DNA from: Listeria welshimeri serovar 6b str. SLCC5334
GTDB lineage: Bacteria; Bacillota; Bacilli; Lactobacillales; Listeriaceae
Assembly (NCBI RefSeq): GCF_000060285.1
Contig: NC_008555.1
Location: forward strand, 1-64,000
Length of the DNA stretch: 64,000 nt
Direction of reading: 5' to 3'
In this document: piece after piece, positions 1-64,000 of the stretch
How positions within the stretch are numbered: position 1 is the stretch's first letter
How the letters are laid out: the number at the start of each line of letters is the position of its first letter
Position numbers and translations under genes: made by a program
The notes under the pieces: generated by a model
What the model was told of the DNA's origin: nothing
Seen by the model: the letters and a program-made list of their open reading frames with translations, nothing else
Databases searched by the model: none

Positions 1-44
1 TAATTAATTCTAACAATTTCGTTACAGTTTTCTTTACACACAAG

Positions 45-274
45 TTATACACAAGTTAACTGGCTGTGGACAACCGTTTTTCACATCTGGACAGTTTTGT
101 GGATAGATTTTGTAAGTCCTTGCTATCAGAGTGATTTTCTGATATTATAATTCCTGTCGAATAGAAATATAGCTGGGGAAAAATAAAGTTATCCACAATC
201 CGTTTTCACTTTGTGGATAATTTTTTAACAGTGTTTGGATAACCTTATCCATGGCTTTTTCTATCTGTGGATAA
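45..274. other. oriC: oriC upstream DnaA-box cluster
   Basis: The stretch before dnaA holds three perfect DnaA boxes (TTATCCACA at 189-197; its complement TGTGGATAA at 212-220 and 266-274). One-mismatch copies lie at 45-53, 65-73 and 98-106. This matches the Bacillus-type origin, where box clusters flank dnaA; this half probably loads DnaA and represses dnaA transcription. The perfect boxes sit within 130 nt of the dnaA start, so autoregulation is likely (inference). No other gene is visible in 1-317. Confidence 0.9.
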
Positions 275-317
275 CTTATAGCATCCATTTACATTACTTA
301 AAAAAGGGGGGTTACTA

Positions 318-1673
318 GTGCAATCAATTGAAGACATCTGGCAGGAAACTCTGCAAATCGTTAAAAAAAATATGAGTAAACCTAGTTACGATACATGGAT
401 GAAATCAACAACCGCTCATTCATTAGAAGGTAATACGTTTATTATTTCAGCGCCCAATAATTTTGTTCGCGATTGGTTAGAGAAGAGTTACACGCAATTT
501 ATCGCTAACATTTTGCAAGAAATAACTGGTCGCTTATTTGATGTCCGCTTTATTGATGGCGAGCAGGAAGAAAACTTTGAATATACGGTGATTAAACCAA
601 ATCCAGCGTTAGATGAAGATGGTATTGAAATTGGCAAACATATGCTTAATCCGCGTTATGTTTTCGATACATTTGTCATTGGTTCAGGGAACAGATTCGC
701 CCACGCAGCATCACTTGCAGTAGCCGAAGCTCCAGCAAAAGCATATAATCCGCTCTTCATTTACGGCGGAGTTGGGCTTGGTAAAACACATTTAATGCAT
801 GCAGTTGGCCACTATGTTCAGCAACATAAAGATAATGCCAAAGTAATGTACCTTTCCAGCGAAAAATTCACTAATGAGTTTATTAGCTCCATTCGAGATA
901 ATAAAACCGAAGAATTCCGTACAAAATACCGGAATGTCGATGTCTTACTTATTGATGATATCCAATTTTTAGCCGGTAAAGAAGGAACACAAGAGGAATT
1001 TTTCCATACATTTAATACACTTTATGATGAACAAAAACAAATTATTATTTCTAGTGACCGACCACCAAAAGAAATTCCTACACTGGAAGATCGGCTTAGA
1101 TCCCGCTTTGAATGGGGCTTAATTACTGATATTACGCCACCAGACTTAGAAACACGGATTGCTATTTTACGTAAAAAAGCAAAAGCAGACGGATTAGATA
1201 TTCCAAATGAAGTCATGCTTTATATTGCAAACCAAATTGATTCGAATATTCGCGAGTTAGAAGGCGCACTCATTCGGGTAGTTGCTTATTCTTCACTTGT
1301 TAATAAAGATATAACAGCTGGTCTTGCGGCAGAAGCACTAAAAGATATTATCCCCTCTTCTAAATCACAAGTTATTACAATTAGTGGTATTCAAGAAACA
1401 GTGGGCGAATATTTCCACGTTCGTTTGGAAGATTTTAAAGCAAAAAAACGGACGAAAAGTATTGCATTTCCTCGCCAAATCGCTATGTATCTTTCAAGAG
1501 AACTTACAGATGCTTCATTACCTAAAATCGGTGATGAATTTGGTGGACGAGATCATACCACCGTCATCCATGCACATGAAAAAATATCGCAACTACTAAA
1601 AACCGATCAAGTGTTGAAAAATGACCTTGCTGAAATTGAAAAAAATTTAAGAAAATCACAAAATATGTTTTAA
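318..1673 (+). CDS. dnaA: Chromosomal replication initiator DnaA
   Basis: DnaA is the AAA+ ATPase that binds the DnaA boxes and unwinds oriC. At 451 residues it has the family length. Domain I starts at the N-terminus, the Walker A is GGVGLGKTH (about residues 150-158), the Walker B is LLIDDIQF, and the C-terminal helix-turn-helix carries the DnaA signature [11 protein letters not shown]. The start is GTG, preceded by a G-rich ribosome binding site. It lies between the two halves of the origin, and its own upstream boxes suggest autorepression. Confidence 0.98.
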
Positions 1674-1688
1674 TAGACCTGTGTACAA

Positions 1689-1850
1689 TGTGGATAACTG
1701 AAACATACTTACCCACAAGTTATCAACATGTGGAAAACTTTATGACGTATAGCTTAGAACCTACTTATCCACAAATCCACAGCGCCTATTACTATTACTA
1801 CGATTTTTTATTAATTAATTAAAGGTTTTTGAGGTTTTACAAAATATAAA
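1689..1850. other. oriC: oriC unwinding region: DnaA boxes, DnaA-trios and AT-rich DUE
   Basis: The dnaA-dnaN gap carries perfect boxes at 1689-1697 and 1765-1773 and near-boxes at 1709-1717, 1720-1728 and 1729-1737. After the last perfect box come a short GC cluster (GCGCC, 1782-1786) and CTATTACTATTACTA at 1786-1800. Read on the other strand this is a run of TAG/TAA triplets, i.e. DnaA-trios. An almost pure A/T tract follows (1803-1822 and on to about 1850). Box, GC cluster, trios, AT tract is the order known for the B. subtilis basal unwinding system, so melting should start here. Confidence 0.88.
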
Positions 1851-1866
1851 AAAATGGGGGATACTC

Positions 1867-3012
1867 ATGAAATTTGTTATTGAGCGTGATCGTCTTGTCC
1901 AAGCAGTCAATGAAGTTACTCGTGCCATCTCTGCAAGAACAACGATTCCAATTTTAACGGGAATAAAAATAGTCGTAAATGATGAAGGTGTAACACTAAC
2001 TGGTAGTGATTCAGATATTTCCATCGAAGCATTTATACCATTAATTGAAAATGATGAAGTAATTGTAGAAGTGGAAAGTTTTGGAGGTATTGTTCTTCAA
2101 TCCAAGTACTTCGGCGATATCGTTCGTCGTTTACCTGAAGAAAATGTAGAAATTGAAGTAACAACAAATTATCAAACTAATATTAGTTCTGGCCAAGCAT
2201 CCTTTACGCTAAATGGTTTAGATCCAATGGAATATCCTAAATTACCAGAAGTTACAGATGGTAAAAATATTAAAATTCCAATTAATGTCCTTAAAAATAT
2301 CATTAGACAAACTGTTTTTGCTGTTTCTGCAATTGAAGTTCGCCCAGTTCTTACTGGTGTTAACTGGATTATTAAAGAAAATAAACTGAGTGCAGTTGCA
2401 ACAGATAGTCATCGTCTAGCTTTACGTGAAATTCCACTGGAAACAGACATTGATGAAGAATATAACATTGTTATTCCAGGAAAAAGCTTAGCTGAACTAA
2501 ACAAAATTTTAGATGATGCAAGTGAATCTATTGAAATGACACTCGCAAATAACCAAATACTATTTAAATTAAAAGATTTATTATTCTATTCTCGTTTACT
2601 AGAAGGTAGTTATCCTGATACGTCGCGTTTAATTCCAACCGACACTAAATCAGAACTAGTTATTAATTCAAGAGCATTTTTACAAGCGATTGATCGTGCT
2701 TCCCTACTTGCTCGTGAAAATCGTAATAACGTTATCAAATTAATGACACTTGAAAATGGACAAGTTGAAGTATCCTCTAACTCTCCTGAAGTTGGGAATG
2801 TTTCAGAAAACGTCTTTAGTCAAAGTTTTACTGGTGAAGAAATTAAAATCTCCTTCAACGGTAAATACATGATGGATGCATTGCGTGCATTTGAAGGTGA
2901 TGATATTCAAATCTCCTTCTCAGGTACAATGAGACCATTCGTGCTTCGACCAAAAGATGCTACGAATCCAAATGAAATTTTACAATTAATCACGCCGGTT
3001 AGAACTTACTAA
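1867..3012 (+). CDS. dnaN: DNA polymerase III beta sliding clamp
   Basis: This encodes the ring-shaped clamp that tethers the replicative polymerase to DNA. The 381 residues fit the three-domain beta clamp, and the typical C-terminal motif (the LITPVRTY ending) is present. A strong ribosome binding site (ATGGGGGATA) precedes the ATG. It is the second gene of the conserved dnaA-dnaN pair, with the origin unwinding element between them, and is closed by a clear terminator. Confidence 0.97.
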   Translation: MKFVIERDRLVQAVNEVTRAISARTTIPILTGIKIVVNDEGVTLTGSDSDISIEAFIPLIENDEVIVEVESFGGIVLQSKYFGDIVRRLPEENVEIEVTTNYQTNISSGQASFTLNGLDPMEYPKLPEVTDGKNIKIPINVLKNIIRQTVFAVSAIEVRPVLTGVNWIIKENKLSAVATDSHRLALREIPLETDIDEEYNIVIPGKSLAELNKILDDASESIEMTLANNQILFKLKDLLFYSRLLEGSYPDTSRLIPTDTKSELVINSRAFLQAIDRASLLARENRNNVIKLMTLENGQVEVSSNSPEVGNVSENVFSQSFTGEEIKISFNGKYMMDALRAFEGDDIQISFSGTMRPFVLRPKDATNPNEILQLITPVRTY

Positions 3013-3028
3013 TCTTGCAAAAAAGCAC

Positions 3029-3061
3029 ATCCGTCTTGGTTTCAAGGCGGATTCTTTTTTT
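3029..3061 (+). terminator. Rho-independent terminator after dnaN
   Basis: ATCCGTCTTG and CAAGGCGGAT form a 10-bp stem (one G-T pair) around a GTTT loop, followed by a long T tract. It separates dnaN from the exporter gene. Confidence 0.88.
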
Positions 3062-3119
3062 GTTATAGTACAGTTTTTTAGAAAAAATGTATATTTATGC
3101 AAACGGGGGTAATTTTAAC

Positions 3120-4463
3120 ATGATGAAAGATATGACAACAGGTAATCCAACAAAATTAATCTTTTTATTTGCGATGCCGATGTTAATTGGAAACTTGTTT
3201 CAGCAGTTTTATACGATGATTGATGCGGTTATTGTTGGAAAATTTGTAAGTGTAGACGCGCTTGCAGCTGTTGGTGCGACAAATTCAGTCAATTTTTTTA
3301 TGATTTCTTTGATTATTGGACTTATGAGCGGTATTTCTGTCGTAGTAGCTCAGTATTTTGGTTTTAAAGATTATGATCGTTTAAAAGATGTTATCGCTAC
3401 AGCAACCTATGCGGTGGTTTTTTCGGCGATTATTTTGACAGTTGCAGGAGTGTTACTTGCGAAGCCCTTACTTATTTTACTTAGAACACCAGCTAATATT
3501 TTAGATGATTCAACTATTTTTTTGACTACTCTTTTTATTGGAATTTTACCAATGAGTTTGTATAACGGGATGGCAGCGATTTTGCGGGCCCTTGGAAATT
3601 CCATCACTCCACTGATTTTTTTGATTTTATCTTCGTTACTTAATATTGCGCTTGATTTTTTATTTGTCGTTTATATGGGTATGGGCGTTCGTGGAGCTGC
3701 GATTGCAACAGTTTTATCACAAGCTGGGGCAGCAATAGCCGTTATTTATTATGCTTATCGGCATGTACCTTTTATGAAAATAGAGCGTTCCAGATTTAAG
3801 TTATCTACCCCTTTACTTAAGGAAATGGTGCGAATTGGACTTCCTTCAGGGTTACAAGGATCATTTATTTCTATCGGAAATATGGCGCTTCAAAGTTTAA
3901 TTAATGGTTTTGGTTCGTCCGTTGTTGCGGCGTATACTGCAGCTAGTCGAATTGATTCACTTACATATCAACCTGGAATTGCCTTTGGAGCTGCATCTTC
4001 CATGTTTGCTGGTCAAAATATTGGTGCAGGAAAATTGGACCGCGTTCGCGAAGGTTTTTGGTCAGGAATTAAAGTAGTTACTGTTATCAGTATTGGAATT
4101 ACGATTTTAGTTCAACTTTTTGCGCGTCAATTTTTATTATTATTTGTAGACTCTAGTGAGACGGAAGTTATTAATATTGGCGTGAGTTATTTACTTATTG
4201 TGTCGTTATTTTATGTTGTAGTTGGTATTTTGTTTGTCGTGCGGGAAACATTACGTGGTACGGGAGATGCGATGGTTCCTTTAGCAATGGGCATTTTCGA
4301 ATTGGTTTCACGGCTTGTAATTGGATTTGTTTTATCTCTTTACATTGGTTATGTTGGACTGTGGTGGGCGACACCTGTTGCATGGATTACTGCGACGATG
4401 CTAGGAGTTTGGCGATATAAATCTGGAACTTGGCAAAAAAAAGCAGTTATCAGGCGAAAATAA
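3120..4463 (+). CDS. MATE family multidrug/cation exporter
   Basis: This is an integral membrane protein of 447 residues with about 12 hydrophobic segments. It opens with the DMTTGNPTKLIFLFAMPML signature of MATE antiporters, which swap Na+ or H+ for drugs or metabolites. An in-frame ATG at 3087 exists, but the start at 3120 is preferred because GGGGG at 3105-3109 is correctly spaced for it. It stands alone between the dnaN terminator and the yaaA promoter. The substrate cannot be told from sequence. Confidence 0.9.
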   Translation: MMKDMTTGNPTKLIFLFAMPMLIGNLFQQFYTMIDAVIVGKFVSVDALAAVGATNSVNFFMISLIIGLMSGISVVVAQYFGFKDYDRLKDVIATATYAVVFSAIILTVAGVLLAKPLLILLRTPANILDDSTIFLTTLFIGILPMSLYNGMAAILRALGNSITPLIFLILSSLLNIALDFLFVVYMGMGVRGAAIATVLSQAGAAIAVIYYAYRHVPFMKIERSRFKLSTPLLKEMVRIGLPSGLQGSFISIGNMALQSLINGFGSSVVAAYTAASRIDSLTYQPGIAFGAASSMFAGQNIGAGKLDRVREGFWSGIKVVTVISIGITILVQLFARQFLLLFVDSSETEVINIGVSYLLIVSLFYVVVGILFVVRETLRGTGDAMVPLAMGIFELVSRLVIGFVLSLYIGYVGLWWATPVAWITATMLGVWRYKSGTWQKKAVIRRK

Positions 4464-4576
4464 CAGTTTTAACAAAAAAACGCCACAGAAGCTCATATTT
4501 TATTTTTTTTAATAAATAATATCCCCCCATTAGTTTTGCTTAAAAAAGCTGAAAAACGAATATATGAAAATATTCT

Positions 4577-4605
4577 TTGTATTATTGGCAAAACTTTAGT
4601 AAAAT
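4577..4605 (+). promoter_or_regulatory. Sigma-A type promoter for yaaA-recF
   Basis: TTGTAT at 4577-4582 and TAAAAT at 4600-4605 are separated by 17 nt. Transcription would start near 4612, which rules out any yaaA start before that point. Confidence 0.7.
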
Positions 4606-4642
4606 AGAAGGTAGTGATAAAAAAAGATTGGGCGTGAAATTT

Positions 4643-4861
4643 TTGGCTGAAACAGTAAAGATAAATAGTGAGTTCGTAACGCTTGGTCAACTTTTACAAA
4701 TGATTGATGTAGTTTCGACTGGCGGAATGGCAAAAGCGTACCTTAGTGAAAATACGATTTACATCAACGGAGAGCAAGATAATCGCCGGGGGAAAAAGCT
4801 TCGTAATGGCGATGTAATCTTAGTTCCTGGCGTTGGAAAAGTAAAAATTGAGCAAGGGTAA
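4643..4861 (+). CDS. yaaA: S4-domain RNA-binding protein YaaA
   Basis: This small S4-like RNA-binding protein sits directly before recF in many Firmicutes. The core (GGMAKAYLSENTIYINGE, then DNRRGKKLRNGDVI) is the S4 fold. A TTG start at 4643 gives 72 residues, close to the 71 of B. subtilis YaaA. A GTG at 4634 is the main alternative. The longer frame from 4577 overlaps the promoter and is unlikely. Its stop lies 6 nt before recF, so the two are co-transcribed. Suggested ribosome-linked roles are unproven. Confidence 0.88.
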   Translation: MAETVKINSEFVTLGQLLQMIDVVSTGGMAKAYLSENTIYINGEQDNRRGKKLRNGDVILVPGVGKVKIEQG

Positions 4862-4867
4862 TAGCAG

Positions 4868-5980
4868 ATGCATTTAGAAAGCATTGTTTTAAGAAATTTC
4901 CGCAATTATGAAAACTTAGAACTAGAATTTTCCCCGTCTGTGAATGTTTTTCTTGGAGAAAATGCACAAGGTAAAACTAATCTTTTGGAAGCTGTACTTA
5001 TGCTTGCTCTTGCAAAATCACATCGGACAACCAATGATAAAGATTTTATTATGTGGGAAAAAGAAGAAGCCAAAATGGAAGGGCGAGTAGTAAAGCGCGG
5101 GCAAACAGTCCCTTTAGAGCTTGCTATCACCCAAAAAGGCAAGCGAGCTAAGGTTAACCATCTGGAACAAAAGAAACTGAGCCAATATGTTGGTAACTTA
5201 AATGTGGTTATTTTTGCACCAGAAGATTTATCGCTTGTTAAAGGTGCTCCAGGAATTAGACGCCGATTTTTGAATATGGAAATTGGACAAATGCAGCCGA
5301 TTTATTTGCATAATTTAAGTGAATATCAGCGGATTTTACAACAACGGAACCAATACTTGAAGATGCTACAAATGAAACGTAAAGTAGATCCGATGTTGCT
5401 CGATATTTTGACAGAGCAATTCGCAGATGTCGCTATTAATTTGACGAAAAGGCGCGCTGATTTTATTCAAAAATTAGAAGCATATGCAGCGCCAATTCAT
5501 CACCAAATTTCTCGAGGATTAGAAACACTTAAAATCGAGTATAAAGCTTCCGTTACACTGAATGGGGACGATCCCGACACGTGGAAAGCGGATTTACTTC
5601 AAAAAATGGAATCAATCAAACAAAGAGAAATCGACCGTGGTGTCACACTTGTTGGGCCACATCGGGATGATTCTCTGTTTTATATTAATGGGCAAAATGT
5701 GCAAGATTTTGGTTCACAAGGTCAACAGCGGACAACGGCACTTTCTGTAAAATTAGCAGAAATTGACCTAATCCATGAAGAAACTGGAGAATATCCAGTT
5801 CTACTTCTTGATGATGTACTTAGTGAACTAGATGATTACCGTCAATCGCATTTGCTTGGAGCTATTGAAGGAAAAGTACAAACCTTTGTAACGACAACAA
5901 GCACGAGCGGGATTGATCATGACACGCTCAAACAAGCAACGACATTTTATGTAGAAAAAGGTACAGTAAAAAAATCCTAA
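4868..5980 (+). CDS. recF: DNA replication/repair protein RecF
   Basis: RecF is an SMC-like ATPase that helps load RecA at gaps and stalled forks. At 370 residues it has the usual length. The Walker A is [13 protein letters not shown] (residues about 33-45), the ABC-type signature is [18 protein letters not shown], and the Walker B is [11 protein letters not shown]. It is co-transcribed with yaaA and followed by gyrB after a 48-nt gap, as in other origin regions. Confidence 0.97.
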
Positions 5981-6025
5981 TCTAGGTTAATATAATTTGA
6001 TGAAAAAGAAAGTGCGGTGGAATAA

Positions 6026-7969
<1,944 letters not shown>

Positions 7970-8063
7970 TAAATATTTCCCGGGTAATAATTGGGTCATT
8001 AATTGTTTTTAAAAGGTTTGAACTAGATTCAGCCTTACTTTTGAAAGGGAGGTTTCTCTAACA

Positions 8064-10592
8064 ATGGCAGAAACACCAAATCAACGAATAACAGAGATAA
8101 ACTTAAATAAAGAAATGCGGACTTCATTTTTAGACTATGCGATGAGTGTAATTGTTGCCCGTGCTCTACCAGATGTTCGTGACGGATTAAAACCAGTTCA
8201 TCGTCGTATTTTATATGCAATGAATGACCTCGGTATGACTTCTGATAAAGCGTATAAGAAATCAGCACGTATTGTTGGGGAAGTTATTGGTAAATACCAC
8301 CCTCACGGCGATACAGCGGTTTATTTTACAATGGTTCGGATGGCGCAAGATTTTAGTTACCGTAACATGCTAGTAGATGGACATGGTAACTTTGGTTCAG
8401 TGGATGGGGATATGGCGGCTGCGATGCGTTATACAGAAGCACGTATGTCAAAAATTTCAATGGAACTACTTCGCGATATTAACAAAGATACAATTGATTA
8501 TGCTGATAACTATGATGGTTCTGAGCGTGAGCCAGTTATTTTACCAGCGCGGTTCCCTAACTTGCTTGTCAATGGTTCATCAGGGATTGCAGTTGGTATG
8601 GCTACGAATATACCAACTCATCATCTTGGTGAAGTAATTGATGGTGTATTGGCGCTTAGTCATGATCCAGAGATTAGTATTCGTGATTTAATGGAGTACA
8701 TTCCAGGACCCGACTTCCCTACTGCTGGTATGATTATGGGACGTAGCGGAATTCGACGCGCTTATGAAAGTGGTCGTGGTTCAATTACTGTTCGTGGACG
8801 TGTGGATATTGAAGAAAAGAAAAATGGTAAAGAAACAATCGTTATTACCGAAATTCCTTATCAAGTAAATAAAGCACGCCTAGTAGAACGAATTGCCGAA
8901 CTAGCACGTGAGAAAAAAATTGACGGAATTACTTCCCTAAATGATGAGTCTGACCGTTCAGGAATGCGCATTGTTATTGAAGTTCGTCGTGATATTAGTG
9001 CAAGTGTAATTGTGAATAATCTATTCAAAATGACAGCACTTCAAACCACTTTTGGAATAAATATGCTCGCATTAGTCGACAATCATCCAAAAGTACTTAA
9101 TTTAAAAGAAATTCTTTATTATTATTTAGAACATCAAAAAGTAGTTATTCGTCGCCGTACAGAATTTGAGCTTCGTAAAGCAGAAGCACGTGCTCATATT
9201 TTAGAAGGTTTACGAATTGCGCTAGATAACATTGACGCGATTATTAAATTAATTCGTGGATCAAAAACTTCTGATGTAGCCAAAGAAGGCTTAATGACTC
9301 AATTCAACCTTTCTGATAAACAAGCGCAAGCTATTTTAGACATGCGTTTGCAACGTTTAACAGGTTTAGAACGCGAAAAAATTGAAGAAGAATACCAAAA
9401 CTTAGTGGCATTAATTAATGATTTAAAAGCTATTTTAGCAGATGATGAACGTATTCTTGAAATTATTCGTGAAGAATTAGAAGAAATCAAAGTTAAATAT
9501 GCGGATAAACGTCGTACAGAAATCTTGGCTGGTGATTTAGTAAGCCTTGAAGATGAAGACCTAATTCCAGAAGAAGAAGTAGCGATTACGTTAACTAAAC
9601 GTGGTTACATTAAACGTTTACCATTATCAACTTATCGTAGTCAACGTCGTGGTGGTCGTGGTATTCAAGGAATGTCTACTCATGAAGATGACTTCGTAGA
9701 ACACCTAGTTGCAACTAGCACACATGATACGTTACTATTCTTCACTAACACTGGTAAAGTTTACCGTTCTAAAGGATATGAAGTACCTGAATACGGTCGT
9801 ACAGCGAAAGGTATTCCAATCATCAACTTACTTGGAATCGAAAGCCAAGAACAAGTGAATGCTGTGATAAACCTATCCGAATTCACAGATGATAGCTACC
9901 TATTCTTCACAACGAAACATGGTGTCGTGAAACGTACAACCCTTTCTCAATTTGCAAAAATTCGTCAAAGTGGTCTTCGTGCTGTAGAACTCCGTGAAAA
10001 CGATGAACTAATTTCTGTTCAAATGACAGATGGAAGCAAAAACATGATTATCGCAACGAAACATGGACAATCTATCTATTTCCCAGAAGCTAATATTCGT
10101 GTAATGGGTCGTACAGCTGCCGGAGTTCGTGGTATTAGACTTCGTGAAGGCGATGAAGTTATCGGTATGGAAGTACTAGAAGATAACGAAAAAGTACTCA
10201 TTGTAACTGAAAAAGGTTACGGGAAACAAACACCAGCTGCCCAGTATCCGCTTCGTAATCGTGGTGGTATGGGAGTCAAAACCGTTACAATTACCGAGAA
10301 AAATGGTAACTTAGTAGCAATGAAAACTGTTACTGGCGAAGAAGACTTAATGTTAATGACTGTGAGTGGTGTCTTGATTCGTTTTGAAATTGATACAGTA
10401 TCACAAACAGGCCGTAGCGCAATGGGTGTTAAATTAATCCGTCTAGATGAAAATGAAAAAGTAGCTACTGTTGCAAAAGTTCCAAAAGAAGAAGATGAAG
10501 TGGAGCTTGAGGAAGAAATTGACGAAACTTTAATCACGCAAGTTCCTGATGAAAGTTTTGAAGATGCTCCTGGAAGCGATATCGAAGAATAA
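8064..10592 (+). CDS. gyrA: DNA gyrase subunit A
   Basis: GyrA is the breakage-reunion subunit of gyrase. It has 842 residues, the catalytic tyrosine Y123 in [11 protein letters not shown], and the GyrA box QRRGGRG at 527-533, which starts the DNA-wrapping beta-pinwheel. The C-terminus is acidic, as in other Firmicutes. The quinolone-resistance region reads [12 protein letters not shown], with Thr at position 84 where many species have Ser. A strong ribosome binding site (AAAGGGAGG) precedes the ATG, and the gene ends at a long terminator. Confidence 0.98.
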
Positions 10593-10596
10593 ACTA

Positions 10597-10646
10597 AAGC
10601 TGGAAAACTTTCTAATTTACGAATTAGAATGATTTTCCAGCTTTTT
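10597..10646 (+). terminator. Terminator after gyrA
   Basis: AAGCTGGAAAA (10597-10607) pairs with TTTTCCAGCTT (10633-10643). An inner stem of TTCTAATT and GAATTAGAA lies between, and a T run follows. This is a long, strong intrinsic terminator. Confidence 0.92.
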
Positions 10647-10727
10647 CTTAGTATAAAAAAGCGCTTTTTGAATATAATTTATGTATAATATCCTTAATAG
10701 GTCTAAAAAAGGGAAGAGTTGAAAAAA

Positions 10728-12242
10728 ATGCGCAAACTGATTCAATTTCTGTTTATAGCAGTAGTTTTATTATTAGTGGAATTCGTTTTAATTAATTATG
10801 CAACGTTACTTTTCTTACTAACAAGTATAATTATTCAATTATGCGGGATTATTATTGCAATTCGTTTACTCCTGTTTGATCAACGGAATACGAGCTCAAA
10901 AGTCGCCTGGATGGCAGTTATTTTCATTTTACCTGTACTTGGGACGATTAGTTACTTTGTATTTGGTAGAAATCCAGCAACTAGAAAATTCAGCACGGCT
11001 CAAGTAATGGAAAAAGCGAAATTAATTAATGCGATTCATGCAATTCCAAACAACACCAATGAAAAATTACCAAGACTTTCTAAACGAATTGCTCATTTAA
11101 CTTCTATAGAGCCAATTAAAGGAAATAAAATCGAAATACTAACAAACGGTGAGGAAACTTTTCCTGTACTCCTAGACGCGCTTAGAAAAGCGGAAAACCA
11201 CATCCATATTCAATACTATATTTTCAAAACTGATGCGATTTCCACAGAGATTCGTGATATTTTGGTGGAAAAAGCGAAATCTGGTGTGGAAGTAAGGTTT
11301 ATGTTCGATGGGCTTGGTTCAAGTAAACTGAGTAAATCATTTTTAGCGCCTCTAAAAGAAGCAGGAGTTAGTATTCATGCGTTTGATCCAATAACTTCAC
11401 CATGGATTGTAAGAACTGCCAACTTAAGAAATCATCGCAAAATTGTTGTGATTGATGGGCAAATTGGCTTTACAGGCGGGTTGAACATTGGAGAAGAATA
11501 TCGTTCTAATACACCGGATTTTCGAGTTTGGCGAGATACACATATTAAAATCACTGGACAAGCTGTAATTGAACTTCAAGAATCTTTTCTAAATGATTGG
11601 ATTTACATGGAAAATCAAGCTGGAGCTGCGGATAAATTTATTAGTGACTCTGGATTAAAGCAATATTTTTCCCCAGTTGATATGGGCGAAGAATGGGCGC
11701 AAGTAATATATGGCGGACCTTATGATAAAGAAAAATGGGTTCGGGATTCAATGCTTGATTTGATTGATTCCGCCAAAGAATCAGTTTGGATTGTATCACC
11801 CTACTTTGTTCCTGATGAGGAGTCACTTGCGGTTATTCGCCGGGTTGCAATGAGTGGCGTGGATGTACGGGTAATTATTCCAGGAAAAGGCGATCGCGGG
11901 ATTTCATTCCATGGAAGTAATGCTTATGTGAAAACAATGATTGAAGCAGGTGCGCAAATGTATGCTTATGCCGATGACTCTTTTGTTCATGCAAAGGCAA
12001 TGTTAGTGGATGGAACACGTGCAGCTATTGGAACAGCTAATTTTGACGTACGTAGTTTTAGGTTGAATCATGAATTAATGGTATTCTTATATGATGAAAG
12101 CGAGGCTATGCATCATTTAAAACGTGATTTTAAGAAAGATTTTGAAGATAGTCGACTATTTACGATGAAAGATATGGAAAACAAACCATTACTTACGCGC
12201 GTAAAAGAAGTTCTTTCTAGTTTACTATCGCCAATTTTATAA
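10728..12242 (+). CDS. cls: Cardiolipin synthase
   Basis: This is a membrane phospholipase-D superfamily enzyme that joins two phosphatidylglycerols into cardiolipin. It has about 504 residues, two N-terminal membrane helices (the PLDc_N region, ending YFVFGRNPATRK), then two HKD motifs: NHRKIVVIDGQIGFTGGLN and VHAKAMLVDGTRAAIGTAN. The ATG at 10728 is chosen because AGGGAAG (10710-10716) is about 11 nt away; a TTG at 10719 is only 2 nt from it. Listeria has more than one cls gene, so I do not number this one. Confidence 0.93.
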   Translation: MRKLIQFLFIAVVLLLVEFVLINYATLLFLLTSIIIQLCGIIIAIRLLLFDQRNTSSKVAWMAVIFILPVLGTISYFVFGRNPATRKFSTAQVMEKAKLINAIHAIPNNTNEKLPRLSKRIAHLTSIEPIKGNKIEILTNGEETFPVLLDALRKAENHIHIQYYIFKTDAISTEIRDILVEKAKSGVEVRFMFDGLGSSKLSKSFLAPLKEAGVSIHAFDPITSPWIVRTANLRNHRKIVVIDGQIGFTGGLNIGEEYRSNTPDFRVWRDTHIKITGQAVIELQESFLNDWIYMENQAGAADKFISDSGLKQYFSPVDMGEEWAQVIYGGPYDKEKWVRDSMLDLIDSAKESVWIVSPYFVPDEESLAVIRRVAMSGVDVRVIIPGKGDRGISFHGSNAYVKTMIEAGAQMYAYADDSFVHAKAMLVDGTRAAIGTANFDVRSFRLNHELMVFLYDESEAMHHLKRDFKKDFEDSRLFTMKDMENKPLLTRVKEVLSSLLSPIL

Positions 12243-12257
12243 TTTAGGAGTGGAAAA

Positions 12258-12776
12258 ATGAGTGGAGATTTAAAACTTAGACCGCTTGAGCGAGAAGATT
12301 TGAAATTTGTTCACCGGTTAAATAATGATGCGAAAATAATGTCTTATTGGTTTGAAGAGCCATATGAGGCGTTCGTCGAGCTTCAGGAGCTATATGATAA
12401 ACACATTCACGACCAATCAGAACGCCGTTTTATTTTAGAATTAGATGGACAAATGGTTGGATTAGTCGAGTTAATGGAAATTGATTATATTCACCGAAGA
12501 GCGGAATTTCAAATTATTATTGATCCTAAGTTTCAGGGACATGGTTATGCTGTTTCTGCCACAAAACTCGCGATGAAATATGCTTTTCACGTGTTAAATT
12601 TGCATAAACTATATTTAGTAGTTGATAAAGTAAATGAAAAGGCAATTCATGTCTATGAAAAAGTAGGATTTATTCGTGAAGGCGAGTTAATTGATGAATT
12701 CTTTGTTGATGGAACATATCATGATGCAATTCGAATGTGTATTTTCCAACATCAATATCGAGAAATGGATATTTAA
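12258..12776 (+). CDS. GNAT acetyltransferase, SpeG-like
   Basis: This 172-residue GNAT enzyme resembles spermidine N1-acetyltransferase, which acetylates polyamines with acetyl-CoA in the cytoplasm. It opens with [18 protein letters not shown]. The acetyl-CoA motif region ([19 protein letters not shown], then [23 protein letters not shown]) is well kept. A good ribosome binding site (TAGGAGTGG) lies 15 nt after cls, so both are probably on one transcript. The SpeG assignment rests on overall resemblance; the substrate could be another amine. Confidence 0.85.
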
Positions 12777-12783
12777 ATGGTGA

Positions 12784-12820
12784 TTGGCGCAGGAAAAGTT
12801 GCGCCAGTCATTGTTTTGGG
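12784..12820 (+). terminator. Possible weak terminator after the acetyltransferase gene
   Basis: TGGCGC and GCGCCA form a short stem around a 10-nt loop. The T tract that follows is broken, so efficiency is doubtful. Confidence 0.45.
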
Positions 12821-12839
12821 TCAAAAAAAGTTCTATAAT
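12811..12839 (+). promoter_or_regulatory. Promoter of the mevalonate operon
   Basis: TTGTTT (12811-12816) and TATAAT (12834-12839) are 17 nt apart. The start of transcription would be about 70 nt before mvk. Confidence 0.7.
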
Positions 12840-12917
12840 AAGGTTTTAGTGAAAAAATTATGGTATCATGAAGTATTAAAGTTTGTATTATTTTGATGGA
12901 GAAAGGATTGGCGTGCA

Positions 12918-13886
12918 TTGGCTACAGGCATTGGGACAGCTAAAATGATATTATGCGGAGAACATGCAGTTGTATACGGAGAACCGGCGATTTCAGTCCC
13001 ATTTACACAAGCAGTAGTAACAACAAATGTAGAAACTTCTACAAAAACCAGATTTTCTTCAGCATTTTTTACAGGTGATTTAGAAGATATGCCAGATTTC
13101 TTAGCAGGAATCAAAGCATTAGTTATTGATGTTTTAAATGAAATTGGCAAAGGTGAATGTGTATCTATTCATGTAACTTCAGGCGTTCCAATTGGACGAG
13201 GATTAGGTTCAAGTGCTGCAGTAGCGACTAGTATTGCGCGTGGCCTATATAAATATTTCAATCAAAAATTAGACTCAAAAAAATTATTAGCAATAGTTAA
13301 TGATGCAGAAAAAATTGCTCATGGTAATGCTAGTGGTGTTGATGCTATTACGGTCGTGAGTGAAAAGCCAGTTTGGTATGAACGAGACCGGAAATTAGAA
13401 ATCATGCACTTTCCTAAAAAAATTACGTTCGTAGTAGCAGATACTGGGGTGCCAAGTGAAACCAGGGATGCCGTTAAGGATGTCCAAGTTTTATATAAAG
13501 AAAATCAAGCTGAAATCGGAAAAATAATTCAACAACTAGGGGATATTTCCCGGGAAATAAAGCACCATTTAGAAGGCGATGCAGATACCGTGAAGATTGG
13601 TGCTGCAATGAATAGAGCTCAGTCTTATTTGGAAACTTTGACAGTTAGTGATAGTAGTTTAGAAAAATTAATTAAAGTAGCTAGAAATAGTGGTGCAGAT
13701 GGGGCGAAACTTACAGGTGGCGGTAGAGGTGGATGTATTATCGCTGTAGCAAAAAATCAAGAAATCGCTGAACAAATAACGAAGGCGCTTCATAATGCTG
13801 GAGCTGCACAAGAATGGATTTTTACGATTGGAGAAGGTAGTTATGAGAGCGACAGCCATCGCACACACGAATGTGGCGCTAATTAA
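12918..13886 (+). CDS. mvk: Mevalonate kinase
   Basis: This kinase phosphorylates mevalonate in the isoprenoid pathway. The 322-residue GHMP protein begins with the substrate motif KMILCGEHAVVYGEPA, carries the ATP-binding loop PIGRGLGSSAAVATS, and has the third GHMP motif GAKLTGGGRGGCI near the end. The start is TTG, about 10 nt after GGAGAAAGGA. It overlaps mvaD by 44 nt, as expected for a tightly coupled operon. Confidence 0.95.
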   Translation: MATGIGTAKMILCGEHAVVYGEPAISVPFTQAVVTTNVETSTKTRFSSAFFTGDLEDMPDFLAGIKALVIDVLNEIGKGECVSIHVTSGVPIGRGLGSSAAVATSIARGLYKYFNQKLDSKKLLAIVNDAEKIAHGNASGVDAITVVSEKPVWYERDRKLEIMHFPKKITFVVADTGVPSETRDAVKDVQVLYKENQAEIGKIIQQLGDISREIKHHLEGDADTVKIGAAMNRAQSYLETLTVSDSSLEKLIKVARNSGADGAKLTGGGRGGCIIAVAKNQEIAEQITKALHNAGAAQEWIFTIGEGSYESDSHRTHECGAN

Positions 13887-14814
13887 ATACTGGGGAAAAC
13901 GCGATGAACACTTGATTCTACCTGCAAACAGTAGTTTATCCTTTACGGTAGATAAATTTTATACAAAAACAACGGTAGAATGGGACAAAAACTCAGCCCA
14001 AGATACATTTATTTTAAATGGTGAACAAAAAACGGATGCAAAAGTAGCTCGTTTTATAGATAAAATGCGAGAAGAATTTGGTATTACATCAAAGGCAATA
14101 ATAACTTCTGAAAACCACGTTCCGACTGCTGCTGGACTTGCTTCATCAGCTTCGGCGTTTGCGGCCCTTGCACTTGCAGGATCCAGTGCTGCCGGTAGGG
14201 ATGATACAAAAGAATATATTTCCAGACTAGCGCGTTTTGGTTCTGGGTCTGCTTCTCGTTCGGTTTTTGGTGATTTTGTTATTTGGGAAAAAGGGCAACA
14301 ACCAGATGGCAATGATTCATTTGCAATTCCTTTTACCAATAAATTATGCGATAAAATGTCATTAGTAGTTGCAGTCGTTTCTGACAAAGAAAAGAAAGTT
14401 TCCAGTCGTGATGGAATGCGTTTAACCGTAGAAACATCTCCGTTTTTTGAAAAATGGGTATCTGCTGCTGAAACTGATTTAGAAGAAATGAAAAAAGCAA
14501 TTTTAAACGAAGATTTTATCAAAGTTGGTGAAATTACAGAACGAAATGGAATGAAAATGCATGCGACAACACTTGGTGCAGAACCTCCTTTTACGTATTT
14601 TCAACCTCAGTCACTCGAAATAATGGACGCTGTTAGAGAACTACGCGAAAATGGCATACCAGCCTATTTTACAATGGATGCAGGTCCGAATGTTAAAGTG
14701 ATTTGTGAGCGCGAAAATGAAAATATCGTAGCAGAGAAGTTGTCAGGTTTGGCTAAAAATGTTCTAATTTGCCACGCTGGTAAGGAAGCGAGTGTTATAT
14801 CAGATGAAAAATAA
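13843..14814 (+). CDS. mvaD: Diphosphomevalonate decarboxylase
   Basis: This enzyme converts mevalonate diphosphate to isopentenyl diphosphate. The 323 residues begin RATAIAHTNVALIKYWGKRDE, the family signature, and hold the GHMP loop PTAAGLASSASAFAALALA and the conserved GSGSASRS stretch. The ATG at 13843 is preferred over an upstream in-frame start at 13795, because GAGAAGG precedes it and the signature starts right after it. It overlaps mvk upstream and mvaK2 downstream. Confidence 0.96.
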   Translation: MRATAIAHTNVALIKYWGKRDEHLILPANSSLSFTVDKFYTKTTVEWDKNSAQDTFILNGEQKTDAKVARFIDKMREEFGITSKAIITSENHVPTAAGLASSASAFAALALAGSSAAGRDDTKEYISRLARFGSGSASRSVFGDFVIWEKGQQPDGNDSFAIPFTNKLCDKMSLVVAVVSDKEKKVSSRDGMRLTVETSPFFEKWVSAAETDLEEMKKAILNEDFIKVGEITERNGMKMHATTLGAEPPFTYFQPQSLEIMDAVRELRENGIPAYFTMDAGPNVKVICERENENIVAEKLSGLAKNVLICHAGKEASVISDEK

Positions 14815-15874
14815 ACTACAGGTTAAAATACCCGGAAAATTATATGTTGCTGGTGAATACGCAGTTGTAGAATCCGGTCATACAGCCATTTTAACAGCTG
14901 TTAATCGTTATATAACGTTGACACTCGAAGATAGTGATCGTAATGAATTATGGATTCCTCACTATGAAAATCCAGTTTCATGGCCGGTTGGCGGAGAACT
15001 CAAACCGGACGGGGAACATTGGACGTTTACAGCTGAAGCAATTAATATTGCGACAACTTTCTTAAAATCAGAAGGCATCGAGCTAACTCCGGTGAAAATG
15101 GTTATTGAAACAGAATTAATCGACCAATCTGGAGCTAAATATGGACTAGGTTCGAGCGCAGCAGCAACAGTAGCTGTAATCAACGCGCTAATGACTAAAT
15201 TTTATCCTGAAATATCTATGTTAAAAAAATTCAAATTAGCTGCACTTTCGCATTTAGTAGTACAAGGGAATGGTTCTTGTGGGGATATTGCTTCTTGTAT
15301 GTACGGTGGCTGGATTGCTTACACTACATTTGATCAAGAATGGGTGAAGCATCGTTTAGCTTATAAATCACTCGAATGGTTTATGAAAGAGCCATGGCCA
15401 ATGCTTCAAATCGAAACATTAGAAGAACCAGTCCCGACTTTTTCTGTTGGATGGACGGGTACACCTGTTAGTACTGGAAAACTTGTTTCGCAAATTCATG
15501 CGTTTAAACAAGAAGATAGCAAGAATTACCAACATTTCTTAACTAGAAATAATGAGATAATGAAGCAAATAATTCAAGCTTTCCATACGAAAGATGAGGA
15601 ACTGCTTTATTCATCAATTAAAGAAAATCGTCGCATCCTTCAAGAACTTGGAACAAAAGCTGGTGTAAATATTGAAACTAGCTTATTAAAAGAACTAGCT
15701 GACTCAGCTGAAAACTTTGGTGGAGCAGGAAAATCTTCTGGTTCTGGCGGTGGAGATTGTGGTATAGCTTTCTCAAAAACAAAGGAACTAGCCGAAAAAC
15801 TAGTTAATGAATGGGAAACCCTTGGTATTAAGCATTTACCTTTCCATACAGGGAGAGTGCAAATTACTGAATAA
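14804..15874 (+). CDS. mvaK2: Phosphomevalonate kinase
   Basis: This kinase makes mevalonate diphosphate for MvaD. The GHMP protein has about 356 residues, with the N-terminal motif VKIPGKLYVAGEYAVVE, the ATP loop KYGLGSSAAATVAVI and the C-terminal SGSGGGDCGIAF. The ATG at 14804 overlaps the mvaD stop; a GTG at 14792 is possible, and neither has an ideal ribosome binding site, so translational coupling is likely. It closes the three-gene operon. No isomerase or mva synthase/reductase is nearby. Confidence 0.94.
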   Translation: MKNKLQVKIPGKLYVAGEYAVVESGHTAILTAVNRYITLTLEDSDRNELWIPHYENPVSWPVGGELKPDGEHWTFTAEAINIATTFLKSEGIELTPVKMVIETELIDQSGAKYGLGSSAAATVAVINALMTKFYPEISMLKKFKLAALSHLVVQGNGSCGDIASCMYGGWIAYTTFDQEWVKHRLAYKSLEWFMKEPWPMLQIETLEEPVPTFSVGWTGTPVSTGKLVSQIHAFKQEDSKNYQHFLTRNNEIMKQIIQAFHTKDEELLYSSIKENRRILQELGTKAGVNIETSLLKELADSAENFGGAGKSSGSGGGDCGIAFSKTKELAEKLVNEWETLGIKHLPFHTGRVQITE

Positions 15875-15880
15875 AATTTA

Positions 15881-15917
15881 AGCAGCAAACTAAGATAAAT
15901 TGTTTGTTGCTTTTTTT
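15881..15917 (+). terminator. Terminator of the mevalonate operon
   Basis: AGCAGCAAAC and GTTTGTTGCT form a 10-bp stem, followed by seven Ts. Confidence 0.88.
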
Positions 15918-15988
15918 GTTTTAAATTTCACAATCAAGGGAATAGTCAACAGAACGAAAGTTTGTGAAATATTTAATATATCAGGTTT

Positions 15989-16017
15989 TTGAACTAAGGT
16001 TTCAAATCAGATATAAT
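15989..16017 (+). promoter_or_regulatory. Promoter of qoxABCD
   Basis: TTGAAC (15989-15994) and TATAAT (16012-16017) are 17 nt apart, a near-consensus sigma-A promoter. It leaves a leader of nearly 200 nt before qoxA. Confidence 0.8.
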
Positions 16018-16160
16018 GAGTTAGAGTATGAACATAGTGATTCTAAAAATGCTAATCAATTTTAAAAAAGTTTGTGAGCTTTTTAAAAGAATCGCATAGA
16101 AAAAGCATTTTTTCAATTACATAGGAGTTCTAACAAGCTTCTTTCAGCACTCCGGTAATG

Positions 16161-16180
16161 GTATTTTTGCGCAAAAATAC
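16161..16180. promoter_or_regulatory. Perfect 20-nt palindrome in the qoxA leader
   Basis: GTATTTTTGC and its exact complement GCAAAAATAC abut at 16170/16171. It lies about 150 nt after the predicted transcription start and 38 nt before qoxA, so it could be an RNA hairpin or a roadblock operator. It has no T tract after it and is not a terminator. It does not match a Rex site. Confidence 0.55.
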
Positions 16181-16217
16181 ACATTAGAAAACATCAAAAG
16201 GAAAAGAGGGGATTCGG

Positions 16218-17324
16218 GTGTCAAAGGTACTTAAATCTTTGCTACTCACGGCACTACTTGGGGTTACCGGCCTTATAAGTGGTTGTGGTGACTTGACAGT
16301 ACTTAATCCAAAAGGGCCAGTTGCAAAAGGTCAGTCGGACTTAATTATTTATTCGATTATATTTATGCTGGTTATTGTTTTGACGATTTTTGTATTGTTT
16401 ACGATTATGTTGGTTAAATACCGCGAACGGAAAGACATTTCAAACTATGAGCCAGATATGCATGGTAGTAGAAAACTGGAAATTCTTTGGACAATGATTC
16501 CAGTGGCTATCGTTATCGCTCTAGCTATTCCAACTGTAAAAACAATTTATGCAGGGGAAGAAGCGCCAAAAGTGACTTCGCACAAAGATCCAATTATTAT
16601 TTATGCAACAAGTGCAGACTGGAAATGGATTTTTAGTTATCCAGATGAGTCTATTGAGACGGTTAACTATGTAAATATTCCAACTGACCGTCCTGTATTA
16701 TTCAAATTAACTTCTGCAGATACAATGACGAGTTTTTGGGTACCACAATTAGGTGGGCAAAAATATGCGATGTCAGGAATGACGATGAATTTATATTTAC
16801 AAGCAGATGAAGTTGGTACATACAAAGGGCGTAACGCGAACTTCAACGGTGAAGGTTTTGCGGATCAACGTTTTGATGTAGTAGCTCAATCTGAAAAAGA
16901 TTTCAAAAAATGGGCAAAAGAAACGAAAGCAAATTCGCCAGTTATTACGCAAGACACTTATGACCGTCTTCTAATTCCTGGAAGTTCTAAGAAAAAAACT
17001 TATTCTGGTACGCATTTAGCATTTGTTGATGTGGCAGCTGATCCAGAGTATGTTTTCTATGCTTACAAACGTTTTGGTTATGAGATGACAAATCCACATA
17101 ATCCAAACACTAAATCAACCATTTCTGATGAGCCAATGCTACCGGTTCGTCCTGTGACAGTAACTAATCCGCAATTTGAGCGTCATGATATGAAGCCGCA
17201 AATTATTAAAAACGGTGAAGGTTACCACGAGGATAAACATCGTGAGGACGAAATGAAGAAAATGGAAGAAGACATCCAAACAAATGAATTCAATAAAAAA
17301 GAATCGGATGACGCAGGGAACTAA
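16218..17324 (+). CDS. qoxA: Cytochrome aa3 quinol oxidase subunit II
   Basis: This is subunit II of the menaquinol oxidase that ends aerobic respiration. The 368 residues begin with a lipoprotein signal (lipobox ISGC, Cys at about 23), then two membrane helices (about 42-63 and 90-106) and an extracellular cupredoxin domain. The Cys/His cluster of a CuA centre is not seen, as expected for a quinol rather than cytochrome c oxidase. The C-terminal tail is long and charged. The start is GTG after AGAGGGGA. Confidence 0.95.
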   Translation: MSKVLKSLLLTALLGVTGLISGCGDLTVLNPKGPVAKGQSDLIIYSIIFMLVIVLTIFVLFTIMLVKYRERKDISNYEPDMHGSRKLEILWTMIPVAIVIALAIPTVKTIYAGEEAPKVTSHKDPIIIYATSADWKWIFSYPDESIETVNYVNIPTDRPVLFKLTSADTMTSFWVPQLGGQKYAMSGMTMNLYLQADEVGTYKGRNANFNGEGFADQRFDVVAQSEKDFKKWAKETKANSPVITQDTYDRLLIPGSSKKKTYSGTHLAFVDVAADPEYVFYAYKRFGYEMTNPHNPNTKSTISDEPMLPVRPVTVTNPQFERHDMKPQIIKNGEGYHEDKHREDEMKKMEEDIQTNEFNKKESDDAGN

Positions 17325-17341
17325 AGGGGGGGACATAAGAC

Positions 17342-19321
17342 ATGAAATTGAATGAGTTTATCGTAACTGGCGACCCGATGATTTTAGGTGCGCAGATATC
17401 TATCGTACTTGTAAGTATTGGTGTTGTTGCGTTACTAACTTATACAAAAAAATGGAAGTGGCTCATGAAAGAGTGGATTTCTTCCGTTGATCATAAAAAA
17501 ATTGGTATTATGTACTTGCTTGCTGCTGTCTTAATGTTTTTCCGTGGTGGTGTGGATGCGCTAATGATGCGTACCCAGCTAGCTTTACCGGATATGAAAT
17601 TTTTGGACGCACAGCATTACAATGAAGTATTTTCTACACACGGAACTATTATGATTTTATTTATGGCAATGCCGTTTATTATTGGACTTATGAACATTGC
17701 AGTGCCACTTCAAATTGGTGCACGTGATGTAGCATTTCCATTTTTAAACAACTTAAGTTTTTGGACATTCTTTATGGGTGCGATGTTATTTAACTTATCA
17801 TTCGTAATTGGTGGTTCACCAGATGCTGGTTGGACAAACTATGCGCCACTTGCGACAGATTTTAGCGCTGGATATGGAATTAACTTCTATCTTCTAGGTG
17901 TTCAAATCGCTGGTATTGGTACGCTGATGACGGGGATTAACTTTTTCGTTACGATTTTACGAATGCGTACAAAAGGTATGACGTTAATGAAAATGCCAAT
18001 GTTTACTTGGTCTTCATTAATTACAAGCTTAATCATCATTTTCGCTTTCCCAGTTTTAACAGTGGCACTTGCACTAATGTCATTTGACCGACTGTTTGGG
18101 ACAGCATTCTTCACACTCACGAATGGCGGGCTCCCAATGATGTGGGCTAACTTGTTCTGGGTTTGGGGACATCCGGAAGTTTATATTGTTATTTTGCCAG
18201 CTTTCGGTATTTTCTCAGAGATTATTTCTACGTTCTCCAGGAAAAAATTATTTGGTTATCCGGCGATGGTTGCCGCGATGGCAGTTATTTCTTTACTAAG
18301 TTTCCTTGTTTGGGTCCATCACTTCTTTACAATGGGATCAGGGGCGCTTGTTAACTCCTTCTTCTCCATTACAACGATGATGATTGCGATACCGACCGGG
18401 ATTAAGATATTCAACTGGCTCTTTACGATGTATAAAGGGCGAATAACCTTTACAACACCAATGCTTTGGTCGCTTGCCTTTATCCCTAACTTTGTTGTTG
18501 GTGGGGTAACTGGGGTTATGCTTGCGATGGCTGCAGCCGATTATCAATATCATAATACGTATTTCTTAGTATCTCATTTCCACTACGTATTAATTGCTGG
18601 GACTGTATTCTCCTGCTTTGCCGGGCTTACATACTGGTATCCAAAAATGGTCGGTTACAGACTAAATGAAAAAATTGGTAAATGGTTCTTCTGGATTTTT
18701 GTTGTTGGATTTAACGTTTGTTTCTTCCCGCAATATTTCCTAGGACTAGATGGTATGCCTCGTCGTATTTATACTTATGTTCAAGGTGATGGTTGGACAA
18801 CGCTTAACTTTATCTCCACAGTGGGCGGATTCTTGATGGGTGTAGCATTCTTAGTACTTTGCTATAACATCTATTACAGCCATAAACACTCTAAACGTGA
18901 AGTTACTGGTGACCCGTGGGATGCTCGTACGCTTGAATGGGCTACAAGTTCTGCAGTTCCTCCAAAATATAACTTTGCTGTTTTACCAGAATGGAACGAC
19001 TTGGATGATTTCTGGAATAGAAAACAAAAAGGCGATTCATATGTGAATGACAAGAATTATAAACCAATTCATATGCCAAGTAATACAATGGTCGGTTTTG
19101 TAATGTCCGTTTTCTTCTTCATTGCAGGTTTCGGATTAGTCTTTTACTGGTACTGGTTAGGAATTATTGGTCTCGTTGGTATTTTAGGATGTATGATTTA
19201 TCGTTCATTCCAAAACAATGATGGCTACCACGTTGAAGTGGATGAAATTAAAGAAACAGAAGAACATAATGCGCGCGAACTTGCGACTGGTGTGAAGGAG
19301 GGGAACCCATGGAATCTGTAG
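17342..19321 (+). CDS. qoxB: Cytochrome aa3 quinol oxidase subunit I
   Basis: This is the catalytic heme-copper subunit, which reduces oxygen and pumps protons. It has 659 residues with about 14-15 membrane helices. Metal ligands are visible: His in FSTHGTIM for the low-spin heme, WGHPEVYI and VHHFFTMG for CuB, and SHFHYVLI for the two hemes. The start follows GGGGGG. It overlaps qoxC by 13 nt. Confidence 0.97.
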
Positions 19322-19920
19322 AAGCAAATAAAAATCTGCCAATAGAATATAGGTCAGAACAAGGTCGATTAAATATTCTTGGTTTCTGGATTTTCCTTGG
19401 CGCCGAAATCGCATTGTTTGCTACTCTTTTTGCTACTTACTTTGTTATGAGAAAGGCTGGCTCGAATGCGGGTCATCCGCCAGCAGAAATGTTTGAACTT
19501 TGGCTTGTCCTTATAATGACATTTTTACTATTAACAAGTAGTTTTACGTGTGGTCTAGCAATTGGTGAGATGCGTAAAGGCAATGTGAAAATGTTGACGA
19601 TTTACTCGATTATTACACTCATTCTTGGTGCGGGATTTGTTGGCTTTGAGTTATATGAATTTGCACACTATGTGACAGAAGGCGTTACAATGCAAGTCGG
19701 TTCTTACTGGTCGGCATTCTTCGTTTTACTAGGGACACATGGACTTCACGTTACGGTCGGGATTTTCTGGATTAGTTTTATTCTGATTCAAATTAAAATG
19801 CATGGTTTGACACCAAAAACAGCATCAAAAGTATTTATTTCCAGTTTATACTGGCATTTCCTTGATGTTGTGTGGATTTTCATTTTCACCGGTGTCTATT
19901 TGCTAGGGATGGTGAACTAA
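19309..19920 (+). CDS. qoxC: Cytochrome aa3 quinol oxidase subunit III
   Basis: This membrane subunit of the same oxidase has 203 residues and five membrane helices. The typical [12 protein letters not shown] stretch of subunit III is present near residue 145. Its ribosome binding site (GAAGGAGGGG) lies inside the end of qoxB. It is followed by qoxD after 1 nt. Confidence 0.95.
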
Positions 19921-19921
19921 T

Positions 19922-20254
19922 ATGACACAAAATAATAAATCAAATGCAGCACATGCTGAAGGTGGCATTCCTTGGAAACATATTGTTGGTTTCGCGTTAT
20001 CAGTTATTTTGACGCTTCTAGCAGTTTGGGTAGCTCTTTATTCAACGCTTACAACAAATGTTAAGGTAGTTATTATTTTCATCTTTGCGTTCATTCAGGC
20101 AGCCCTACAACTTCTAATGTTCATGCATATGACGGAAGGCCGCGATGGCAAAATTCAAATTGGTAACATTTTATTCGCAGCATTTATTGCGATTGTCGTA
20201 GTTATTGGTTCTTATTGGGTAATGGAAATTGGTCATATGAATCATTTGTTATAA
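19922..20254 (+). CDS. qoxD: Cytochrome aa3 quinol oxidase subunit IV
   Basis: This small subunit IV has 110 residues and three membrane helices, with the conserved QAALQLLMFMHM stretch. It is the last gene of qoxABCD and is followed by a terminator. Confidence 0.94.
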   Translation: MTQNNKSNAAHAEGGIPWKHIVGFALSVILTLLAVWVALYSTLTTNVKVVIIFIFAFIQAALQLLMFMHMTEGRDGKIQIGNILFAAFIAIVVVIGSYWVMEIGHMNHLL

Positions 20255-20261
20255 AAAGGAG

Positions 20262-20295
20262 CGAGTATAGAATTAATTTTCTATGCTCGTTTTTT
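20262..20295 (+). terminator. Terminator of qoxABCD
   Basis: CGAGTATAGAA and TTCTATGCTCG form the stem, with a T run after it. Confidence 0.88.
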
Positions 20296-20342
20296 GCATT
20301 TTTAAAGGGTTTAGAAGACGAAATAAAAAATTTCTAAAATTA

Positions 20343-20372
20343 TTGCTTGCTATGTAATGCATTACATATTCT
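20343..20372 (+). promoter_or_regulatory. Promoter of the GH1 gene with a 16-nt palindromic operator
   Basis: TTGCTT (20343-20348) and TATTCT (20367-20372) frame a spacer filled by the perfect palindrome ATGTAATGCATTACAT (20352-20367). A dyad in the spacer is a usual place for a repressor site. No regulator gene is adjacent, so the factor is unknown. Confidence 0.6.
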
Positions 20373-20400
20373 ATAGTTAAGAAGTAAATTATATTCGTGA

Positions 20401-21849
<1,449 letters not shown>

Positions 21850-21858
21850 TAACTAACA

Positions 21859-21892
21859 AACCCCCACTTTCGGCGATGAAGGTGGGGGTTTT
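21859..21892 (+). terminator. Terminator after bglA
   Basis: AACCCCCAC pairs with GTGGGGGTT, followed by TTTT. The GC-rich stem may also stop transcription from the convergent minus-strand gene, although the T tract is short in that direction. Confidence 0.85.
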
Positions 21893-21900
21893 AAGTAATA

Positions 21901-22287
21901 TTATTTATGGGAAGTTTCTTCTTTTTCGATTTCAGAAACAGACTTATCTGTAGGGTATTTAGCCCATTCATACATTTCTATAGGCATACCCACATTTTCT
22001 TCAAAATGTTTACCATAAATAGATGCAGTTATATATAAATCCTTATCTCCATTTACATAGCCTTCTATATAAGGAGTACCCATACCAGTGACAGATACGT
22101 TTGTAAAAGTAACATTGTCTATATTTTTGTAATTATATTTTAAATACTTTTCAATTCGAGGAGATTCTTCTGATAAGAATTGTTGTTTTGCTTTTTGTTT
22201 TTCATGATTTTGCATAATAAGGTAGCCTCCAATACAAACTAGTATTATAATAATAGTTAAAAAAATCAAAATGATTTTTTTTTTCAT
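21901..22287 (-). CDS. Membrane-anchored DUF1433-like protein, possible immunity protein
   Basis: The 128-residue protein has a basic start (MKKKIILIF), one membrane helix (about 5-25) and a small outside domain with the pattern EKYLKYNYKNIDNVTF and GYVNGDKDLYITASIYG, resembling DUF1433 proteins. It has no lipobox Cys. The start at 22287 follows GAGGTG; an in-frame ATG at 22353 would run into the divergent gene. It sits head to head, 46 nt from a lipase-domain gene. Surface-anchored small domains next to type VII lipase toxins act as immunity proteins in staphylococci, so that role is proposed here by inference. Confidence 0.72.
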   Translation of the reverse strand: MKKKIILIFLTIIIILVCIGGYLIMQNHEKQKAKQQFLSEESPRIEKYLKYNYKNIDNVTFTNVSVTGMGTPYIEGYVNGDKDLYITASIYGKHFEENVGMPIEMYEWAKYPTDKSVSEIEKEETSHK

Positions 22288-22333
22288 TTTCTTCACCTCA
22301 TAAAAATAATAACACAGAATAGGGAGAGATGTT

Positions 22334-23437
22334 ATGAAAGTGAAAGATAACACAAATTTTTATTTAGCAGATGCAGTATACTCAAATAAATATCTAAAAA
22401 TAGGAAGTGTGTTACCCTTAGCAAATGATGAAGAGTGGATCACAATCAACTCAGTAAACAAAGAAAACGGTCTGCAAGCTATTGCAGTGGTGCCATTGAA
22501 GGATTATAAAGATTACAATAACGGGAAATTAAAAAAATATACTCATATTGTTTTTGTATCGCGAGGATCTGAAGAATTAAATGATTGGAAAGAAAACTTA
22601 GGTCTGGTTGTAAAGGAAGATGATAAAGAAGGCCAATTTAAAGTATATGACAAATTCGTTAATGATACGCTTGGAAAATTTAAGACGCAGGACTATAGTT
22701 TTACAGGACATAGTTTAGGCGGTGGATTAGCGCAGTATGAAGCTGTTAAGCACCTAAAACCAGCAGTAACATTTGCTGCCGCGAGAGCTTTTAATAAATT
22801 AACGGACAAAGAGCAAAAAAAGGCTTTAAATGGGGAGTATTGGGATTTAATTAAAGATTATTATCATTCAGACGATGTCGTTGGAATGTTACCACCAAAT
22901 GCGGAAGTTTTTTATAGACAATACTTAATGAAACGTAATTCAAGTGAAAATAATATAGACAAATTTGGAATTGGTGGACATATGCAGTCTACTTTTATTG
23001 GTTGTTTTGGGGTAGATGGTGCGGCTGAATTACTTGTTAAACCAGACGAAATTATTAATCAAATCGAGCGTTTGGATGATGTTTTTGCAAAAATGCGTCA
23101 GATTGAAAATTTTATGCAAGACTATGAAGAGTGGGAAAAAATACAGTCACAGCGCCTGAGATCTCAGCTAGATGAAGAAACATGGGAAGGTGGAAAGTAC
23201 AGTGAATTAACAAACTGGGATGTAGATGATGTACTTACTGAGGTTTCAAGAAAATACAAAGACGGTGTATATAGGTTTCATAATACAGATAAATTTGAAG
23301 AGTTTTATGATGAAAATAGAAAAACAATTCAAAAACTAAATGGATTTAAAGAAGAAGTAATTAGTGCAGCGCTAGCTTTTAATAATAAAGATAAAGAATT
23401 AGGCAACTGGATAAAAGAAAACAGCAAAGGATGGTAA
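22334..23437 (+). CDS. Lipase-domain protein, candidate type VII secreted lipase toxin
   Basis: The 367-residue protein has an N-terminal lipase class 3-like domain: nucleophile motif GHSLGGG with Ser127, a likely Asp at 180 or 181 in YYHSDDVVG, and His216 in GIGGHMQS. Residues about 240-367 look all-helical and end NSKGW. There is no signal peptide. A catalytic domain first and a helical domain last is the reverse of LXG toxins and matches the staphylococcal TslA arrangement. It is followed 3 nt later by a small helical protein and faces a membrane-anchored gene, both fitting a toxin module. Secretion and phospholipase activity are inferred. Confidence 0.75.
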   Translation: MKVKDNTNFYLADAVYSNKYLKIGSVLPLANDEEWITINSVNKENGLQAIAVVPLKDYKDYNNGKLKKYTHIVFVSRGSEELNDWKENLGLVVKEDDKEGQFKVYDKFVNDTLGKFKTQDYSFTGHSLGGGLAQYEAVKHLKPAVTFAAARAFNKLTDKEQKKALNGEYWDLIKDYYHSDDVVGMLPPNAEVFYRQYLMKRNSSENNIDKFGIGGHMQSTFIGCFGVDGAAELLVKPDEIINQIERLDDVFAKMRQIENFMQDYEEWEKIQSQRLRSQLDEETWEGGKYSELTNWDVDDVLTEVSRKYKDGVYRFHNTDKFEEFYDENRKTIQKLNGFKEEVISAALAFNNKDKELGNWIKENSKGW

Positions 23438-23440
23438 AAA

Positions 23441-23869
23441 ATGTACGGGAGTTCACCAACAACACAGAAAATCGAAAATTACGATTACTATGCAAAAGCT
23501 GAACAACAACGATTACAAGCTGAATTGGATAATAAAGATGCCAAACTAAGCAATCAAGATAGAGCAGATATTATCGCGGCACAGAGAGCGTTAGAAAAGC
23601 AAATGCAAAAACAACATTTACAAGCGGAGGTTCCTAAAAAAGTAACGAAAATAATAGATGAGGGTAAACAAGAGTTAGTAAGAATTGAACAAATATGGGT
23701 AGATTTACTTGCCGATTATGCTGATATCGTAGCCCAAATGGAGTGTTCATTTGAGTCTAAAACTGGTAAAGCTTTAAAAGAATGGATGGTTCATTATCGG
23801 AGTAACCAGATAATTCGAAATGAAATTTTAATTTATGACTGCCAAAACTCCATCAAATTAGATAATTAA
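23441..23869 (+). CDS. Small helical protein, possible partner of the lipase
   Basis: This 142-residue protein is not recognised with certainty. It is charged and predicted almost fully helical (long Gln/Glu/Lys-rich stretches at 18-66, then 74-125), with no membrane segment or signal. It begins 3 nt after the lipase gene, so the two are co-translated. Type VII toxins are usually encoded with small helical targeting partners, which would explain it. Partners often come before LXG toxins, whereas this one follows, as in reverse-arranged lipases. Confidence 0.65.
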   Translation: MYGSSPTTQKIENYDYYAKAEQQRLQAELDNKDAKLSNQDRADIIAAQRALEKQMQKQHLQAEVPKKVTKIIDEGKQELVRIEQIWVDLLADYADIVAQMECSFESKTGKALKEWMVHYRSNQIIRNEILIYDCQNSIKLDN

Positions 23870-23885
23870 AAACAATACATAAAAT

Positions 23886-23947
23886 AAAAAGCAGAAATCA
23901 TTGTGTAACACCATCCAAAAAATGGCATACATAAGACTTCTGCTTTT
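23886..23947. terminator. Bidirectional terminator between convergent genes
   Basis: AAAAAGCAGAA and TTCTGCTTTT can pair around a loop of about 40 nt, giving a T run on both strands. It lies between the lipase module and the convergent peptidase gene. Confidence 0.6.
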
Positions 23948-23950
23948 CCA

Positions 23951-24775
23951 TTAATATGAAATTGCGCGTTTTGCTTGTTTGCTCCAACAAGTATTAAAAT
24001 AACTCTGTGAAATTCGAGCGTTTTTTTGGCCAGACCAGCTATCATTATAGTAAAAATTATTTTTATCATAACCAGTGATAGTGATTGCATGGACAGAAAA
24101 TCCTTGGAAATTACTGACCCAAGCTACAACTGGACGTTTTTTGTTCAGTTGATTTTTAATACCTGTTAAATTCGTTCCGGTCATGTTTTTCGCGCTGCCA
24201 GCATATTTCTTTACTTGGTTGACTAAAGCGGGTGGATAAATTGTCCAACCACTCTTAGAAAAAGGATTACCTACAAATCCATAATTTGGATTAGATTTAT
24301 GACGTTTCATTTCTTTTGCTAACTTCACTTTGTCTACGTTTTTACCTGCATAACGCAGCATCATGGCTACATTTGTAATTTCGCATCCGGTTGGAAGTTG
24401 CGGACGTTGCACAATTAAAGGTACATTCATTTGAATAATCTTTGGAGTTGATGGTTTGGGTGCGGGCGTTGAGGCACCAGCTGCTTTTACATATTTCCCA
24501 GATACGTAGCCTTTTTTTCCTTTAAAACTGATTCTATACCAGTTGTTAGACGTTTTTGCAATGGCTTTAAATTTTGTTTTATTCTTGAGCCAACCGATCA
24601 CTTTCCCGGATGTGGCATTTGTTGTACGAACATTAAGGCTGGCTGTTGTCACCATCTGCTTATTAATCACAGTTTCCTTTGCCGCCGCCTGACCAGTTGT
24701 AGAAACACTAAAAATACTTAAAACAAGCCCCAAGACAAGTAGCATTTTCCCCCATTTGCTAAAAAAATCTCCCAT
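23951..24775 (-). CDS. Secreted SH3 domain and C39-like cysteine peptidase
   Basis: The 274 residues begin with a signal peptide (about 1-31, ending GQAAA), then a bacterial SH3 domain (about 42-97, with SLNVRTTNATSGKVIGWL), a short Pro/Thr linker and a C39-like papain-fold domain (YvpB type). Likely catalytic residues are Cys131 in LPTGCEITNVAMM, His229 in GFSVHAITI and Asp245 in YYNDSWSG. It probably acts at the cell wall. The ribosome binding site AAGGGGGAT precedes the start. Its substrate is unknown. Confidence 0.85.
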   Translation of the reverse strand: MGDFFSKWGKMLLVLGLVLSIFSVSTTGQAAAKETVINKQMVTTASLNVRTTNATSGKVIGWLKNKTKFKAIAKTSNNWYRISFKGKKGYVSGKYVKAAGASTPAPKPSTPKIIQMNVPLIVQRPQLPTGCEITNVAMMLRYAGKNVDKVKLAKEMKRHKSNPNYGFVGNPFSKSGWTIYPPALVNQVKKYAGSAKNMTGTNLTGIKNQLNKKRPVVAWVSNFQGFSVHAITITGYDKNNFYYNDSWSGQKNARISQSYFNTCWSKQAKRAISY

Positions 24776-24830
24776 TATATCCCCCTTTAATACAGATTAC
24801 TTATTTATACCCTATTTTCAAAAAACGAAA

Positions 24831-24988
24831 AGAAAACGCTTGCATAAATATAATAGCCATGGTACTATGAAAATGAACTTAACGTGTTAACCGGTTATTA
24901 TAGTAAAAGTTCAGTATTAGCAAGCGAATTCAAGTTTGCAATCAAAAATGTATCATGGTACCATTAACCTAAAACTTAACGTGTTAAC
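24831..24988. promoter_or_regulatory. Control region of the GntR-PTS operon: cre sites and duplicated operators
   Basis: A CcpA cre-like site lies at 24831-24844 (reverse strand TGCAAGCGTTTTCT, one mismatch to consensus), and a weaker one at 24919-24932. TATAAT at 24849-24854 may be the -10. A composite element occurs twice, 96-97 nt apart: ATGGTAC(T/C)AT at 24859-24868 and 24955-24964, each followed by AACTTAACGTGTTAAC at 24876-24891 and 24973-24988. Both halves are inverted repeats. This suggests two regulator dimers plus catabolite repression; the GntR protein encoded next is the obvious candidate. Confidence 0.7.
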
Positions 24989-25016
24989 ACGCGGGATGCT
25001 TTAGGGGGAACTAACG

Positions 25017-25757
25017 ATGTCAGAACCAAAATATGCGATTATAATCAGTGATATCAAGCGATTAATCAATAATGGAACTTTCAAGCCAGGAGAAAAAATT
25101 TATTCCGAAGATGAACTTAAAAAGAAATATAATGTTAGTAATACAACAGTTGTTCGCGCTTTACATGAACTTGTAAGAGCAGGGATTTTAGCGCGTTATC
25201 AAGGAAAAGGTACTTACGTTAGTAAATCCATTATCAATGAGGAAGTTATTTTTAATGAATATACAACAGTGCCTAACGGTAAATTTAATCGAAAAACAAA
25301 AATTACTAATGAGCATACGAAAGTTTTGGCTATTAACGAAATTCAAGATGAGCGAATTGCTAAAAATCTGCAAATCCCACCTGAAAACATGATTGTTCAT
25401 TTTCAGCGGATTCGTCTTATAGATGACGTACCTTGGACAGTTCAAAACAACTATATGGCAAAATCCAATTTAATTAACGTCGATTTAACGAATCTGGAAA
25501 AGTTTAATTCTTTATCGGAAGTAATTAAAGAGCTTTATGGTATAAATATTCTGCATGAGGCGATGAAAGAGCGCATTCAAGTTGAATTTCCAGTAAAAGA
25601 CAAGAATAATTTTAAATTACTTGAAATCGACACAGAATTACCACTTTATCACATTGAAAGAATCACTTATGTACCAGAGGGAAAGCCCTATGAATATATT
25701 GAAAGCTATTTACGACATAATTTTTACTCTATTGAAATTGAAAAGAAAAAACAATAG
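25017..25757 (+). CDS. GntR family (HutC-type) transcriptional regulator
   Basis: The 246-residue regulator has an N-terminal winged helix (residues about 5-70, with IKRLINNGTFKPGEKIYSEDELKKKY split over the helices) and a C-terminal UTRA ligand domain (about 90-240). UTRA domains commonly bind phosphorylated sugars. It is the first gene of a PTS operon and is preceded by a duplicated palindromic operator, so it probably controls its own operon. Confidence 0.92.
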   Translation: MSEPKYAIIISDIKRLINNGTFKPGEKIYSEDELKKKYNVSNTTVVRALHELVRAGILARYQGKGTYVSKSIINEEVIFNEYTTVPNGKFNRKTKITNEHTKVLAINEIQDERIAKNLQIPPENMIVHFQRIRLIDDVPWTVQNNYMAKSNLINVDLTNLEKFNSLSEVIKELYGINILHEAMKERIQVEFPVKDKNNFKLLEIDTELPLYHIERITYVPEGKPYEYIESYLRHNFYSIEIEKKKQ

Positions 25758-25772
25758 AAAGGAGATCATTAC

Positions 25773-26174
25773 TTGAATTATATTATCGCAGCACATGGCC
25801 GGTACGCGCAGGAAGTAAAAAATAGCTGCCAGATGATTACCGGCCAAACAACGAATATCGCAGCAGTTACTTTTACCGAAGACATGGGGGTGACGGATGT
25901 ATTAGAGAGCTACAATGCTGTTTATTCACCTGAAAATGAAACCGTTATCATAGTAGATATTGTGGGTGGGACACCTTGTAATGCAGCGCAAATGTTTCGT
26001 GCAAAATATCCTGAAATAAAGATAGTATCAGGTTTATCACTAGGATTAATTATCCCGCTTAGTCTGGGAGAAAGCTTAGAAGGAGCGATTATTGGCGCAC
26101 AAGAAAATATTCAATTTGTGGAATTGAAAGCAAATAATTCGACAGTAAGCGATGATGGAGAGGAAGAGGACTAA
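25773..26174 (+). CDS. PTS mannose-family component IIA
   Basis: EIIA of a mannose/fructose/sorbose-type PTS accepts phosphate from HPr on His8 (motif IIAAHGRYA) and passes it to IIB. It has 133 residues, with IVDIVGGTPCNAA as a family motif and an acidic tail. The start is TTG, 8 nt after AAAGGAG. It overlaps the IIB gene by one base (TAATG). Confidence 0.92.
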   Translation: MNYIIAAHGRYAQEVKNSCQMITGQTTNIAAVTFTEDMGVTDVLESYNAVYSPENETVIIVDIVGGTPCNAAQMFRAKYPEIKIVSGLSLGLIIPLSLGESLEGAIIGAQENIQFVELKANNSTVSDDGEEED

Positions 26175-26665
26175 TGGGAAGTAACGGAATTAAACATGTA
26201 CGTGTTGATGAAAGACTAATTCATGGACAAGTAGCAACAATGTGGACTAATACCATAAAGGCAACGCGAATTATGATTGTTGACGATGCCGTTGTAAAAA
26301 ATGATATGGAAAAAATGGCACTCAAAACCGCAGTACCAGCTGGCGTTAAACTAAGTATCCTTACAGTAAAAGGGGCAGCGAACAATATCAATAATGATAA
26401 ATACGTTGGTCAACAAGTTTTCTTAATTGTAAAGTCACCCCATGCGCTTCGTGGTTTAGTGGATGCTGGTGTAGAACTTCCTCAAATTAATGTAGGAAAC
26501 ATGTCAACAAAAGCAGGGAGCCGCCAAATCAAAAAATCTGTTAGTGTAACAGATGAAAATTTGGAAGATTTTGATTATTTATCCAAAAAAGGAATTAAAA
26601 TCACAGCTCAAATGGTTCCTAGTGAAGATGCTATTGAATTTGCAAGTTTATTAAAAAATAAGTAA
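26174..26665 (+). CDS. PTS mannose-family component IIB
   Basis: EIIB transfers phosphate from IIA to the incoming sugar. The 163 residues carry the phosphorylation site His17 in VDERLIHGQVATMW, and the typical PAGVKLSI and GNMS segments follow. It is encoded separately from IIA, unlike the fused ManL type. Confidence 0.93.
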   Translation: MGSNGIKHVRVDERLIHGQVATMWTNTIKATRIMIVDDAVVKNDMEKMALKTAVPAGVKLSILTVKGAANNINNDKYVGQQVFLIVKSPHALRGLVDAGVELPQINVGNMSTKAGSRQIKKSVSVTDENLEDFDYLSKKGIKITAQMVPSEDAIEFASLLKNK

Positions 26666-26683
26666 TAAGAAGGGAGAACTATA

Positions 26684-27487
26684 ATGGATTTAGCAGTTTG
26701 GCAGATTATATTGTTGGTTATACTTGCAGCTTGTACCATTCTTGATGCTTTAACTTTAGTAATAGGACTTAATTTCCCTGTAATAACAGGAACACTCGCT
26801 GGAATTATAATGGGCGACATGGTACTTGGTCTTGCTATTGGGGCAACGTTACAACTGATGGTTCTAGGTGTTGGTACATATGGCGGGGCGTCAATCCCTG
26901 ACTTTACAACCGGGGCAATTGTAGGAACAGTATTTGCTGTTTTGTCAGGGCAAGATGCGGAATTTGCGATTGGGCTTGCAATTCCAGTAGGACTTTTAAT
27001 GGTTCAATTAGATATTTTAGCTAGATTTACCAATACATTTTTCTTACATCGAATTGATTCTAACATTGCTTCGGGCAACATTTCTGCGGTAAAAAGAAAT
27101 ATTTGGTATGGAGCATTACCATGGGCTTTATCACGTGCAGTACCAGTATTTATCATGTTGACTTTCGGACAAGGAGTAGTTGATTTTATTCTAAATGAAA
27201 TTCCAGAATGGCTAATGGGCGGACTTCGTGTAGCTGGCGGAATCCTTCCAGTAGTGGGTATCGCGATTCTTCTTCGTTACTTGCCAACAAATAAATTCGT
27301 CGCATACTTAATTATTGGTTTCGTAGCAGCAGCTTATCTAAAAGTACCAATGCTAGGCGTGGCGCTAATTGGTGTAGCTTTAGCAATCATTTACTTCAAA
27401 CAAAATTTCAAAAACCAAGTGGCTGTGGGACTAAATGGCGCAGCGCTAGTTGGGGAGGAGAACGAAGATGGCGAATACGAAGACTGA
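26684..27487 (+). CDS. PTS mannose-family component IIC
   Basis: This is the membrane channel subunit, with 267 residues and about 7-8 hydrophobic segments. Motifs LQLMVLGVGTYGGASIPD and GAIVGTVFA are typical of EIIC-Man. It overlaps IID by 20 nt, so the two membrane subunits are translationally coupled. Confidence 0.92.
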   Translation: MDLAVWQIILLVILAACTILDALTLVIGLNFPVITGTLAGIIMGDMVLGLAIGATLQLMVLGVGTYGGASIPDFTTGAIVGTVFAVLSGQDAEFAIGLAIPVGLLMVQLDILARFTNTFFLHRIDSNIASGNISAVKRNIWYGALPWALSRAVPVFIMLTFGQGVVDFILNEIPEWLMGGLRVAGGILPVVGIAILLRYLPTNKFVAYLIIGFVAAAYLKVPMLGVALIGVALAIIYFKQNFKNQVAVGLNGAALVGEENEDGEYED

Positions 27488-28289
27488 ACAGGATTTTGAA
27501 AAAGTCCTTAAGAGACGCGATTTAATAGCAGCAAACTTTCGTTGGTTGTTTGCCAGCCAAATCTGTTGGAACTATGAGCGAATGATGTCAACTGGTTACC
27601 TTTATAGTATTTTGCCAACGCTTCGGAAACTTTATAAAACAGATGATGACTTAAAAGACATGATGAACATGCACAATCAATTTTTTAACACGAACCCTAT
27701 GGTCGGTGGTTTGATTTTAGGAATGGATATGGCTATTGAAGAACGAGAAAAGAAAGCTTCAAAAGAAGTTGTAACTGGTTTGAAAACAGGGCTAATGGGA
27801 CCGTTTGCTGGTGTTGGTGATACAATTTTTGGCGTTATCTTACCGACGATTTTCGGATCGATTGCAGCATATATGGGTCTTCAAGGCAATGTGACGGGTG
27901 TTGTTATCTGGGTATTAGTTAACATTTTAGTTGTGGGAGCTAGATTTACGCTACTTCCACTCGGTTATAAGCAAGGTGCGAAATTAGTAACTGAATTTGC
28001 AGACAGACTTAATGCGTTAACCGATGCAGCTATTTTGCTCGGGGTCACAGTTGTAGGAGCGCTCATTCCAACTGTAATTAAAGCAACTGTTCCTTTCGTT
28101 TATAAATCAGGGAAAGTAGAACTTAAAATGCAAGACATGCTCGATCAAATTATGCCTTCTCTCGTTCCAGTTTTACTCGTGGCACTCATTTATGCACTTT
28201 TAGGCCATAAAAAAATGACATCTACGAAGGCGATTTTATTAGTAATGGTTATTGCGATTATTTTATTCAACCTAAAAATTCTAGGTTAA
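27468..28289 (+). CDS. PTS mannose-family component IID
   Basis: This is the second membrane subunit, with 273 residues. The family pattern NYERMMSTGYLYSILPTL and GLMGPFAGVGDTIF is clear. The ATG at 27468 is chosen because GGGGAGGAG lies just before it; the in-frame start at 27450 has none. Sugar specificity cannot be read from sequence; hexosamines are plausible given the SIS gene next door. Confidence 0.92.
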   Translation: MANTKTEQDFEKVLKRRDLIAANFRWLFASQICWNYERMMSTGYLYSILPTLRKLYKTDDDLKDMMNMHNQFFNTNPMVGGLILGMDMAIEEREKKASKEVVTGLKTGLMGPFAGVGDTIFGVILPTIFGSIAAYMGLQGNVTGVVIWVLVNILVVGARFTLLPLGYKQGAKLVTEFADRLNALTDAAILLGVTVVGALIPTVIKATVPFVYKSGKVELKMQDMLDQIMPSLVPVLLVALIYALLGHKKMTSTKAILLVMVIAIILFNLKILG

Positions 28290-28316
28290 AATATAAAAAT
28301 TGGAGGAATAGACAAA

Positions 28317-29021
28317 ATGGGTTTAACATTTTTTGACAAAGCACGTGAATTAACAGAGGAACTTGAAAGAACACAAGTGGAAAATATTCACGAAGCAGCG
28401 CAACTAGTAGCAGAGAGCATTATGAACGACGGGATCATTCAAGCATTTGGTAGTGGGCATTCTTATGCAGCAGCAATTGAAGTATGTGGAAGAGCGGGAG
28501 GGCTTATTCCGTCAAAAGTTATTATGGATCCCGCGGGAGGATACTATGAATCTATTGAGGGCGTTGGTTCCTTGTTAACTCATAGATTACAAGCAAAACC
28601 AAATGATGTATTCTTTCTTATATCTAATTCAGGTCGAAATCCGATGGGAATCGAGCTTGCAGAATGGATTAAAGCGCAAGGCTGTAAATTGATTGTTGTA
28701 ACGGCGCTTGATGCCTCTCAAACAGCAGCATCCAGACATTCTTCTGGAAAATTGTTATATGAATTTGCGGATGTCATTCTAGATAATCGCTCGGTTCAAG
28801 GAGATGCGGCACTCGAATTAGATGGTTTAGAGGGAAAAGTTTGCGGAACATCTTCCTTCTCAGCTGTTTTGCTTCTACAACAAACCATCTATGAAGCAGT
28901 AGAACTGATGCTAGAAAAAGGATACACACCACCAGTTTATCGCAGTGCCAATATTGATGGCGGCTACGAATATAATTTTGCGATTGAAGATAAGTTTGCT
29001 GACCGGATTTTCCACTTATAA
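28317..29021 (+). CDS. SIS-domain phosphosugar-binding protein
   Basis: The 234-residue SIS (sugar isomerase) protein resembles the UPF0309 group. Phosphosugar-binding motifs are [12 protein letters not shown] and [15 protein letters not shown]. It is the last gene of the GntR-PTS operon, 27 nt after IID, so it likely isomerises or deaminates the sugar phosphate that the PTS delivers. The exact reaction is unknown. Confidence 0.85.
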
Positions 29022-29030
29022 TAAAAATGG

Positions 29031-29062
29031 GCGCGAAAATAATATTTATTTTCGCGCTTTTT
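29031..29062 (+). terminator. Terminator of the GntR-PTS operon
   Basis: GCGCGAAAATAA and TTATTTTCGCGC form a perfect 12-bp stem with a 3-nt loop and five Ts. The cutC ribosome binding site starts right after it, so read-through would feed cutC. Confidence 0.92.
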
Positions 29063-29074
29063 GGAGGTTAGATG

Positions 29075-29716
29075 ATGGTATTAAAAGAAGCATGTATTGA
29101 AAACACTACTAATTTAGCGAAAGTTATTTTAGCTGGGGCTAATCGAATTGAGCTTTGTGACAATCTGGCGGAAGGTGGGACTTCTGTTAGTTATGGGGTT
29201 GCGAAATATGTAGTGCACTTTTGTCATCAAAAAAATGTGCGTGTTATGGCAATGGTTCGTCCTCGAAAAGGCGATTTTACTTACACAAAAGAGGAGATTG
29301 CAATGATGTGTGAGGATATTTTAATGTATAAGAAAGTAGGGATTGATGGAGTTGTTTTTGGTTGTATTACGAATTCAAAGCAGCTCGATAAACCAGCTAT
29401 AAAACAATCAATGAAAGCTGCAACAGGTGTCGAAGTGACATTTCATATGGCATTTGATGAGTTAATAGAAACAGAGAAATTACAAGCAATAGACTGGTTG
29501 GCAACACAAGGTATTACACGAATTCTGACGCATGGTGGAGACGGGACCAAACTTCCCAAAGAAATATTTATGAATTGGCGAAAATATATTGATTATGCAG
29601 CCGATCGTATCATTATTTTGCCAGGTGGAGGGATTAAATCTCATAATTTAGAATGGATTATAAAAGAAACTGGAGCGACTGAAATACATGGTACAGACTT
29701 GTTTGGGGAGCATTAA
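29075..29716 (+). CDS. cutC: CutC family protein
   Basis: The 213-residue TIM-barrel protein opens with LKEACIENTTNLAKVILAGANRIELCDNLAEGG in the family style and keeps RPRKGDFTYT and MAFDE. CutC was first linked to copper handling, but its activity is unsettled. An ATG at 29072 is also possible; 29075 gives better spacing from GGAGG. It has no promoter of its own that I can see, so it may depend on read-through from the PTS operon. Confidence 0.9.
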   Translation: MVLKEACIENTTNLAKVILAGANRIELCDNLAEGGTSVSYGVAKYVVHFCHQKNVRVMAMVRPRKGDFTYTKEEIAMMCEDILMYKKVGIDGVVFGCITNSKQLDKPAIKQSMKAATGVEVTFHMAFDELIETEKLQAIDWLATQGITRILTHGGDGTKLPKEIFMNWRKYIDYAADRIIILPGGGIKSHNLEWIIKETGATEIHGTDLFGEH

Positions 29717-29749
29717 AACTCCCCTAATAAAAAAATTTTTAAAAAAGGC

Positions 29750-29778
29750 TTGCAACCGTTTTCTTTATATGATATATT
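29750..29778 (+). promoter_or_regulatory. Promoter of the beta-glucoside PTS with cre-like overlap
   Basis: TTGCAA (29750-29755) and TATATT (29773-29778) are 17 nt apart. TGCAACCGTTTTCT at 29751-29764 matches the CcpA cre consensus with two mismatches and overlaps the -35, suggesting catabolite repression. Confidence 0.68.
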
Positions 29779-29792
29779 TATCTCATCACAAA

Positions 29793-29822
29793 GGATTGTT
29801 ACCAATTTATTGGGCAAAACCT
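29793..29822 (+). promoter_or_regulatory. Ribonucleic antiterminator (RAT) of the LicT/BglG type
   Basis: GGATTGTTAC at 29793-29802 and GGCAAAACCT at 29813-29822 are the two conserved arms of RAT sequences bound by BglG/LicT proteins. The arms frame a hairpin closed by CCAA...TTGG. The 3' arm overlaps the terminator stem, so the two structures exclude each other. When the antiterminator protein is active, the PTS gene is read. Confidence 0.88.
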
Positions 29823-29880
29823 AAGCTGATTTGTAGGACACGTGTATACGTGGAGTCCTCGAATGAGCTTAGGTTTTTCT
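29816..29880 (+). terminator. Conditional terminator before the beta-glucoside PTS gene
   Basis: AAAACCTAAGCT (29816-29827) pairs with AGCTTAGGTTTT (29866-29877), followed by Ts. An inner stem (CACGT/ACGTG) stabilises it. Together with the RAT it forms a LicT-type switch. No licT gene is in the window. Confidence 0.88.
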
Positions 29881-29920
29881 TTTTGCCCAAAAAACCAAAA
29901 AGAGGAAGGAAGTCGTCAAA

Positions 29921-31825
29921 ATGAAATATGAACAGTTAGCAAAAGACATCTTGAAAAATGTCGGCGGTAAAGAAAATATCAACAGTGTGTTCCATTGTAT
30001 TACCAGACTTCGGTTTAAACTGAAAGATGAGAATATTGCGAACACAAAAGAGATTGAAAAGCTTGACGGAGTTATCTCTGTAATTAAAAGTGGAGGTCAA
30101 TACCAAGTAGTTATTGGTAACCACGTACCAGACGTATTTAAAGCAGTACTAGAAGTTGGCGGTATTTCAGCAGAAGGTGACGAAGGAAGCAGCGCACCAG
30201 CAACAGGTAATATCTTCAACCGTTTTATTGATATGATTTCCGGTGTATTTACACCAGTTTTAGGCGTATTAGCAGCAACAGGTATGATTAAAGGTTTCGC
30301 AGCAATGTTCTTAGCATTTGGCTGGCTTACAGAAACATCAGGGACTTATATACTCCTTTATGCAATTGGGGATTGTTTATTCTACTTCTTCCCGATTTTC
30401 CTAGGTTACACAGCAATGAAAAAATTTGGTGGGAACGTATTTATCGGAATGGCAATAGGGGCAGCCTTAGTCTATCCTACACTTGCAGGTATTTCTGCAG
30501 GTAAACCAATTTTCACGCTTTTCGCAGGAACCGTATTTGAATCTCCAATTCATATCACATTCTTAGGAATTCCAGTTATCTTGATGAATTATGCATCTTC
30601 TGTTATTCCGATTATCTTAGCAACATATTTTGGTTCAAAAGTAGAAAAAGGCTTCAAGAAAATTATTCCAGATGTAATTAAAACTTTCGTAGTTCCATTC
30701 TGTACTTTGTTAGTAGTCGTTCCAATTACTTTCCTTTTAATTGGCCCAATCGCTACATGGGCTGGTCAATTACTAGGAGCAGGAACAATTTGGGTTTATA
30801 ACTTAAGTCCTGTAATCGCTGGTTTAATCCTAGGTGGTTTCTGGCAAGTATTCGTTATCTTTGGACTTCACTGGGGTCTAGTACCAGTGGCAATCAACAA
30901 CTTAGCTTCTCTTCACCATGATCCAATTTTAGCAATGACTTTCGGTGCATCATTTGCACAAATCGGTGCAGTATTAGCAGTATTCTTTAAAACTAGAAAT
31001 ACAAAAATCAAAGCTCTTAGTATCCCAGCATTTATTTCGGGTATCTTTGGTGTAACTGAGCCAGCGATTTACGGGGTTACTTTACCACTGAAAAAACCAT
31101 TTATCATGAGCTGTATCGCTGGTGGTATTGGTGGCGGAATCATTGGTTTTGCAGGGTCGCAAACATATATCATGGGTGGGCTTGGAATCTTCGGTCTTCC
31201 TAACTTCTTCAAACCAGGTGAAGGTATTACAGGCGCATTCTGGTGGGTAGTAATCGCTATCGTTATCAGCTTCATCCTTGGTTTCATCTTAACTTATGTA
31301 GTTGGATTCAAAGACCCAGCTGAAGCAGTAGTAGAAGAATCTAACACAGTAGAAGGCGAAACTTTAATCGAACGTGAAACAATTCCAGCTCCAGTAGTTG
31401 GCGAAATCGTAACTTTAGCAGATGTAAAAGACGAAGCATTTTCATCCGGTGCACTTGGAAAAGGTGTAGCAATCATTCCTTCTGTCGGACGTGTTGTAGC
31501 TCCAGCAGCAGGAACTGTAACAACAATCTTCCCAACTGGGCATGCAATTGGTATTACAACAAATGACGGTGCAGAAGTACTAATTCACATTGGTATGGAC
31601 ACAGTTCAACTAGAAGGTAAATTCTTCACAGCACACGTTAAACAAGGTGATACGATTACAAAAGGTCAATTACTAACTGAATTTGATATTGAAGGCATTA
31701 AAGCAGCTGGTTATGATGTTACAACACCAGTAGTAGTAACAAACTCCAATCAATATTTAGACGTAATGATTACAGATGCAAAAGAAGCAAAACTAGAAGA
31801 ACGTTTAATCACATTAGTAATTTAA
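29921..31825 (+). CDS. bglP: Beta-glucoside-specific PTS permease, IIBCA fusion
   Basis: This single-chain transporter has 634 residues with domains in the order IIB (Cys26 in NSVFHCITRLRF), IIC (about 100-460, ten or so membrane helices) and IIA (about 490-634, His556 in VLIHIGMDTVQLEGK). It imports and phosphorylates beta-glucosides for enzymes such as the GH1 protein 8 kb upstream. The leader carries a RAT/terminator switch and a cre-like site, as for B. subtilis bglP. The exact sugar is not proven. Confidence 0.93.
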   Translation: MKYEQLAKDILKNVGGKENINSVFHCITRLRFKLKDENIANTKEIEKLDGVISVIKSGGQYQVVIGNHVPDVFKAVLEVGGISAEGDEGSSAPATGNIFNRFIDMISGVFTPVLGVLAATGMIKGFAAMFLAFGWLTETSGTYILLYAIGDCLFYFFPIFLGYTAMKKFGGNVFIGMAIGAALVYPTLAGISAGKPIFTLFAGTVFESPIHITFLGIPVILMNYASSVIPIILATYFGSKVEKGFKKIIPDVIKTFVVPFCTLLVVVPITFLLIGPIATWAGQLLGAGTIWVYNLSPVIAGLILGGFWQVFVIFGLHWGLVPVAINNLASLHHDPILAMTFGASFAQIGAVLAVFFKTRNTKIKALSIPAFISGIFGVTEPAIYGVTLPLKKPFIMSCIAGGIGGGIIGFAGSQTYIMGGLGIFGLPNFFKPGEGITGAFWWVVIAIVISFILGFILTYVVGFKDPAEAVVEESNTVEGETLIERETIPAPVVGEIVTLADVKDEAFSSGALGKGVAIIPSVGRVVAPAAGTVTTIFPTGHAIGITTNDGAEVLIHIGMDTVQLEGKFFTAHVKQGDTITKGQLLTEFDIEGIKAAGYDVTTPVVVTNSNQYLDVMITDAKEAKLEERLITLVI

Positions 31826-31839
31826 GACTTATTAATAAG

Positions 31840-31871
31840 CAGCTTGGGCAAAATTTGCTCAAGCTGTTTTT
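31840..31871 (+). terminator. Terminator after the beta-glucoside PTS gene
   Basis: CAGCTTGGGCAAA and TTTGCTCAAGCTG form the stem (one G-T pair), followed by a T run. Confidence 0.88.
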
Positions 31872-31904
31872 ATGTTATACTGAGAAAAAATGGGCGGTGA
31901 GTAA

Positions 31905-32780
31905 ATGTTAGTAAAAGATGACCTTATTGGAATTATTTGTTGTTCTGATGGGAGAAAAAGAGAGGATAAGCCAGTAATTGAAAGGCTTAAACGTGTTTTA
32001 GAAGTTGAATTTGGATTGCAAGTGATCTTAGCTAAAACTATTTTTCGAACAGAAGATTCACCTTTTAGTGGTAGCCCTAAAGAACGAGCGTCAGAACTAA
32101 TGAAGCTGTTTCAAAATCCGGATGTGAAAATGATTTTTGATATTTCGGGTGGAGATGCAGCTAATCAGGTGCTACCTTATCTTGACTTTGAACTTATTCA
32201 AAGAGTAGCCAAGCCTTTCATTGGTTATAGCGACTTAACGGTGATATTAAATGCTATTTATACGAAGACGAAACAATCAGGATATAACTATTTATTGCGA
32301 CATTTGGTGGGGGAAGCGAGTGAAATCCAAATGGCGCAATTCAGAAAAATATTTTTTGAAAATCGTCTATTGATTAATGGAAAGTCCCTTACTGAATTTG
32401 AATCGAGTAGCGGTGAAGTAGTTGGTGGAAATATCCGTTGCTTTTTGAAGCTGGCCGGAACAGAATTCATGCCAGACGTAACAAATAAAATAATATTGTT
32501 AGAAAGTTTGGGAGGAAGAGAAACTAAAATAGCTTCTTATATAGCGCAAATAGAACAATTAGGCTTGTTTTCGAAGTGCTTAGGTATCATTGTGGGAGAA
32601 CATTCAGAGGCAGAGAAAAACGGTGAATACGACAGAATAGGCGACTTATATTATCATATTGGTTTAAAATATAAATTGCCTGTTTTTAGAACTAGAGAAA
32701 TCGGACATGGATTAGATGCAAAACCATTTCCAATCGGCGAAAAAATAAATGTTTCACGTGAAACATTAACAAATTTTTAA
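31905..32780 (+). CDS. S66 family LD-carboxypeptidase-like protein
   Basis: The 291-residue protein belongs to the S66 serine peptidases, which include LD-carboxypeptidase A and MccF-type resistance proteins. The nucleophile elbow is IGYSDLT with Ser109; the Glu and His of the triad probably lie in LLESLGG and EIGHGLDAKPFPIG. There is no signal peptide, so it is cytoplasmic; peptidoglycan recycling or peptide-antibiotic cleavage are both possible. Its last codons overlap a perfect parS site. Confidence 0.83.
   Translation: MLVKDDLIGIICCSDGRKREDKPVIERLKRVLEVEFGLQVILAKTIFRTEDSPFSGSPKERASELMKLFQNPDVKMIFDISGGDAANQVLPYLDFELIQRVAKPFIGYSDLTVILNAIYTKTKQSGYNYLLRHLVGEASEIQMAQFRKIFFENRLLINGKSLTEFESSSGEVVGGNIRCFLKLAGTEFMPDVTNKIILLESLGGRETKIASYIAQIEQLGLFSKCLGIIVGEHSEAEKNGEYDRIGDLYYHIGLKYKLPVFRTREIGHGLDAKPFPIGEKINVSRETLTNF
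32750..32765. promoter_or_regulatory. parS: parS site for ParB/Spo0J
   Basis: TGTTTCACGTGAAACA is an exact match to the 16-bp parS palindrome. It lies within the last codons of the S66 peptidase gene, encoding part of NVSRETL. ParB loading here, 31 kb from the origin, is expected to organise and segregate oriC. Confidence 0.93.
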
Positions 32781-32826
32781 TATTTTTATTGCGAAATATT
32801 CATAATTAACCTTTAATATAGAACTT

Positions 32827-32930
32827 GTAAGCAAGGAACACAATTAGTTTTACTCCCTTTTTGCTAATTGTAGAATTCCTTAAAATCCTAAACTCCCTTT
32901 TTGGACCGACTTGATTGTCGGTCTTTTTTT
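32827..32930 (+). ncRNA. LhrC-family-like small RNA (possibly Rli22)
   Basis: A gene-free stretch holds a likely -10 (TAATAT, 32814-32819), then a stem of ACAATTAG (32840-32847) and CTAATTGT (32864-32871) whose loop contains ACTCCCTTTTTG. The same 12-mer recurs at 32892-32903, directly before an intrinsic terminator (GACCGAC/GTCGGTC with seven Ts, 32904-32930). Repeated single-stranded TCCC motifs in a transcript of about 105 nt are the hallmark of Listeria LhrC sRNAs, which pair with Shine-Dalgarno regions. From memory the Rli22 member lies near here in L. monocytogenes; that identity is not checked. Confidence 0.72.
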
Positions 32931-33020
32931 ATTTTTATTGATTTTCAAGCTGAAAACTATTCAATTTTTTGTTAAAATGATAACATAAAAGAAAATGCGT
33001 ATAAAAAAGGAGTTTTTATC

Positions 33021-33359
33021 ATGAAAGTTGAAGGATTGCTTGGATTTTTAGGGGCTGCAATGGGTATTGGATTTAGTTTGATGGTTCTTGTTATTCCTGA
33101 TATTTCACAAGCTTTAGAAGAGGAATCATTTTTCTTCTATATGTTAACGATTGGTTCGCTTGTGCTTTCAGGTGTGGGACTTGCGGGATCATTTATTGTT
33201 TCACATAAACCGCGTCTTGGTGGAGCAATGATGGTTGCAGCTGCAATTGGTTGTACTATGTCGATTTCTATCATGTTTTTACTGCCAATCGTTTTACTAG
33301 CTGTTGGCGGATTAATTGCACTAATCAATTATGAAGAAGCTGCTTCAGTAGAAGAATAA
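33021..33359 (+). CDS. DUF4064-like small membrane protein
   Basis: This 112-residue protein has three or four hydrophobic segments (about 5-26, 37-60, 67-85 and 85-104) and resembles DUF4064 proteins. A clear AAAAAGGAG precedes the ATG. It forms a single-gene unit between the small RNA terminator and its own terminator. Function unknown. Confidence 0.82.
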   Translation: MKVEGLLGFLGAAMGIGFSLMVLVIPDISQALEEESFFFYMLTIGSLVLSGVGLAGSFIVSHKPRLGGAMMVAAAIGCTMSISIMFLLPIVLLAVGGLIALINYEEAASVEE

Positions 33360-33362
33360 AAT

Positions 33363-33426
33363 TACTGTCTAGTGTAGTGATTACCAAAGTCTGATTTTTG
33401 GTCACTTCATTGGACAGTATTTTTTT
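33363..33426 (+). terminator. Terminator after the DUF4064-like gene
   Basis: TACTGTC and GACAGTA form the base of a long hairpin, with an inner ACCAAA/TTTGGT stem and seven Ts after it. Confidence 0.82.
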
Positions 33427-33549
33427 GTTGAATAAAAGGTTATTAATCATTAAAAATTGATAAATAAGTCACAAGTCGGATACATGGATGACGAACTTGT
33501 GGTAAAATGAACTTTGACTTTTAAAAAAAGAAGAGGAAGTGAGTGCCTG

Positions 33550-34209
33550 GTGGATTTTATTACCTACATCATTGATTTTATTTTGCACATTGACCAACAT
33601 TTAGTGGAGATTATAAATAATTTTGGAATTTGGACATACATCATTTTGTTTTTGATTGTTTTTATAGAAACTGGATTGGTAGTATTTCCGTTTTTACCAG
33701 GAGATTCATTACTTTTTGCGGCGGGTGCTTTATCAGTATTAGATGGTTCCATTCTACATATTGTTCCGCTAATCATTACCTTGTGGTTAGCAGCAGTTAT
33801 AGGTGACACCGTGAACTACCATATCGGTAAAAAGATTGGAACATCCATACCAGAAGATAGTTGGTTTGGAAAACTAATAAATAAAGAAAAAATGGAAAAA
33901 GCAGAGGCATTCTTTAATAAGCATGGTGGAAAAACTATTTTTATTGCTAGATTTATGCCGTTCATCCGTACCTTCGCACCATTTGTAGCTGGAGCAAGCC
34001 GAATGAATTACCGCTATTTCTTGAATTATAATATTTTAGGAGCAACTGTTTGGGTGCTGTTATGTACACTTGCTGGATACTTCTTCGGGAATTTCCCAAT
34101 CGTGAAAGACAACTTCTCATTAGTGGTTATCGGTATTATTGTAGTATCTGTCATTCCAATGGTTGTGTCATTCATTAAAAGTAAAATGGACAAGAAAAGC
34201 GCAGAATAA
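33550..34209 (+). CDS. DedA family membrane protein
   Basis: The 219-residue protein has several membrane segments and the DedA signatures FPFLPGDSLLFAAGALS and GGKTIFIARFMPFIRTFAPFVAG. DedA/SNARE-associated proteins move phospholipid carriers such as undecaprenyl phosphate or phosphatidylethanolamine. The GTG at 33550 is chosen because AGAGGAAG precedes it; a TTG at 33514 lies next to a probable -10 (TAAAAT, 33503-33508). Confidence 0.88.
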   Translation: MDFITYIIDFILHIDQHLVEIINNFGIWTYIILFLIVFIETGLVVFPFLPGDSLLFAAGALSVLDGSILHIVPLIITLWLAAVIGDTVNYHIGKKIGTSIPEDSWFGKLINKEKMEKAEAFFNKHGGKTIFIARFMPFIRTFAPFVAGASRMNYRYFLNYNILGATVWVLLCTLAGYFFGNFPIVKDNFSLVVIGIIVVSVIPMVVSFIKSKMDKKSAE

Positions 34210-34225
34210 TTTCTGTGCTTTTTTT
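34198..34225 (+). terminator. Terminator after the DedA gene
   Basis: AAGCGCAGAA overlaps the stop codon and pairs with TTCTGTGCTT, followed by Ts. Confidence 0.85.
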
Positions 34226-34239
34226 ATTTCCCGGGAAAT
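34226..34239. repeat. 14-nt palindrome before arcA
   Basis: ATTTCCCGGGAAAT is perfectly self-complementary and lies about 50 nt before arcA. The same 14-mer occurs inside mvk at 13545-13558. It could be an operator, but the second copy in a coding region argues against specificity. Confidence 0.4.
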
Positions 34240-34287
34240 AGCCCGCATAACTAATGAGTTTTTGGGGTAACTATTTAGGAAGAGGTG

Positions 34288-35517
34288 ATGAAAATGGAAA
34301 AAGCATTAAACATTACATCAGAAATTGGCAAACTCCAGACAGTTCTTGTAAAAAGACCAGGTTCTGAACTGGAAAATATTACGCCAGAGTATTTAGAATC
34401 CTTGTTATTCGACGATATACCTTATTTGAAAATGATGCAGAAGGAACATGACTTTTTTGTAAAGAGAATGCAAGATTCAAATATCGAGGTCCTCTACTTA
34501 GAAAAATTAGCTGCTGAAGCATTACGAAAAGCTGGAAATAAAGAAACTTTTTTAACGAAAATGATTAATGAATCTAATCAAATGGATGAGAGCGCACTTT
34601 ATGTACGTGATTATTTGATGTCCTTTAATGAAGAAGAAATGATTAGAAAACTCATGGCTGGATTGAAAAAATCTGAAATTCCAGAACGCAAAAAGAAGCA
34701 TTTAAATGAAATGATGAGTGAACAATATCCGTTTTTCTTAGATCCGCTACCTAATCTCTATTTTACGCGAGATCCGGCAGCAGTTATTGGGAGTGGAGTG
34801 ACAATTAACAAAATGTTCCAACCAGCTAGAAGACGCGAATCTATATTTATTGAACTGATTTTAAAACATCATCCTCGTTTTAGTAATCAAGAGGTTCCGA
34901 TATGGTCAGGGCGAGAAGAACCTTTTTCCTTAGAAGGTGGGGATGAACTAGTTCTAAATGAAGAAACTGTTATTGTAGGAGTATCTGAACGTACTGATGC
35001 TCGTGCAGTGGAGCGTCTTGCGGAAAGCTTGTTTGCTCGGGCTCCTAAAATCAAGAAAGTTCTCGCAGTCGAAATTCCAGAAACAAGATCATTTATGCAT
35101 TTAGATACTGTTTTTACAATGGTAAGTGATGCGCAGTTCACTATTCATCCGGCAATTCAAAATCAACAAGGTGAATTAAATGTTTATATTTTAGAAAAAG
35201 GCAAAAATGGTTTAGAAATTACTCCACGCAGAGATTTTAGGCGTGTAATTGCGGAAGTTTTAGAAGTGCCAGAAGTCGAATTTATTCCGTGTGGAGGAGA
35301 AGATGTCATTGTATCAGCTAGAGAACAATGGAATGATGGTGCTAATACGCTCGCTATTGCGCCAGGAGAAGTAATTACATATGATCGAAATCAAGTATCT
35401 AATGACCTTTTAAGAAGAGCTGGTATTAAAGTCCATGAAGTAATTAGTTCGGAGCTTTCTAGAGGCCGGGGTGGTCCAAGATGTATGACAATGCCACTAG
35501 TTCGAGAAAATCTATAA
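34288..35517 (+). CDS. arcA: Arginine deiminase
   Basis: This enzyme converts arginine to citrulline and ammonia, giving acid tolerance. It has about 409 residues, with the substrate motif [23 protein letters not shown] and [11 protein letters not shown], and the catalytic cysteine in the C-terminal [11 protein letters not shown] (about Cys399). Three in-frame starts lie within 9 nt (34285, 34288, 34294). Ornithine carbamoyltransferase, carbamate kinase and the antiporter genes do not flank it, so ATP recovery must use genes elsewhere. Confidence 0.95.
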
Positions 35518-35570
35518 TAAGCCCTTAAAAACGGGAATACAGCCTCAAAAAACGACTTTCTCAAAAAGTA

Positions 35571-35599
35571 TTGTAGGTGTTTTTCAGTTGTGTTATAGT
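35571..35599 (+). promoter_or_regulatory. Promoter P1 of rpsF-ssb-rpsR
   Basis: TTGTAG (35571-35576) and TATAGT (35594-35599) are 17 nt apart. Confidence 0.65.
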
Positions 35600-35630
35600 G
35601 TTTTCACAACAGAAAATTTCAAGAAATATC

Positions 35631-35659
35631 TTGCTGGTTAGTATGTGCTATGATATAAT
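35631..35659 (+). promoter_or_regulatory. Promoter P2 of rpsF-ssb-rpsR
   Basis: TTGCTG (35631-35636) and TATAAT (35654-35659) are 17 nt apart, the stronger of the two candidates. Both produce a leader of more than 130 nt. Confidence 0.75.
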
Positions 35660-35703
35660 ATTTTATTGTGAGTAATTATAAATTATTCCTTGCTCGCTCT
35701 TGA

Positions 35704-35778
35704 TTTTAAGGCTTGCTAAAGGCAGTCTGAATTTCAGGGATATGGTGTGATTACATACCTTATCAGAGCCGCTTAAGA
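35704..35778 (+). promoter_or_regulatory. Likely S6:S18-binding leader RNA
   Basis: The rpsF leader folds into a stem of GATATGGTGTG and ACATACCTTATC, enclosed by TTAAG near 35706 and CTTAA near 35772, with a CCG trinucleotide (35769-35771) at the junction. A CCG bulge beside such a stem is the known feature of the S6:S18 autoregulatory motif in rpsF leaders. Binding of the S6-S18 pair would repress this operon. Confidence 0.6.
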
Positions 35779-35799
35779 CCACAAGGAGGTGTAGAGTAG

Positions 35800-36093
35800 A
35801 TGGCTAGAAAGTACGAAATTATGTACATTATTCGCCCTAATATTGAAGAAGATGAGAAAAAAGCTGTTGTTGAACGCTTTGACGGAATCTTAACTGAAAA
35901 TGGCGCGGAGATCATCGAATCAAAAGAATGGGGTAAACGTCGCTTAGCATACGAAATCAATGACTATCGTGATGGTTTTTACCACATCGTGAAATTGAAT
36001 GCTGATAAAGCAGATTCTATCAACGAATTTGACCGTTTAGCAAAAATTTCTGATGATATCGTTCGTCACATGGTAATTAAAGAAGAAGCATAA
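35800..36093 (+). CDS. rpsF: 30S ribosomal protein S6
   Basis: S6 is a 97-residue primary partner of S18 on the 30S platform. The sequence [16 protein letters not shown] and [15 protein letters not shown] is typical. It is first in the rpsF-ssb-rpsR operon, with a strong AAGGAGGTG ribosome binding site. Confidence 0.98.
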
Positions 36094-36148
36094 GAATTTA
36101 TTCAAGGCTCGGACCTTGATTTACTAAACGAGAGGAGGTTGGTTTTGC

Positions 36149-36682
36149 ATGATGAATCGTGTAGTACTTGTAGGACGCTTAACAAAAGATCCTGAATTAC
36201 GTTACACTCCGGCTGGCGTGGCTGTTGCGACTTTTACATTAGCTGTAAATCGTACGTTCACTAACCAACAGGGAGAGCGAGAAGCTGACTTTATTAATTG
36301 TGTTGTTTGGCGTAAACCAGCAGAAAACGTTGCTAATTTCCTTAAGAAAGGAAGCATGGCAGGGGTTGATGGCCGCGTTCAAACTCGTAATTACGAGGGT
36401 AACGATGGTAAACGAGTTTATGTGACAGAAATTGTAGCTGAGAGTGTTCAATTCCTTGAACCGCGTAATTCTAATGGCGGCGGCGGAAATAACTATCAAG
36501 GCGGAAACAATAATAATTATAATAATGGTGGAAGTAACTCCGGGCAAGCACCTACAAATAACGGTGGATTCGGACAGGACCAGCAACAATCTCAAAATCA
36601 AAATTATCAATCCACTAACAATGATCCTTTCGCTAGTGATGGTAAGCCAATCGACATTTCAGATGACGATTTGCCATTCTAA
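36149..36682 (+). CDS. ssb: Single-stranded DNA-binding protein
   Basis: SSB coats single-stranded DNA during replication and repair. It has 177 residues: an N-terminal OB fold ([20 protein letters not shown], then [19 protein letters not shown]), a low-complexity Gly/Asn/Gln linker and the acidic tip DISDDDLPF that recruits partner proteins. Two ATGs (36149, 36152) follow GAGGAGG. The repetitive linker region produces misleading open frames on both strands. Confidence 0.98.
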
Positions 36683-36725
36683 TTTCATTTTAGCGGTTTG
36701 AACTTTAAGATAGGAGGAATTTTCA

Positions 36726-36965
36726 ATGGCTGGAGGACGCAGAGGCGGACGCCGTCGGAAAAAAGTATGTTACTTTACTTCCAATGGTATTACGCATATC
36801 GACTATAAAGATGTAGAACTTCTTAAAAAATTCGTTTCCGAACGTGGTAAAATTTTACCTCGTCGTGTAACTGGAACAAGCGCTAAATATCAACGTAAAC
36901 TTACTGTTGCTATCAAACGCTCACGCCAAATGGCATTATTACCATTTGTTGCTGAAGAAAAATAA
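36726..36965 (+). CDS. rpsR: 30S ribosomal protein S18
   Basis: The 79-residue S18 binds S6 and 16S rRNA. The basic N-terminus ([15 protein letters not shown]) and [19 protein letters not shown] are typical. It ends the operon before a terminator. Confidence 0.98.
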
Positions 36966-36975
36966 ATTATTTTTA

Positions 36976-37008
36976 ACAGTCTAGAATTCATTTCTAGGCT
37001 GTTTTTTT
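36976..37008 (+). terminator. Terminator of rpsF-ssb-rpsR
   Basis: ACAGTCTAGAA and TTCTAGGCTGT pair, followed by seven Ts. Confidence 0.9.
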
Positions 37009-37118
37009 ATGAAAAATAGACCTTAGGACAATAAAACATAGGTCTTAAGGTGGACGTTTGTGCTAGAGGTTCATGTTAATGTTAAATAGAAGTAAAAATT
37101 GCACAGGGGGAAACAAAT

Positions 37119-37733
37119 ATGTATAAAAAATTAGCAGCAGTCGGGGTGACAGTATTATTAGTAGGAGCTTTATCAGCTTGTAGTTTTGGCGATGATGATA
37201 AAGATACTTCTTCAAATAATGGCAGCAAAGAAACAACAAGTAGTAAGAGTAGCAGTAACAATAGTTCCACAGATAGCTTACAAAACAAAAATTTTGATAT
37301 GAGTTATGAGGATGCAGTAAGTGCATTCAAAGACAAACATAGTGATGCAGACATCTCTGGTGTTGAATTAGAAAAAAATCTTGGGAAATATGTATATACA
37401 GTTGATGGCATTTCAAATGATAATGAATATGAAATGAAATTCAATGCTGAAACAAAAGAACAAATGAGTGATGAAACAGATAAACTTGACCAAGAAGATG
37501 CTGGTGGAGTTGAAAAAGAAAACGAAAAGCTTAACTTAGATGGAATTAAAACACCAAAAGAAGCAATGGATAAAGCTATCAGTTCTCAAGCTGGTGATGT
37601 GACAAGTTGGAATATTGAAAGAGAATTAGATACAACTTATTATGAAGTAACTGTAAAACAAGATAATAACAAATACGATATCAAACTAAATGCTAAAACT
37701 TTAGAAGTACTACAAACAGAACAAGATGATTAA
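37119..37733 (+). CDS. PepSY-domain lipoprotein
   Basis: The 204-residue protein has a lipoprotein signal with lipobox LSAC (Cys21), a Ser/Asn/Lys-rich spacer (about 25-55), then two PepSY-like repeats (about 62-115 and 142-200, each containing a K-E-A-x-D/S-A helix start). It should sit on the outer face of the membrane. PepSY repeats often inhibit or hold proteases; the partner is unknown. A strong GGGGG ribosome binding site precedes the ATG. Confidence 0.88.
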   Translation: MYKKLAAVGVTVLLVGALSACSFGDDDKDTSSNNGSKETTSSKSSSNNSSTDSLQNKNFDMSYEDAVSAFKDKHSDADISGVELEKNLGKYVYTVDGISNDNEYEMKFNAETKEQMSDETDKLDQEDAGGVEKENEKLNLDGIKTPKEAMDKAISSQAGDVTSWNIERELDTTYYEVTVKQDNNKYDIKLNAKTLEVLQTEQDD

Positions 37734-37742
37734 TTAAACGAA

Positions 37743-37782
37743 AAAGCAACCTGTGATTATTCTTTCACAGGTTGCTTTTTTT
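37743..37782 (+). terminator. Terminator after the PepSY lipoprotein gene
   Basis: AAGCAACCTGTGA and TCACAGGTTGCTT form a perfect 13-bp stem, followed by seven Ts. Confidence 0.93.
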
Positions 37783-37897
37783 ATAAATAATATTACTAAA
37801 ATAGAGCATTAATATAGGTAATTAAGACTACTTATAAGTTCTTTTTACACGTTTGAAAATTCTGAACTGTATCCAAAAAAACGTCAATTTTACCCTT

Positions 37898-37970
37898 TTT
37901 TAGTCGTTCATGACAAGAAACGGACATTTCATTACATTTTTGGTTATTACAGCTAAATTCGTTGTAAAAT
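37898..37970 (+). promoter_or_regulatory. agr promoter region
   Basis: TAAAAT at 37965-37970 is a likely -10 without a good -35, which fits a promoter needing the activator AgrA. TTTTAGTCGTT at 37898-37908 lies upstream and reappears inverted before esxA (46622-46632). I cannot assign the AgrA repeats firmly. Confidence 0.5.
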
Positions 37971-37989
37971 ATTAGTGGAGGTGAATTAG

Positions 37990-38604
37990 TTGAGTAATTT
38001 TACCGTAAAAGTACCTTTATCAGAAAGAATGGCAGATGTTTTGATTTCGAAGGATCGCTGGAAAGATGACGAAGAAGGTTATTTGAAAGTAAAATATGGG
38101 CTGGAAATAATTTTAATTAATGTCATGAAGTTTGCTATCGTATACGGTATTTCCTTAGCAACAGGGTTATTACTGCAAACAGTGACAGTGCATATGTCAT
38201 ATTTATGGCTTAGAAGGTATTCATTTGGATTACATGCAACCAAAACATTGAATTGTACATTAATCAGCTTAGCAATGTTTGTACTTGCGCCATTTGTTTT
38301 CCAAAATATTCCCTCTAATAATTGGATTGTTTTAGGCACATTCGCATTTATACTACTCAACATGTTTTTATTCGCTCCGGCAGACACAGAGAGTTTGCCT
38401 TTAATCGGTGAAAAACACCGGAAAACACTAAAAAGAAAAGCGATGATAGGAACGTTAATTTTAACGGGAATTGCGTTACTAATACCATTCGCAGAGATGA
38501 AAACATTAATCATGGTAGGATCTTTGTTTCAGGTGATAAGTATCAATCCACTTAGTTACAAACTATTAAAAAGGAGGTATAGGAATTATGAAAAATATGA
38601 ATAA
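37990..38604 (+). CDS. agrB: AgrB, autoinducer peptide processing protease
   Basis: AgrB is a membrane cysteine endopeptidase that cleaves and cyclises AgrD. It has 204 residues with about five membrane helices. The catalytic pair is His in RRYSFGLHATKTLNC and the Cys of that same stretch. The start is TTG after TGGAGGTGAA. It overlaps agrD by 17 nt. Confidence 0.95.
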   Translation: MSNFTVKVPLSERMADVLISKDRWKDDEEGYLKVKYGLEIILINVMKFAIVYGISLATGLLLQTVTVHMSYLWLRRYSFGLHATKTLNCTLISLAMFVLAPFVFQNIPSNNWIVLGTFAFILLNMFLFAPADTESLPLIGEKHRKTLKRKAMIGTLILTGIALLIPFAEMKTLIMVGSLFQVISINPLSYKLLKRRYRNYEKYE

Positions 38605-38749
38605 ATCAGTTGGTAAATTCCTTTCTAGAAAACTAGAAGAAAAATCCATGAAAGTTGCGGATTCTTCTATGAGTAAAGCTTGCTTCATGTTTGTATACGA
38701 ACCAAAAAGTCCATTTGTAAAAATGCAAGAAAAAAATGAAAATAAATAA
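38588..38749 (+). CDS. agrD: AgrD, autoinducing peptide precursor
   Basis: This 53-residue precursor has an amphipathic N-terminus (MNKSVGKFLSRKLEEKS), the signal core CFMFV with Cys32 as the thiolactone residue, and an acidic C-terminal tail (YEPKSPFVKMQEKNENK). AgrB would cut after Val36 and close the Cys ring. AAGGAGG at the end of agrB serves as its ribosome binding site. The core equals the known L. monocytogenes signal. Confidence 0.95.
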   Translation: MKNMNKSVGKFLSRKLEEKSMKVADSSMSKACFMFVYEPKSPFVKMQEKNENK

Positions 38750-38844
38750 ATTAAAATCTGTATAACATCAAAATTCATGCTAAAATAAAAAGAAGGCAAA
38801 CTTACATATTTAAACATAGATATTTTAGACAGTGGAGGATTAAT

Positions 38845-40141
38845 ATGTTTAGTATTTTGATGGCATTTATACAGATAACGGGTATTTTTATAGCGATCCA
38901 GATTTTAACAAACAAAGTTTTTTCAATTAAAGAGGGATTGGTTACTATAGCAATTGCTATAGTAACCAATCCCTTTATTTACATTAGTTCAATACTGGTC
39001 GATGATTTTTGTGTTGGCAATTTTTGTAGGTGCTTTGTATTGGAAGAACAAGAATGTAATAGTTTCAGGTTCTATTACACTTGTGGTTATTATTTTGCTT
39101 ACTATTAGTGATTCTATAGTAGGTTTTATTTTAGTACCGGGTTTGAATTTTAAATACGATGAAATATTTGATGAATTACTACCTACACTTATTTATTGTG
39201 CGGGTATGTTGACGAATTTATTAGTGCTCTCATTTATTCTAAGAAAATTGATCGAAAAAGTAAATATAGCTAGATTTGTTGAACATAGAAAATATGCTTA
39301 TATTATTTTTTCTATTGTTGCTCTGACGGTTTTAGCTTTTTATATGAATATTTATGCTGGATCCATTGCTGGTTTTGATGGTTCAGTTTTGAAAATCAAC
39401 ACACTTATTTTTACAGGTTATACTATTTTATTAATAGTAATCGTGACGGTTGTTATTAATACTGCAACCAATGAACTTAAAGTACAGAATCAGAAGGAAC
39501 AACTAGAACAGTTACAGGATTATGTTACTACATTAGAGTCCCTGCATAGAGAAATGAGAGTTTTTCGTCATGATTATGTGAATATCTTGTCAACACTTGT
39601 GGGATATATCGATAATAATGACATGCCGGGTTTGAAGTATTACTTTGAAAATAATATTGTACCTATAAATAAAACAATTGAATCGAATAACTACAAGATT
39701 TCACTGCTTCAAAATATTCATGTGATTGAACTAAAAGGTTTGTTGGCTGTTAAGTTAATACGAGCTCAAGAGTTGAAGATTGATGCGATATTGGAAGTTG
39801 TCGAACCTATTGATAAGATTTCCATGGATAGCATTGATTTGTGTAAAGTTGTTGGGATTTTGCTAGATAATGCTGTTGAAGCGGCCTTAACATGTGAAAA
39901 TCCAGTTATTCGAATCGCGTTCGTGAAAAAAGGCGATAGCATTATTATTGTGTTTGCGAATAGTTTACCAGTAAATATGCCGCCCATTTATAAAATATTT
40001 GAAGAAGGTTTCTCTACAAAAGGAGAAGGTCGTGGTTTAGGTCTTGCTAGTTTACGGGAGATTATGAAGAAATATTCGCATGTTGCCTTAGATACAAAAG
40101 TGACTAATAGAGAAGTTATTCAAGAACTAGAAATTATGTAG
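38845..40141 (+). pseudogene. agrC: agrC, sensor histidine kinase, broken by a +1 frameshift
   Basis: The frame from ATG 38845 (RBS GTGGAGG) runs 42 good codons to AAT 38968-38970, then leaves frame and ends at 39108. The rest of AgrC continues in the next frame from about 38972 to the stop at 40141: membrane helices, then FRHDYVNIL with the phospho-acceptor His, and the GHKL ATPase (DNAVEAAL, GRGLGLASLREI). The total of 1,297 nt is one base too many; dropping a C from CCC (38971-38973) gives a 431-residue protein. The slip lies at the edge of a perfect 42-nt palindrome (38933-38974). Reinitiation at ATG 39002 would give 379 residues lacking the first helices. Confidence 0.85.
38933..38974. 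repeat. Perfect 42-nt palindrome inside agrC
   Basis: Each arm is 21 nt; the left arm contains GGGATTGGTTACTATAGCAA and the right arm is its exact complement, with no loop. Such a long perfect dyad in a coding region is rare, since it would extrude as a hairpin. Its right edge is where the agrC frame changes. Confidence 0.95.
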
Positions 40142-40159
40142 AAGAATGGGGATGAATTT

Positions 40160-40888
40160 ATGCTACCGGTTTTTATTTGTGAAGATAACAAAATGCAGCG
40201 AGAAAGGTTAACAAAATATATTGAAGACTATATAATGGTCGAACATTTTGATATGAAGTTAGAGCTTTCGACGGGAGATCCATTTGAGTTAGTGTCACGA
40301 ATGCCTAGACATCAAGGTATGGGATTATATTTTTTAGATATTGATTTGGGGCAGCCGGACATGAATGGTTTTGAATTAGCTCAAGAAATTCGAAAATTTG
40401 ATCCACGTGGGTTTATTATTTTCATTACAACACATGCAGAACTAAGTTATATGACTTTTACGTACAAGGTGGAAGCGCTTGATTACATTATCAAGGACGA
40501 TATTGATATGTTGCATGAACGAGTTTTAGCTTGTATGAAGCAAGCAGAGGAACGAATTTCAAATGATCAAGATATGCAGAAATACTTTACGTTTAAAGTT
40601 TCAGATAAGAAGATTATTCATGAACTTCTGGATGATATTTTGTTTTTTGAGACAGCGCCAACTATCCATAAAGTAATTTTACATGGCAAAAATCGACAAG
40701 TAGAATTTTATGGTAAGCTAAAAAGTATTGAAAAAATGTTGGATGAATCGTTTTATAGATGTCACCGCTCATATATTGTAAATAAGAAAAATATTCATGA
40801 GTTAGATACGGCAAAAGGTGTTGTAAAAATGTCTAATGGTGAGAATTGTTATGCTTCGTCGAAATTAATTAAAAGTTTAAGTTTATAA
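40160..40888 (+). CDS. agrA: AgrA, LytTR response regulator
   Basis: AgrA is the DNA-binding output of agr. It has 242 residues: a receiver domain (1-125, acidic pocket CEDN, likely phospho-acceptor Asp60 in FLDIDLG) and a LytTR DNA-binding domain (about 140-240, with FYRCHRSYIVN). The gene looks intact, unlike agrC, so it may act unphosphorylated or be silent. Confidence 0.96.
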   Translation: MLPVFICEDNKMQRERLTKYIEDYIMVEHFDMKLELSTGDPFELVSRMPRHQGMGLYFLDIDLGQPDMNGFELAQEIRKFDPRGFIIFITTHAELSYMTFTYKVEALDYIIKDDIDMLHERVLACMKQAEERISNDQDMQKYFTFKVSDKKIIHELLDDILFFETAPTIHKVILHGKNRQVEFYGKLKSIEKMLDESFYRCHRSYIVNKKNIHELDTAKGVVKMSNGENCYASSKLIKSLSL

Positions 40889-40914
40889 AAGTGGCCTTTT
40901 GGGTCGCTTTTTTT
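40889..40914 (+). terminator. Terminator of the agr operon
   Basis: AAGTGGCC and GGTCGCTT pair with two G-T pairs, followed by seven Ts. Confidence 0.78.
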
Positions 40915-41054
40915 GTACAAAAGTTAGTTTGGATTTGAAGAAACGCGGAATTATAGGTAAAATAATAGTGGTGAATTGTTAGTTAAGTTTATGTTATGAT
41001 ATAGATACTCAAATTCAGACAAAAGGTATGTAAAAAAATGGGGAGCTGGATGAA

Positions 41055-43028
41055 ATGTCAGGCTATTTTCAAAAACGAATGCTTAAATATCCATTATACG
41101 GTCTGATTGCAGCGACAATTATATTGAGCGTAATCACGTTCTTTTTTTCGTGGTGGTTATCGGCGCTAGTTGTTGTTGGTGGGATTATTCTTACTGTAGC
41201 GATGTTTTACTTTGAACATCGTCTAAATGAGGATGTTCAATTATATGTTTCTAATTTAACATATCGGATTAAGCGTAGTGAGGAAGAAGCGCTTGTTGAA
41301 ATGCCGATGGGAATATTGCTGTATGATGAACATTATAGAATCGAATGGGTTAATCCGTTCATGTCTAAATACTTTGATAAAACAGAACTAATTGGTGAAT
41401 CTTTAGAAGAGGTAGGTCCTGAATTTCTGGATGTAATTACTGGAAATGATGAAAAAGGAATTATGTCGATTGCTTGGCGTGAACATCGTTTTGATACGAT
41501 TGTGAAGCGTAAGGAGCGCATTTTGTATCTATACGACCGGACAGAGTATTATGAACTAAATAAGAAATATCAAGCGAACAAATCAGTTTTTGCAGTTATT
41601 TTCTTAGATAATTACGATGAATGGGCGCAAGGTATGGATGATAGACGCCGTAGTGCACTAAATAATTTGGTGACATCAATGCTTACTAACTGGGCACGTG
41701 AACATAGAATTTATTTGAAACGGATTTCGACAGATCGTTTTATGGCTTTTTTAACAGAAGAGATGTTGAAAAGGTTGGAAGAAGAGAAGTTTCAAATTTT
41801 GGATCGAATTCGCGAGCGGACTTCAAAGCAAAATATTCCGCTGACGCTTAGTATCGGAATTGGTTATAAAGAAGAGGACTTGATTGCGCTTGCTGATTTG
41901 GCTCAGTCTAGTTTGGACCTTGCTTTAGGGCGTGGTGGAGATCAGGTCGTAATTAAGCAACCTGAAGGAAAAGTAAGATTTTATGGTGGAAAAACGAATC
42001 CAATGGAAAAAAGGACTCGTGTGCGTGCGCGTGTTATTTCGCAAGCTTTGCAAGAGCTAATCACACAGAGTGATCAAGTTTTTGTTATGGGGCATCGCTA
42101 TCCGGATATGGACGTAATTGGTTCTAGTCTTGGAGTTATGCGAATTGCAGAGATGAACGATCGAAATGCTTATGTGGTCGTTGAACCTGGCAAAATGAGT
42201 CCAGATGTGAAACGATTAATGAATGAAATTGAAGAATACCCTAATGTGATTAAAAATATTGTGACTCCACAAGTTGCACTCGAAAATATCACAGAGAAGA
42301 GTTTGCTTGTTGTTGTTGATACACACAAACCTTCAATGGTTATTAATAAGGAACTGCTCGATTCGGCTACAAATGTCGTTGTTGTCGATCATCACCGTCG
42401 TTCAGAGGAATTTGTTGGTAATCCGGTTCTAGTTTATATTGAACCGTATGCGTCCTCTACGGCCGAACTGATTACGGAGCTATTTGAGTACCAACCTGAT
42501 TTAGAACAAGTTGGGAAAATTGAAGCAACGGCACTTCTTTCCGGGATTGTCGTTGATACTAAAAACTTTACATTACGGACTGGGTCGAGAACGTTTGATG
42601 CAGCAAGTTATCTACGTTCGCTTGGGGCGGATACGATTTTAGTACAGCAATTTTTGAAAGAAGATATTACTACTTTTACACAGCGAAGTCGTTTAGTGGA
42701 GTCGCTTGAAATTTATCATGATGGTATGGCGATTGCTGCTGGACAGGAAGACGAGGAATTTGGAACGGTCATTGCAGCGCAGGCAGCAGATACGATGCTT
42801 TCTATGGAAGGTGTACAGGCGTCCTTTGTTATCACGCTTCGTCCAGATAAATTAATCGGAATTAGCGCAAGGTCGCTTGGACAAATCAATGTGCAAGTCA
42901 TTATGGAAAAACTAGGCGGTGGAGGTCATTTATCGAATGCAGCCACACAGCTTAAAGATGTTACAATTGCAGAAGCAAAAAAACAATTAATTAGCGCCAT
43001 TGATGCGTATTGGAAGGGAGAAACATAA
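41055..43028 (+). CDS. gdpP: GdpP/PdeA, cyclic-di-AMP phosphodiesterase
   Basis: This membrane enzyme breaks c-di-AMP to pApA. The 657 residues comprise two N-terminal helices (about 10-50), a PAS domain (about 80-150), a degenerate GGDEF domain (about 170-300, LGRGGDQVV) and a DHH-DHHA1 phosphodiesterase (about 340-655). Metal ligands are seen in [14 protein letters not shown] and DHH at 445-447, with [10 protein letters not shown] near the end. It is followed by rplI after 2 nt. Confidence 0.96.
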
Positions 43029-43030
43029 TT

Positions 43031-43477
43031 ATGAAAGTTATTTTCTTGAAAGACGTAAAAGGTAAAGGTAAAAAAGGGGAAACAAAAAATGTTGCAGATG
43101 GTTATGCAAACAATTTTTTAATTAAAAATGGTTACGCGGTTGAGGCTAGCAATGCAGCTTTAAGTACTCTTTCAGCTCAAAAGAAAAAAGAAGATAAATT
43201 AGCTGCCGAAGAATTAGCAGAAGCAAAAGCTTTGAAAGAAAAAATGGAAAAATTAACAGTGGAATTAAAAGCGAAGTCTGGTGAAGGCGGCAGATTGTTT
43301 GGTTCTATTACATCTAAACAAATTGCTCAAACGCTTGAAAAAACACACGGTATTAAAATAGATAAACGTAAAATGGACCTTCCAGAAGCAATCCGAGCTT
43401 TAGGACATACGAAAGTGCCTGTGAAATTGCACCACGAAGTAACGGCAACACTTGATGTACATGTTAGTGAAGAATAA
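43031..43477 (+). CDS. rplI: 50S ribosomal protein L9
   Basis: L9 has 148 residues, with the N-terminal domain [17 protein letters not shown], a long connecting helix and a C-terminal rRNA-binding domain. The ATG at 43031 is chosen over an in-frame start at 43010 because L9 begins with this motif and GGAAGGGAG precedes it. Confidence 0.97.
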
Positions 43478-43501
43478 TTTTTCTTAAGGGAGCGTAAGAC
43501 A

Positions 43502-44854
43502 GTGGATAATAATTTTCAGGACAGAACACCACCACAAAATATTGAAGCCGAACAAGCTGTACTGGGCGCGATATTTCTTGAGCCGAATGCGCTGATTACT
43601 GCTTCTGAAATTTTAATGCCGGATGATTTTTATCGGACTGGTCATCAAATCATTTTTGAAACGATGCTTGATTTGAATGACCACGGGAAAGCTGTCGATG
43701 TTTTAACTGTGTATGAGGCGCTTGCTGCTAAGGGTAATTTAGAAGATGCGGGCGGTTTGCCTTATTTGACGGAATTATCTGGTGCTGTGCCGACTGCAGC
43801 TAACTTAGAATACTATGCTCATATTATCGAGGACAAGGCGCTTTTAAGGCGTTTAATTAGAACTGCTACCCAGATTGCAACAGATGGCTATTCGCGCGAG
43901 GATGAGCTCGATATGCTTATGGACGAAGCGGAAAAGAGTATCTTGGAAGTTTCGCAACGTAAAAATGTCGGTGCGTTTAAGAATATTAAAGATGTTCTTG
44001 TTAAAACATATGACGATATTGAGATTTTGCATAATCGTAAAGGTGATATTACAGGGATTCCAACTGGATTTAACGAGCTGGACAAAATGACAGCTGGCTT
44101 TCAACGGAATGATTTAATTATTGTTGCGGCTCGTCCTTCTGTTGGTAAAACCGCATTTGCCTTAAATATCGCACAGAACGTAGCGACGAAAACCGATGAG
44201 AATGTAGCTATTTTCAGTTTGGAAATGGGCGCGGAACAACTCGTAATGCGTATGCTTTGTGCGGAAGGAAATATTAATGCGCAGAATTTACGGACAGGTG
44301 CTTTAACAAGCGATGATTGGCAAAAGCTGACAATTGCTATGGGAACACTTTCTAATTCTGGGATTTATATTGATGATACGCCGGGTGTTCGGGTGAATGA
44401 GATTCGTTCGAAATGTCGTCGTTTAAAACAAGAAACTGGTCTTGGTATGATCGTGATTGATTACTTGCAACTGATTGCAGGGAGCGGTCGCGGTGGTGAG
44501 AACCGGCAACAAGAGGTTTCTGAAATTTCTAGGTCATTAAAAGCTTTGGCGCGGGAACTTGAAGTACCAGTAATTGCGCTTTCGCAGTTATCTCGTAGTG
44601 TAGAGCAGCGTCAAGATAAGCGACCGATGATGTCAGATATCCGTGAATCTGGTTCTATTGAGCAAGATGCGGATATTGTAGCCTTTTTATACCGAGAAGA
44701 TTACTATGATCGAGAAGGCGAAAACGATGGTACAATTGAGATTATTATTGCGAAACAACGTAATGGTCCGGTTGGCGATGTGAAACTGGCCTTTGTAAAA
44801 GAATATAATAAGTTTGTGAATTTAGAAGTGCGTTACGACGACGCAATGGCTTAA
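43502..44854 (+). CDS. dnaC: Replicative DNA helicase
   Basis: This hexameric helicase (called DnaC in Bacillus, DnaB in E. coli) unwinds DNA at the fork. The 450 residues have the N-terminal primase-contact domain (PPQNIEAEQAVLGAIF), the Walker A ARPSVGKTAFALN and the Walker B MIVIDYLQLI. The start is GTG after AAGGGAGCG. Confidence 0.97.
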   Translation: MDNNFQDRTPPQNIEAEQAVLGAIFLEPNALITASEILMPDDFYRTGHQIIFETMLDLNDHGKAVDVLTVYEALAAKGNLEDAGGLPYLTELSGAVPTAANLEYYAHIIEDKALLRRLIRTATQIATDGYSREDELDMLMDEAEKSILEVSQRKNVGAFKNIKDVLVKTYDDIEILHNRKGDITGIPTGFNELDKMTAGFQRNDLIIVAARPSVGKTAFALNIAQNVATKTDENVAIFSLEMGAEQLVMRMLCAEGNINAQNLRTGALTSDDWQKLTIAMGTLSNSGIYIDDTPGVRVNEIRSKCRRLKQETGLGMIVIDYLQLIAGSGRGGENRQQEVSEISRSLKALARELEVPVIALSQLSRSVEQRQDKRPMMSDIRESGSIEQDADIVAFLYREDYYDREGENDGTIEIIIAKQRNGPVGDVKLAFVKEYNKFVNLEVRYDDAMA

Positions 44855-44860
44855 TGAGGA

Positions 44861-44906
44861 AACCTTGTGAATTTCTAATTTGATTTAGAGTTCACAAGGT
44901 TTTTTG
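44861..44906 (+). terminator. Terminator after dnaC
   Basis: AACCTTGTGAA and TTCACAAGGTT pair around a 19-nt loop, followed by Ts. Confidence 0.88.
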
Positions 44907-44968
44907 TTTTATGTAAAAAGGTATCGTATAATGAAAAACAGTCGTGGAAACTCTATAAAAATGATTAA

Positions 44969-45012
44969 AAACGCGAACGATAAAATTACCTTACAAATCA
45001 ATGTTCGTAAAT
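44969..45012. promoter_or_regulatory. PurR operator: two inverted PurBoxes before purA
   Basis: AAACGCGAACGAT at 44969-44981 and its inverted partner AATGTTCGTAAAT at 45000-45012 (other strand ATTTACGAACATT) match the AWWWCCGAACWWT PurBox. The second has one mismatch, the first two. The gap is 18 nt. Repression of purA by PurR, relieved by PRPP, is expected. Confidence 0.65.
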
Positions 45013-45015
45013 CCA

Positions 45016-45044
45016 TTGACTATTTTGACGGCAAACGGTACAAT
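45016..45044 (+). promoter_or_regulatory. purA promoter
   Basis: TTGACT (45016-45021) and TACAAT (45039-45044) are 17 nt apart, directly after the PurBoxes. Confidence 0.75.
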
Positions 45045-45114
45045 ATATAATGGAAAATGAAGAGGTTATGAAAAAAATCATAGCTATCAAAGACCAATTA
45101 AATGAGGTGTTTAA

Positions 45115-46407
45115 ATGTCTTCAGTTGTTGTAGTAGGAACACAGTGGGGCGATGAAGGAAAAGGGAAGATTACGGATTTTCTTTCCGAGAATGCAGAAGC
45201 GATTGCTAGATATCAAGGTGGGAACAATGCAGGTCATACAATTAAGTTTGATGGCGAAACGTACAAATTGCATTTAATTCCATCCGGTATCTTTTACAAA
45301 GAAAAAATCAGTGTTATTGGTAATGGTATGGTTGTAGATCCAAAGGCTTTAGTGGAGGAATTAAAATATCTTCATGACAAAGGCGTGGATACTTCTAATT
45401 TGCGTATTTCTAACCGCGCACACATTATTCTGCCGTATCACATTCGTATCGATGAAGCTGATGAAGAACGTAAAGGCGCAAATAAAATCGGTACAACGAA
45501 AAAAGGTATCGGCCCAGCATATATGGATAAAGCGGCTCGTGTCGGTATTCGTATTATTGATTTATTAGATAAAGAAACATTTAAAGAAAAATTAGAGCAT
45601 AATCTGGGAGAAAAAAACCGTTTACTTGAACGTTTTTATGAACTAGAAGGCTTTAAATTAGAAGATATTTTAGAAGAGTATTATGGTTATGGTCAACAAT
45701 TTAAAGATTATGTTTGTGATACATCGGTTGTGTTGAATGATGCACTTGATGATGGCAAACGTGTATTATTTGAAGGTGCGCAAGGTGTTATGCTTGATAT
45801 TGATCAAGGGACATATCCATTTGTAACTTCAAGTAACCCAATTGCTGGTGGTGTAACTATTGGTAGTGGAGTTGGTCCATCAAAAATCAATCATGTTGTT
45901 GGTGTGGCAAAAGCTTATACAACTCGTGTTGGCGACGGTCCTTTCCCAACAGAATTATTTGATTCTATTGGTGACAATATTCGTGAAGTTGGTCGTGAAT
46001 ATGGTACAACTACTGGTCGTCCGCGTCGTGTAGGTTGGTTTGATAGTGTTGTTGTCCGTCATGCTCGTCGTGTTAGTGGCTTAACTGATTTATCATTAAC
46101 ACTACTCGATGTTTTGACAGGAATTGAAACACTTAAAATCTGTGTAGCATATAAGTTAGATGGAAAAACAATTACTGAATTCCCAGCAAGCTTGAAAGAC
46201 TTAGCTCGTTGCGAACCAGTCTATGAAGAATTACCAGGTTGGACAGAAGACATTACAGAAGTTAAATCATTAGATGATCTTCCAGTAAATTGTCGTCACT
46301 ATATGGAACGTATTGCGCAACTTACAGGTGTACAAGTTTCTATGTTCTCTGTTGGTCCTGACCGCGCTCAAACACATGTGGTTAAAAGTGTGTGGCGTTT
46401 AGCTTAA
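45115..46407 (+). CDS. purA: Adenylosuccinate synthetase
   Basis: PurA joins IMP and aspartate with GTP, the first committed step to AMP. The 430 residues hold [16 protein letters not shown] (GTP loop), GGNNAGHTI, and [14 protein letters not shown]. It has its own promoter and PurBoxes, separate from the main pur operon. Confidence 0.97.
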
Positions 46408-46418
46408 TAATAAGGTTT

Positions 46419-46457
46419 AAAGCTTCTTGAGGTATTTTTCTCAAGAAGCTTTTTTTG
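46419..46457 (+). terminator. Terminator after purA
   Basis: AAAGCTTCTTGA and TCAAGAAGCTTT form a perfect 12-bp stem, followed by Ts. A parS site begins at its end. Confidence 0.92.
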
Positions 46458-46471
46458 TTTCACGTGAAACA
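46456..46471. promoter_or_regulatory. parS: Second parS site for ParB/Spo0J
   Basis: TGTTTCACGTGAAACA is an exact parS match, here between genes and 13.7 kb after the first one. Confidence 0.93.
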
Positions 46472-46621
46472 TTTTGATTAAATAATGGCAGTTTATCTTA
46501 TGAGGATAAAGATAAGAATTACGCAAAAGACAACTTTATTTCTATTTAAACTTTAAAAAATTATCATTAACCACCCTGTTTGTGAAAAATACCTCTTTTT
46601 ATAAAAATATCCCTTCCAAAA

Positions 46622-46722
46622 AACGACTAAAATCGTTGTATCTGCTATATATTATTCGCTTTTCTGTCACATTTTATTTTGTGAATTCGTGATATAATTT
46701 TAAGGTGATATCTTATTCACAA
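46622..46722 (+). promoter_or_regulatory. esxA promoter region with inverted repeats
   Basis: An extended -10 (TGATATAAT, 46690-46698) lacks a clear -35. TTGTGAAT (46679-46686) and ATTCACAA (46715-46722) form an inverted repeat around it and the likely start point. Further up, AACGA and TCGTT (46622-46637) form a second dyad, containing AACGACTAAAA, the complement of an 11-mer before agrB. Regulated expression of type VII secretion is likely, by an unknown factor. Confidence 0.55.
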
Positions 46723-46747
46723 TAGATAATAAGAGGAGATGAAGTGA

Positions 46748-47041
46748 ATGTCAGGTCAAATTAGAATGAGTCCGGCAGAGTTACGCGATCGCGCTAAAAC
46801 TTATGGTCAGAGTGGTAGAGATATTGAAGATATTTTAAGCCGTTTAAGCCAGTTACAAGAACAGCTTCGTAGCGAATGGGAAGGTCAAGCTTTTGCTCGT
46901 TTTGATGAGCAATTTGAGCAATTAAGACCAAAAGTAACTGAATTTGCGAACTTAATGGATCAAATCAACGCTCAACTTGAGAAGACAGCAAACGCAGTAG
47001 AAGAACACGATCAACAACTTTCTCAAAATTTCGGATTCTAA
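46748..47041 (+). CDS. esxA: EsxA, WXG100 secreted protein
   Basis: EsxA is the small helical hairpin substrate of type VII secretion. The 97 residues have the WXG motif as SEWEGQAFARFDEQF at the turn. It is followed by a terminator before esaA, so it can be made in excess over the machine, as usual for this locus. Confidence 0.96.
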   Translation: MSGQIRMSPAELRDRAKTYGQSGRDIEDILSRLSQLQEQLRSEWEGQAFARFDEQFEQLRPKVTEFANLMDQINAQLEKTANAVEEHDQQLSQNFGF

Positions 47042-47089
47042 AATCAACAAAAGTGGAGCATACATACAAATATCGTTGGATGCTTTACG

Positions 47090-47120
47090 AAAAGCCATGC
47101 AGTTTTTTGCATGGCTTTTT
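47090..47120 (+). terminator. Terminator between esxA and esaA
   Basis: AAAAGCCATGCA and TGCATGGCTTTT pair, followed by Ts. Partial read-through would set the ratio of EsxA to the machine proteins. Confidence 0.9.
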
Positions 47121-47187
47121 CTAAAATAGAAAACATATGCCTAAAAAGGTATTTATATAAAAAAAGACACAGCGGGAGTGGACATGA

Positions 47188-50100
47188 ATGAAGAAGGTAA
47201 AATGGAGTATTTTACTCTTTTTAGTCTTGGCGATTTTTTTATCAGCGGGTATTACTTATCTAGCTTTAAATCAAGAGGCAAATAAAGATACTAAAAATAG
47301 TAATGAAAAAGCACATAAAATGACTATCGCGCTTGTGAATGAGGATCAAGGCGACACATTCCAAGGAAAGCGAGTAGAGTTCGGGAATCAATTTGTAAAA
47401 AGTATAGAGAAAGACGATGCACATGAATGGTACGTTGTAAGCCGTGGGGTTGCAGAGAGCGGTTTAAAACGAGATGTATATAATATGATGATTGTTATTC
47501 CGAGTGACTTCTCTAAAAAAGCATTATCAATGACATCAGATGCGCCGGAAAAAGTAACAATCAGCTATAAAGTAAATGATGTAGGAAATAGCGATTTGAA
47601 AGCGGAGGCGGAGAAAACAGCGGCTTCTGTATTAGAAGACTTCAATACACGTATTATTGATGTTTATTTTGCGAGCATTTTAACAACTTTACAAGAAGCT
47701 CAAGATAATATTGGTACGTTAGTTGAAGAAGAGAAAGAATACGACAAAATATACAATAAAGATATTAATAATCCATTATCAAGTTATACAGAACAATTTA
47801 AAACCGTCCAAGATTACACAGGAAATTCAAAAGAGAGTTTTCAAGGGTTTCAAGAGATTATGAAAGACTTTGAAAAAAGCTTAAATATCTCTAAAAAAGA
47901 AAACACCGAACACATGAAGAATATGGACACTTTTACAAAAACACAAGAAACAAATGCGCCATTTGAAGCGAAATTCACAAAAGACTTACAGACATTTGAT
48001 GGAACGCTTTCGGCGGATGATATTAGGGAGCAAACTACTGCTTTAGAACAAGCTAACAAGAAAATGACTTCAGAATTTCAAATTTCAGAAGGGAATAATT
48101 CCTTATTATCACAAACGCAAGGCCTACAGAAATATATTGCGGATACAAACGCGCAAATTGAAGCACTAGATGCTGAGATTACGGGGACGTTAAATAATGA
48201 CTTTCGAACAGCTGTGTATAATGATTTGCTGCGAATTTTACAAAAAAATGAGTATTCGGATAAATTAAATGAAATTGGCTTGAAAGATTTAACCGGTGAA
48301 GATATTAATGCGGGTTTTGATAAAGCGCTTGTGAAAGAAATTAAGGCTTTACCGACTTATAATGCGCAACAACTGTCAGCAATTGGACTTGACGAAGATT
48401 TGTATAAAAATATTGTTACGCTGTCCAAGGAATATTATGAGGATCATCGGAGTGCATTTGGGGATGATTTTAGATTTACCAATGAAGAAAAAACATTACC
48501 AACCGATACATTAAAAAGGGACACCATTAATAAGTTGAAAACAGCGGGTATGGCGCTTGAAAGCACTTCATATACCTTACCAGCAAGTGAATATAACTCA
48601 GAGGTTTTCCTTACTTTAGATAAGAAATTCCATTTTGAAAATGTAGTTTGTACGATTAATGTGGAAGGGCAAACAGAATTAGTTCAGAAAGAGCCATTTG
48701 ATGAAAATGGTTTAAAACTTACTTTGCCAGCTTCAGCGACTCCTGTAGAAATAAAAATCACAGGGACGGCGAAGTTGAATGATGGGGCGGATGTTCCTTT
48801 AACGGGGGCTGTGAACTGGAATGCTACTTTACAACAATATGAAAAACAAACGACAGAATCTGGTGACTTGCCTATTATTCCAACTGATCCTGACACAGGG
48901 AATCCTGATACAGACAACCCAGACCAAACGCCAACCGAAGATCCTGTTTTAGTAAGGAAAGAAATTTTACCAATTAATGTAATGGAGCCAACTTATTTAA
49001 GCGAAACAAGAAGTTCTGTTAAGGCAATCACGAATACTGTAAAAGACTACTATAAATTACAAGTATTATTTGATTTGTATTACGGAATAGATGCGAGCGA
49101 TTCGGGACAAATGCCTGATTTTAGTAATTATGAAGTTACATTAGAAAATACGGCAAAAACATCCTCCTATTATTATATTTTTAATAAAGAAGATATCATA
49201 GGGAGTTTTGTAAATCTTACAACGGATCGATTTGTAGCGGATTATACGAAAAAAATTAAAGCATTCGAACAAAAAATTGCTGATTATAAATCTTTGATGG
49301 CAGAAGCAAGTTCAAGGTCAGAAGATGTGACAAATAGATTAAATGAAACGACACAAGAAGCAATTAATTTAAATACTAATTTGGCGCTGACGCTTAAAAA
49401 CCTTGAATCATGGAGAGAAGCAAGTCAAGGTTTGTTGGAAGAAAATGATGTAGTAGTAGAAAAATCTGGCGAAGAGGCTTCAATGGCGCTCCAGTTGAGT
49501 TCTGAATTTGCAGGCCTATTAGCGGAAAGCGAGTCGTTAGCCGGCACGTCAGGAGGTAATTTGAAATCAGCTGAAGTGGTTTATGACACCTTTGATGCAA
49601 TTGATAAAGAAGCAAAAAACATCCAAAAAAGCGGAAAAACTCTAGTTAAAGAGGCTTCTAATTTATCAGCTGACTTAGAAGAAAAATTGAAGGATGATCA
49701 GACTTTCCAAAAGAATTTTGCCAAAGTAATGAAAAATAGCCGAATTGGTGATCGACAAAATGAAAATCTCTATAGTTTCTTGAGTAATCCGGTAGATAAG
49801 ATGAATGCGGGAACGATTGTGGCGGGTGATAAATCGATGCCATACTTTATGATTTTAATTTGTACTATCCTTGCGATTTTTACTAGTTATGTCATTTCGC
49901 ATCAAGAGAAAAAACGGAAACAATTAAATGCATTTGAGAAAGAAATGTCATTAGTCTTTAAAAACATCCCGATTACATTCTTAACAATTTGTGTAGCGAT
50001 AATTGAAGGACTTGTTATTGGTGCGGTTTCTGGATTTATATTTGAAGTAGGGCAAATTGGCATGTTCCTCTGGATTGGTATTTGTGTACTAATTATGATG

Positions 50101-50430
50101 GCGTTAGTAACTGCTTTTTCTTACTTATTGCGTCAACTCAATATGATTGGTATGTCGATTATCCTGCTCATTTTAAGTTTGTACCTATTTTTAACAGATG
50201 CAGTCGGGCTTAATATTGATAATGAGTCGATTTTTGCGACATTTAGAACATTCTCGCCACTGCAATACATGGAACAGCTATTAAACGGGATTTTAAGTGT
50301 ACAGCAAAATTACATTATTATTGTTTATAGCTTAATTGGTGCAACAGTGTTATTTACTGCACTCAACCTGTTTGTTTGGCACCGTTCTAAAAATGAAGAA
50401 CAAGAGGAGGAGCATTCGGATGAAATTTAA
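47188..50430 (+). CDS. esaA: EsaA, type VII secretion membrane protein
   Basis: This large YhgE/Pip-like protein has 1,080 residues: one N-terminal helix (about 7-26), a very long outside region rich in coiled coil (about 30-880, including a Pro/Asp-rich linker near 570-585), and five or so helices at the C-terminus (about 890-1065). In staphylococci EsaA forms a surface-exposed dimer of the T7b machine. GCGGGAGTGG precedes the start. It overlaps essA by 11 nt. Confidence 0.93.
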   Translation: MKKVKWSILLFLVLAIFLSAGITYLALNQEANKDTKNSNEKAHKMTIALVNEDQGDTFQGKRVEFGNQFVKSIEKDDAHEWYVVSRGVAESGLKRDVYNMMIVIPSDFSKKALSMTSDAPEKVTISYKVNDVGNSDLKAEAEKTAASVLEDFNTRIIDVYFASILTTLQEAQDNIGTLVEEEKEYDKIYNKDINNPLSSYTEQFKTVQDYTGNSKESFQGFQEIMKDFEKSLNISKKENTEHMKNMDTFTKTQETNAPFEAKFTKDLQTFDGTLSADDIREQTTALEQANKKMTSEFQISEGNNSLLSQTQGLQKYIADTNAQIEALDAEITGTLNNDFRTAVYNDLLRILQKNEYSDKLNEIGLKDLTGEDINAGFDKALVKEIKALPTYNAQQLSAIGLDEDLYKNIVTLSKEYYEDHRSAFGDDFRFTNEEKTLPTDTLKRDTINKLKTAGMALESTSYTLPASEYNSEVFLTLDKKFHFENVVCTINVEGQTELVQKEPFDENGLKLTLPASATPVEIKITGTAKLNDGADVPLTGAVNWNATLQQYEKQTTESGDLPIIPTDPDTGNPDTDNPDQTPTEDPVLVRKEILPINVMEPTYLSETRSSVKAITNTVKDYYKLQVLFDLYYGIDASDSGQMPDFSNYEVTLENTAKTSSYYYIFNKEDIIGSFVNLTTDRFVADYTKKIKAFEQKIADYKSLMAEASSRSEDVTNRLNETTQEAINLNTNLALTLKNLESWREASQGLLEENDVVVEKSGEEASMALQLSSEFAGLLAESESLAGTSGGNLKSAEVVYDTFDAIDKEAKNIQKSGKTLVKEASNLSADLEEKLKDDQTFQKNFAKVMKNSRIGDRQNENLYSFLSNPVDKMNAGTIVAGDKSMPYFMILICTILAIFTSYVISHQEKKRKQLNAFEKEMSLVFKNIPITFLTICVAIIEGLVIGAVSGFIFEVGQIGMFLWIGICVLIMMALVTAFSYLLRQLNMIGMSIILLILSLYLFLTDAVGLNIDNESIFATFRTFSPLQYMEQLLNGILSVQQNYIIIVYSLIGATVLFTALNLFVWHRSKNEEQEEEHSDEI

Positions 50431-50923
50431 AATGGCAGCATTATTGCTATTAGTTTGCTTTGCTTTTTCTCCTAGTGTACTTGCGGCCGAATCGGATAGT
50501 TATTTAGAAAACAGCGGAAAAATGGATATTAAAACCGATCGACTTCAAAAAACAGATGAAGAGAAGAAGAAAGAGCTTGAAAAAATGGAAGAAACCGAAC
50601 TTGATAAAAACGGTATCCCACTTTTTACAGATGAATGGGATAAAAAAGTATCTAAACAAAAAGAAACAGAGAAAGCTGAATATGACCGTATTAAAAATGC
50701 TCTTTTTGAAGAAGAGCCCACTTCCGGAGAAACAGTGAAAACAACAAAAGAAAAACTTTTTTCTGGAAAATATGAAACAACGAGTAATAAGGCTGCTATG
50801 ACAACGAATACGGAAGATGAAACTAAAAATACAAAGCAAAAAACAGTTGGCGGAGCAATCGCTGGAACACTCCTGGCATTAGCAGGTGGGATTTATGCAG
50901 CAGCACGCAATGTTTTTGAATAG
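50420..50923 (+). CDS. essA: EssA, type VII secretion membrane protein
   Basis: The 167-residue protein starts with a signal-like helix (MKFKMAALLLLVCF) and ends with a Gly/Ala-rich membrane helix (GGAIAGTLLALAGGIYAAA). The middle is highly charged. The start at 50420 follows GAGGAGGAG; an upstream in-frame ATG at 50336 lies inside esaA without a site. Confidence 0.9.
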   Translation: MKFKMAALLLLVCFAFSPSVLAAESDSYLENSGKMDIKTDRLQKTDEEKKKELEKMEETELDKNGIPLFTDEWDKKVSKQKETEKAEYDRIKNALFEEEPTSGETVKTTKEKLFSGKYETTSNKAAMTTNTEDETKNTKQKTVGGAIAGTLLALAGGIYAAARNVFE

Positions 50924-50938
50924 AAGTGAGGAATTGAA

Positions 50939-51190
50939 ATGGCTAAAAATACACATATGAATGTGACTGTTGATTTTACAAACTGGGGCGCAGATAAATA
51001 CGATCTGCGCATTCCAGTACATCAACCAATTAAAGCTTTGATTATCAATTTGGCAGAAACGCTCAAAATTGAATATAAAGATTTGTCCAAATGTACGATA
51101 AAAACTACGAATAAAGCAATTTTGTTAAGCGACGATGATAAATTAACTAATTTTCAAATTGCTGATGGCGATATTTTAGAAATTTTATAG
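50939..51190 (+). CDS. esaB: EsaB, ubiquitin-like type VII secretion protein
   Basis: This 83-residue cytoplasmic protein has the YukD/EsaB ubiquitin-like fold (HMNVTVDFTNWGADKYDLRI, ending GDILEIL). It is needed for T7b secretion in S. aureus, in a role not fully understood. Confidence 0.94.
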   Translation: MAKNTHMNVTVDFTNWGADKYDLRIPVHQPIKALIINLAETLKIEYKDLSKCTIKTTNKAILLSDDDKLTNFQIADGDILEIL

Positions 51191-51211
51191 AAAAAAAGGA
51201 GAATGAAAACG

Positions 51212-52408
51212 ATGAATAAGACAACAGATATGGACGGAACTGCTTATGATTTTACGTATGAGGATTTAGCGTGGAGTATCACTTTTCCTAAATCAAAAAC
51301 CCATGCGAAAGAGTTAGCTCAATTAGAACTATTAGAGAAACCCGCGACTCATTTTGTGCCGGCAACAATTTCAAGTGATAGCGATTCTTACATGATTTCA
51401 TATGAGATTGATAAACATACATATGGATTTGAACAAATTCGCAAGATGGAACGGGAAGATAAACTGCGTGCTTTGCGGAATATAGCAGATTTAAGTGAAC
51501 TATTAAATACGCGCTATACTTTTTTCTTGCATCCTGATAATTTGATTTTTGATATCAATTTAGTGCCTAGAATTGTTCATCGTGGAATTAAAAATATATT
51601 ACCTCCATATGAACTGACTGAAGAAACGTTCTTAAAGCAATACCAATGTTTCGCTATTGCCATGTTTTCTAAAAAATTCACTTTTGAAAATTTATATAAT
51701 GGCTCCCTTTCTAGTGCAAGAGGAACTCAATTCGAAAAAAACATTTTAGATGCAAAAACGGTACAAGAAGTTGCTGCGGTTTTAGAAGAAGCGTATATAA
51801 AAGAAAATAAATCTATGCAAAAGAATATGGCTCGCGTTCCTAAGAAAAAATACGGGGCATTTCGTGGTCTTGCAGTTGGATTTATCATTGTAGCCATTTT
51901 ACTTGCGATTCCAGTGAGCTATTTTGCTTTTGTCAAAGTGCCGCTTCAAGACGATTTATTAACTGCGAACGAACAGTTTCTTAAGACCGACTACGATAAA
52001 GTAATCACCGGACTAGAAAAAGTGGACCCTGAAAAAATGCCGCAATCTGTTCAATATGAACTAGCATACTCCTATGTAAACGGCGAAAAAATGAGTGATA
52101 AAAAGAAAGAAAATATTATGAATACGATTAGTTTGAAATCGGACCCTAAAAACTTACTTTATTGGATTTATAATGGTCGCGGAGAATTCAGTGAATCGCT
52201 TGATATTGCTAAACTTTTAGATGACCCGACACTTGCAATGTATAGTTTAACAAAACAAATTGAACAAGTTCAAAGCGACACCAAACTTAGTGGTGAAGAA
52301 AAAGTAGAAAAACTAAAAACGTTAGAAGATAGCTTAAAAGCATATGATGACAAAATAAATGAACAAACAAAAGAAACAGATGAGTCAACAAATACAGAAG
52401 CAAAATAA
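51212..52408 (+). CDS. essB: EssB, type VII secretion pseudokinase membrane protein
   Basis: The 398-residue protein has an N-terminal pseudokinase-like domain (about 1-205), one membrane helix (about 215-237, GFIIVAILLAIPVSYFAF) and an outside helical domain, with a charged tail. It corresponds to YukC. The ATG at 51212 is preferred over 51203, which is only 1 nt from AAAAAGGAG. Confidence 0.94.
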   Translation: MNKTTDMDGTAYDFTYEDLAWSITFPKSKTHAKELAQLELLEKPATHFVPATISSDSDSYMISYEIDKHTYGFEQIRKMEREDKLRALRNIADLSELLNTRYTFFLHPDNLIFDINLVPRIVHRGIKNILPPYELTEETFLKQYQCFAIAMFSKKFTFENLYNGSLSSARGTQFEKNILDAKTVQEVAAVLEEAYIKENKSMQKNMARVPKKKYGAFRGLAVGFIIVAILLAIPVSYFAFVKVPLQDDLLTANEQFLKTDYDKVITGLEKVDPEKMPQSVQYELAYSYVNGEKMSDKKKENIMNTISLKSDPKNLLYWIYNGRGEFSESLDIAKLLDDPTLAMYSLTKQIEQVQSDTKLSGEEKVEKLKTLEDSLKAYDDKINEQTKETDESTNTEAK

Positions 52409-52420
52409 GGGAGAATGACC

Positions 52421-55400
52421 ATGAATAGAGATGCTTTATTAATTGTTAGTAACGGGCAGCAATGTCATAAACACCATTTGTCCCCTGAAAAAGTCGTGAC
52501 AATCGGTAATACAATCGAACATGAAATTACTTATCCGGAACTGGTAGAGTCAATTGAAGTTAAATACGACGAAAACACTTGGAATGCTGGAACAACGGCG
52601 CTCCAAGTAAACCAAGCTGTAAATGTAGATAAGTTAGCATTTTATCTTTGCCAAGATTTGCATACACAAGTATATGATGTTGTAACGAATATTTCAGTAG
52701 CTTTTGGTGCAGGGACTGAGAACGATGTCACGATTGATGAAACAAAATCAGATTTTTTACTTTTGCGTGATGCGAAGGAAAGTCTGTTTAAATTACAAGT
52801 TTTACATGGTGAAATCTACCATAACTTTTCTTTAGTAACAACTGACTGCACGCTAGAGCCAGGTGATCAGCTCTATACGGACGGTGTGACGATTACAATC
52901 GGAAAAGAAGACATTAGTGTACTAGCAGTGAAAAATCGGGTGACGAGCAAATTAGCACCTTTATTTGCTGCGGATAATTCATTTGGTGATGACTACCCGG
53001 ATTACCACCGTTCTCCGCGGATTATTTATCGTGCGCCAGAAGAAAAAATTAGCATGGCTAAACCTTCAAGTAAGCCTTCAAAACCAACAGATGGCTTAAT
53101 CAAAATTATTTTACCACCGCTTATTATGGTTGCGATTACTGTAATGATTTCTATTTTCCAACCTCGTGGACTGTATATCATCATGACCATTGCGATGTCA
53201 GCAGTAACAATCACAATGGCAGTTATTAATTACGTGAAATCTCGTAAAAAATACAAAATCGACTCTAAACAAAGAATCGAAAGTTATGATTTATATTTAA
53301 AACGAAAAACAAAAGAATTACATGAAACAAGCGAGAAACAACGTCACGCCTTAACTTATCATTATCCAGATGTGACAGAATTAGAAAAAATGGCGCTACG
53401 AGTAGATTCGCGTATTTATGAAAAAACGATGTTCCACCATGATTTTCTGACTTTCCGAGTTGGCCGTGGCGACGAATCTAGTAGTTTTTCCGTCGAATTT
53501 CAACAAGAAGAATTCAGTCAAGACAAAGATGAACTTATTGATGAAGCTGTAAAAATCAAAGGACAATATTTATCCATAAGCGGCGTTCCTGTTGCGACAG
53601 ACTTGATGCATGGTCCAGTCGGCTACATCGGACCACGCCATCTAGTTTTAGAACAATTACAAATGTTAGTAATGCAGACGTCCCTTTTTCATAGTTATTA
53701 TGATTTGCAATTTATTACGATTTTTCCAGAAGAAGAAAAAACTGAGTGGGATTGGATGCGCTGGTTACCGCATGCGAATATGCGTGATGTAAATGTGCGA
53801 GGCTTTGTGTATCATGAACGTTCGCGTGACCAAGTGTTAAATTCGCTCTATCAAATTTTAAAAGAACGTAAACAAGCGCTTACTGAACAGGCGAGCAAAC
53901 AGGAAAAATTATATTTTACGCCACATTATGTGGTTTTAATTACTGATGAAAAATTAGTACTTGACCACACCGTGATGGAATTCTTCAATGAAGATCCAAG
54001 CGAACTAGGTGTTTCTTTAGTATTTGTGCAGGATGTAATGGAGAGCTTGCCGGAACACGTCAAGACTGTCGTGGATATTCGTGATGCGAAGAGCGGGAAC
54101 ATTATTTTAGAACAAGGCGATCTTGTGAACCGAGCATTTATACCAGATCATTTGCCAGTAGATTTCGACAAAGAAGTAATCAGCCGCGCTCTTGCGCCAT
54201 TAAATCATCTTCAAAACTTGAAAAACTCAATCCCAGAATCCGTTACTTTCCTTGAAATGTACGGTGTGGAGCGCGTGGAAGAGTTAAACATTGCAAGCCG
54301 CTGGGCGAAAAATGAAACTTATAAGAGTCTTGCTGTGCCACTTGGCTTGCGCGGGAAAGACGACATTGTTCAACTGAATTTACATGAAAAAGCACACGGG
54401 CCGCATGGTTTGGTAGCCGGAACAACTGGTTCTGGTAAATCAGAAATCATTCAGTCTTACATTATTTCTCTTGGTGTCAATTTCCACCCATATGAAGTCG
54501 CATTCTTGCTAATTGACTATAAAGGTGGAGGAATGGCGAACTTATTTAAAAATATGCCACATTTACTCGGCACAATCACCAACTTGGACGGCGCGCAATC
54601 GATGCGTGCACTTGCATCCATTAAAGCTGAATTGCAGAAAAGGCAGCGGTTATTTGGAGAGCATGACGTGAACCATATCAACCAATACCAAAAACTATAT
54701 AAACAAGGAAAAGCGACCGAACCAATGCCGCATTTATTCCTGATTTCGGATGAGTTTGCGGAATTGAAATCGGAACAACCGGAGTTTATGAAAGAACTCG
54801 TTTCAACCGCGCGTATTGGACGTTCTCTTGGTATCCATTTGATTTTAGCCACCCAAAAACCAAGTGGTGTCGTGGATGACCAAATCTGGTCCAACTCCAA
54901 ATTTAAATTGGCGCTAAAAGTACAAAATGCCAGCGATTCGAATGAAATTTTAAAGACACCAGATGCAGCAGAAATCACACTACCGGGTCGTTCGTACTTG
55001 CAAGTTGGTAATAACGAGATTTACGAACTGTTCCAGAGTGCTTGGAGTGGCGCGGATTACGTGCCTGATAAGGAGAGCACAGATTATATTGATACGACGA
55101 TTTATGCGATTAATGACTTGGGTCAGTATGATATTTTGACCGAGGATTTGAGCGGCTTAGATAAGAAAGATGATTTGACGAAATTACCGAGTGAGTTGGA
55201 TGCGGTGATTGATCATATTCATGCGTATACGGAGGCGTCTGGGATTGAGGCGCTGCCGAGACCTTGGTTGCCGCCGCTACCTGAGCGAATCTTTGCCCAA
55301 GACTTACATCCAGTCAATTTTGAAGAAGCGTGGAAAGAACCGAAGAAACCACTGCGCGCGACGATTGGGTTACTGGATCAGCCGGAGTTACAGGCGCAAG

Positions 55401-56872
55401 AACCATTAACACTTGATTTAACGAAAGATGGACATGTGGCTGTATTCTCAAGCCCTGGGTTTGGGAAATCCACCTTCTTGCAAAGTCTAGTAATGGATTT
55501 AGCACGCCAACATAACCCTGAGCAATTGCATGTTTATTTGTTGGATTTTGGGACGAATGGGTTGTTGCCGCTTATTGATTTACCTCATGTAGCGGATACC
55601 ATGATGGTGGATGAAGTTGAGAAGGTGCAGAAATTTGTAAAAATAGTTACACTTGAAATAAAAGCTCGTAAAAAATTATTAAGTGAATATCGCGTTGCTA
55701 ATATTGAACAATATAGTCAAGCAAGTAGGAAAAATGTGGCGAATATCTTGGTGTGTCTTGATAATTATGATGCTCTTAGAGAAGCTGGATTCGGAGATGA
55801 GTTTGATAAAACAATGATTCAAATGTCACGTGAAGGAGCTGCGTTAGGAATCTATTTGGTTACGAGTGCCTCAAAACAAAGTTCGATACGTATGCAAGTC
55901 ATGTCAAGTATCAAGCTACAAATTGCATTATATCTAATTGATAAAAGTGAGGTTACTTCTATAGTTGGTCGTACAGATTTAATTTTGGAAGAATTATATG
56001 GCAGAGGTATGATTAAAATCGGTTCACAAGCAATTTTCCAAACAACATTACCCACTAAAGGCGAAGAGATTGTTGAACAAATTAGTAATTTGACAGAGGA
56101 AATAGCTGTAATGAAAGAGAGTTGGAATGGTGAATGTCCGGATTCTATCCCTGTTATGCCAGAAGTTCTAAGCATTTCTGACTTTGTGGGACGGAAAAAT
56201 ACAAGAGATAATATACAAAATCAAATTTTACCGTTAGGCTTAGAATACGAGAATATCGAGGCAGTAGGTCTGGATTTTAAATTAAAACAAAATTTATTAA
56301 TAATAAGCGATAGTAATATTAAGTTAAATTTAGTACAACAGTCTATTGTTAAATCTGTACAATACGTTAAAAATTCATACCAATTGTTGATTTTAGATAA
56401 AATTTCACAACCATTAAAAGAAGTTTCTGCATTAGCGAATGGGTATGTTAGCAAATTGGAAGAATATGAAAAATTCACTTCTATGATGGCAGAGGAATAT
56501 GCAACAAGAAAAGATTTGGATAGTAAGGCTTTGTTAAAAGATACGGAAGGATGGATTGTATTAATTTCAGATTTAGCGGAGTTTATTCAACATACATCAA
56601 TAACAATTGAGCAAATGAAAGAGTTTGTAGAGAACGGACCGAACTTAAATATCTTTTTCATTGTTTCAGGGATACAAACTTCTATAGAATATGGACTTAA
56701 TCCTATTGAGAAATTTGTGAAAACAACTATTAGAACAGGTCTAGTGGCTATGAAAAATTCAGAACAAGGAATTTTCAAAGGAAACTATATAACTAATGAA
56801 CAGCCATTAGAGAAATTTGAAACATATTTTTATATTGATAATACTAGACAAAAAATCAAATTACCAAATTAA
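52421..56872 (+). CDS. essC: EssC, type VII secretion motor ATPase
   Basis: This is the FtsK/SpoIIIE-type motor of the machine. The 1,483 residues comprise two N-terminal FHA domains (about 1-185), two membrane helices (about 225-275) and three ATPase domains. Walker A of D1 is GTTGSGKS at 667-674, and of D2 PGFGKS with Lys1016; D3 (after about 1240) has a degenerate loop (ISDSNIKLN). The DNA becomes clearly more AT-rich from about 55.6 kb on, inside the D2-D3 part. In Listeria and S. aureus the EssC C-terminus comes in variants matched to the cargo genes that follow. Confidence 0.96.
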   Translation: MNRDALLIVSNGQQCHKHHLSPEKVVTIGNTIEHEITYPELVESIEVKYDENTWNAGTTALQVNQAVNVDKLAFYLCQDLHTQVYDVVTNISVAFGAGTENDVTIDETKSDFLLLRDAKESLFKLQVLHGEIYHNFSLVTTDCTLEPGDQLYTDGVTITIGKEDISVLAVKNRVTSKLAPLFAADNSFGDDYPDYHRSPRIIYRAPEEKISMAKPSSKPSKPTDGLIKIILPPLIMVAITVMISIFQPRGLYIIMTIAMSAVTITMAVINYVKSRKKYKIDSKQRIESYDLYLKRKTKELHETSEKQRHALTYHYPDVTELEKMALRVDSRIYEKTMFHHDFLTFRVGRGDESSSFSVEFQQEEFSQDKDELIDEAVKIKGQYLSISGVPVATDLMHGPVGYIGPRHLVLEQLQMLVMQTSLFHSYYDLQFITIFPEEEKTEWDWMRWLPHANMRDVNVRGFVYHERSRDQVLNSLYQILKERKQALTEQASKQEKLYFTPHYVVLITDEKLVLDHTVMEFFNEDPSELGVSLVFVQDVMESLPEHVKTVVDIRDAKSGNIILEQGDLVNRAFIPDHLPVDFDKEVISRALAPLNHLQNLKNSIPESVTFLEMYGVERVEELNIASRWAKNETYKSLAVPLGLRGKDDIVQLNLHEKAHGPHGLVAGTTGSGKSEIIQSYIISLGVNFHPYEVAFLLIDYKGGGMANLFKNMPHLLGTITNLDGAQSMRALASIKAELQKRQRLFGEHDVNHINQYQKLYKQGKATEPMPHLFLISDEFAELKSEQPEFMKELVSTARIGRSLGIHLILATQKPSGVVDDQIWSNSKFKLALKVQNASDSNEILKTPDAAEITLPGRSYLQVGNNEIYELFQSAWSGADYVPDKESTDYIDTTIYAINDLGQYDILTEDLSGLDKKDDLTKLPSELDAVIDHIHAYTEASGIEALPRPWLPPLPERIFAQDLHPVNFEEAWKEPKKPLRATIGLLDQPELQAQEPLTLDLTKDGHVAVFSSPGFGKSTFLQSLVMDLARQHNPEQLHVYLLDFGTNGLLPLIDLPHVADTMMVDEVEKVQKFVKIVTLEIKARKKLLSEYRVANIEQYSQASRKNVANILVCLDNYDALREAGFGDEFDKTMIQMSREGAALGIYLVTSASKQSSIRMQVMSSIKLQIALYLIDKSEVTSIVGRTDLILEELYGRGMIKIGSQAIFQTTLPTKGEEIVEQISNLTEEIAVMKESWNGECPDSIPVMPEVLSISDFVGRKNTRDNIQNQILPLGLEYENIEAVGLDFKLKQNLLIISDSNIKLNLVQQSIVKSVQYVKNSYQLLILDKISQPLKEVSALANGYVSKLEEYEKFTSMMAEEYATRKDLDSKALLKDTEGWIVLISDLAEFIQHTSITIEQMKEFVENGPNLNIFFIVSGIQTSIEYGLNPIEKFVKTTIRTGLVAMKNSEQGIFKGNYITNEQPLEKFETYFYIDNTRQKIKLPN

Positions 56873-56893
56873 AAAGATAGAGGAGGCATTACT

Positions 56894-57319
56894 TTGTCAG
56901 ATTTAAGCACTTTAACTAAAGAATATAATAGTGTAGTTAATGATATCACTTCTTTGAAAGCAGATTTAAATGTGATATCTGATAAAGCGGAGAGGTTAAG
57001 AATTGCGGCTGCGGAGATGCAATTTTATTTAGAGGAAATAACAGGTATAAATACTTCGCTTTCGAAAATAAGAATAGATAGTAGTCTTTGGGAAGGTAGA
57101 ACGAAAAAAGACAATGAAAATATCTTAGAAGAATCATTAAAGACAGCTATGAAAACGTATCAAGTAAAAGTAAGTGATATATTTGAAAGCTATACCAATG
57201 AAATTAACAGATTGTATCAACAACAAGACAGTATTTCTTCAAGTTTAAATGTAAAATCAGCTACAAAATCTTATTTGAAACAGGAAATTAAGAAGGAAAA
57301 GGTGACTAGTGATGAGTGA
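56894..57319 (+). CDS. DUF5082-like helical protein, type VII cargo partner
   Basis: This 141-residue protein is almost all helical with two coiled-coil arms around a short loop (SSLWEGRTKKDN at about 66-77, WXG-like). It resembles DUF5082/YwqH proteins that lie first in LXG cargo operons. The start is TTG after AGAGGAGG. It overlaps the next gene by 8 nt, and the two probably help target the LXG protein. Confidence 0.8.
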   Translation: MSDLSTLTKEYNSVVNDITSLKADLNVISDKAERLRIAAAEMQFYLEEITGINTSLSKIRIDSSLWEGRTKKDNENILEESLKTAMKTYQVKVSDIFESYTNEINRLYQQQDSISSSLNVKSATKSYLKQEIKKEKVTSDE

Positions 57320-57656
57320 GATAAAAGTTAATAGAGGTATTGTAAACCAAACAGTTTCAAAAGGAAAAGGAATTCTAAGTACTAGCGCCTCTCCTATAGC
57401 AATGAAAGTAGATAAAACAAATATAAACCCGTTTAAAAGCAATAGCGATGATGACACTTACAAAACTATAATTGCTGAGTTATTTCGATTAGTGAGATAT
57501 TCTGAACAGTCATTGAACGAAGCATTAGGACTGGTTGATAAAACTGTAGAGTCAATGGAACAATTAGATAAAGAAATTGGAAATGGAATAGCTAGTAAAA
57601 ATTTATATAGTATAAAAAAGAATCTAGGGGTGAAAAAAGATGGGGAAAAAAATTGA
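57312..57656 (+). CDS. Small WXG100-like partner (TIGR04197/YwqI type)
   Basis: The 114-residue protein has a flexible N-terminus (to about 45) and a helical C-terminal half with SEQSLNEALGLVDKTVESMEQLD. Proteins of this size and place are annotated as TIGR04197 type VII effectors or partners. It overlaps the LXG gene by 17 nt, showing strict co-production. Confidence 0.75.
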   Translation: MSEIKVNRGIVNQTVSKGKGILSTSASPIAMKVDKTNINPFKSNSDDDTYKTIIAELFRLVRYSEQSLNEALGLVDKTVESMEQLDKEIGNGIASKNLYSIKKNLGVKKDGEKN

Positions 57657-59016
57657 TTTTGACGAAATCCAGAATGCTTCTAACGACTTTAATGAAGGTA
57701 GTAATGAAGAAATAATACGATTATATTCTTTATTAGAAAACATAGATGAAATAGGGGCTTTGGAATCTTTTCAAGGTAAAACAGCACAAACTGCGAAAGC
57801 TTATTTGAATGAGGTTCATGGCACTGTTATGATTTTATTAATCACAGCATTGACTCAAGTGAGAGAAATGGTTGTTGAAGATATTGATAGGTTTCAACAA
57901 GATGTAGATAGTGCTCCTACAACAAAAATTGACCAAATTTATATAAAAGAATTAAAGAAAAAAATTGAAAAAAATTATTCTGAATTTAAGATTATACATG
58001 AAGATATTAACAAAACTGTTAATAGGTTGAATGATTTAGTACCTAATGCAGTACCCTCAAAAACTGCTATAAAGGCAAGTAAGGATAATTTCATTCAAAA
58101 CATTAATTTACTAAATACTCACCTAGATAATTATGATGAACGCAAACGTGGTGGGATAAATGAAGTAAAAAAAATCTTCAAACAGATAGAATCTATATTA
58201 ATAAGCGAGGCGAGCTATCATAATAATGATAAAGGTTTGATTATTTATAGCCCGGGTGATATTTATGGACAAGATGGTGTGGATAAAGAGTTAATTAATG
58301 GGAAAATGTTAGATTTTTTAGGATTAGGAGGAGACACACTTTCTATGGCTATTTCTTCTAAAGAATTAGCGGTATTGGCAATGAATAAAGGCCTCACAGT
58401 TCAAAGTAGGATGGTTCGAGGCAAACTAGTATATACAATATATGGGACCAAAGATCAATTGCAAAAATTGAATGTGAAAATGAATGCTTCAGCTAGAAGT
58501 AAATCAATTGTAAAACTTTATGATGGTAGTAAAACAAATAAGTATACTAAATATGGAGCTGCATTTATGGAGGAATTCCCTCTTTTGCGAGGAATGACCC
58601 ATAGTAAGGCTGAGATGCTAAAAGGATTTAGTGCAAGTATGAAGGAGCCTTATACAGGGGGATATAAAAATTTGTCTAAGGCGGGAAAATTAGCGAAAGG
58701 GCTAGGAGCTTTTGGTGCGGCAATGACAGTTGCATCTAATATCAATAGTGAATTAGCAGATGGTTTCCAAGGATATACTGATGTGAGAAGGATTACAGTA
58801 AATTCAACTGTTGATTTGGGGGTTTCAGGAGGTTTAACAGCAGTACTTGGACAAGCGGGGAGTTCTTTTGGACTTCCAGGTACAATAGGTGGAATAGGAG
58901 TTGGAGTAGTGTTGGATACGGTTCTGAGTTTAAGTGGTACAAAAGATACTTGGAAAAATAGTGTTAACGAAAATATGCAACATTTAGAAGATTGGTTTTG
59001 GGTAGAAGCAAAATAA
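57640..59016 (+). CDS. LXG-type type VII toxin candidate with glycine-rich C-terminus
   Basis: The 458 residues have an N-terminal helical LXG-like domain (about 1-195; ESFQGKTAQTAKAYLNEVH carries the usual F-x-G then K-x-Y pattern), a middle domain (about 200-310, GLTVQSRMVRGKLVYTIYG) and a C-terminal stretch rich in Gly and hydrophobic residues (about 345-440, e.g. LGAFGAAMTVASN and GTIGGIGVGVVLD). No nuclease or peptidase motif is visible. Glycine-zipper C-termini occur in membrane-depolarising toxins such as staphylococcal TspA, so membrane damage is the best guess. Confidence 0.78.
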   Translation: MGKKIDFDEIQNASNDFNEGSNEEIIRLYSLLENIDEIGALESFQGKTAQTAKAYLNEVHGTVMILLITALTQVREMVVEDIDRFQQDVDSAPTTKIDQIYIKELKKKIEKNYSEFKIIHEDINKTVNRLNDLVPNAVPSKTAIKASKDNFIQNINLLNTHLDNYDERKRGGINEVKKIFKQIESILISEASYHNNDKGLIIYSPGDIYGQDGVDKELINGKMLDFLGLGGDTLSMAISSKELAVLAMNKGLTVQSRMVRGKLVYTIYGTKDQLQKLNVKMNASARSKSIVKLYDGSKTNKYTKYGAAFMEEFPLLRGMTHSKAEMLKGFSASMKEPYTGGYKNLSKAGKLAKGLGAFGAAMTVASNINSELADGFQGYTDVRRITVNSTVDLGVSGGLTAVLGQAGSSFGLPGTIGGIGVGVVLDTVLSLSGTKDTWKNSVNENMQHLEDWFWVEAK

Positions 59017-59152
59017 AACAAGTCTATTAGTTCAGTGAAGTATTGAGGATTTTCTATTTTAAAAACCCAAAAACTTGATAAAAATAACACTTTTCAATAA
59101 AGAAGTTAGACTATGATAGAAAAAAATGAAAAATATTTAAGGAGAGTGTGAT

Positions 59153-59875
59153 GTGAAAAAGAACTTAGAACAGATATATGCTATAGAATTTACAATGGGT
59201 TTAAGATATAGGCCAATGCAAATTAGACATAATATAAAGTTGATTTTCTTATTGCTTCTATTTGTGACTTGGCTACAAGGTGACTTTATGAATAGGCTCC
59301 CGGGAAATTTAGATACAACTAAAGTAGATATGCCGTTAGTCCTAGTGGCCTTGCTTTGTTATATTATTTTGTATCCCAAAAAAATGACTATAAGATTTCA
59401 AAACCTTCAATACCTATTATATATTTGTTGTTTTCAGTTTTTAGTATTTATGGTTATAAGATACTTTTATTCTAACTTGATTTATGCTATTCAAAACATG
59501 GTTAGTTTAACAGCCCAGACTCTGGTTGCCTCATATGTGTTTTTATTTGTATTATGGATTTTAGCTTTTATTTTTTTCTGTTTTTATTTTAGAAAAAAAT
59601 TAAGAAATGGAGACTATAGAAAAGATTCTGAACTTCAAAAAAAACGTAGTAATTTAGGATTGAAATTAAGTAAAGGATCTTACATACTAATAGGAGCATT
59701 TTTTGTTTTTATATTATCCTCACAAATTGTTGGAGGAATAATGGAAGATATAATGATTATTTCTATAGAAATTGTAGGCATTGCATTGAGTTCTCTGGGA
59801 ATTGTCATATTTCCGGAACAACTTTTTACTGCATATTGTAAATTTAAATTTAAGGAGTTTCACATAGAAGAATAG
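59153..59875 (+). CDS. Polytopic membrane protein, candidate immunity protein
   Basis: This 240-residue protein has about six hydrophobic segments (about 27-45, 60-77, 82-105, 120-148, 172-193 and 200-220) and a positive tail. The GTG start follows AAGGAGAG. It comes right after the LXG gene. Size and topology resemble DUF443/TsaI proteins that protect against TspA. I do not recognise it firmly by sequence. Confidence 0.65.
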   Translation: MKKNLEQIYAIEFTMGLRYRPMQIRHNIKLIFLLLLFVTWLQGDFMNRLPGNLDTTKVDMPLVLVALLCYIILYPKKMTIRFQNLQYLLYICCFQFLVFMVIRYFYSNLIYAIQNMVSLTAQTLVASYVFLFVLWILAFIFFCFYFRKKLRNGDYRKDSELQKKRSNLGLKLSKGSYILIGAFFVFILSSQIVGGIMEDIMIISIEIVGIALSSLGIVIFPEQLFTAYCKFKFKEFHIEE

Positions 59876-60037
59876 AAATATCATCAAAATAGTTAATGTA
59901 TAAAGGAATGGTATAAATATGTGCAGAATGTAGTATTAGTAAAATCGGTCTATGGCAAATTTGTAATTAGTAACTTCTAATAGCGTTTTTATTTAAGATT
60001 TTCAGTAATTAAATTTATACTCATAAGGAGGAAAAAA

Positions 60038-60490
60038 ATGAAAGTAGAACAAAGTGGTTTCCAATTTGATTATTGTTTGACATATAAAAGGACGGAAAAG
60101 ACGGAGAATTGGTTTTTACCATTTGAAGATTTAGAAAAAATTGCGATTATAAATGATATTTATCAAACTGGCCCTATTTTCTTCTCTATTAAGGAAGTAC
60201 CCGGAGAGAATCAATATAGAGAGTTTAAATATTATTTACCAATAAACGAGCAAGTTGAGATAGAAACGGACCAAGATTTATTTGGATGTGAATCAATAAA
60301 GGTAGAGTTTGCTCTTAAAACTAGAAATATTGCTGATGTGAATTTGCAGTGTATGCAGGAAGAGATTATTAAATATGCAAAAGAAAATCAATTTGAAATA
60401 GAATCTGAACTCTATTGTATATTTTTAGATGTATACAATGATGTAATATTTGATTTTTATGCACCTTTGAGAAATGAGGTACAGAAATGA
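60038..60490 (+). CDS. DUF5085-like protein (copy 1)
   Basis: This 150-residue cytoplasmic protein has a GyrI-like alpha/beta look: strands near 15-60 (GPIFFSIKEVPGENQYREFKYYLP) and a C-terminal helix-strand. It resembles DUF5085 proteins found in Listeria and Bacillus type VII cargo clusters. The ATG follows AAGGAGG. It overlaps the next gene by 4 nt. Function unknown. Confidence 0.72.
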   Translation: MKVEQSGFQFDYCLTYKRTEKTENWFLPFEDLEKIAIINDIYQTGPIFFSIKEVPGENQYREFKYYLPINEQVEIETDQDLFGCESIKVEFALKTRNIADVNLQCMQEEIIKYAKENQFEIESELYCIFLDVYNDVIFDFYAPLRNEVQK

Positions 60491-60936
60491 TAGTTCAGGG
60501 TAAAGAATTAGCATTAAGTAATGTAGTTGGAAAACACTATATTGTAGATCCAAAAGATTTATTTATTTTTTTAGAATCTTTTCGTGAGGATTTAGAAAAA
60601 AGTGAATTAAAAATTATTGGAAAAGTTTTAGTTGCTATAGAATCGCCAATTAATGCAAAATCCTATGAAATAGAAATTTTGGCAGAAGTTGATAAACCAA
60701 CTATTAGTAAGATAGAAGGAGTCACATTTCAATCATACTTTTTAATCAAAAATGCATTGCATACAAGAGTTATTATGGATTTGGAGAAGCGGCTACCAGT
60801 TGCTTTTGAGGAAATGATAGAATATGTAGAAAATAATAGAAAAGAAATTATTACGCCCATTATTAATGTACTTAATACTGTGGAAAATGTGCCTTATGTA
60901 GATGTTTATGTAGGAATTGATCCGTATGATGAGTGA
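60487..60936 (+). CDS. DUF5085-like protein (copy 2)
   Basis: This 149-residue protein has the same size and layout as its neighbour (KIIGKVLVAIES, TFQSYFLIKNALHTRVI, then an ending VDVYVGIDPYDE), so the two are probably diverged tandem copies forming a heteromer. ATGA overlap with copy 1 shows coupling. Function unknown; a chaperone or immunity role is possible. Confidence 0.7.
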   Translation: MIVQGKELALSNVVGKHYIVDPKDLFIFLESFREDLEKSELKIIGKVLVAIESPINAKSYEIEILAEVDKPTISKIEGVTFQSYFLIKNALHTRVIMDLEKRLPVAFEEMIEYVENNRKEIITPIINVLNTVENVPYVDVYVGIDPYDE

Positions 60937-61114
60937 GGAAATTTAAATTGTATTTCCGGAAATGATAATAAAAAGAACTTTCAGCAGAATAATTATAATC
61001 ACAGAAAGTTATATAAATGTTATAGTCAAATGAATTATGCTTTTCAGTTGGGCTTATCAAGTATTATAGGAATAAAGAGGCTGGTAATCGGAAAAAGGTA
61101 ACTGTAGTATTTCA

Positions 61115-61405
61115 GTGGAAGATGTTAGAATATTATTTTTTACTAGTGTAAGTAAAGAGAGAAGAAAAAAGAAGAAACTAAAACCGCTGGCAGAGTATAT
61201 AGTGAGGATTAAAATACAACCAACACAAGAAACTAAAGATATTTTGTCTAGATGGGAGGAAGTTTCTAGTGGAAAAAGTGAAGACGGGAAAGGGGGAAAT
61301 AGTTTTCCAAAAGATGGAAAACTAAACTATATAGATTTATATAAAAAATTCCAAGAAATAGATTTTGGATCTGTCAATTCTAAATATATTACAGAAGGGA
61401 GATGA
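61115..61405 (+). CDS. Short hypothetical protein, possibly the tail of a lost toxin
   Basis: A 96-residue frame opens with GTG and no convincing ribosome binding site. In-frame stop TAA at 61085 bounds it. The C-terminal half (GKGGNSFPKDGKLNYIDLYKKF) reads like the end of a polymorphic toxin domain rather than a free small protein, and a lipoprotein gene follows 7 nt later. It may be an orphan toxin tip left after recombination. No frameshifted upstream part is recognisable. Confidence 0.45.
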   Translation: MEDVRILFFTSVSKERRKKKKLKPLAEYIVRIKIQPTQETKDILSRWEEVSSGKSEDGKGGNSFPKDGKLNYIDLYKKFQEIDFGSVNSKYITEGR

Positions 61406-61412
61406 AACCATT

Positions 61413-62510
61413 ATGAAAAGATTAATCCTTTTATTGCTCCTATGCAGTTGCATAGTTGTCGGATGTGCTTCGGAGGACTTCAAAGTGTATAGGACTAAAT
61501 CTTTCCAGTACGGAGAAATAGTAGAGATAGAGGAAGGCGACAAGTTACAATTATTTAAAGATAGTCTTTATTTAATTCCAGAAGTTACATTCCCAGACAA
61601 TGATTTGAAGGGACAGGTTGAGTTTAGAAAAATCGCCCCAAACCTACTATCGAAAAAAAGTACCTTATTAGAATTAACCAACTTGGAATATCCTATAGTG
61701 CGTCTACGGTCTTTTTCAAGCGGTTCTAATCCTTCTGGAGAGCTAACTGTATTTAATTCTAACAATCAAGTAGGCATTATTGAAAGCCCAGAAAAATATA
61801 TTCCAATCTCCCCAAAGATGAAACAAGAAAAAGGCGATTATATAGGAACGGGAACCTTTACTAATGGTGAAAATGTCATTATGTTTTTTGAGGAAACTAA
61901 TAGAATATACACACTCACTCGTTGGGATAAGCAGAAAAAAATCAACAAAGAAGCCACGTTAACAGCAATTACGAAAGAAAAGAACCTTTCTGTAGAAAAT
62001 ATGGCCGTTTTTGAGGATAAACTTTATGTTTATTCCTATAAAAGTAATAAAGTCTATGTTATTTCGCAGGATTTAAAACTGCTTCATGCGTGGAATATCG
62101 AAGGGGAAATGAGAAAGGTTGTTCCAGAAAAATGGGGCAGTTCTGTAGGGTTCGCTATCCAAAGAGAGTTAAATGAACTATTTATTTATAATTATGTTCA
62201 ACCTGAACAAGGTATATACAAAATTTCAAAAAACGGGTTAAAGAAGTTAGAATATGGTCAAGAAAAATATAAGGATATGTATTTGTGCGCTAATGGAAGG
62301 TTTAATAGCTTATATGAAAAACAAATTATTCCAATCGATAGTAATGAAGTCTATCAAAAAGTACTAACGGCAGACGGTGACTACTATTTCACTACATCCA
62401 AAGATTTGAGCCATCCTCAAAAAGAGCCAGAAGAAGGAAAAGCCTATTTAAATAAAGTAAGTAAAAAGAAATTACCATCCTTTCTTGATTCACTTAAATC
62501 AAAGGAATGA
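61413..62510 (+). CDS. Lipoprotein, candidate surface immunity protein
   Basis: The 365 residues start with a lipoprotein signal (MKRLILLLLLCSCIVVGC; lipobox VVGC, Cys18). The rest looks mostly beta, with repeated strand pairs such as VENMAVFEDKLYVYSYKSNKVYVI that suggest a propeller. AGAAGGGAG lies before 61413; the in-frame ATG at 61365 has no such site. It follows the toxin-tail-like frame, so it may guard against an outside-acting toxin. Function unproven. Confidence 0.75.
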   Translation: MKRLILLLLLCSCIVVGCASEDFKVYRTKSFQYGEIVEIEEGDKLQLFKDSLYLIPEVTFPDNDLKGQVEFRKIAPNLLSKKSTLLELTNLEYPIVRLRSFSSGSNPSGELTVFNSNNQVGIIESPEKYIPISPKMKQEKGDYIGTGTFTNGENVIMFFEETNRIYTLTRWDKQKKINKEATLTAITKEKNLSVENMAVFEDKLYVYSYKSNKVYVISQDLKLLHAWNIEGEMRKVVPEKWGSSVGFAIQRELNELFIYNYVQPEQGIYKISKNGLKKLEYGQEKYKDMYLCANGRFNSLYEKQIIPIDSNEVYQKVLTADGDYYFTTSKDLSHPQKEPEEGKAYLNKVSKKKLPSFLDSLKSKE

Positions 62511-62686
62511 CTGTAGAAGATTTAACCTTTACCAAAATAGAAACAGTTATTAGAAATGAAAAAATCATATTTCGTTTAGGATGGACGGGTATTGTTGCGA
62601 GAATTATACCTGAATGCTTCATTAAGTATTACGGGAATAATGGGACTGGTAATAGAAACGAATGTTTTAATAGAAATTTCGTGTAA
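62507..62686 (+). CDS. Short overlapping frame (59 residues), doubtful gene
   Basis: An ATG overlapping the lipoprotein stop (ATGA) opens a frame for 59 residues (start MTVEDLTFTKIETVIR, end NRNFV). It includes FRLGWTGIVARIIPECF. Coupled translation is possible, but no proper ribosome binding site is present, and it could be the stump of a longer gene. Confidence 0.35.
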   Translation: MTVEDLTFTKIETVIRNEKIIFRLGWTGIVARIIPECFIKYYGNNGTGNRNECFNRNFV

Positions 62687-62815
62687 GGATGGCTAAATTC
62701 TATTTTGTCAATAATAGAGAAAAAAGAGATGACACTCGTCAAAAAGAATAAAACCTTTCCAATAAATTTCAGAAGAATTTTAAGACTTTAATTTTGTACA
62801 GATTTAAAGAGGTTA

Positions 62816-62853
62816 AGTAGCCTAAGATAAATAGTAATCTCTTAGGCTACTTT
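62816..62853 (+). terminator. Probable terminator in the cargo region
   Basis: AGTAGCCTAAGA and TCTTAGGCTACT form a 12-bp stem with a 12-nt loop, but only a short T run follows. The rest of 62687-62956 shows no gene. Confidence 0.6.
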
Positions 62854-62956
62854 AAAATCGGGCAAAAGGAGAATTTCTTTACGAAAATAGTGATTTAAAA
62901 AGAGAACTAAAGCAAGTTCAAGTAAATCATAAATAAAACAACTAGAGGTGCAGAGT

Positions 62957-63415
62957 ATGAATGATACTGTAAAGAAACAACTGGCACAACATATTACATC
63001 AAGATTACTATGGGAACTATCACCCTATATAACCGCGTTTATATTGGTGCCATGTATATGTATCTCGATGATCTTTTTTACTGAACAGTTAGAACGTCTT
63101 GTAAATTCACCGATACTTTTTGGTTTAACAATACTCGGCCTCCCTTTATCCTGTTGTTTAATCAGCTGGATGATTAATGTGAAGTGGTTATGGAAAGATC
63201 GAAAAGAAATTCAAAAATTTGTAGAAACTGCATATGATGAAAAGTTAGTGAAATTATATACAATTGCATCGATTTTTTATGTATGTGTGCTAACTATTCC
63301 CTTTGCGATTGGGTTGAGATGGTGTATGTGGCGCGTTGTAAAAGACAAAGTAAAGCCAAATACAATGTCAGCTTTTCTAAATGAAAAATATTTGAATGAA
63401 CGGGGATTGAAATGA
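62957..63415 (+). CDS. Small membrane protein
   Basis: This 152-residue protein has three hydrophobic segments (about 22-42, 52-75 and 100-120) with basic loops. The ATG at 62957 follows TAGAGGTG. It overlaps the next gene by 4 nt (ATGA). No family is recognised; a membrane immunity or accessory role in the cargo region is possible. Confidence 0.7.
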   Translation: MNDTVKKQLAQHITSRLLWELSPYITAFILVPCICISMIFFTEQLERLVNSPILFGLTILGLPLSCCLISWMINVKWLWKDRKEIQKFVETAYDEKLVKLYTIASIFYVCVLTIPFAIGLRWCMWRVVKDKVKPNTMSAFLNEKYLNERGLK

Positions 63416-63840
63416 CTTTTTTACTAGAGAAATATTGGATTGTTCTGTTACTCAACTTTTTTGTGAATATAGCTATTTTTTATACAGGAGTTCTAGGAGT
63501 AGGGACCATATACTTATTTATCATGGTGATTACGGTTGTTTTTCAAGTGAAAGCTACTTTGAAAATTAATAATTCTAAGTTAGCTGTACATAAATCACAA
63601 AAAGGGTTGATGTATTTTGTGATCAGTACCCTAGTTTTAATAGTTGTGGGTGCAACTGTATTTATATATTCTTACATCAATCAGTGGTTTTCCGGCTTAA
63701 CTGGATACGCACATTTTCTTTATAGTTGGCGTTTCTTCTTGATACCGGTTGGGTTTATAGTCTTTTTATTATCGGTGGTGGCAACTATTCTCAAAATCAA
63801 TGCAGTTAATGAAGAATACTTTAAAAAGGTAGGTATTTAA
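63412..63840 (+). CDS. Small membrane protein
   Basis: This 142-residue protein has four hydrophobic segments (about 8-26, 27-48, 62-85 and 103-126). It is coupled to the gene before it by an ATGA overlap. No family is recognised. Confidence 0.7.
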   Translation: MTFLLEKYWIVLLLNFFVNIAIFYTGVLGVGTIYLFIMVITVVFQVKATLKINNSKLAVHKSQKGLMYFVISTLVLIVVGATVFIYSYINQWFSGLTGYAHFLYSWRFFLIPVGFIVFLLSVVATILKINAVNEEYFKKVGI

Positions 63841-63844
63841 AACG

Positions 63845-64000
63845 ATGAATTATTTTAAAACAGAAAAAATATTGATTATTATTGGTGCGATTGGTTTTAT
63901 GTTAATGGGGCTTGGAATATGGGTGATTGGGAATTATATACCCCTTGAATTTGATATAAATGGTAATAATTTCACAGTGAATTATTGGGATATTGCGCGG
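63845..64000 (+). CDS. Membrane protein, partial (runs off the end)
   Basis: An open frame from ATG 63845 covers 52 codons without a stop. The N-terminus holds one membrane helix (KILIIIGAIGFMLMGLGIWVIG), then a polar stretch. It starts 4 nt after the previous stop, so it is the third gene of this membrane set. Confidence 0.65.
   Translation, partial: MNYFKTEKILIIIGAIGFMLMGLGIWVIGNYIPLEFDINGNNFTVNYWDIAR

What the first reader, a model, noticed from the sequence alone, without database searches (positions are those of the whole stretch)
38845..40141. agrC is split by a +1 frameshift at the edge of a perfect palindrome
Seen directly: the agrC frame opens at 38845 and is lost just after codon 42, while the rest of the kinase continues one base over to 40141. 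The length is 1,297 nt; removing one C from CCC at 38971-38973 gives an unbroken 431-residue AgrC. The slip point coincides with the right edge of a 42-nt perfect palindrome (38933-38974). With one C fewer, the right arm reads CCAATCCT and no longer matches the left AGGGATTGG. So the extra base turns an imperfect palindrome into a perfect one, the signature of quasipalindrome-templated (template-switch) mutation. Such events can revert, so agrC may be a natural on/off switch for quorum sensing. agrB, agrD and agrA look intact.
Basis: partly seen in the sequence, partly recalled or inferred. Interest (0 to 1): 0.88.

Follow-up and report, generated by a model that had tools for sequence, protein, structure and literature searches.

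The report
Receptor gene broken at conserved hairpin
In this Listeria genome the gene for a quorum-sensing receptor looks recently broken by a copying error in which DNA folded back on itself at a hairpin, and the same hairpin is kept inside this gene in the other Listeria species examined, which hints that it has a job of its own.

Summary
The frameshift and the 42-nt perfect palindrome in agrC are real. Comparison with 14 close Listeria genomes shows that the lesion is not a one-base slip. Within 38961-38969 there are four substitutions and a net one-base gain, all in the right arm and all copying the unchanged left arm: the signature of a quasipalindrome template switch. None of 23 intact relatives has the perfect palindrome, and a perfect palindrome keeps no record of the old arm, so the same mechanism cannot reverse it: the on/off switch is not supported. 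The downstream part still looks conserved (19 synonymous, 3 nonsynonymous private changes), so the loss is very recent or the rest is still made.

The larger result is the substrate. All 23 intact relatives, and a 24th species whose agrC is broken elsewhere, carry a hairpin at this place, with depressed synonymous variation, folding more stable than synonymous controls, and covarying pairs. No Rfam family matched and my paper searches found no description. I read it as a conserved coding-region RNA element of the agr mRNA; its function (attenuation, processing or pausing) is inferred. One strain of this species could be examined, so strain versus species status and sequencing error remain open.

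The parts
37990..38604 (+). agrB (TTG start), intact
   Evidence: NF002210 359.7 bits, over its cut-off; PF04647 AgrB
38588..38749 (+). agrD, autoinducing-peptide precursor, intact
   Evidence: TIGR04223 27.9 bits, over its cut-off of 19; no Pfam match
38845..39108 (+). agrC, first piece: native start, in frame up to the changed tract, then out of frame to a stop (87 aa)
   Evidence: no family match of its own
38933..38974 (.). 42-nt perfect palindrome; as sense RNA a 21-bp hairpin (-34.7 kcal/mol, z -9.4 against shuffles)
38933..38953 (+). left arm, the unchanged template; identical in six of 14 close relatives, three differences in the other eight
38961..38969 (+). changed tract in the right arm: four substitutions and a net one-base gain, all matching the complement of the left arm
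38926..38983 (+). site of the genus-wide conserved agrC hairpin (covariance model R1, 71.3 bits; the window was not in the training set)
38966..40141 (+). agrC, second piece: rest of the sensor, histidine-box region and GHKL ATPase domain in the other frame; first ATG at 39002
   Evidence: PF14501 63.4 bits, over its cut-off
40160..40888 (+). agrA, intact response regulator
   Evidence: Response_reg and LytTR over their cut-offs

Best explanation
agrC of this Listeria (very probably L. welshimeri SLCC5334) was inactivated by one recent quasipalindrome template-switch event. While copying a conserved imperfect hairpin about 90-130 nt into agrC, the polymerase folded back, copied the left arm into the right arm and returned. 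This gave a perfect 21-bp palindrome, four substitutions and a net +1 frame change at once. The recipient is the right arm of a near-origin locus, which fits fold-back of the nascent leading strand (inferred). The substrate is a hairpin kept inside agrC in the genus. I read it as a functional structure of the agr mRNA, most likely affecting how much receptor (agrCA) is made relative to signal (agrBD) by partial termination or processing, or else pausing ribosomes. Shown: lesion, templated pattern, absence of the perfect form in relatives, conservation of the hairpin. Inferred: loss of function, single event, strand of the event, role of the hairpin.
For: Template switch: all differences from relatives in the arm lie within nine nt and match the left-arm complement; the left arm is unchanged. 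This tract has the densest cluster of window-private changes in the operon (4 in 9 nt; 78 of 5000 random placements reached 4). The arm sequence occurs nowhere else in the genome with up to 3 mismatches. Palindrome arm 21 nt against 10 for the next. Recent loss: 19 synonymous and 3 nonsynonymous private changes in the downstream piece; a neutral share of 5% of the branch already gives P=0.0095. Conserved hairpin: synonymous variation is lowest at this place (20-codon window, 0 of 400 permutations as low in 23 species). Folding energy is below the synonymous-codon mean in 23 of 23, with at most 10 of 300 controls as stable in 22 of 23, plus a 24th species at 0 of 300. Covariation score 0.320 against 0.205 in shuffles (0 of 500 reach it) and at most 0.151 when slid. 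Model R1 finds the agrC site in 24 of 25 genus genomes at E below 1e-9. Leading strand: GC skew positive in 16 of 16 windows.
Against: Only one assembly of this species could be read; no reads. The permutation value for the cluster alone is modest (78 of 5000); the template match carries the argument. L021 also has a 9-nt cluster of 4 private changes in the same operon. The hairpin's sense-strand preference is moderate: sense RNA is more stable in 19 of 23, and G-U cells outnumber A-C cells 39 to 10, but by distinct pair types only 9 to 6, P=0.30. Two of the five covariation measures do not exceed shuffles (pairs with two-sided change 137 of 500, further pair types 254 of 500). In the nine distant species alone the synonymous dip is weak for short windows (8 codons: 245 of 400 permutations as low; 12 codons: 161; 20 codons: 5). 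The T-rich tail is only moderate (4-6 T in 8), so it is not a textbook terminator. Template switching can itself maintain hairpins (abstract of PMC8794818).
Confidence: 0.75

Rival explanations
1. agrC is a reversible on/off (phase-variation) switch driven by the palindrome.
For: The lesion sits in a palindrome of a mutation-prone kind and the downstream piece shows no decay.
Against: Template switching moves imperfect palindromes towards perfect ones; the perfect form holds no copy of the former arm. 0 of 23 intact relatives has the perfect form. No tandem repeat array was found at 38800-39200. Inversion sites and strain mixtures were not tested.
Confidence: 0.04
2. Sequencing or assembly artefact at a strong hairpin.
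For: One genome only; strong hairpins can disturb sequencing (recalled). The gene is otherwise undecayed.
Against: A base-calling error would not create four substitutions plus a length change that all copy the other arm.
Confidence: 0.06
3. The gene is still translated by +1 recoding: the lesion places a rare CCC proline codon in frame just after the changed tract, and Listeria phages use +1 shifting at CCC followed by U.
For: Passages of PMC5009743: +1 shifts at CCC_UGA and CCC_UCC in Listeria phages, CCC being about 5% of proline codons there. Purifying selection on the downstream piece.
Against: The next codon is an ordinary sense codon, not a stop. The configuration is in none of the aligned relatives, so it is not a conserved device. 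Recent loss explains the selection pattern equally well. A 3' pseudoknot was not searched for.
Confidence: 0.07
4. A shortened AgrC starts at the internal ATG 39002 (379 aa) and keeps a function, for instance as a kinase that no longer senses the peptide.
For: Open frame with ATPase domain under purifying selection.
Against: It lacks the first 52 residues found in relatives, hence the first membrane segments (recalled topology); by eye no good ribosome-binding site precedes 39002. Recent loss explains the selection pattern as well.
Confidence: 0.08
5. The hairpin conservation reflects only protein constraint, shared ancestry and neutral template-switch homogenisation, without function.
For: Template switching can keep stems paired (abstract of PMC8794818). 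Fourteen of 23 sequences are close relatives. The strand test by distinct pair types is not significant.
Against: Energies beat synonymous controls that hold the protein fixed, also in distant species (weakest L031, 22 of 300). GAG is used at one Glu in 23 of 23 species although GAG is 117 of 585 Glu codons in the same genes. Five sister-genus agrC loci give no match to the model. Tolerated G-U pairs are not what homogenisation would leave (inference).
Confidence: 0.25

Closest known systems
Quasipalindrome-associated template-switch mutations (E. coli lacZ reporters; PMC7202029, passages seen)
   Same: An imperfect inverted repeat becomes perfect in one step, with templated changes and a frame change.
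   Different: Here a natural event in a chromosomal quorum-sensing gene, inferred from relatives, not selected in a reporter; direction is loss, not reversion.
Template-switch events creating or maintaining RNA hairpins (PMC8794818, abstract and outline seen)
   Same: A single event turns an imperfect stem into a perfect one.
   Different: There in RNA genes; here inside a protein-coding gene, where it breaks the frame.
agr-defective variants of staphylococci (recalled)
   Same: Loss of the receptor gene with the rest of the operon open.
   Different: Lesion type, and a conserved hairpin as its substrate.
Internal 3' ends and RNAs within coding sequences (E. coli 3'-end maps, PMC7815308, passages seen)
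   Same: RNA features within an open reading frame that may end a transcript or be cut from it.
   Different: No transcript data here; identified by conservation only.

Membership tests
Quasipalindrome template-switch mutation | An imperfect inverted repeat existed before the event | tested here: met
   Imperfect hairpin in 14 of 14 close relatives (ten of them also)
Quasipalindrome template-switch mutation | Clustered changes all explained by copying the other arm | tested here: met
   Four substitutions and a one-base gain in nine nt, all matching the left-arm complement
Quasipalindrome template-switch mutation | The changes occurred together in one event | not testable with these tools
   No sister strains or intermediates available; one genome per species
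Phase-variation switch | Both states coexist or alternate among close strains | tested here: inconclusive
   0 of 23 intact relatives has the perfect form; no other strain of this species was reachable
Conserved structured RNA element | Structure conserved with compensatory changes | tested here: met
   7 of 18 pairs with two-sided changes; cells paired, cells with two-sided change and covariation score exceed all 500 shuffles. Weaker: pairs with two-sided change 21 of 500 and 137 of 500; further pair types 89 and 254 of 500
Conserved structured RNA element | Match to a described RNA family | tested here: not met
   No Rfam family reaches its gathering score at 37700-41100
Intrinsic terminator or attenuator | GC-rich stem followed by a U-tract that ends transcripts | tested here: inconclusive
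   4-6 T in the 8 nt after the stem base in 23 species; flagged as terminator-like in the window on both strands; no 3'-end data
agrBDCA quorum-sensing operon | AgrB, AgrD, AgrC and AgrA encoded in this order | tested here: met
   the second AgrC piece and AgrA match the AgrC and AgrA models at 272.5 and 243.2 bits, below those models' cut-offs of 500 and 400

The most novel reading that the evidence does not exclude
A hairpin inside the agrC coding sequence is a genus-wide regulatory RNA element of the Listeria agr mRNA that sets receptor against signal, and keeping it exposes the receptor gene to template-switch inactivation, so that quorum-sensing loss is a predictable by-product of its own control element.
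Probability: 0.35. Interest if true: 0.75.

Novelty: new member of a known kind. Interest (0 to 1): 0.52.

Why it matters
It is a clean natural example of template-switch mutation breaking a bacterial gene, readable from relatives. More generally it points to a conserved RNA structure inside a quorum-sensing receptor gene of Listeria, undescribed as far as my searches show and testable with existing 3'-end and RNA-structure methods, and to a trade-off in which a structure kept for regulation is also a mutation hotspot.

Tried and rejected
Rejected: single-base slip at a C run (relatives differ at several positions). Rejected: palindrome imported from elsewhere in the genome (arm occurs only here). 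Rejected: known Rfam element (the two hits overlapping the palindrome are microRNA families at 23 bits against cut-offs of 67-68). Rejected: tandem-repeat slippage (no array at 38800-39200). Led nowhere: literature on an agrC hairpin or on the agrC lesion of L. welshimeri. The listings (0 papers), and passages of PMC4916163 (it does say that the predicted signal peptide of L. welshimeri is identical to that of L. monocytogenes), PMC5623016, PMC11183264, PMC9228178, PMC7221448, PMC8079631 (no mention of agr), PMC11970672, PMC3019230, PMC3556495 and PMC2955705 gave none. The L. welshimeri genome paper is not held, and the library holds open-licence papers only. Counting G-U against A-C as a strand test was not significant by distinct pair types.

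Limits: the genomes are one per species, so strain variation could not be tested. The genome-wide model search scored 150 of 973-1825 candidates per genome, so absences in other genera are soft. Relatedness inflates the 23-species counts; identical rows leave 16 distinct hairpins. The sliding control used 13 of the 23 relatives. One search folded ten of the 14 close relatives.

Full report
What is there. The window begins near a replication origin: its first long gene looks like dnaA (recalled from its sequence; ORF at 318-1673), and GC skew is positive in all 16 windows of 4 kb. The genome is one contig of 2,814,130 bases. That length is, from memory, that of Listeria welshimeri serovar 6b SLCC5334; a paper passage gives 2.81 Mb for this strain (PMC3019230). 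No call names the organism. At 37990-40888 lies agrBDCA.

The lesion. agrC opens at 38845, leaves its frame in the right arm of a palindrome and stops at 39108. The remainder is open in the next frame to 40141. The palindrome 38933-38974 is perfect, with 21-nt arms and no spacer. In the 64-kb window the next longest zero-gap palindrome has 10-nt arms, and 20 shuffles gave at most 10. The 21-nt arm occurs only here in the genome with up to 3 mismatches.

Comparison. All 25 genomes of the genus that were searched contain an agrC match. In 23 the gene is a single open frame of 429-438 codons as extracted; the exceptions are this window and G009, whose agrC is broken in a different place, near the histidine box. 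Aligned with the 14 closest relatives, the left arm of the window is identical to that of six and differs from the other eight at three positions. The right arm differs from relatives within 38961-38969 by four substitutions and a net gain of one base. Four of these five columns are private to the window among the 15 sequences. At the fifth, four relatives (one clade) share the window's base and the others do not, so I take it as derived on the tree. Every change matches the complement of the left arm. Four private columns in nine nt is the densest cluster in the operon on this branch; random placement of the 52 private positions reached it in 78 of 5000 trials, and one relative, L021, also shows a cluster of four. 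Clustering alone is therefore modest evidence; the template match, and the perfection of the resulting palindrome, carry the case. The template match by chance is about (1/3)^4 x 1/4 (my arithmetic, made after seeing the pattern).

Mechanism. Template-switch mutagenesis at quasipalindromes makes an imperfect repeat perfect or more perfect (passages of PMC7202029; abstract of PMC8794818). Here the right arm is the recipient, on the strand that GC skew marks as leading at an origin-proximal locus. This is what fold-back of a nascent leading strand would give (inferred).

Age and consequence. In the downstream piece the window has 19 synonymous and 3 nonsynonymous private changes, a ratio of 0.04 against 0.105 pooled over the other 14. 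If 5% of the branch had been neutral, 3 or fewer nonsynonymous changes would have P=0.0095; at 10%, P=0.00094; with no neutral share, P=0.076. So the loss is very recent, perhaps confined to this strain, or the rest of the protein is still made. The lesion puts a CCC codon in frame just after the changed tract. Listeria phages use CCC followed by U for +1 shifting (passages of PMC5009743), but the next codon here is an ordinary sense codon, and I did not test recoding further.

The substrate is conserved. Folding the same place in ten close relatives gave an imperfect hairpin in each (-21.9 to -24.7 kcal/mol; the window -34.7). It is found in all 23 intact species, including nine whose downstream AgrC piece is only 49-59% identical to the window's. 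Across 23 species synonymous variation is lowest here: observed over expected 0.51 in a 20-codon window, 0 of 400 column permutations as low; for 8 codons 27 of 400. In the nine distant species alone it is 5 of 400 for 20 codons but 161 of 400 for 12 and 245 of 400 for 8 codons. Against synonymous-codon controls the energy is below the mean in 23 of 23 species, and at most 10 of 300 controls are as stable in 22 of 23 (L031: 22 of 300). G009 gives 0 of 300. Scanned along the whole gene in 13 of the 23, the hairpin ranks first of 68-71 windows in 7 and within the first six in all 13. The Glu codon in the left arm is GAG in 23 of 23 species, although GAG is 117 of 585 Glu codons in these genes.

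Structure evidence. On the 23-sequence alignment (16 distinct rows) 88.9% of cells pair. Seven of 18 pairs show two-sided changes. The covariation score is 0.320, against 0.205 for shuffles (0 of 500 reach it) and at most 0.151 when the partner is slid. The number of pairs with two-sided changes and the number of further pair types are not remarkable against shuffles (137 and 254 of 500; 21 and 89 of 500 on the 21-sequence alignment). Sense RNA is more stable than antisense in 19 of 23. G-U cells exceed A-C cells 39 to 10, but by distinct pair types only 9 to 6, P=0.30. A covariance model built from the 23 finds the site in 24 of 25 genus genomes at E below 1e-9, the window (not in the training set) included. 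In the window's genome the only other match up to E 1 is the same place on the other strand. G009 is missed at that threshold but matches weakly at the same place in a targeted search (14.5 bits, E 0.5). In 11 genomes of the two sister genera nothing falls below E 0.01 (best 0.0109), and five sister-genus agrC loci give no match up to E 10. Rfam has no family at its cut-off here.

What it may do. The stem is followed by a moderately T-rich tail (4-6 T in 8) and lies early in agrC, downstream of agrBD. Partial termination or processing that lowers agrCA relative to agrBD is my first guess (about 0.45), ribosome pausing or another translational role second (about 0.25), no function third (about 0.25). 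None is shown. In the window the hairpin is 10-13 kcal/mol stronger than in ten close relatives, so polarity on agrA is possible too.

Verdict. The conserved hairpin is the more interesting result and is new as far as the searches listed in Tried and rejected show.

Noticed in passing
L060 (G029:C22:52000-66000), about 5855-9424 and 10420-11316 on the - strand: In a sister genus of the same family, five AgrC-like membrane proteins that end soon after a histidine-box region, apparently before any ATPase domain, sit beside fuller agr genes: possibly an array of kinase-less peptide receptors (no family scan was run). Similar runs of partial matches appear in G027, G028, G031, G032 and G033.
   Followed up: partly
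L032/L033 (G009:C1:1295212-1296343): Another Listeria species has agrC broken by an independent frame change near the histidine box, while its hairpin is intact.
   Followed up: partly
window 38963-38965: The templated change also created a stop codon in the downstream frame, so that frame is open only from 38966.
   Followed up: no
relatives' agrC, around codons 355-385: A second stretch of unusually stable folding against synonymous controls recurs in several of the 13 relatives scanned.
   Followed up: no
window 37741-37780: Strong terminator-like hairpin, flagged on the - strand, between the preceding gene and agrB.
   Followed up: no
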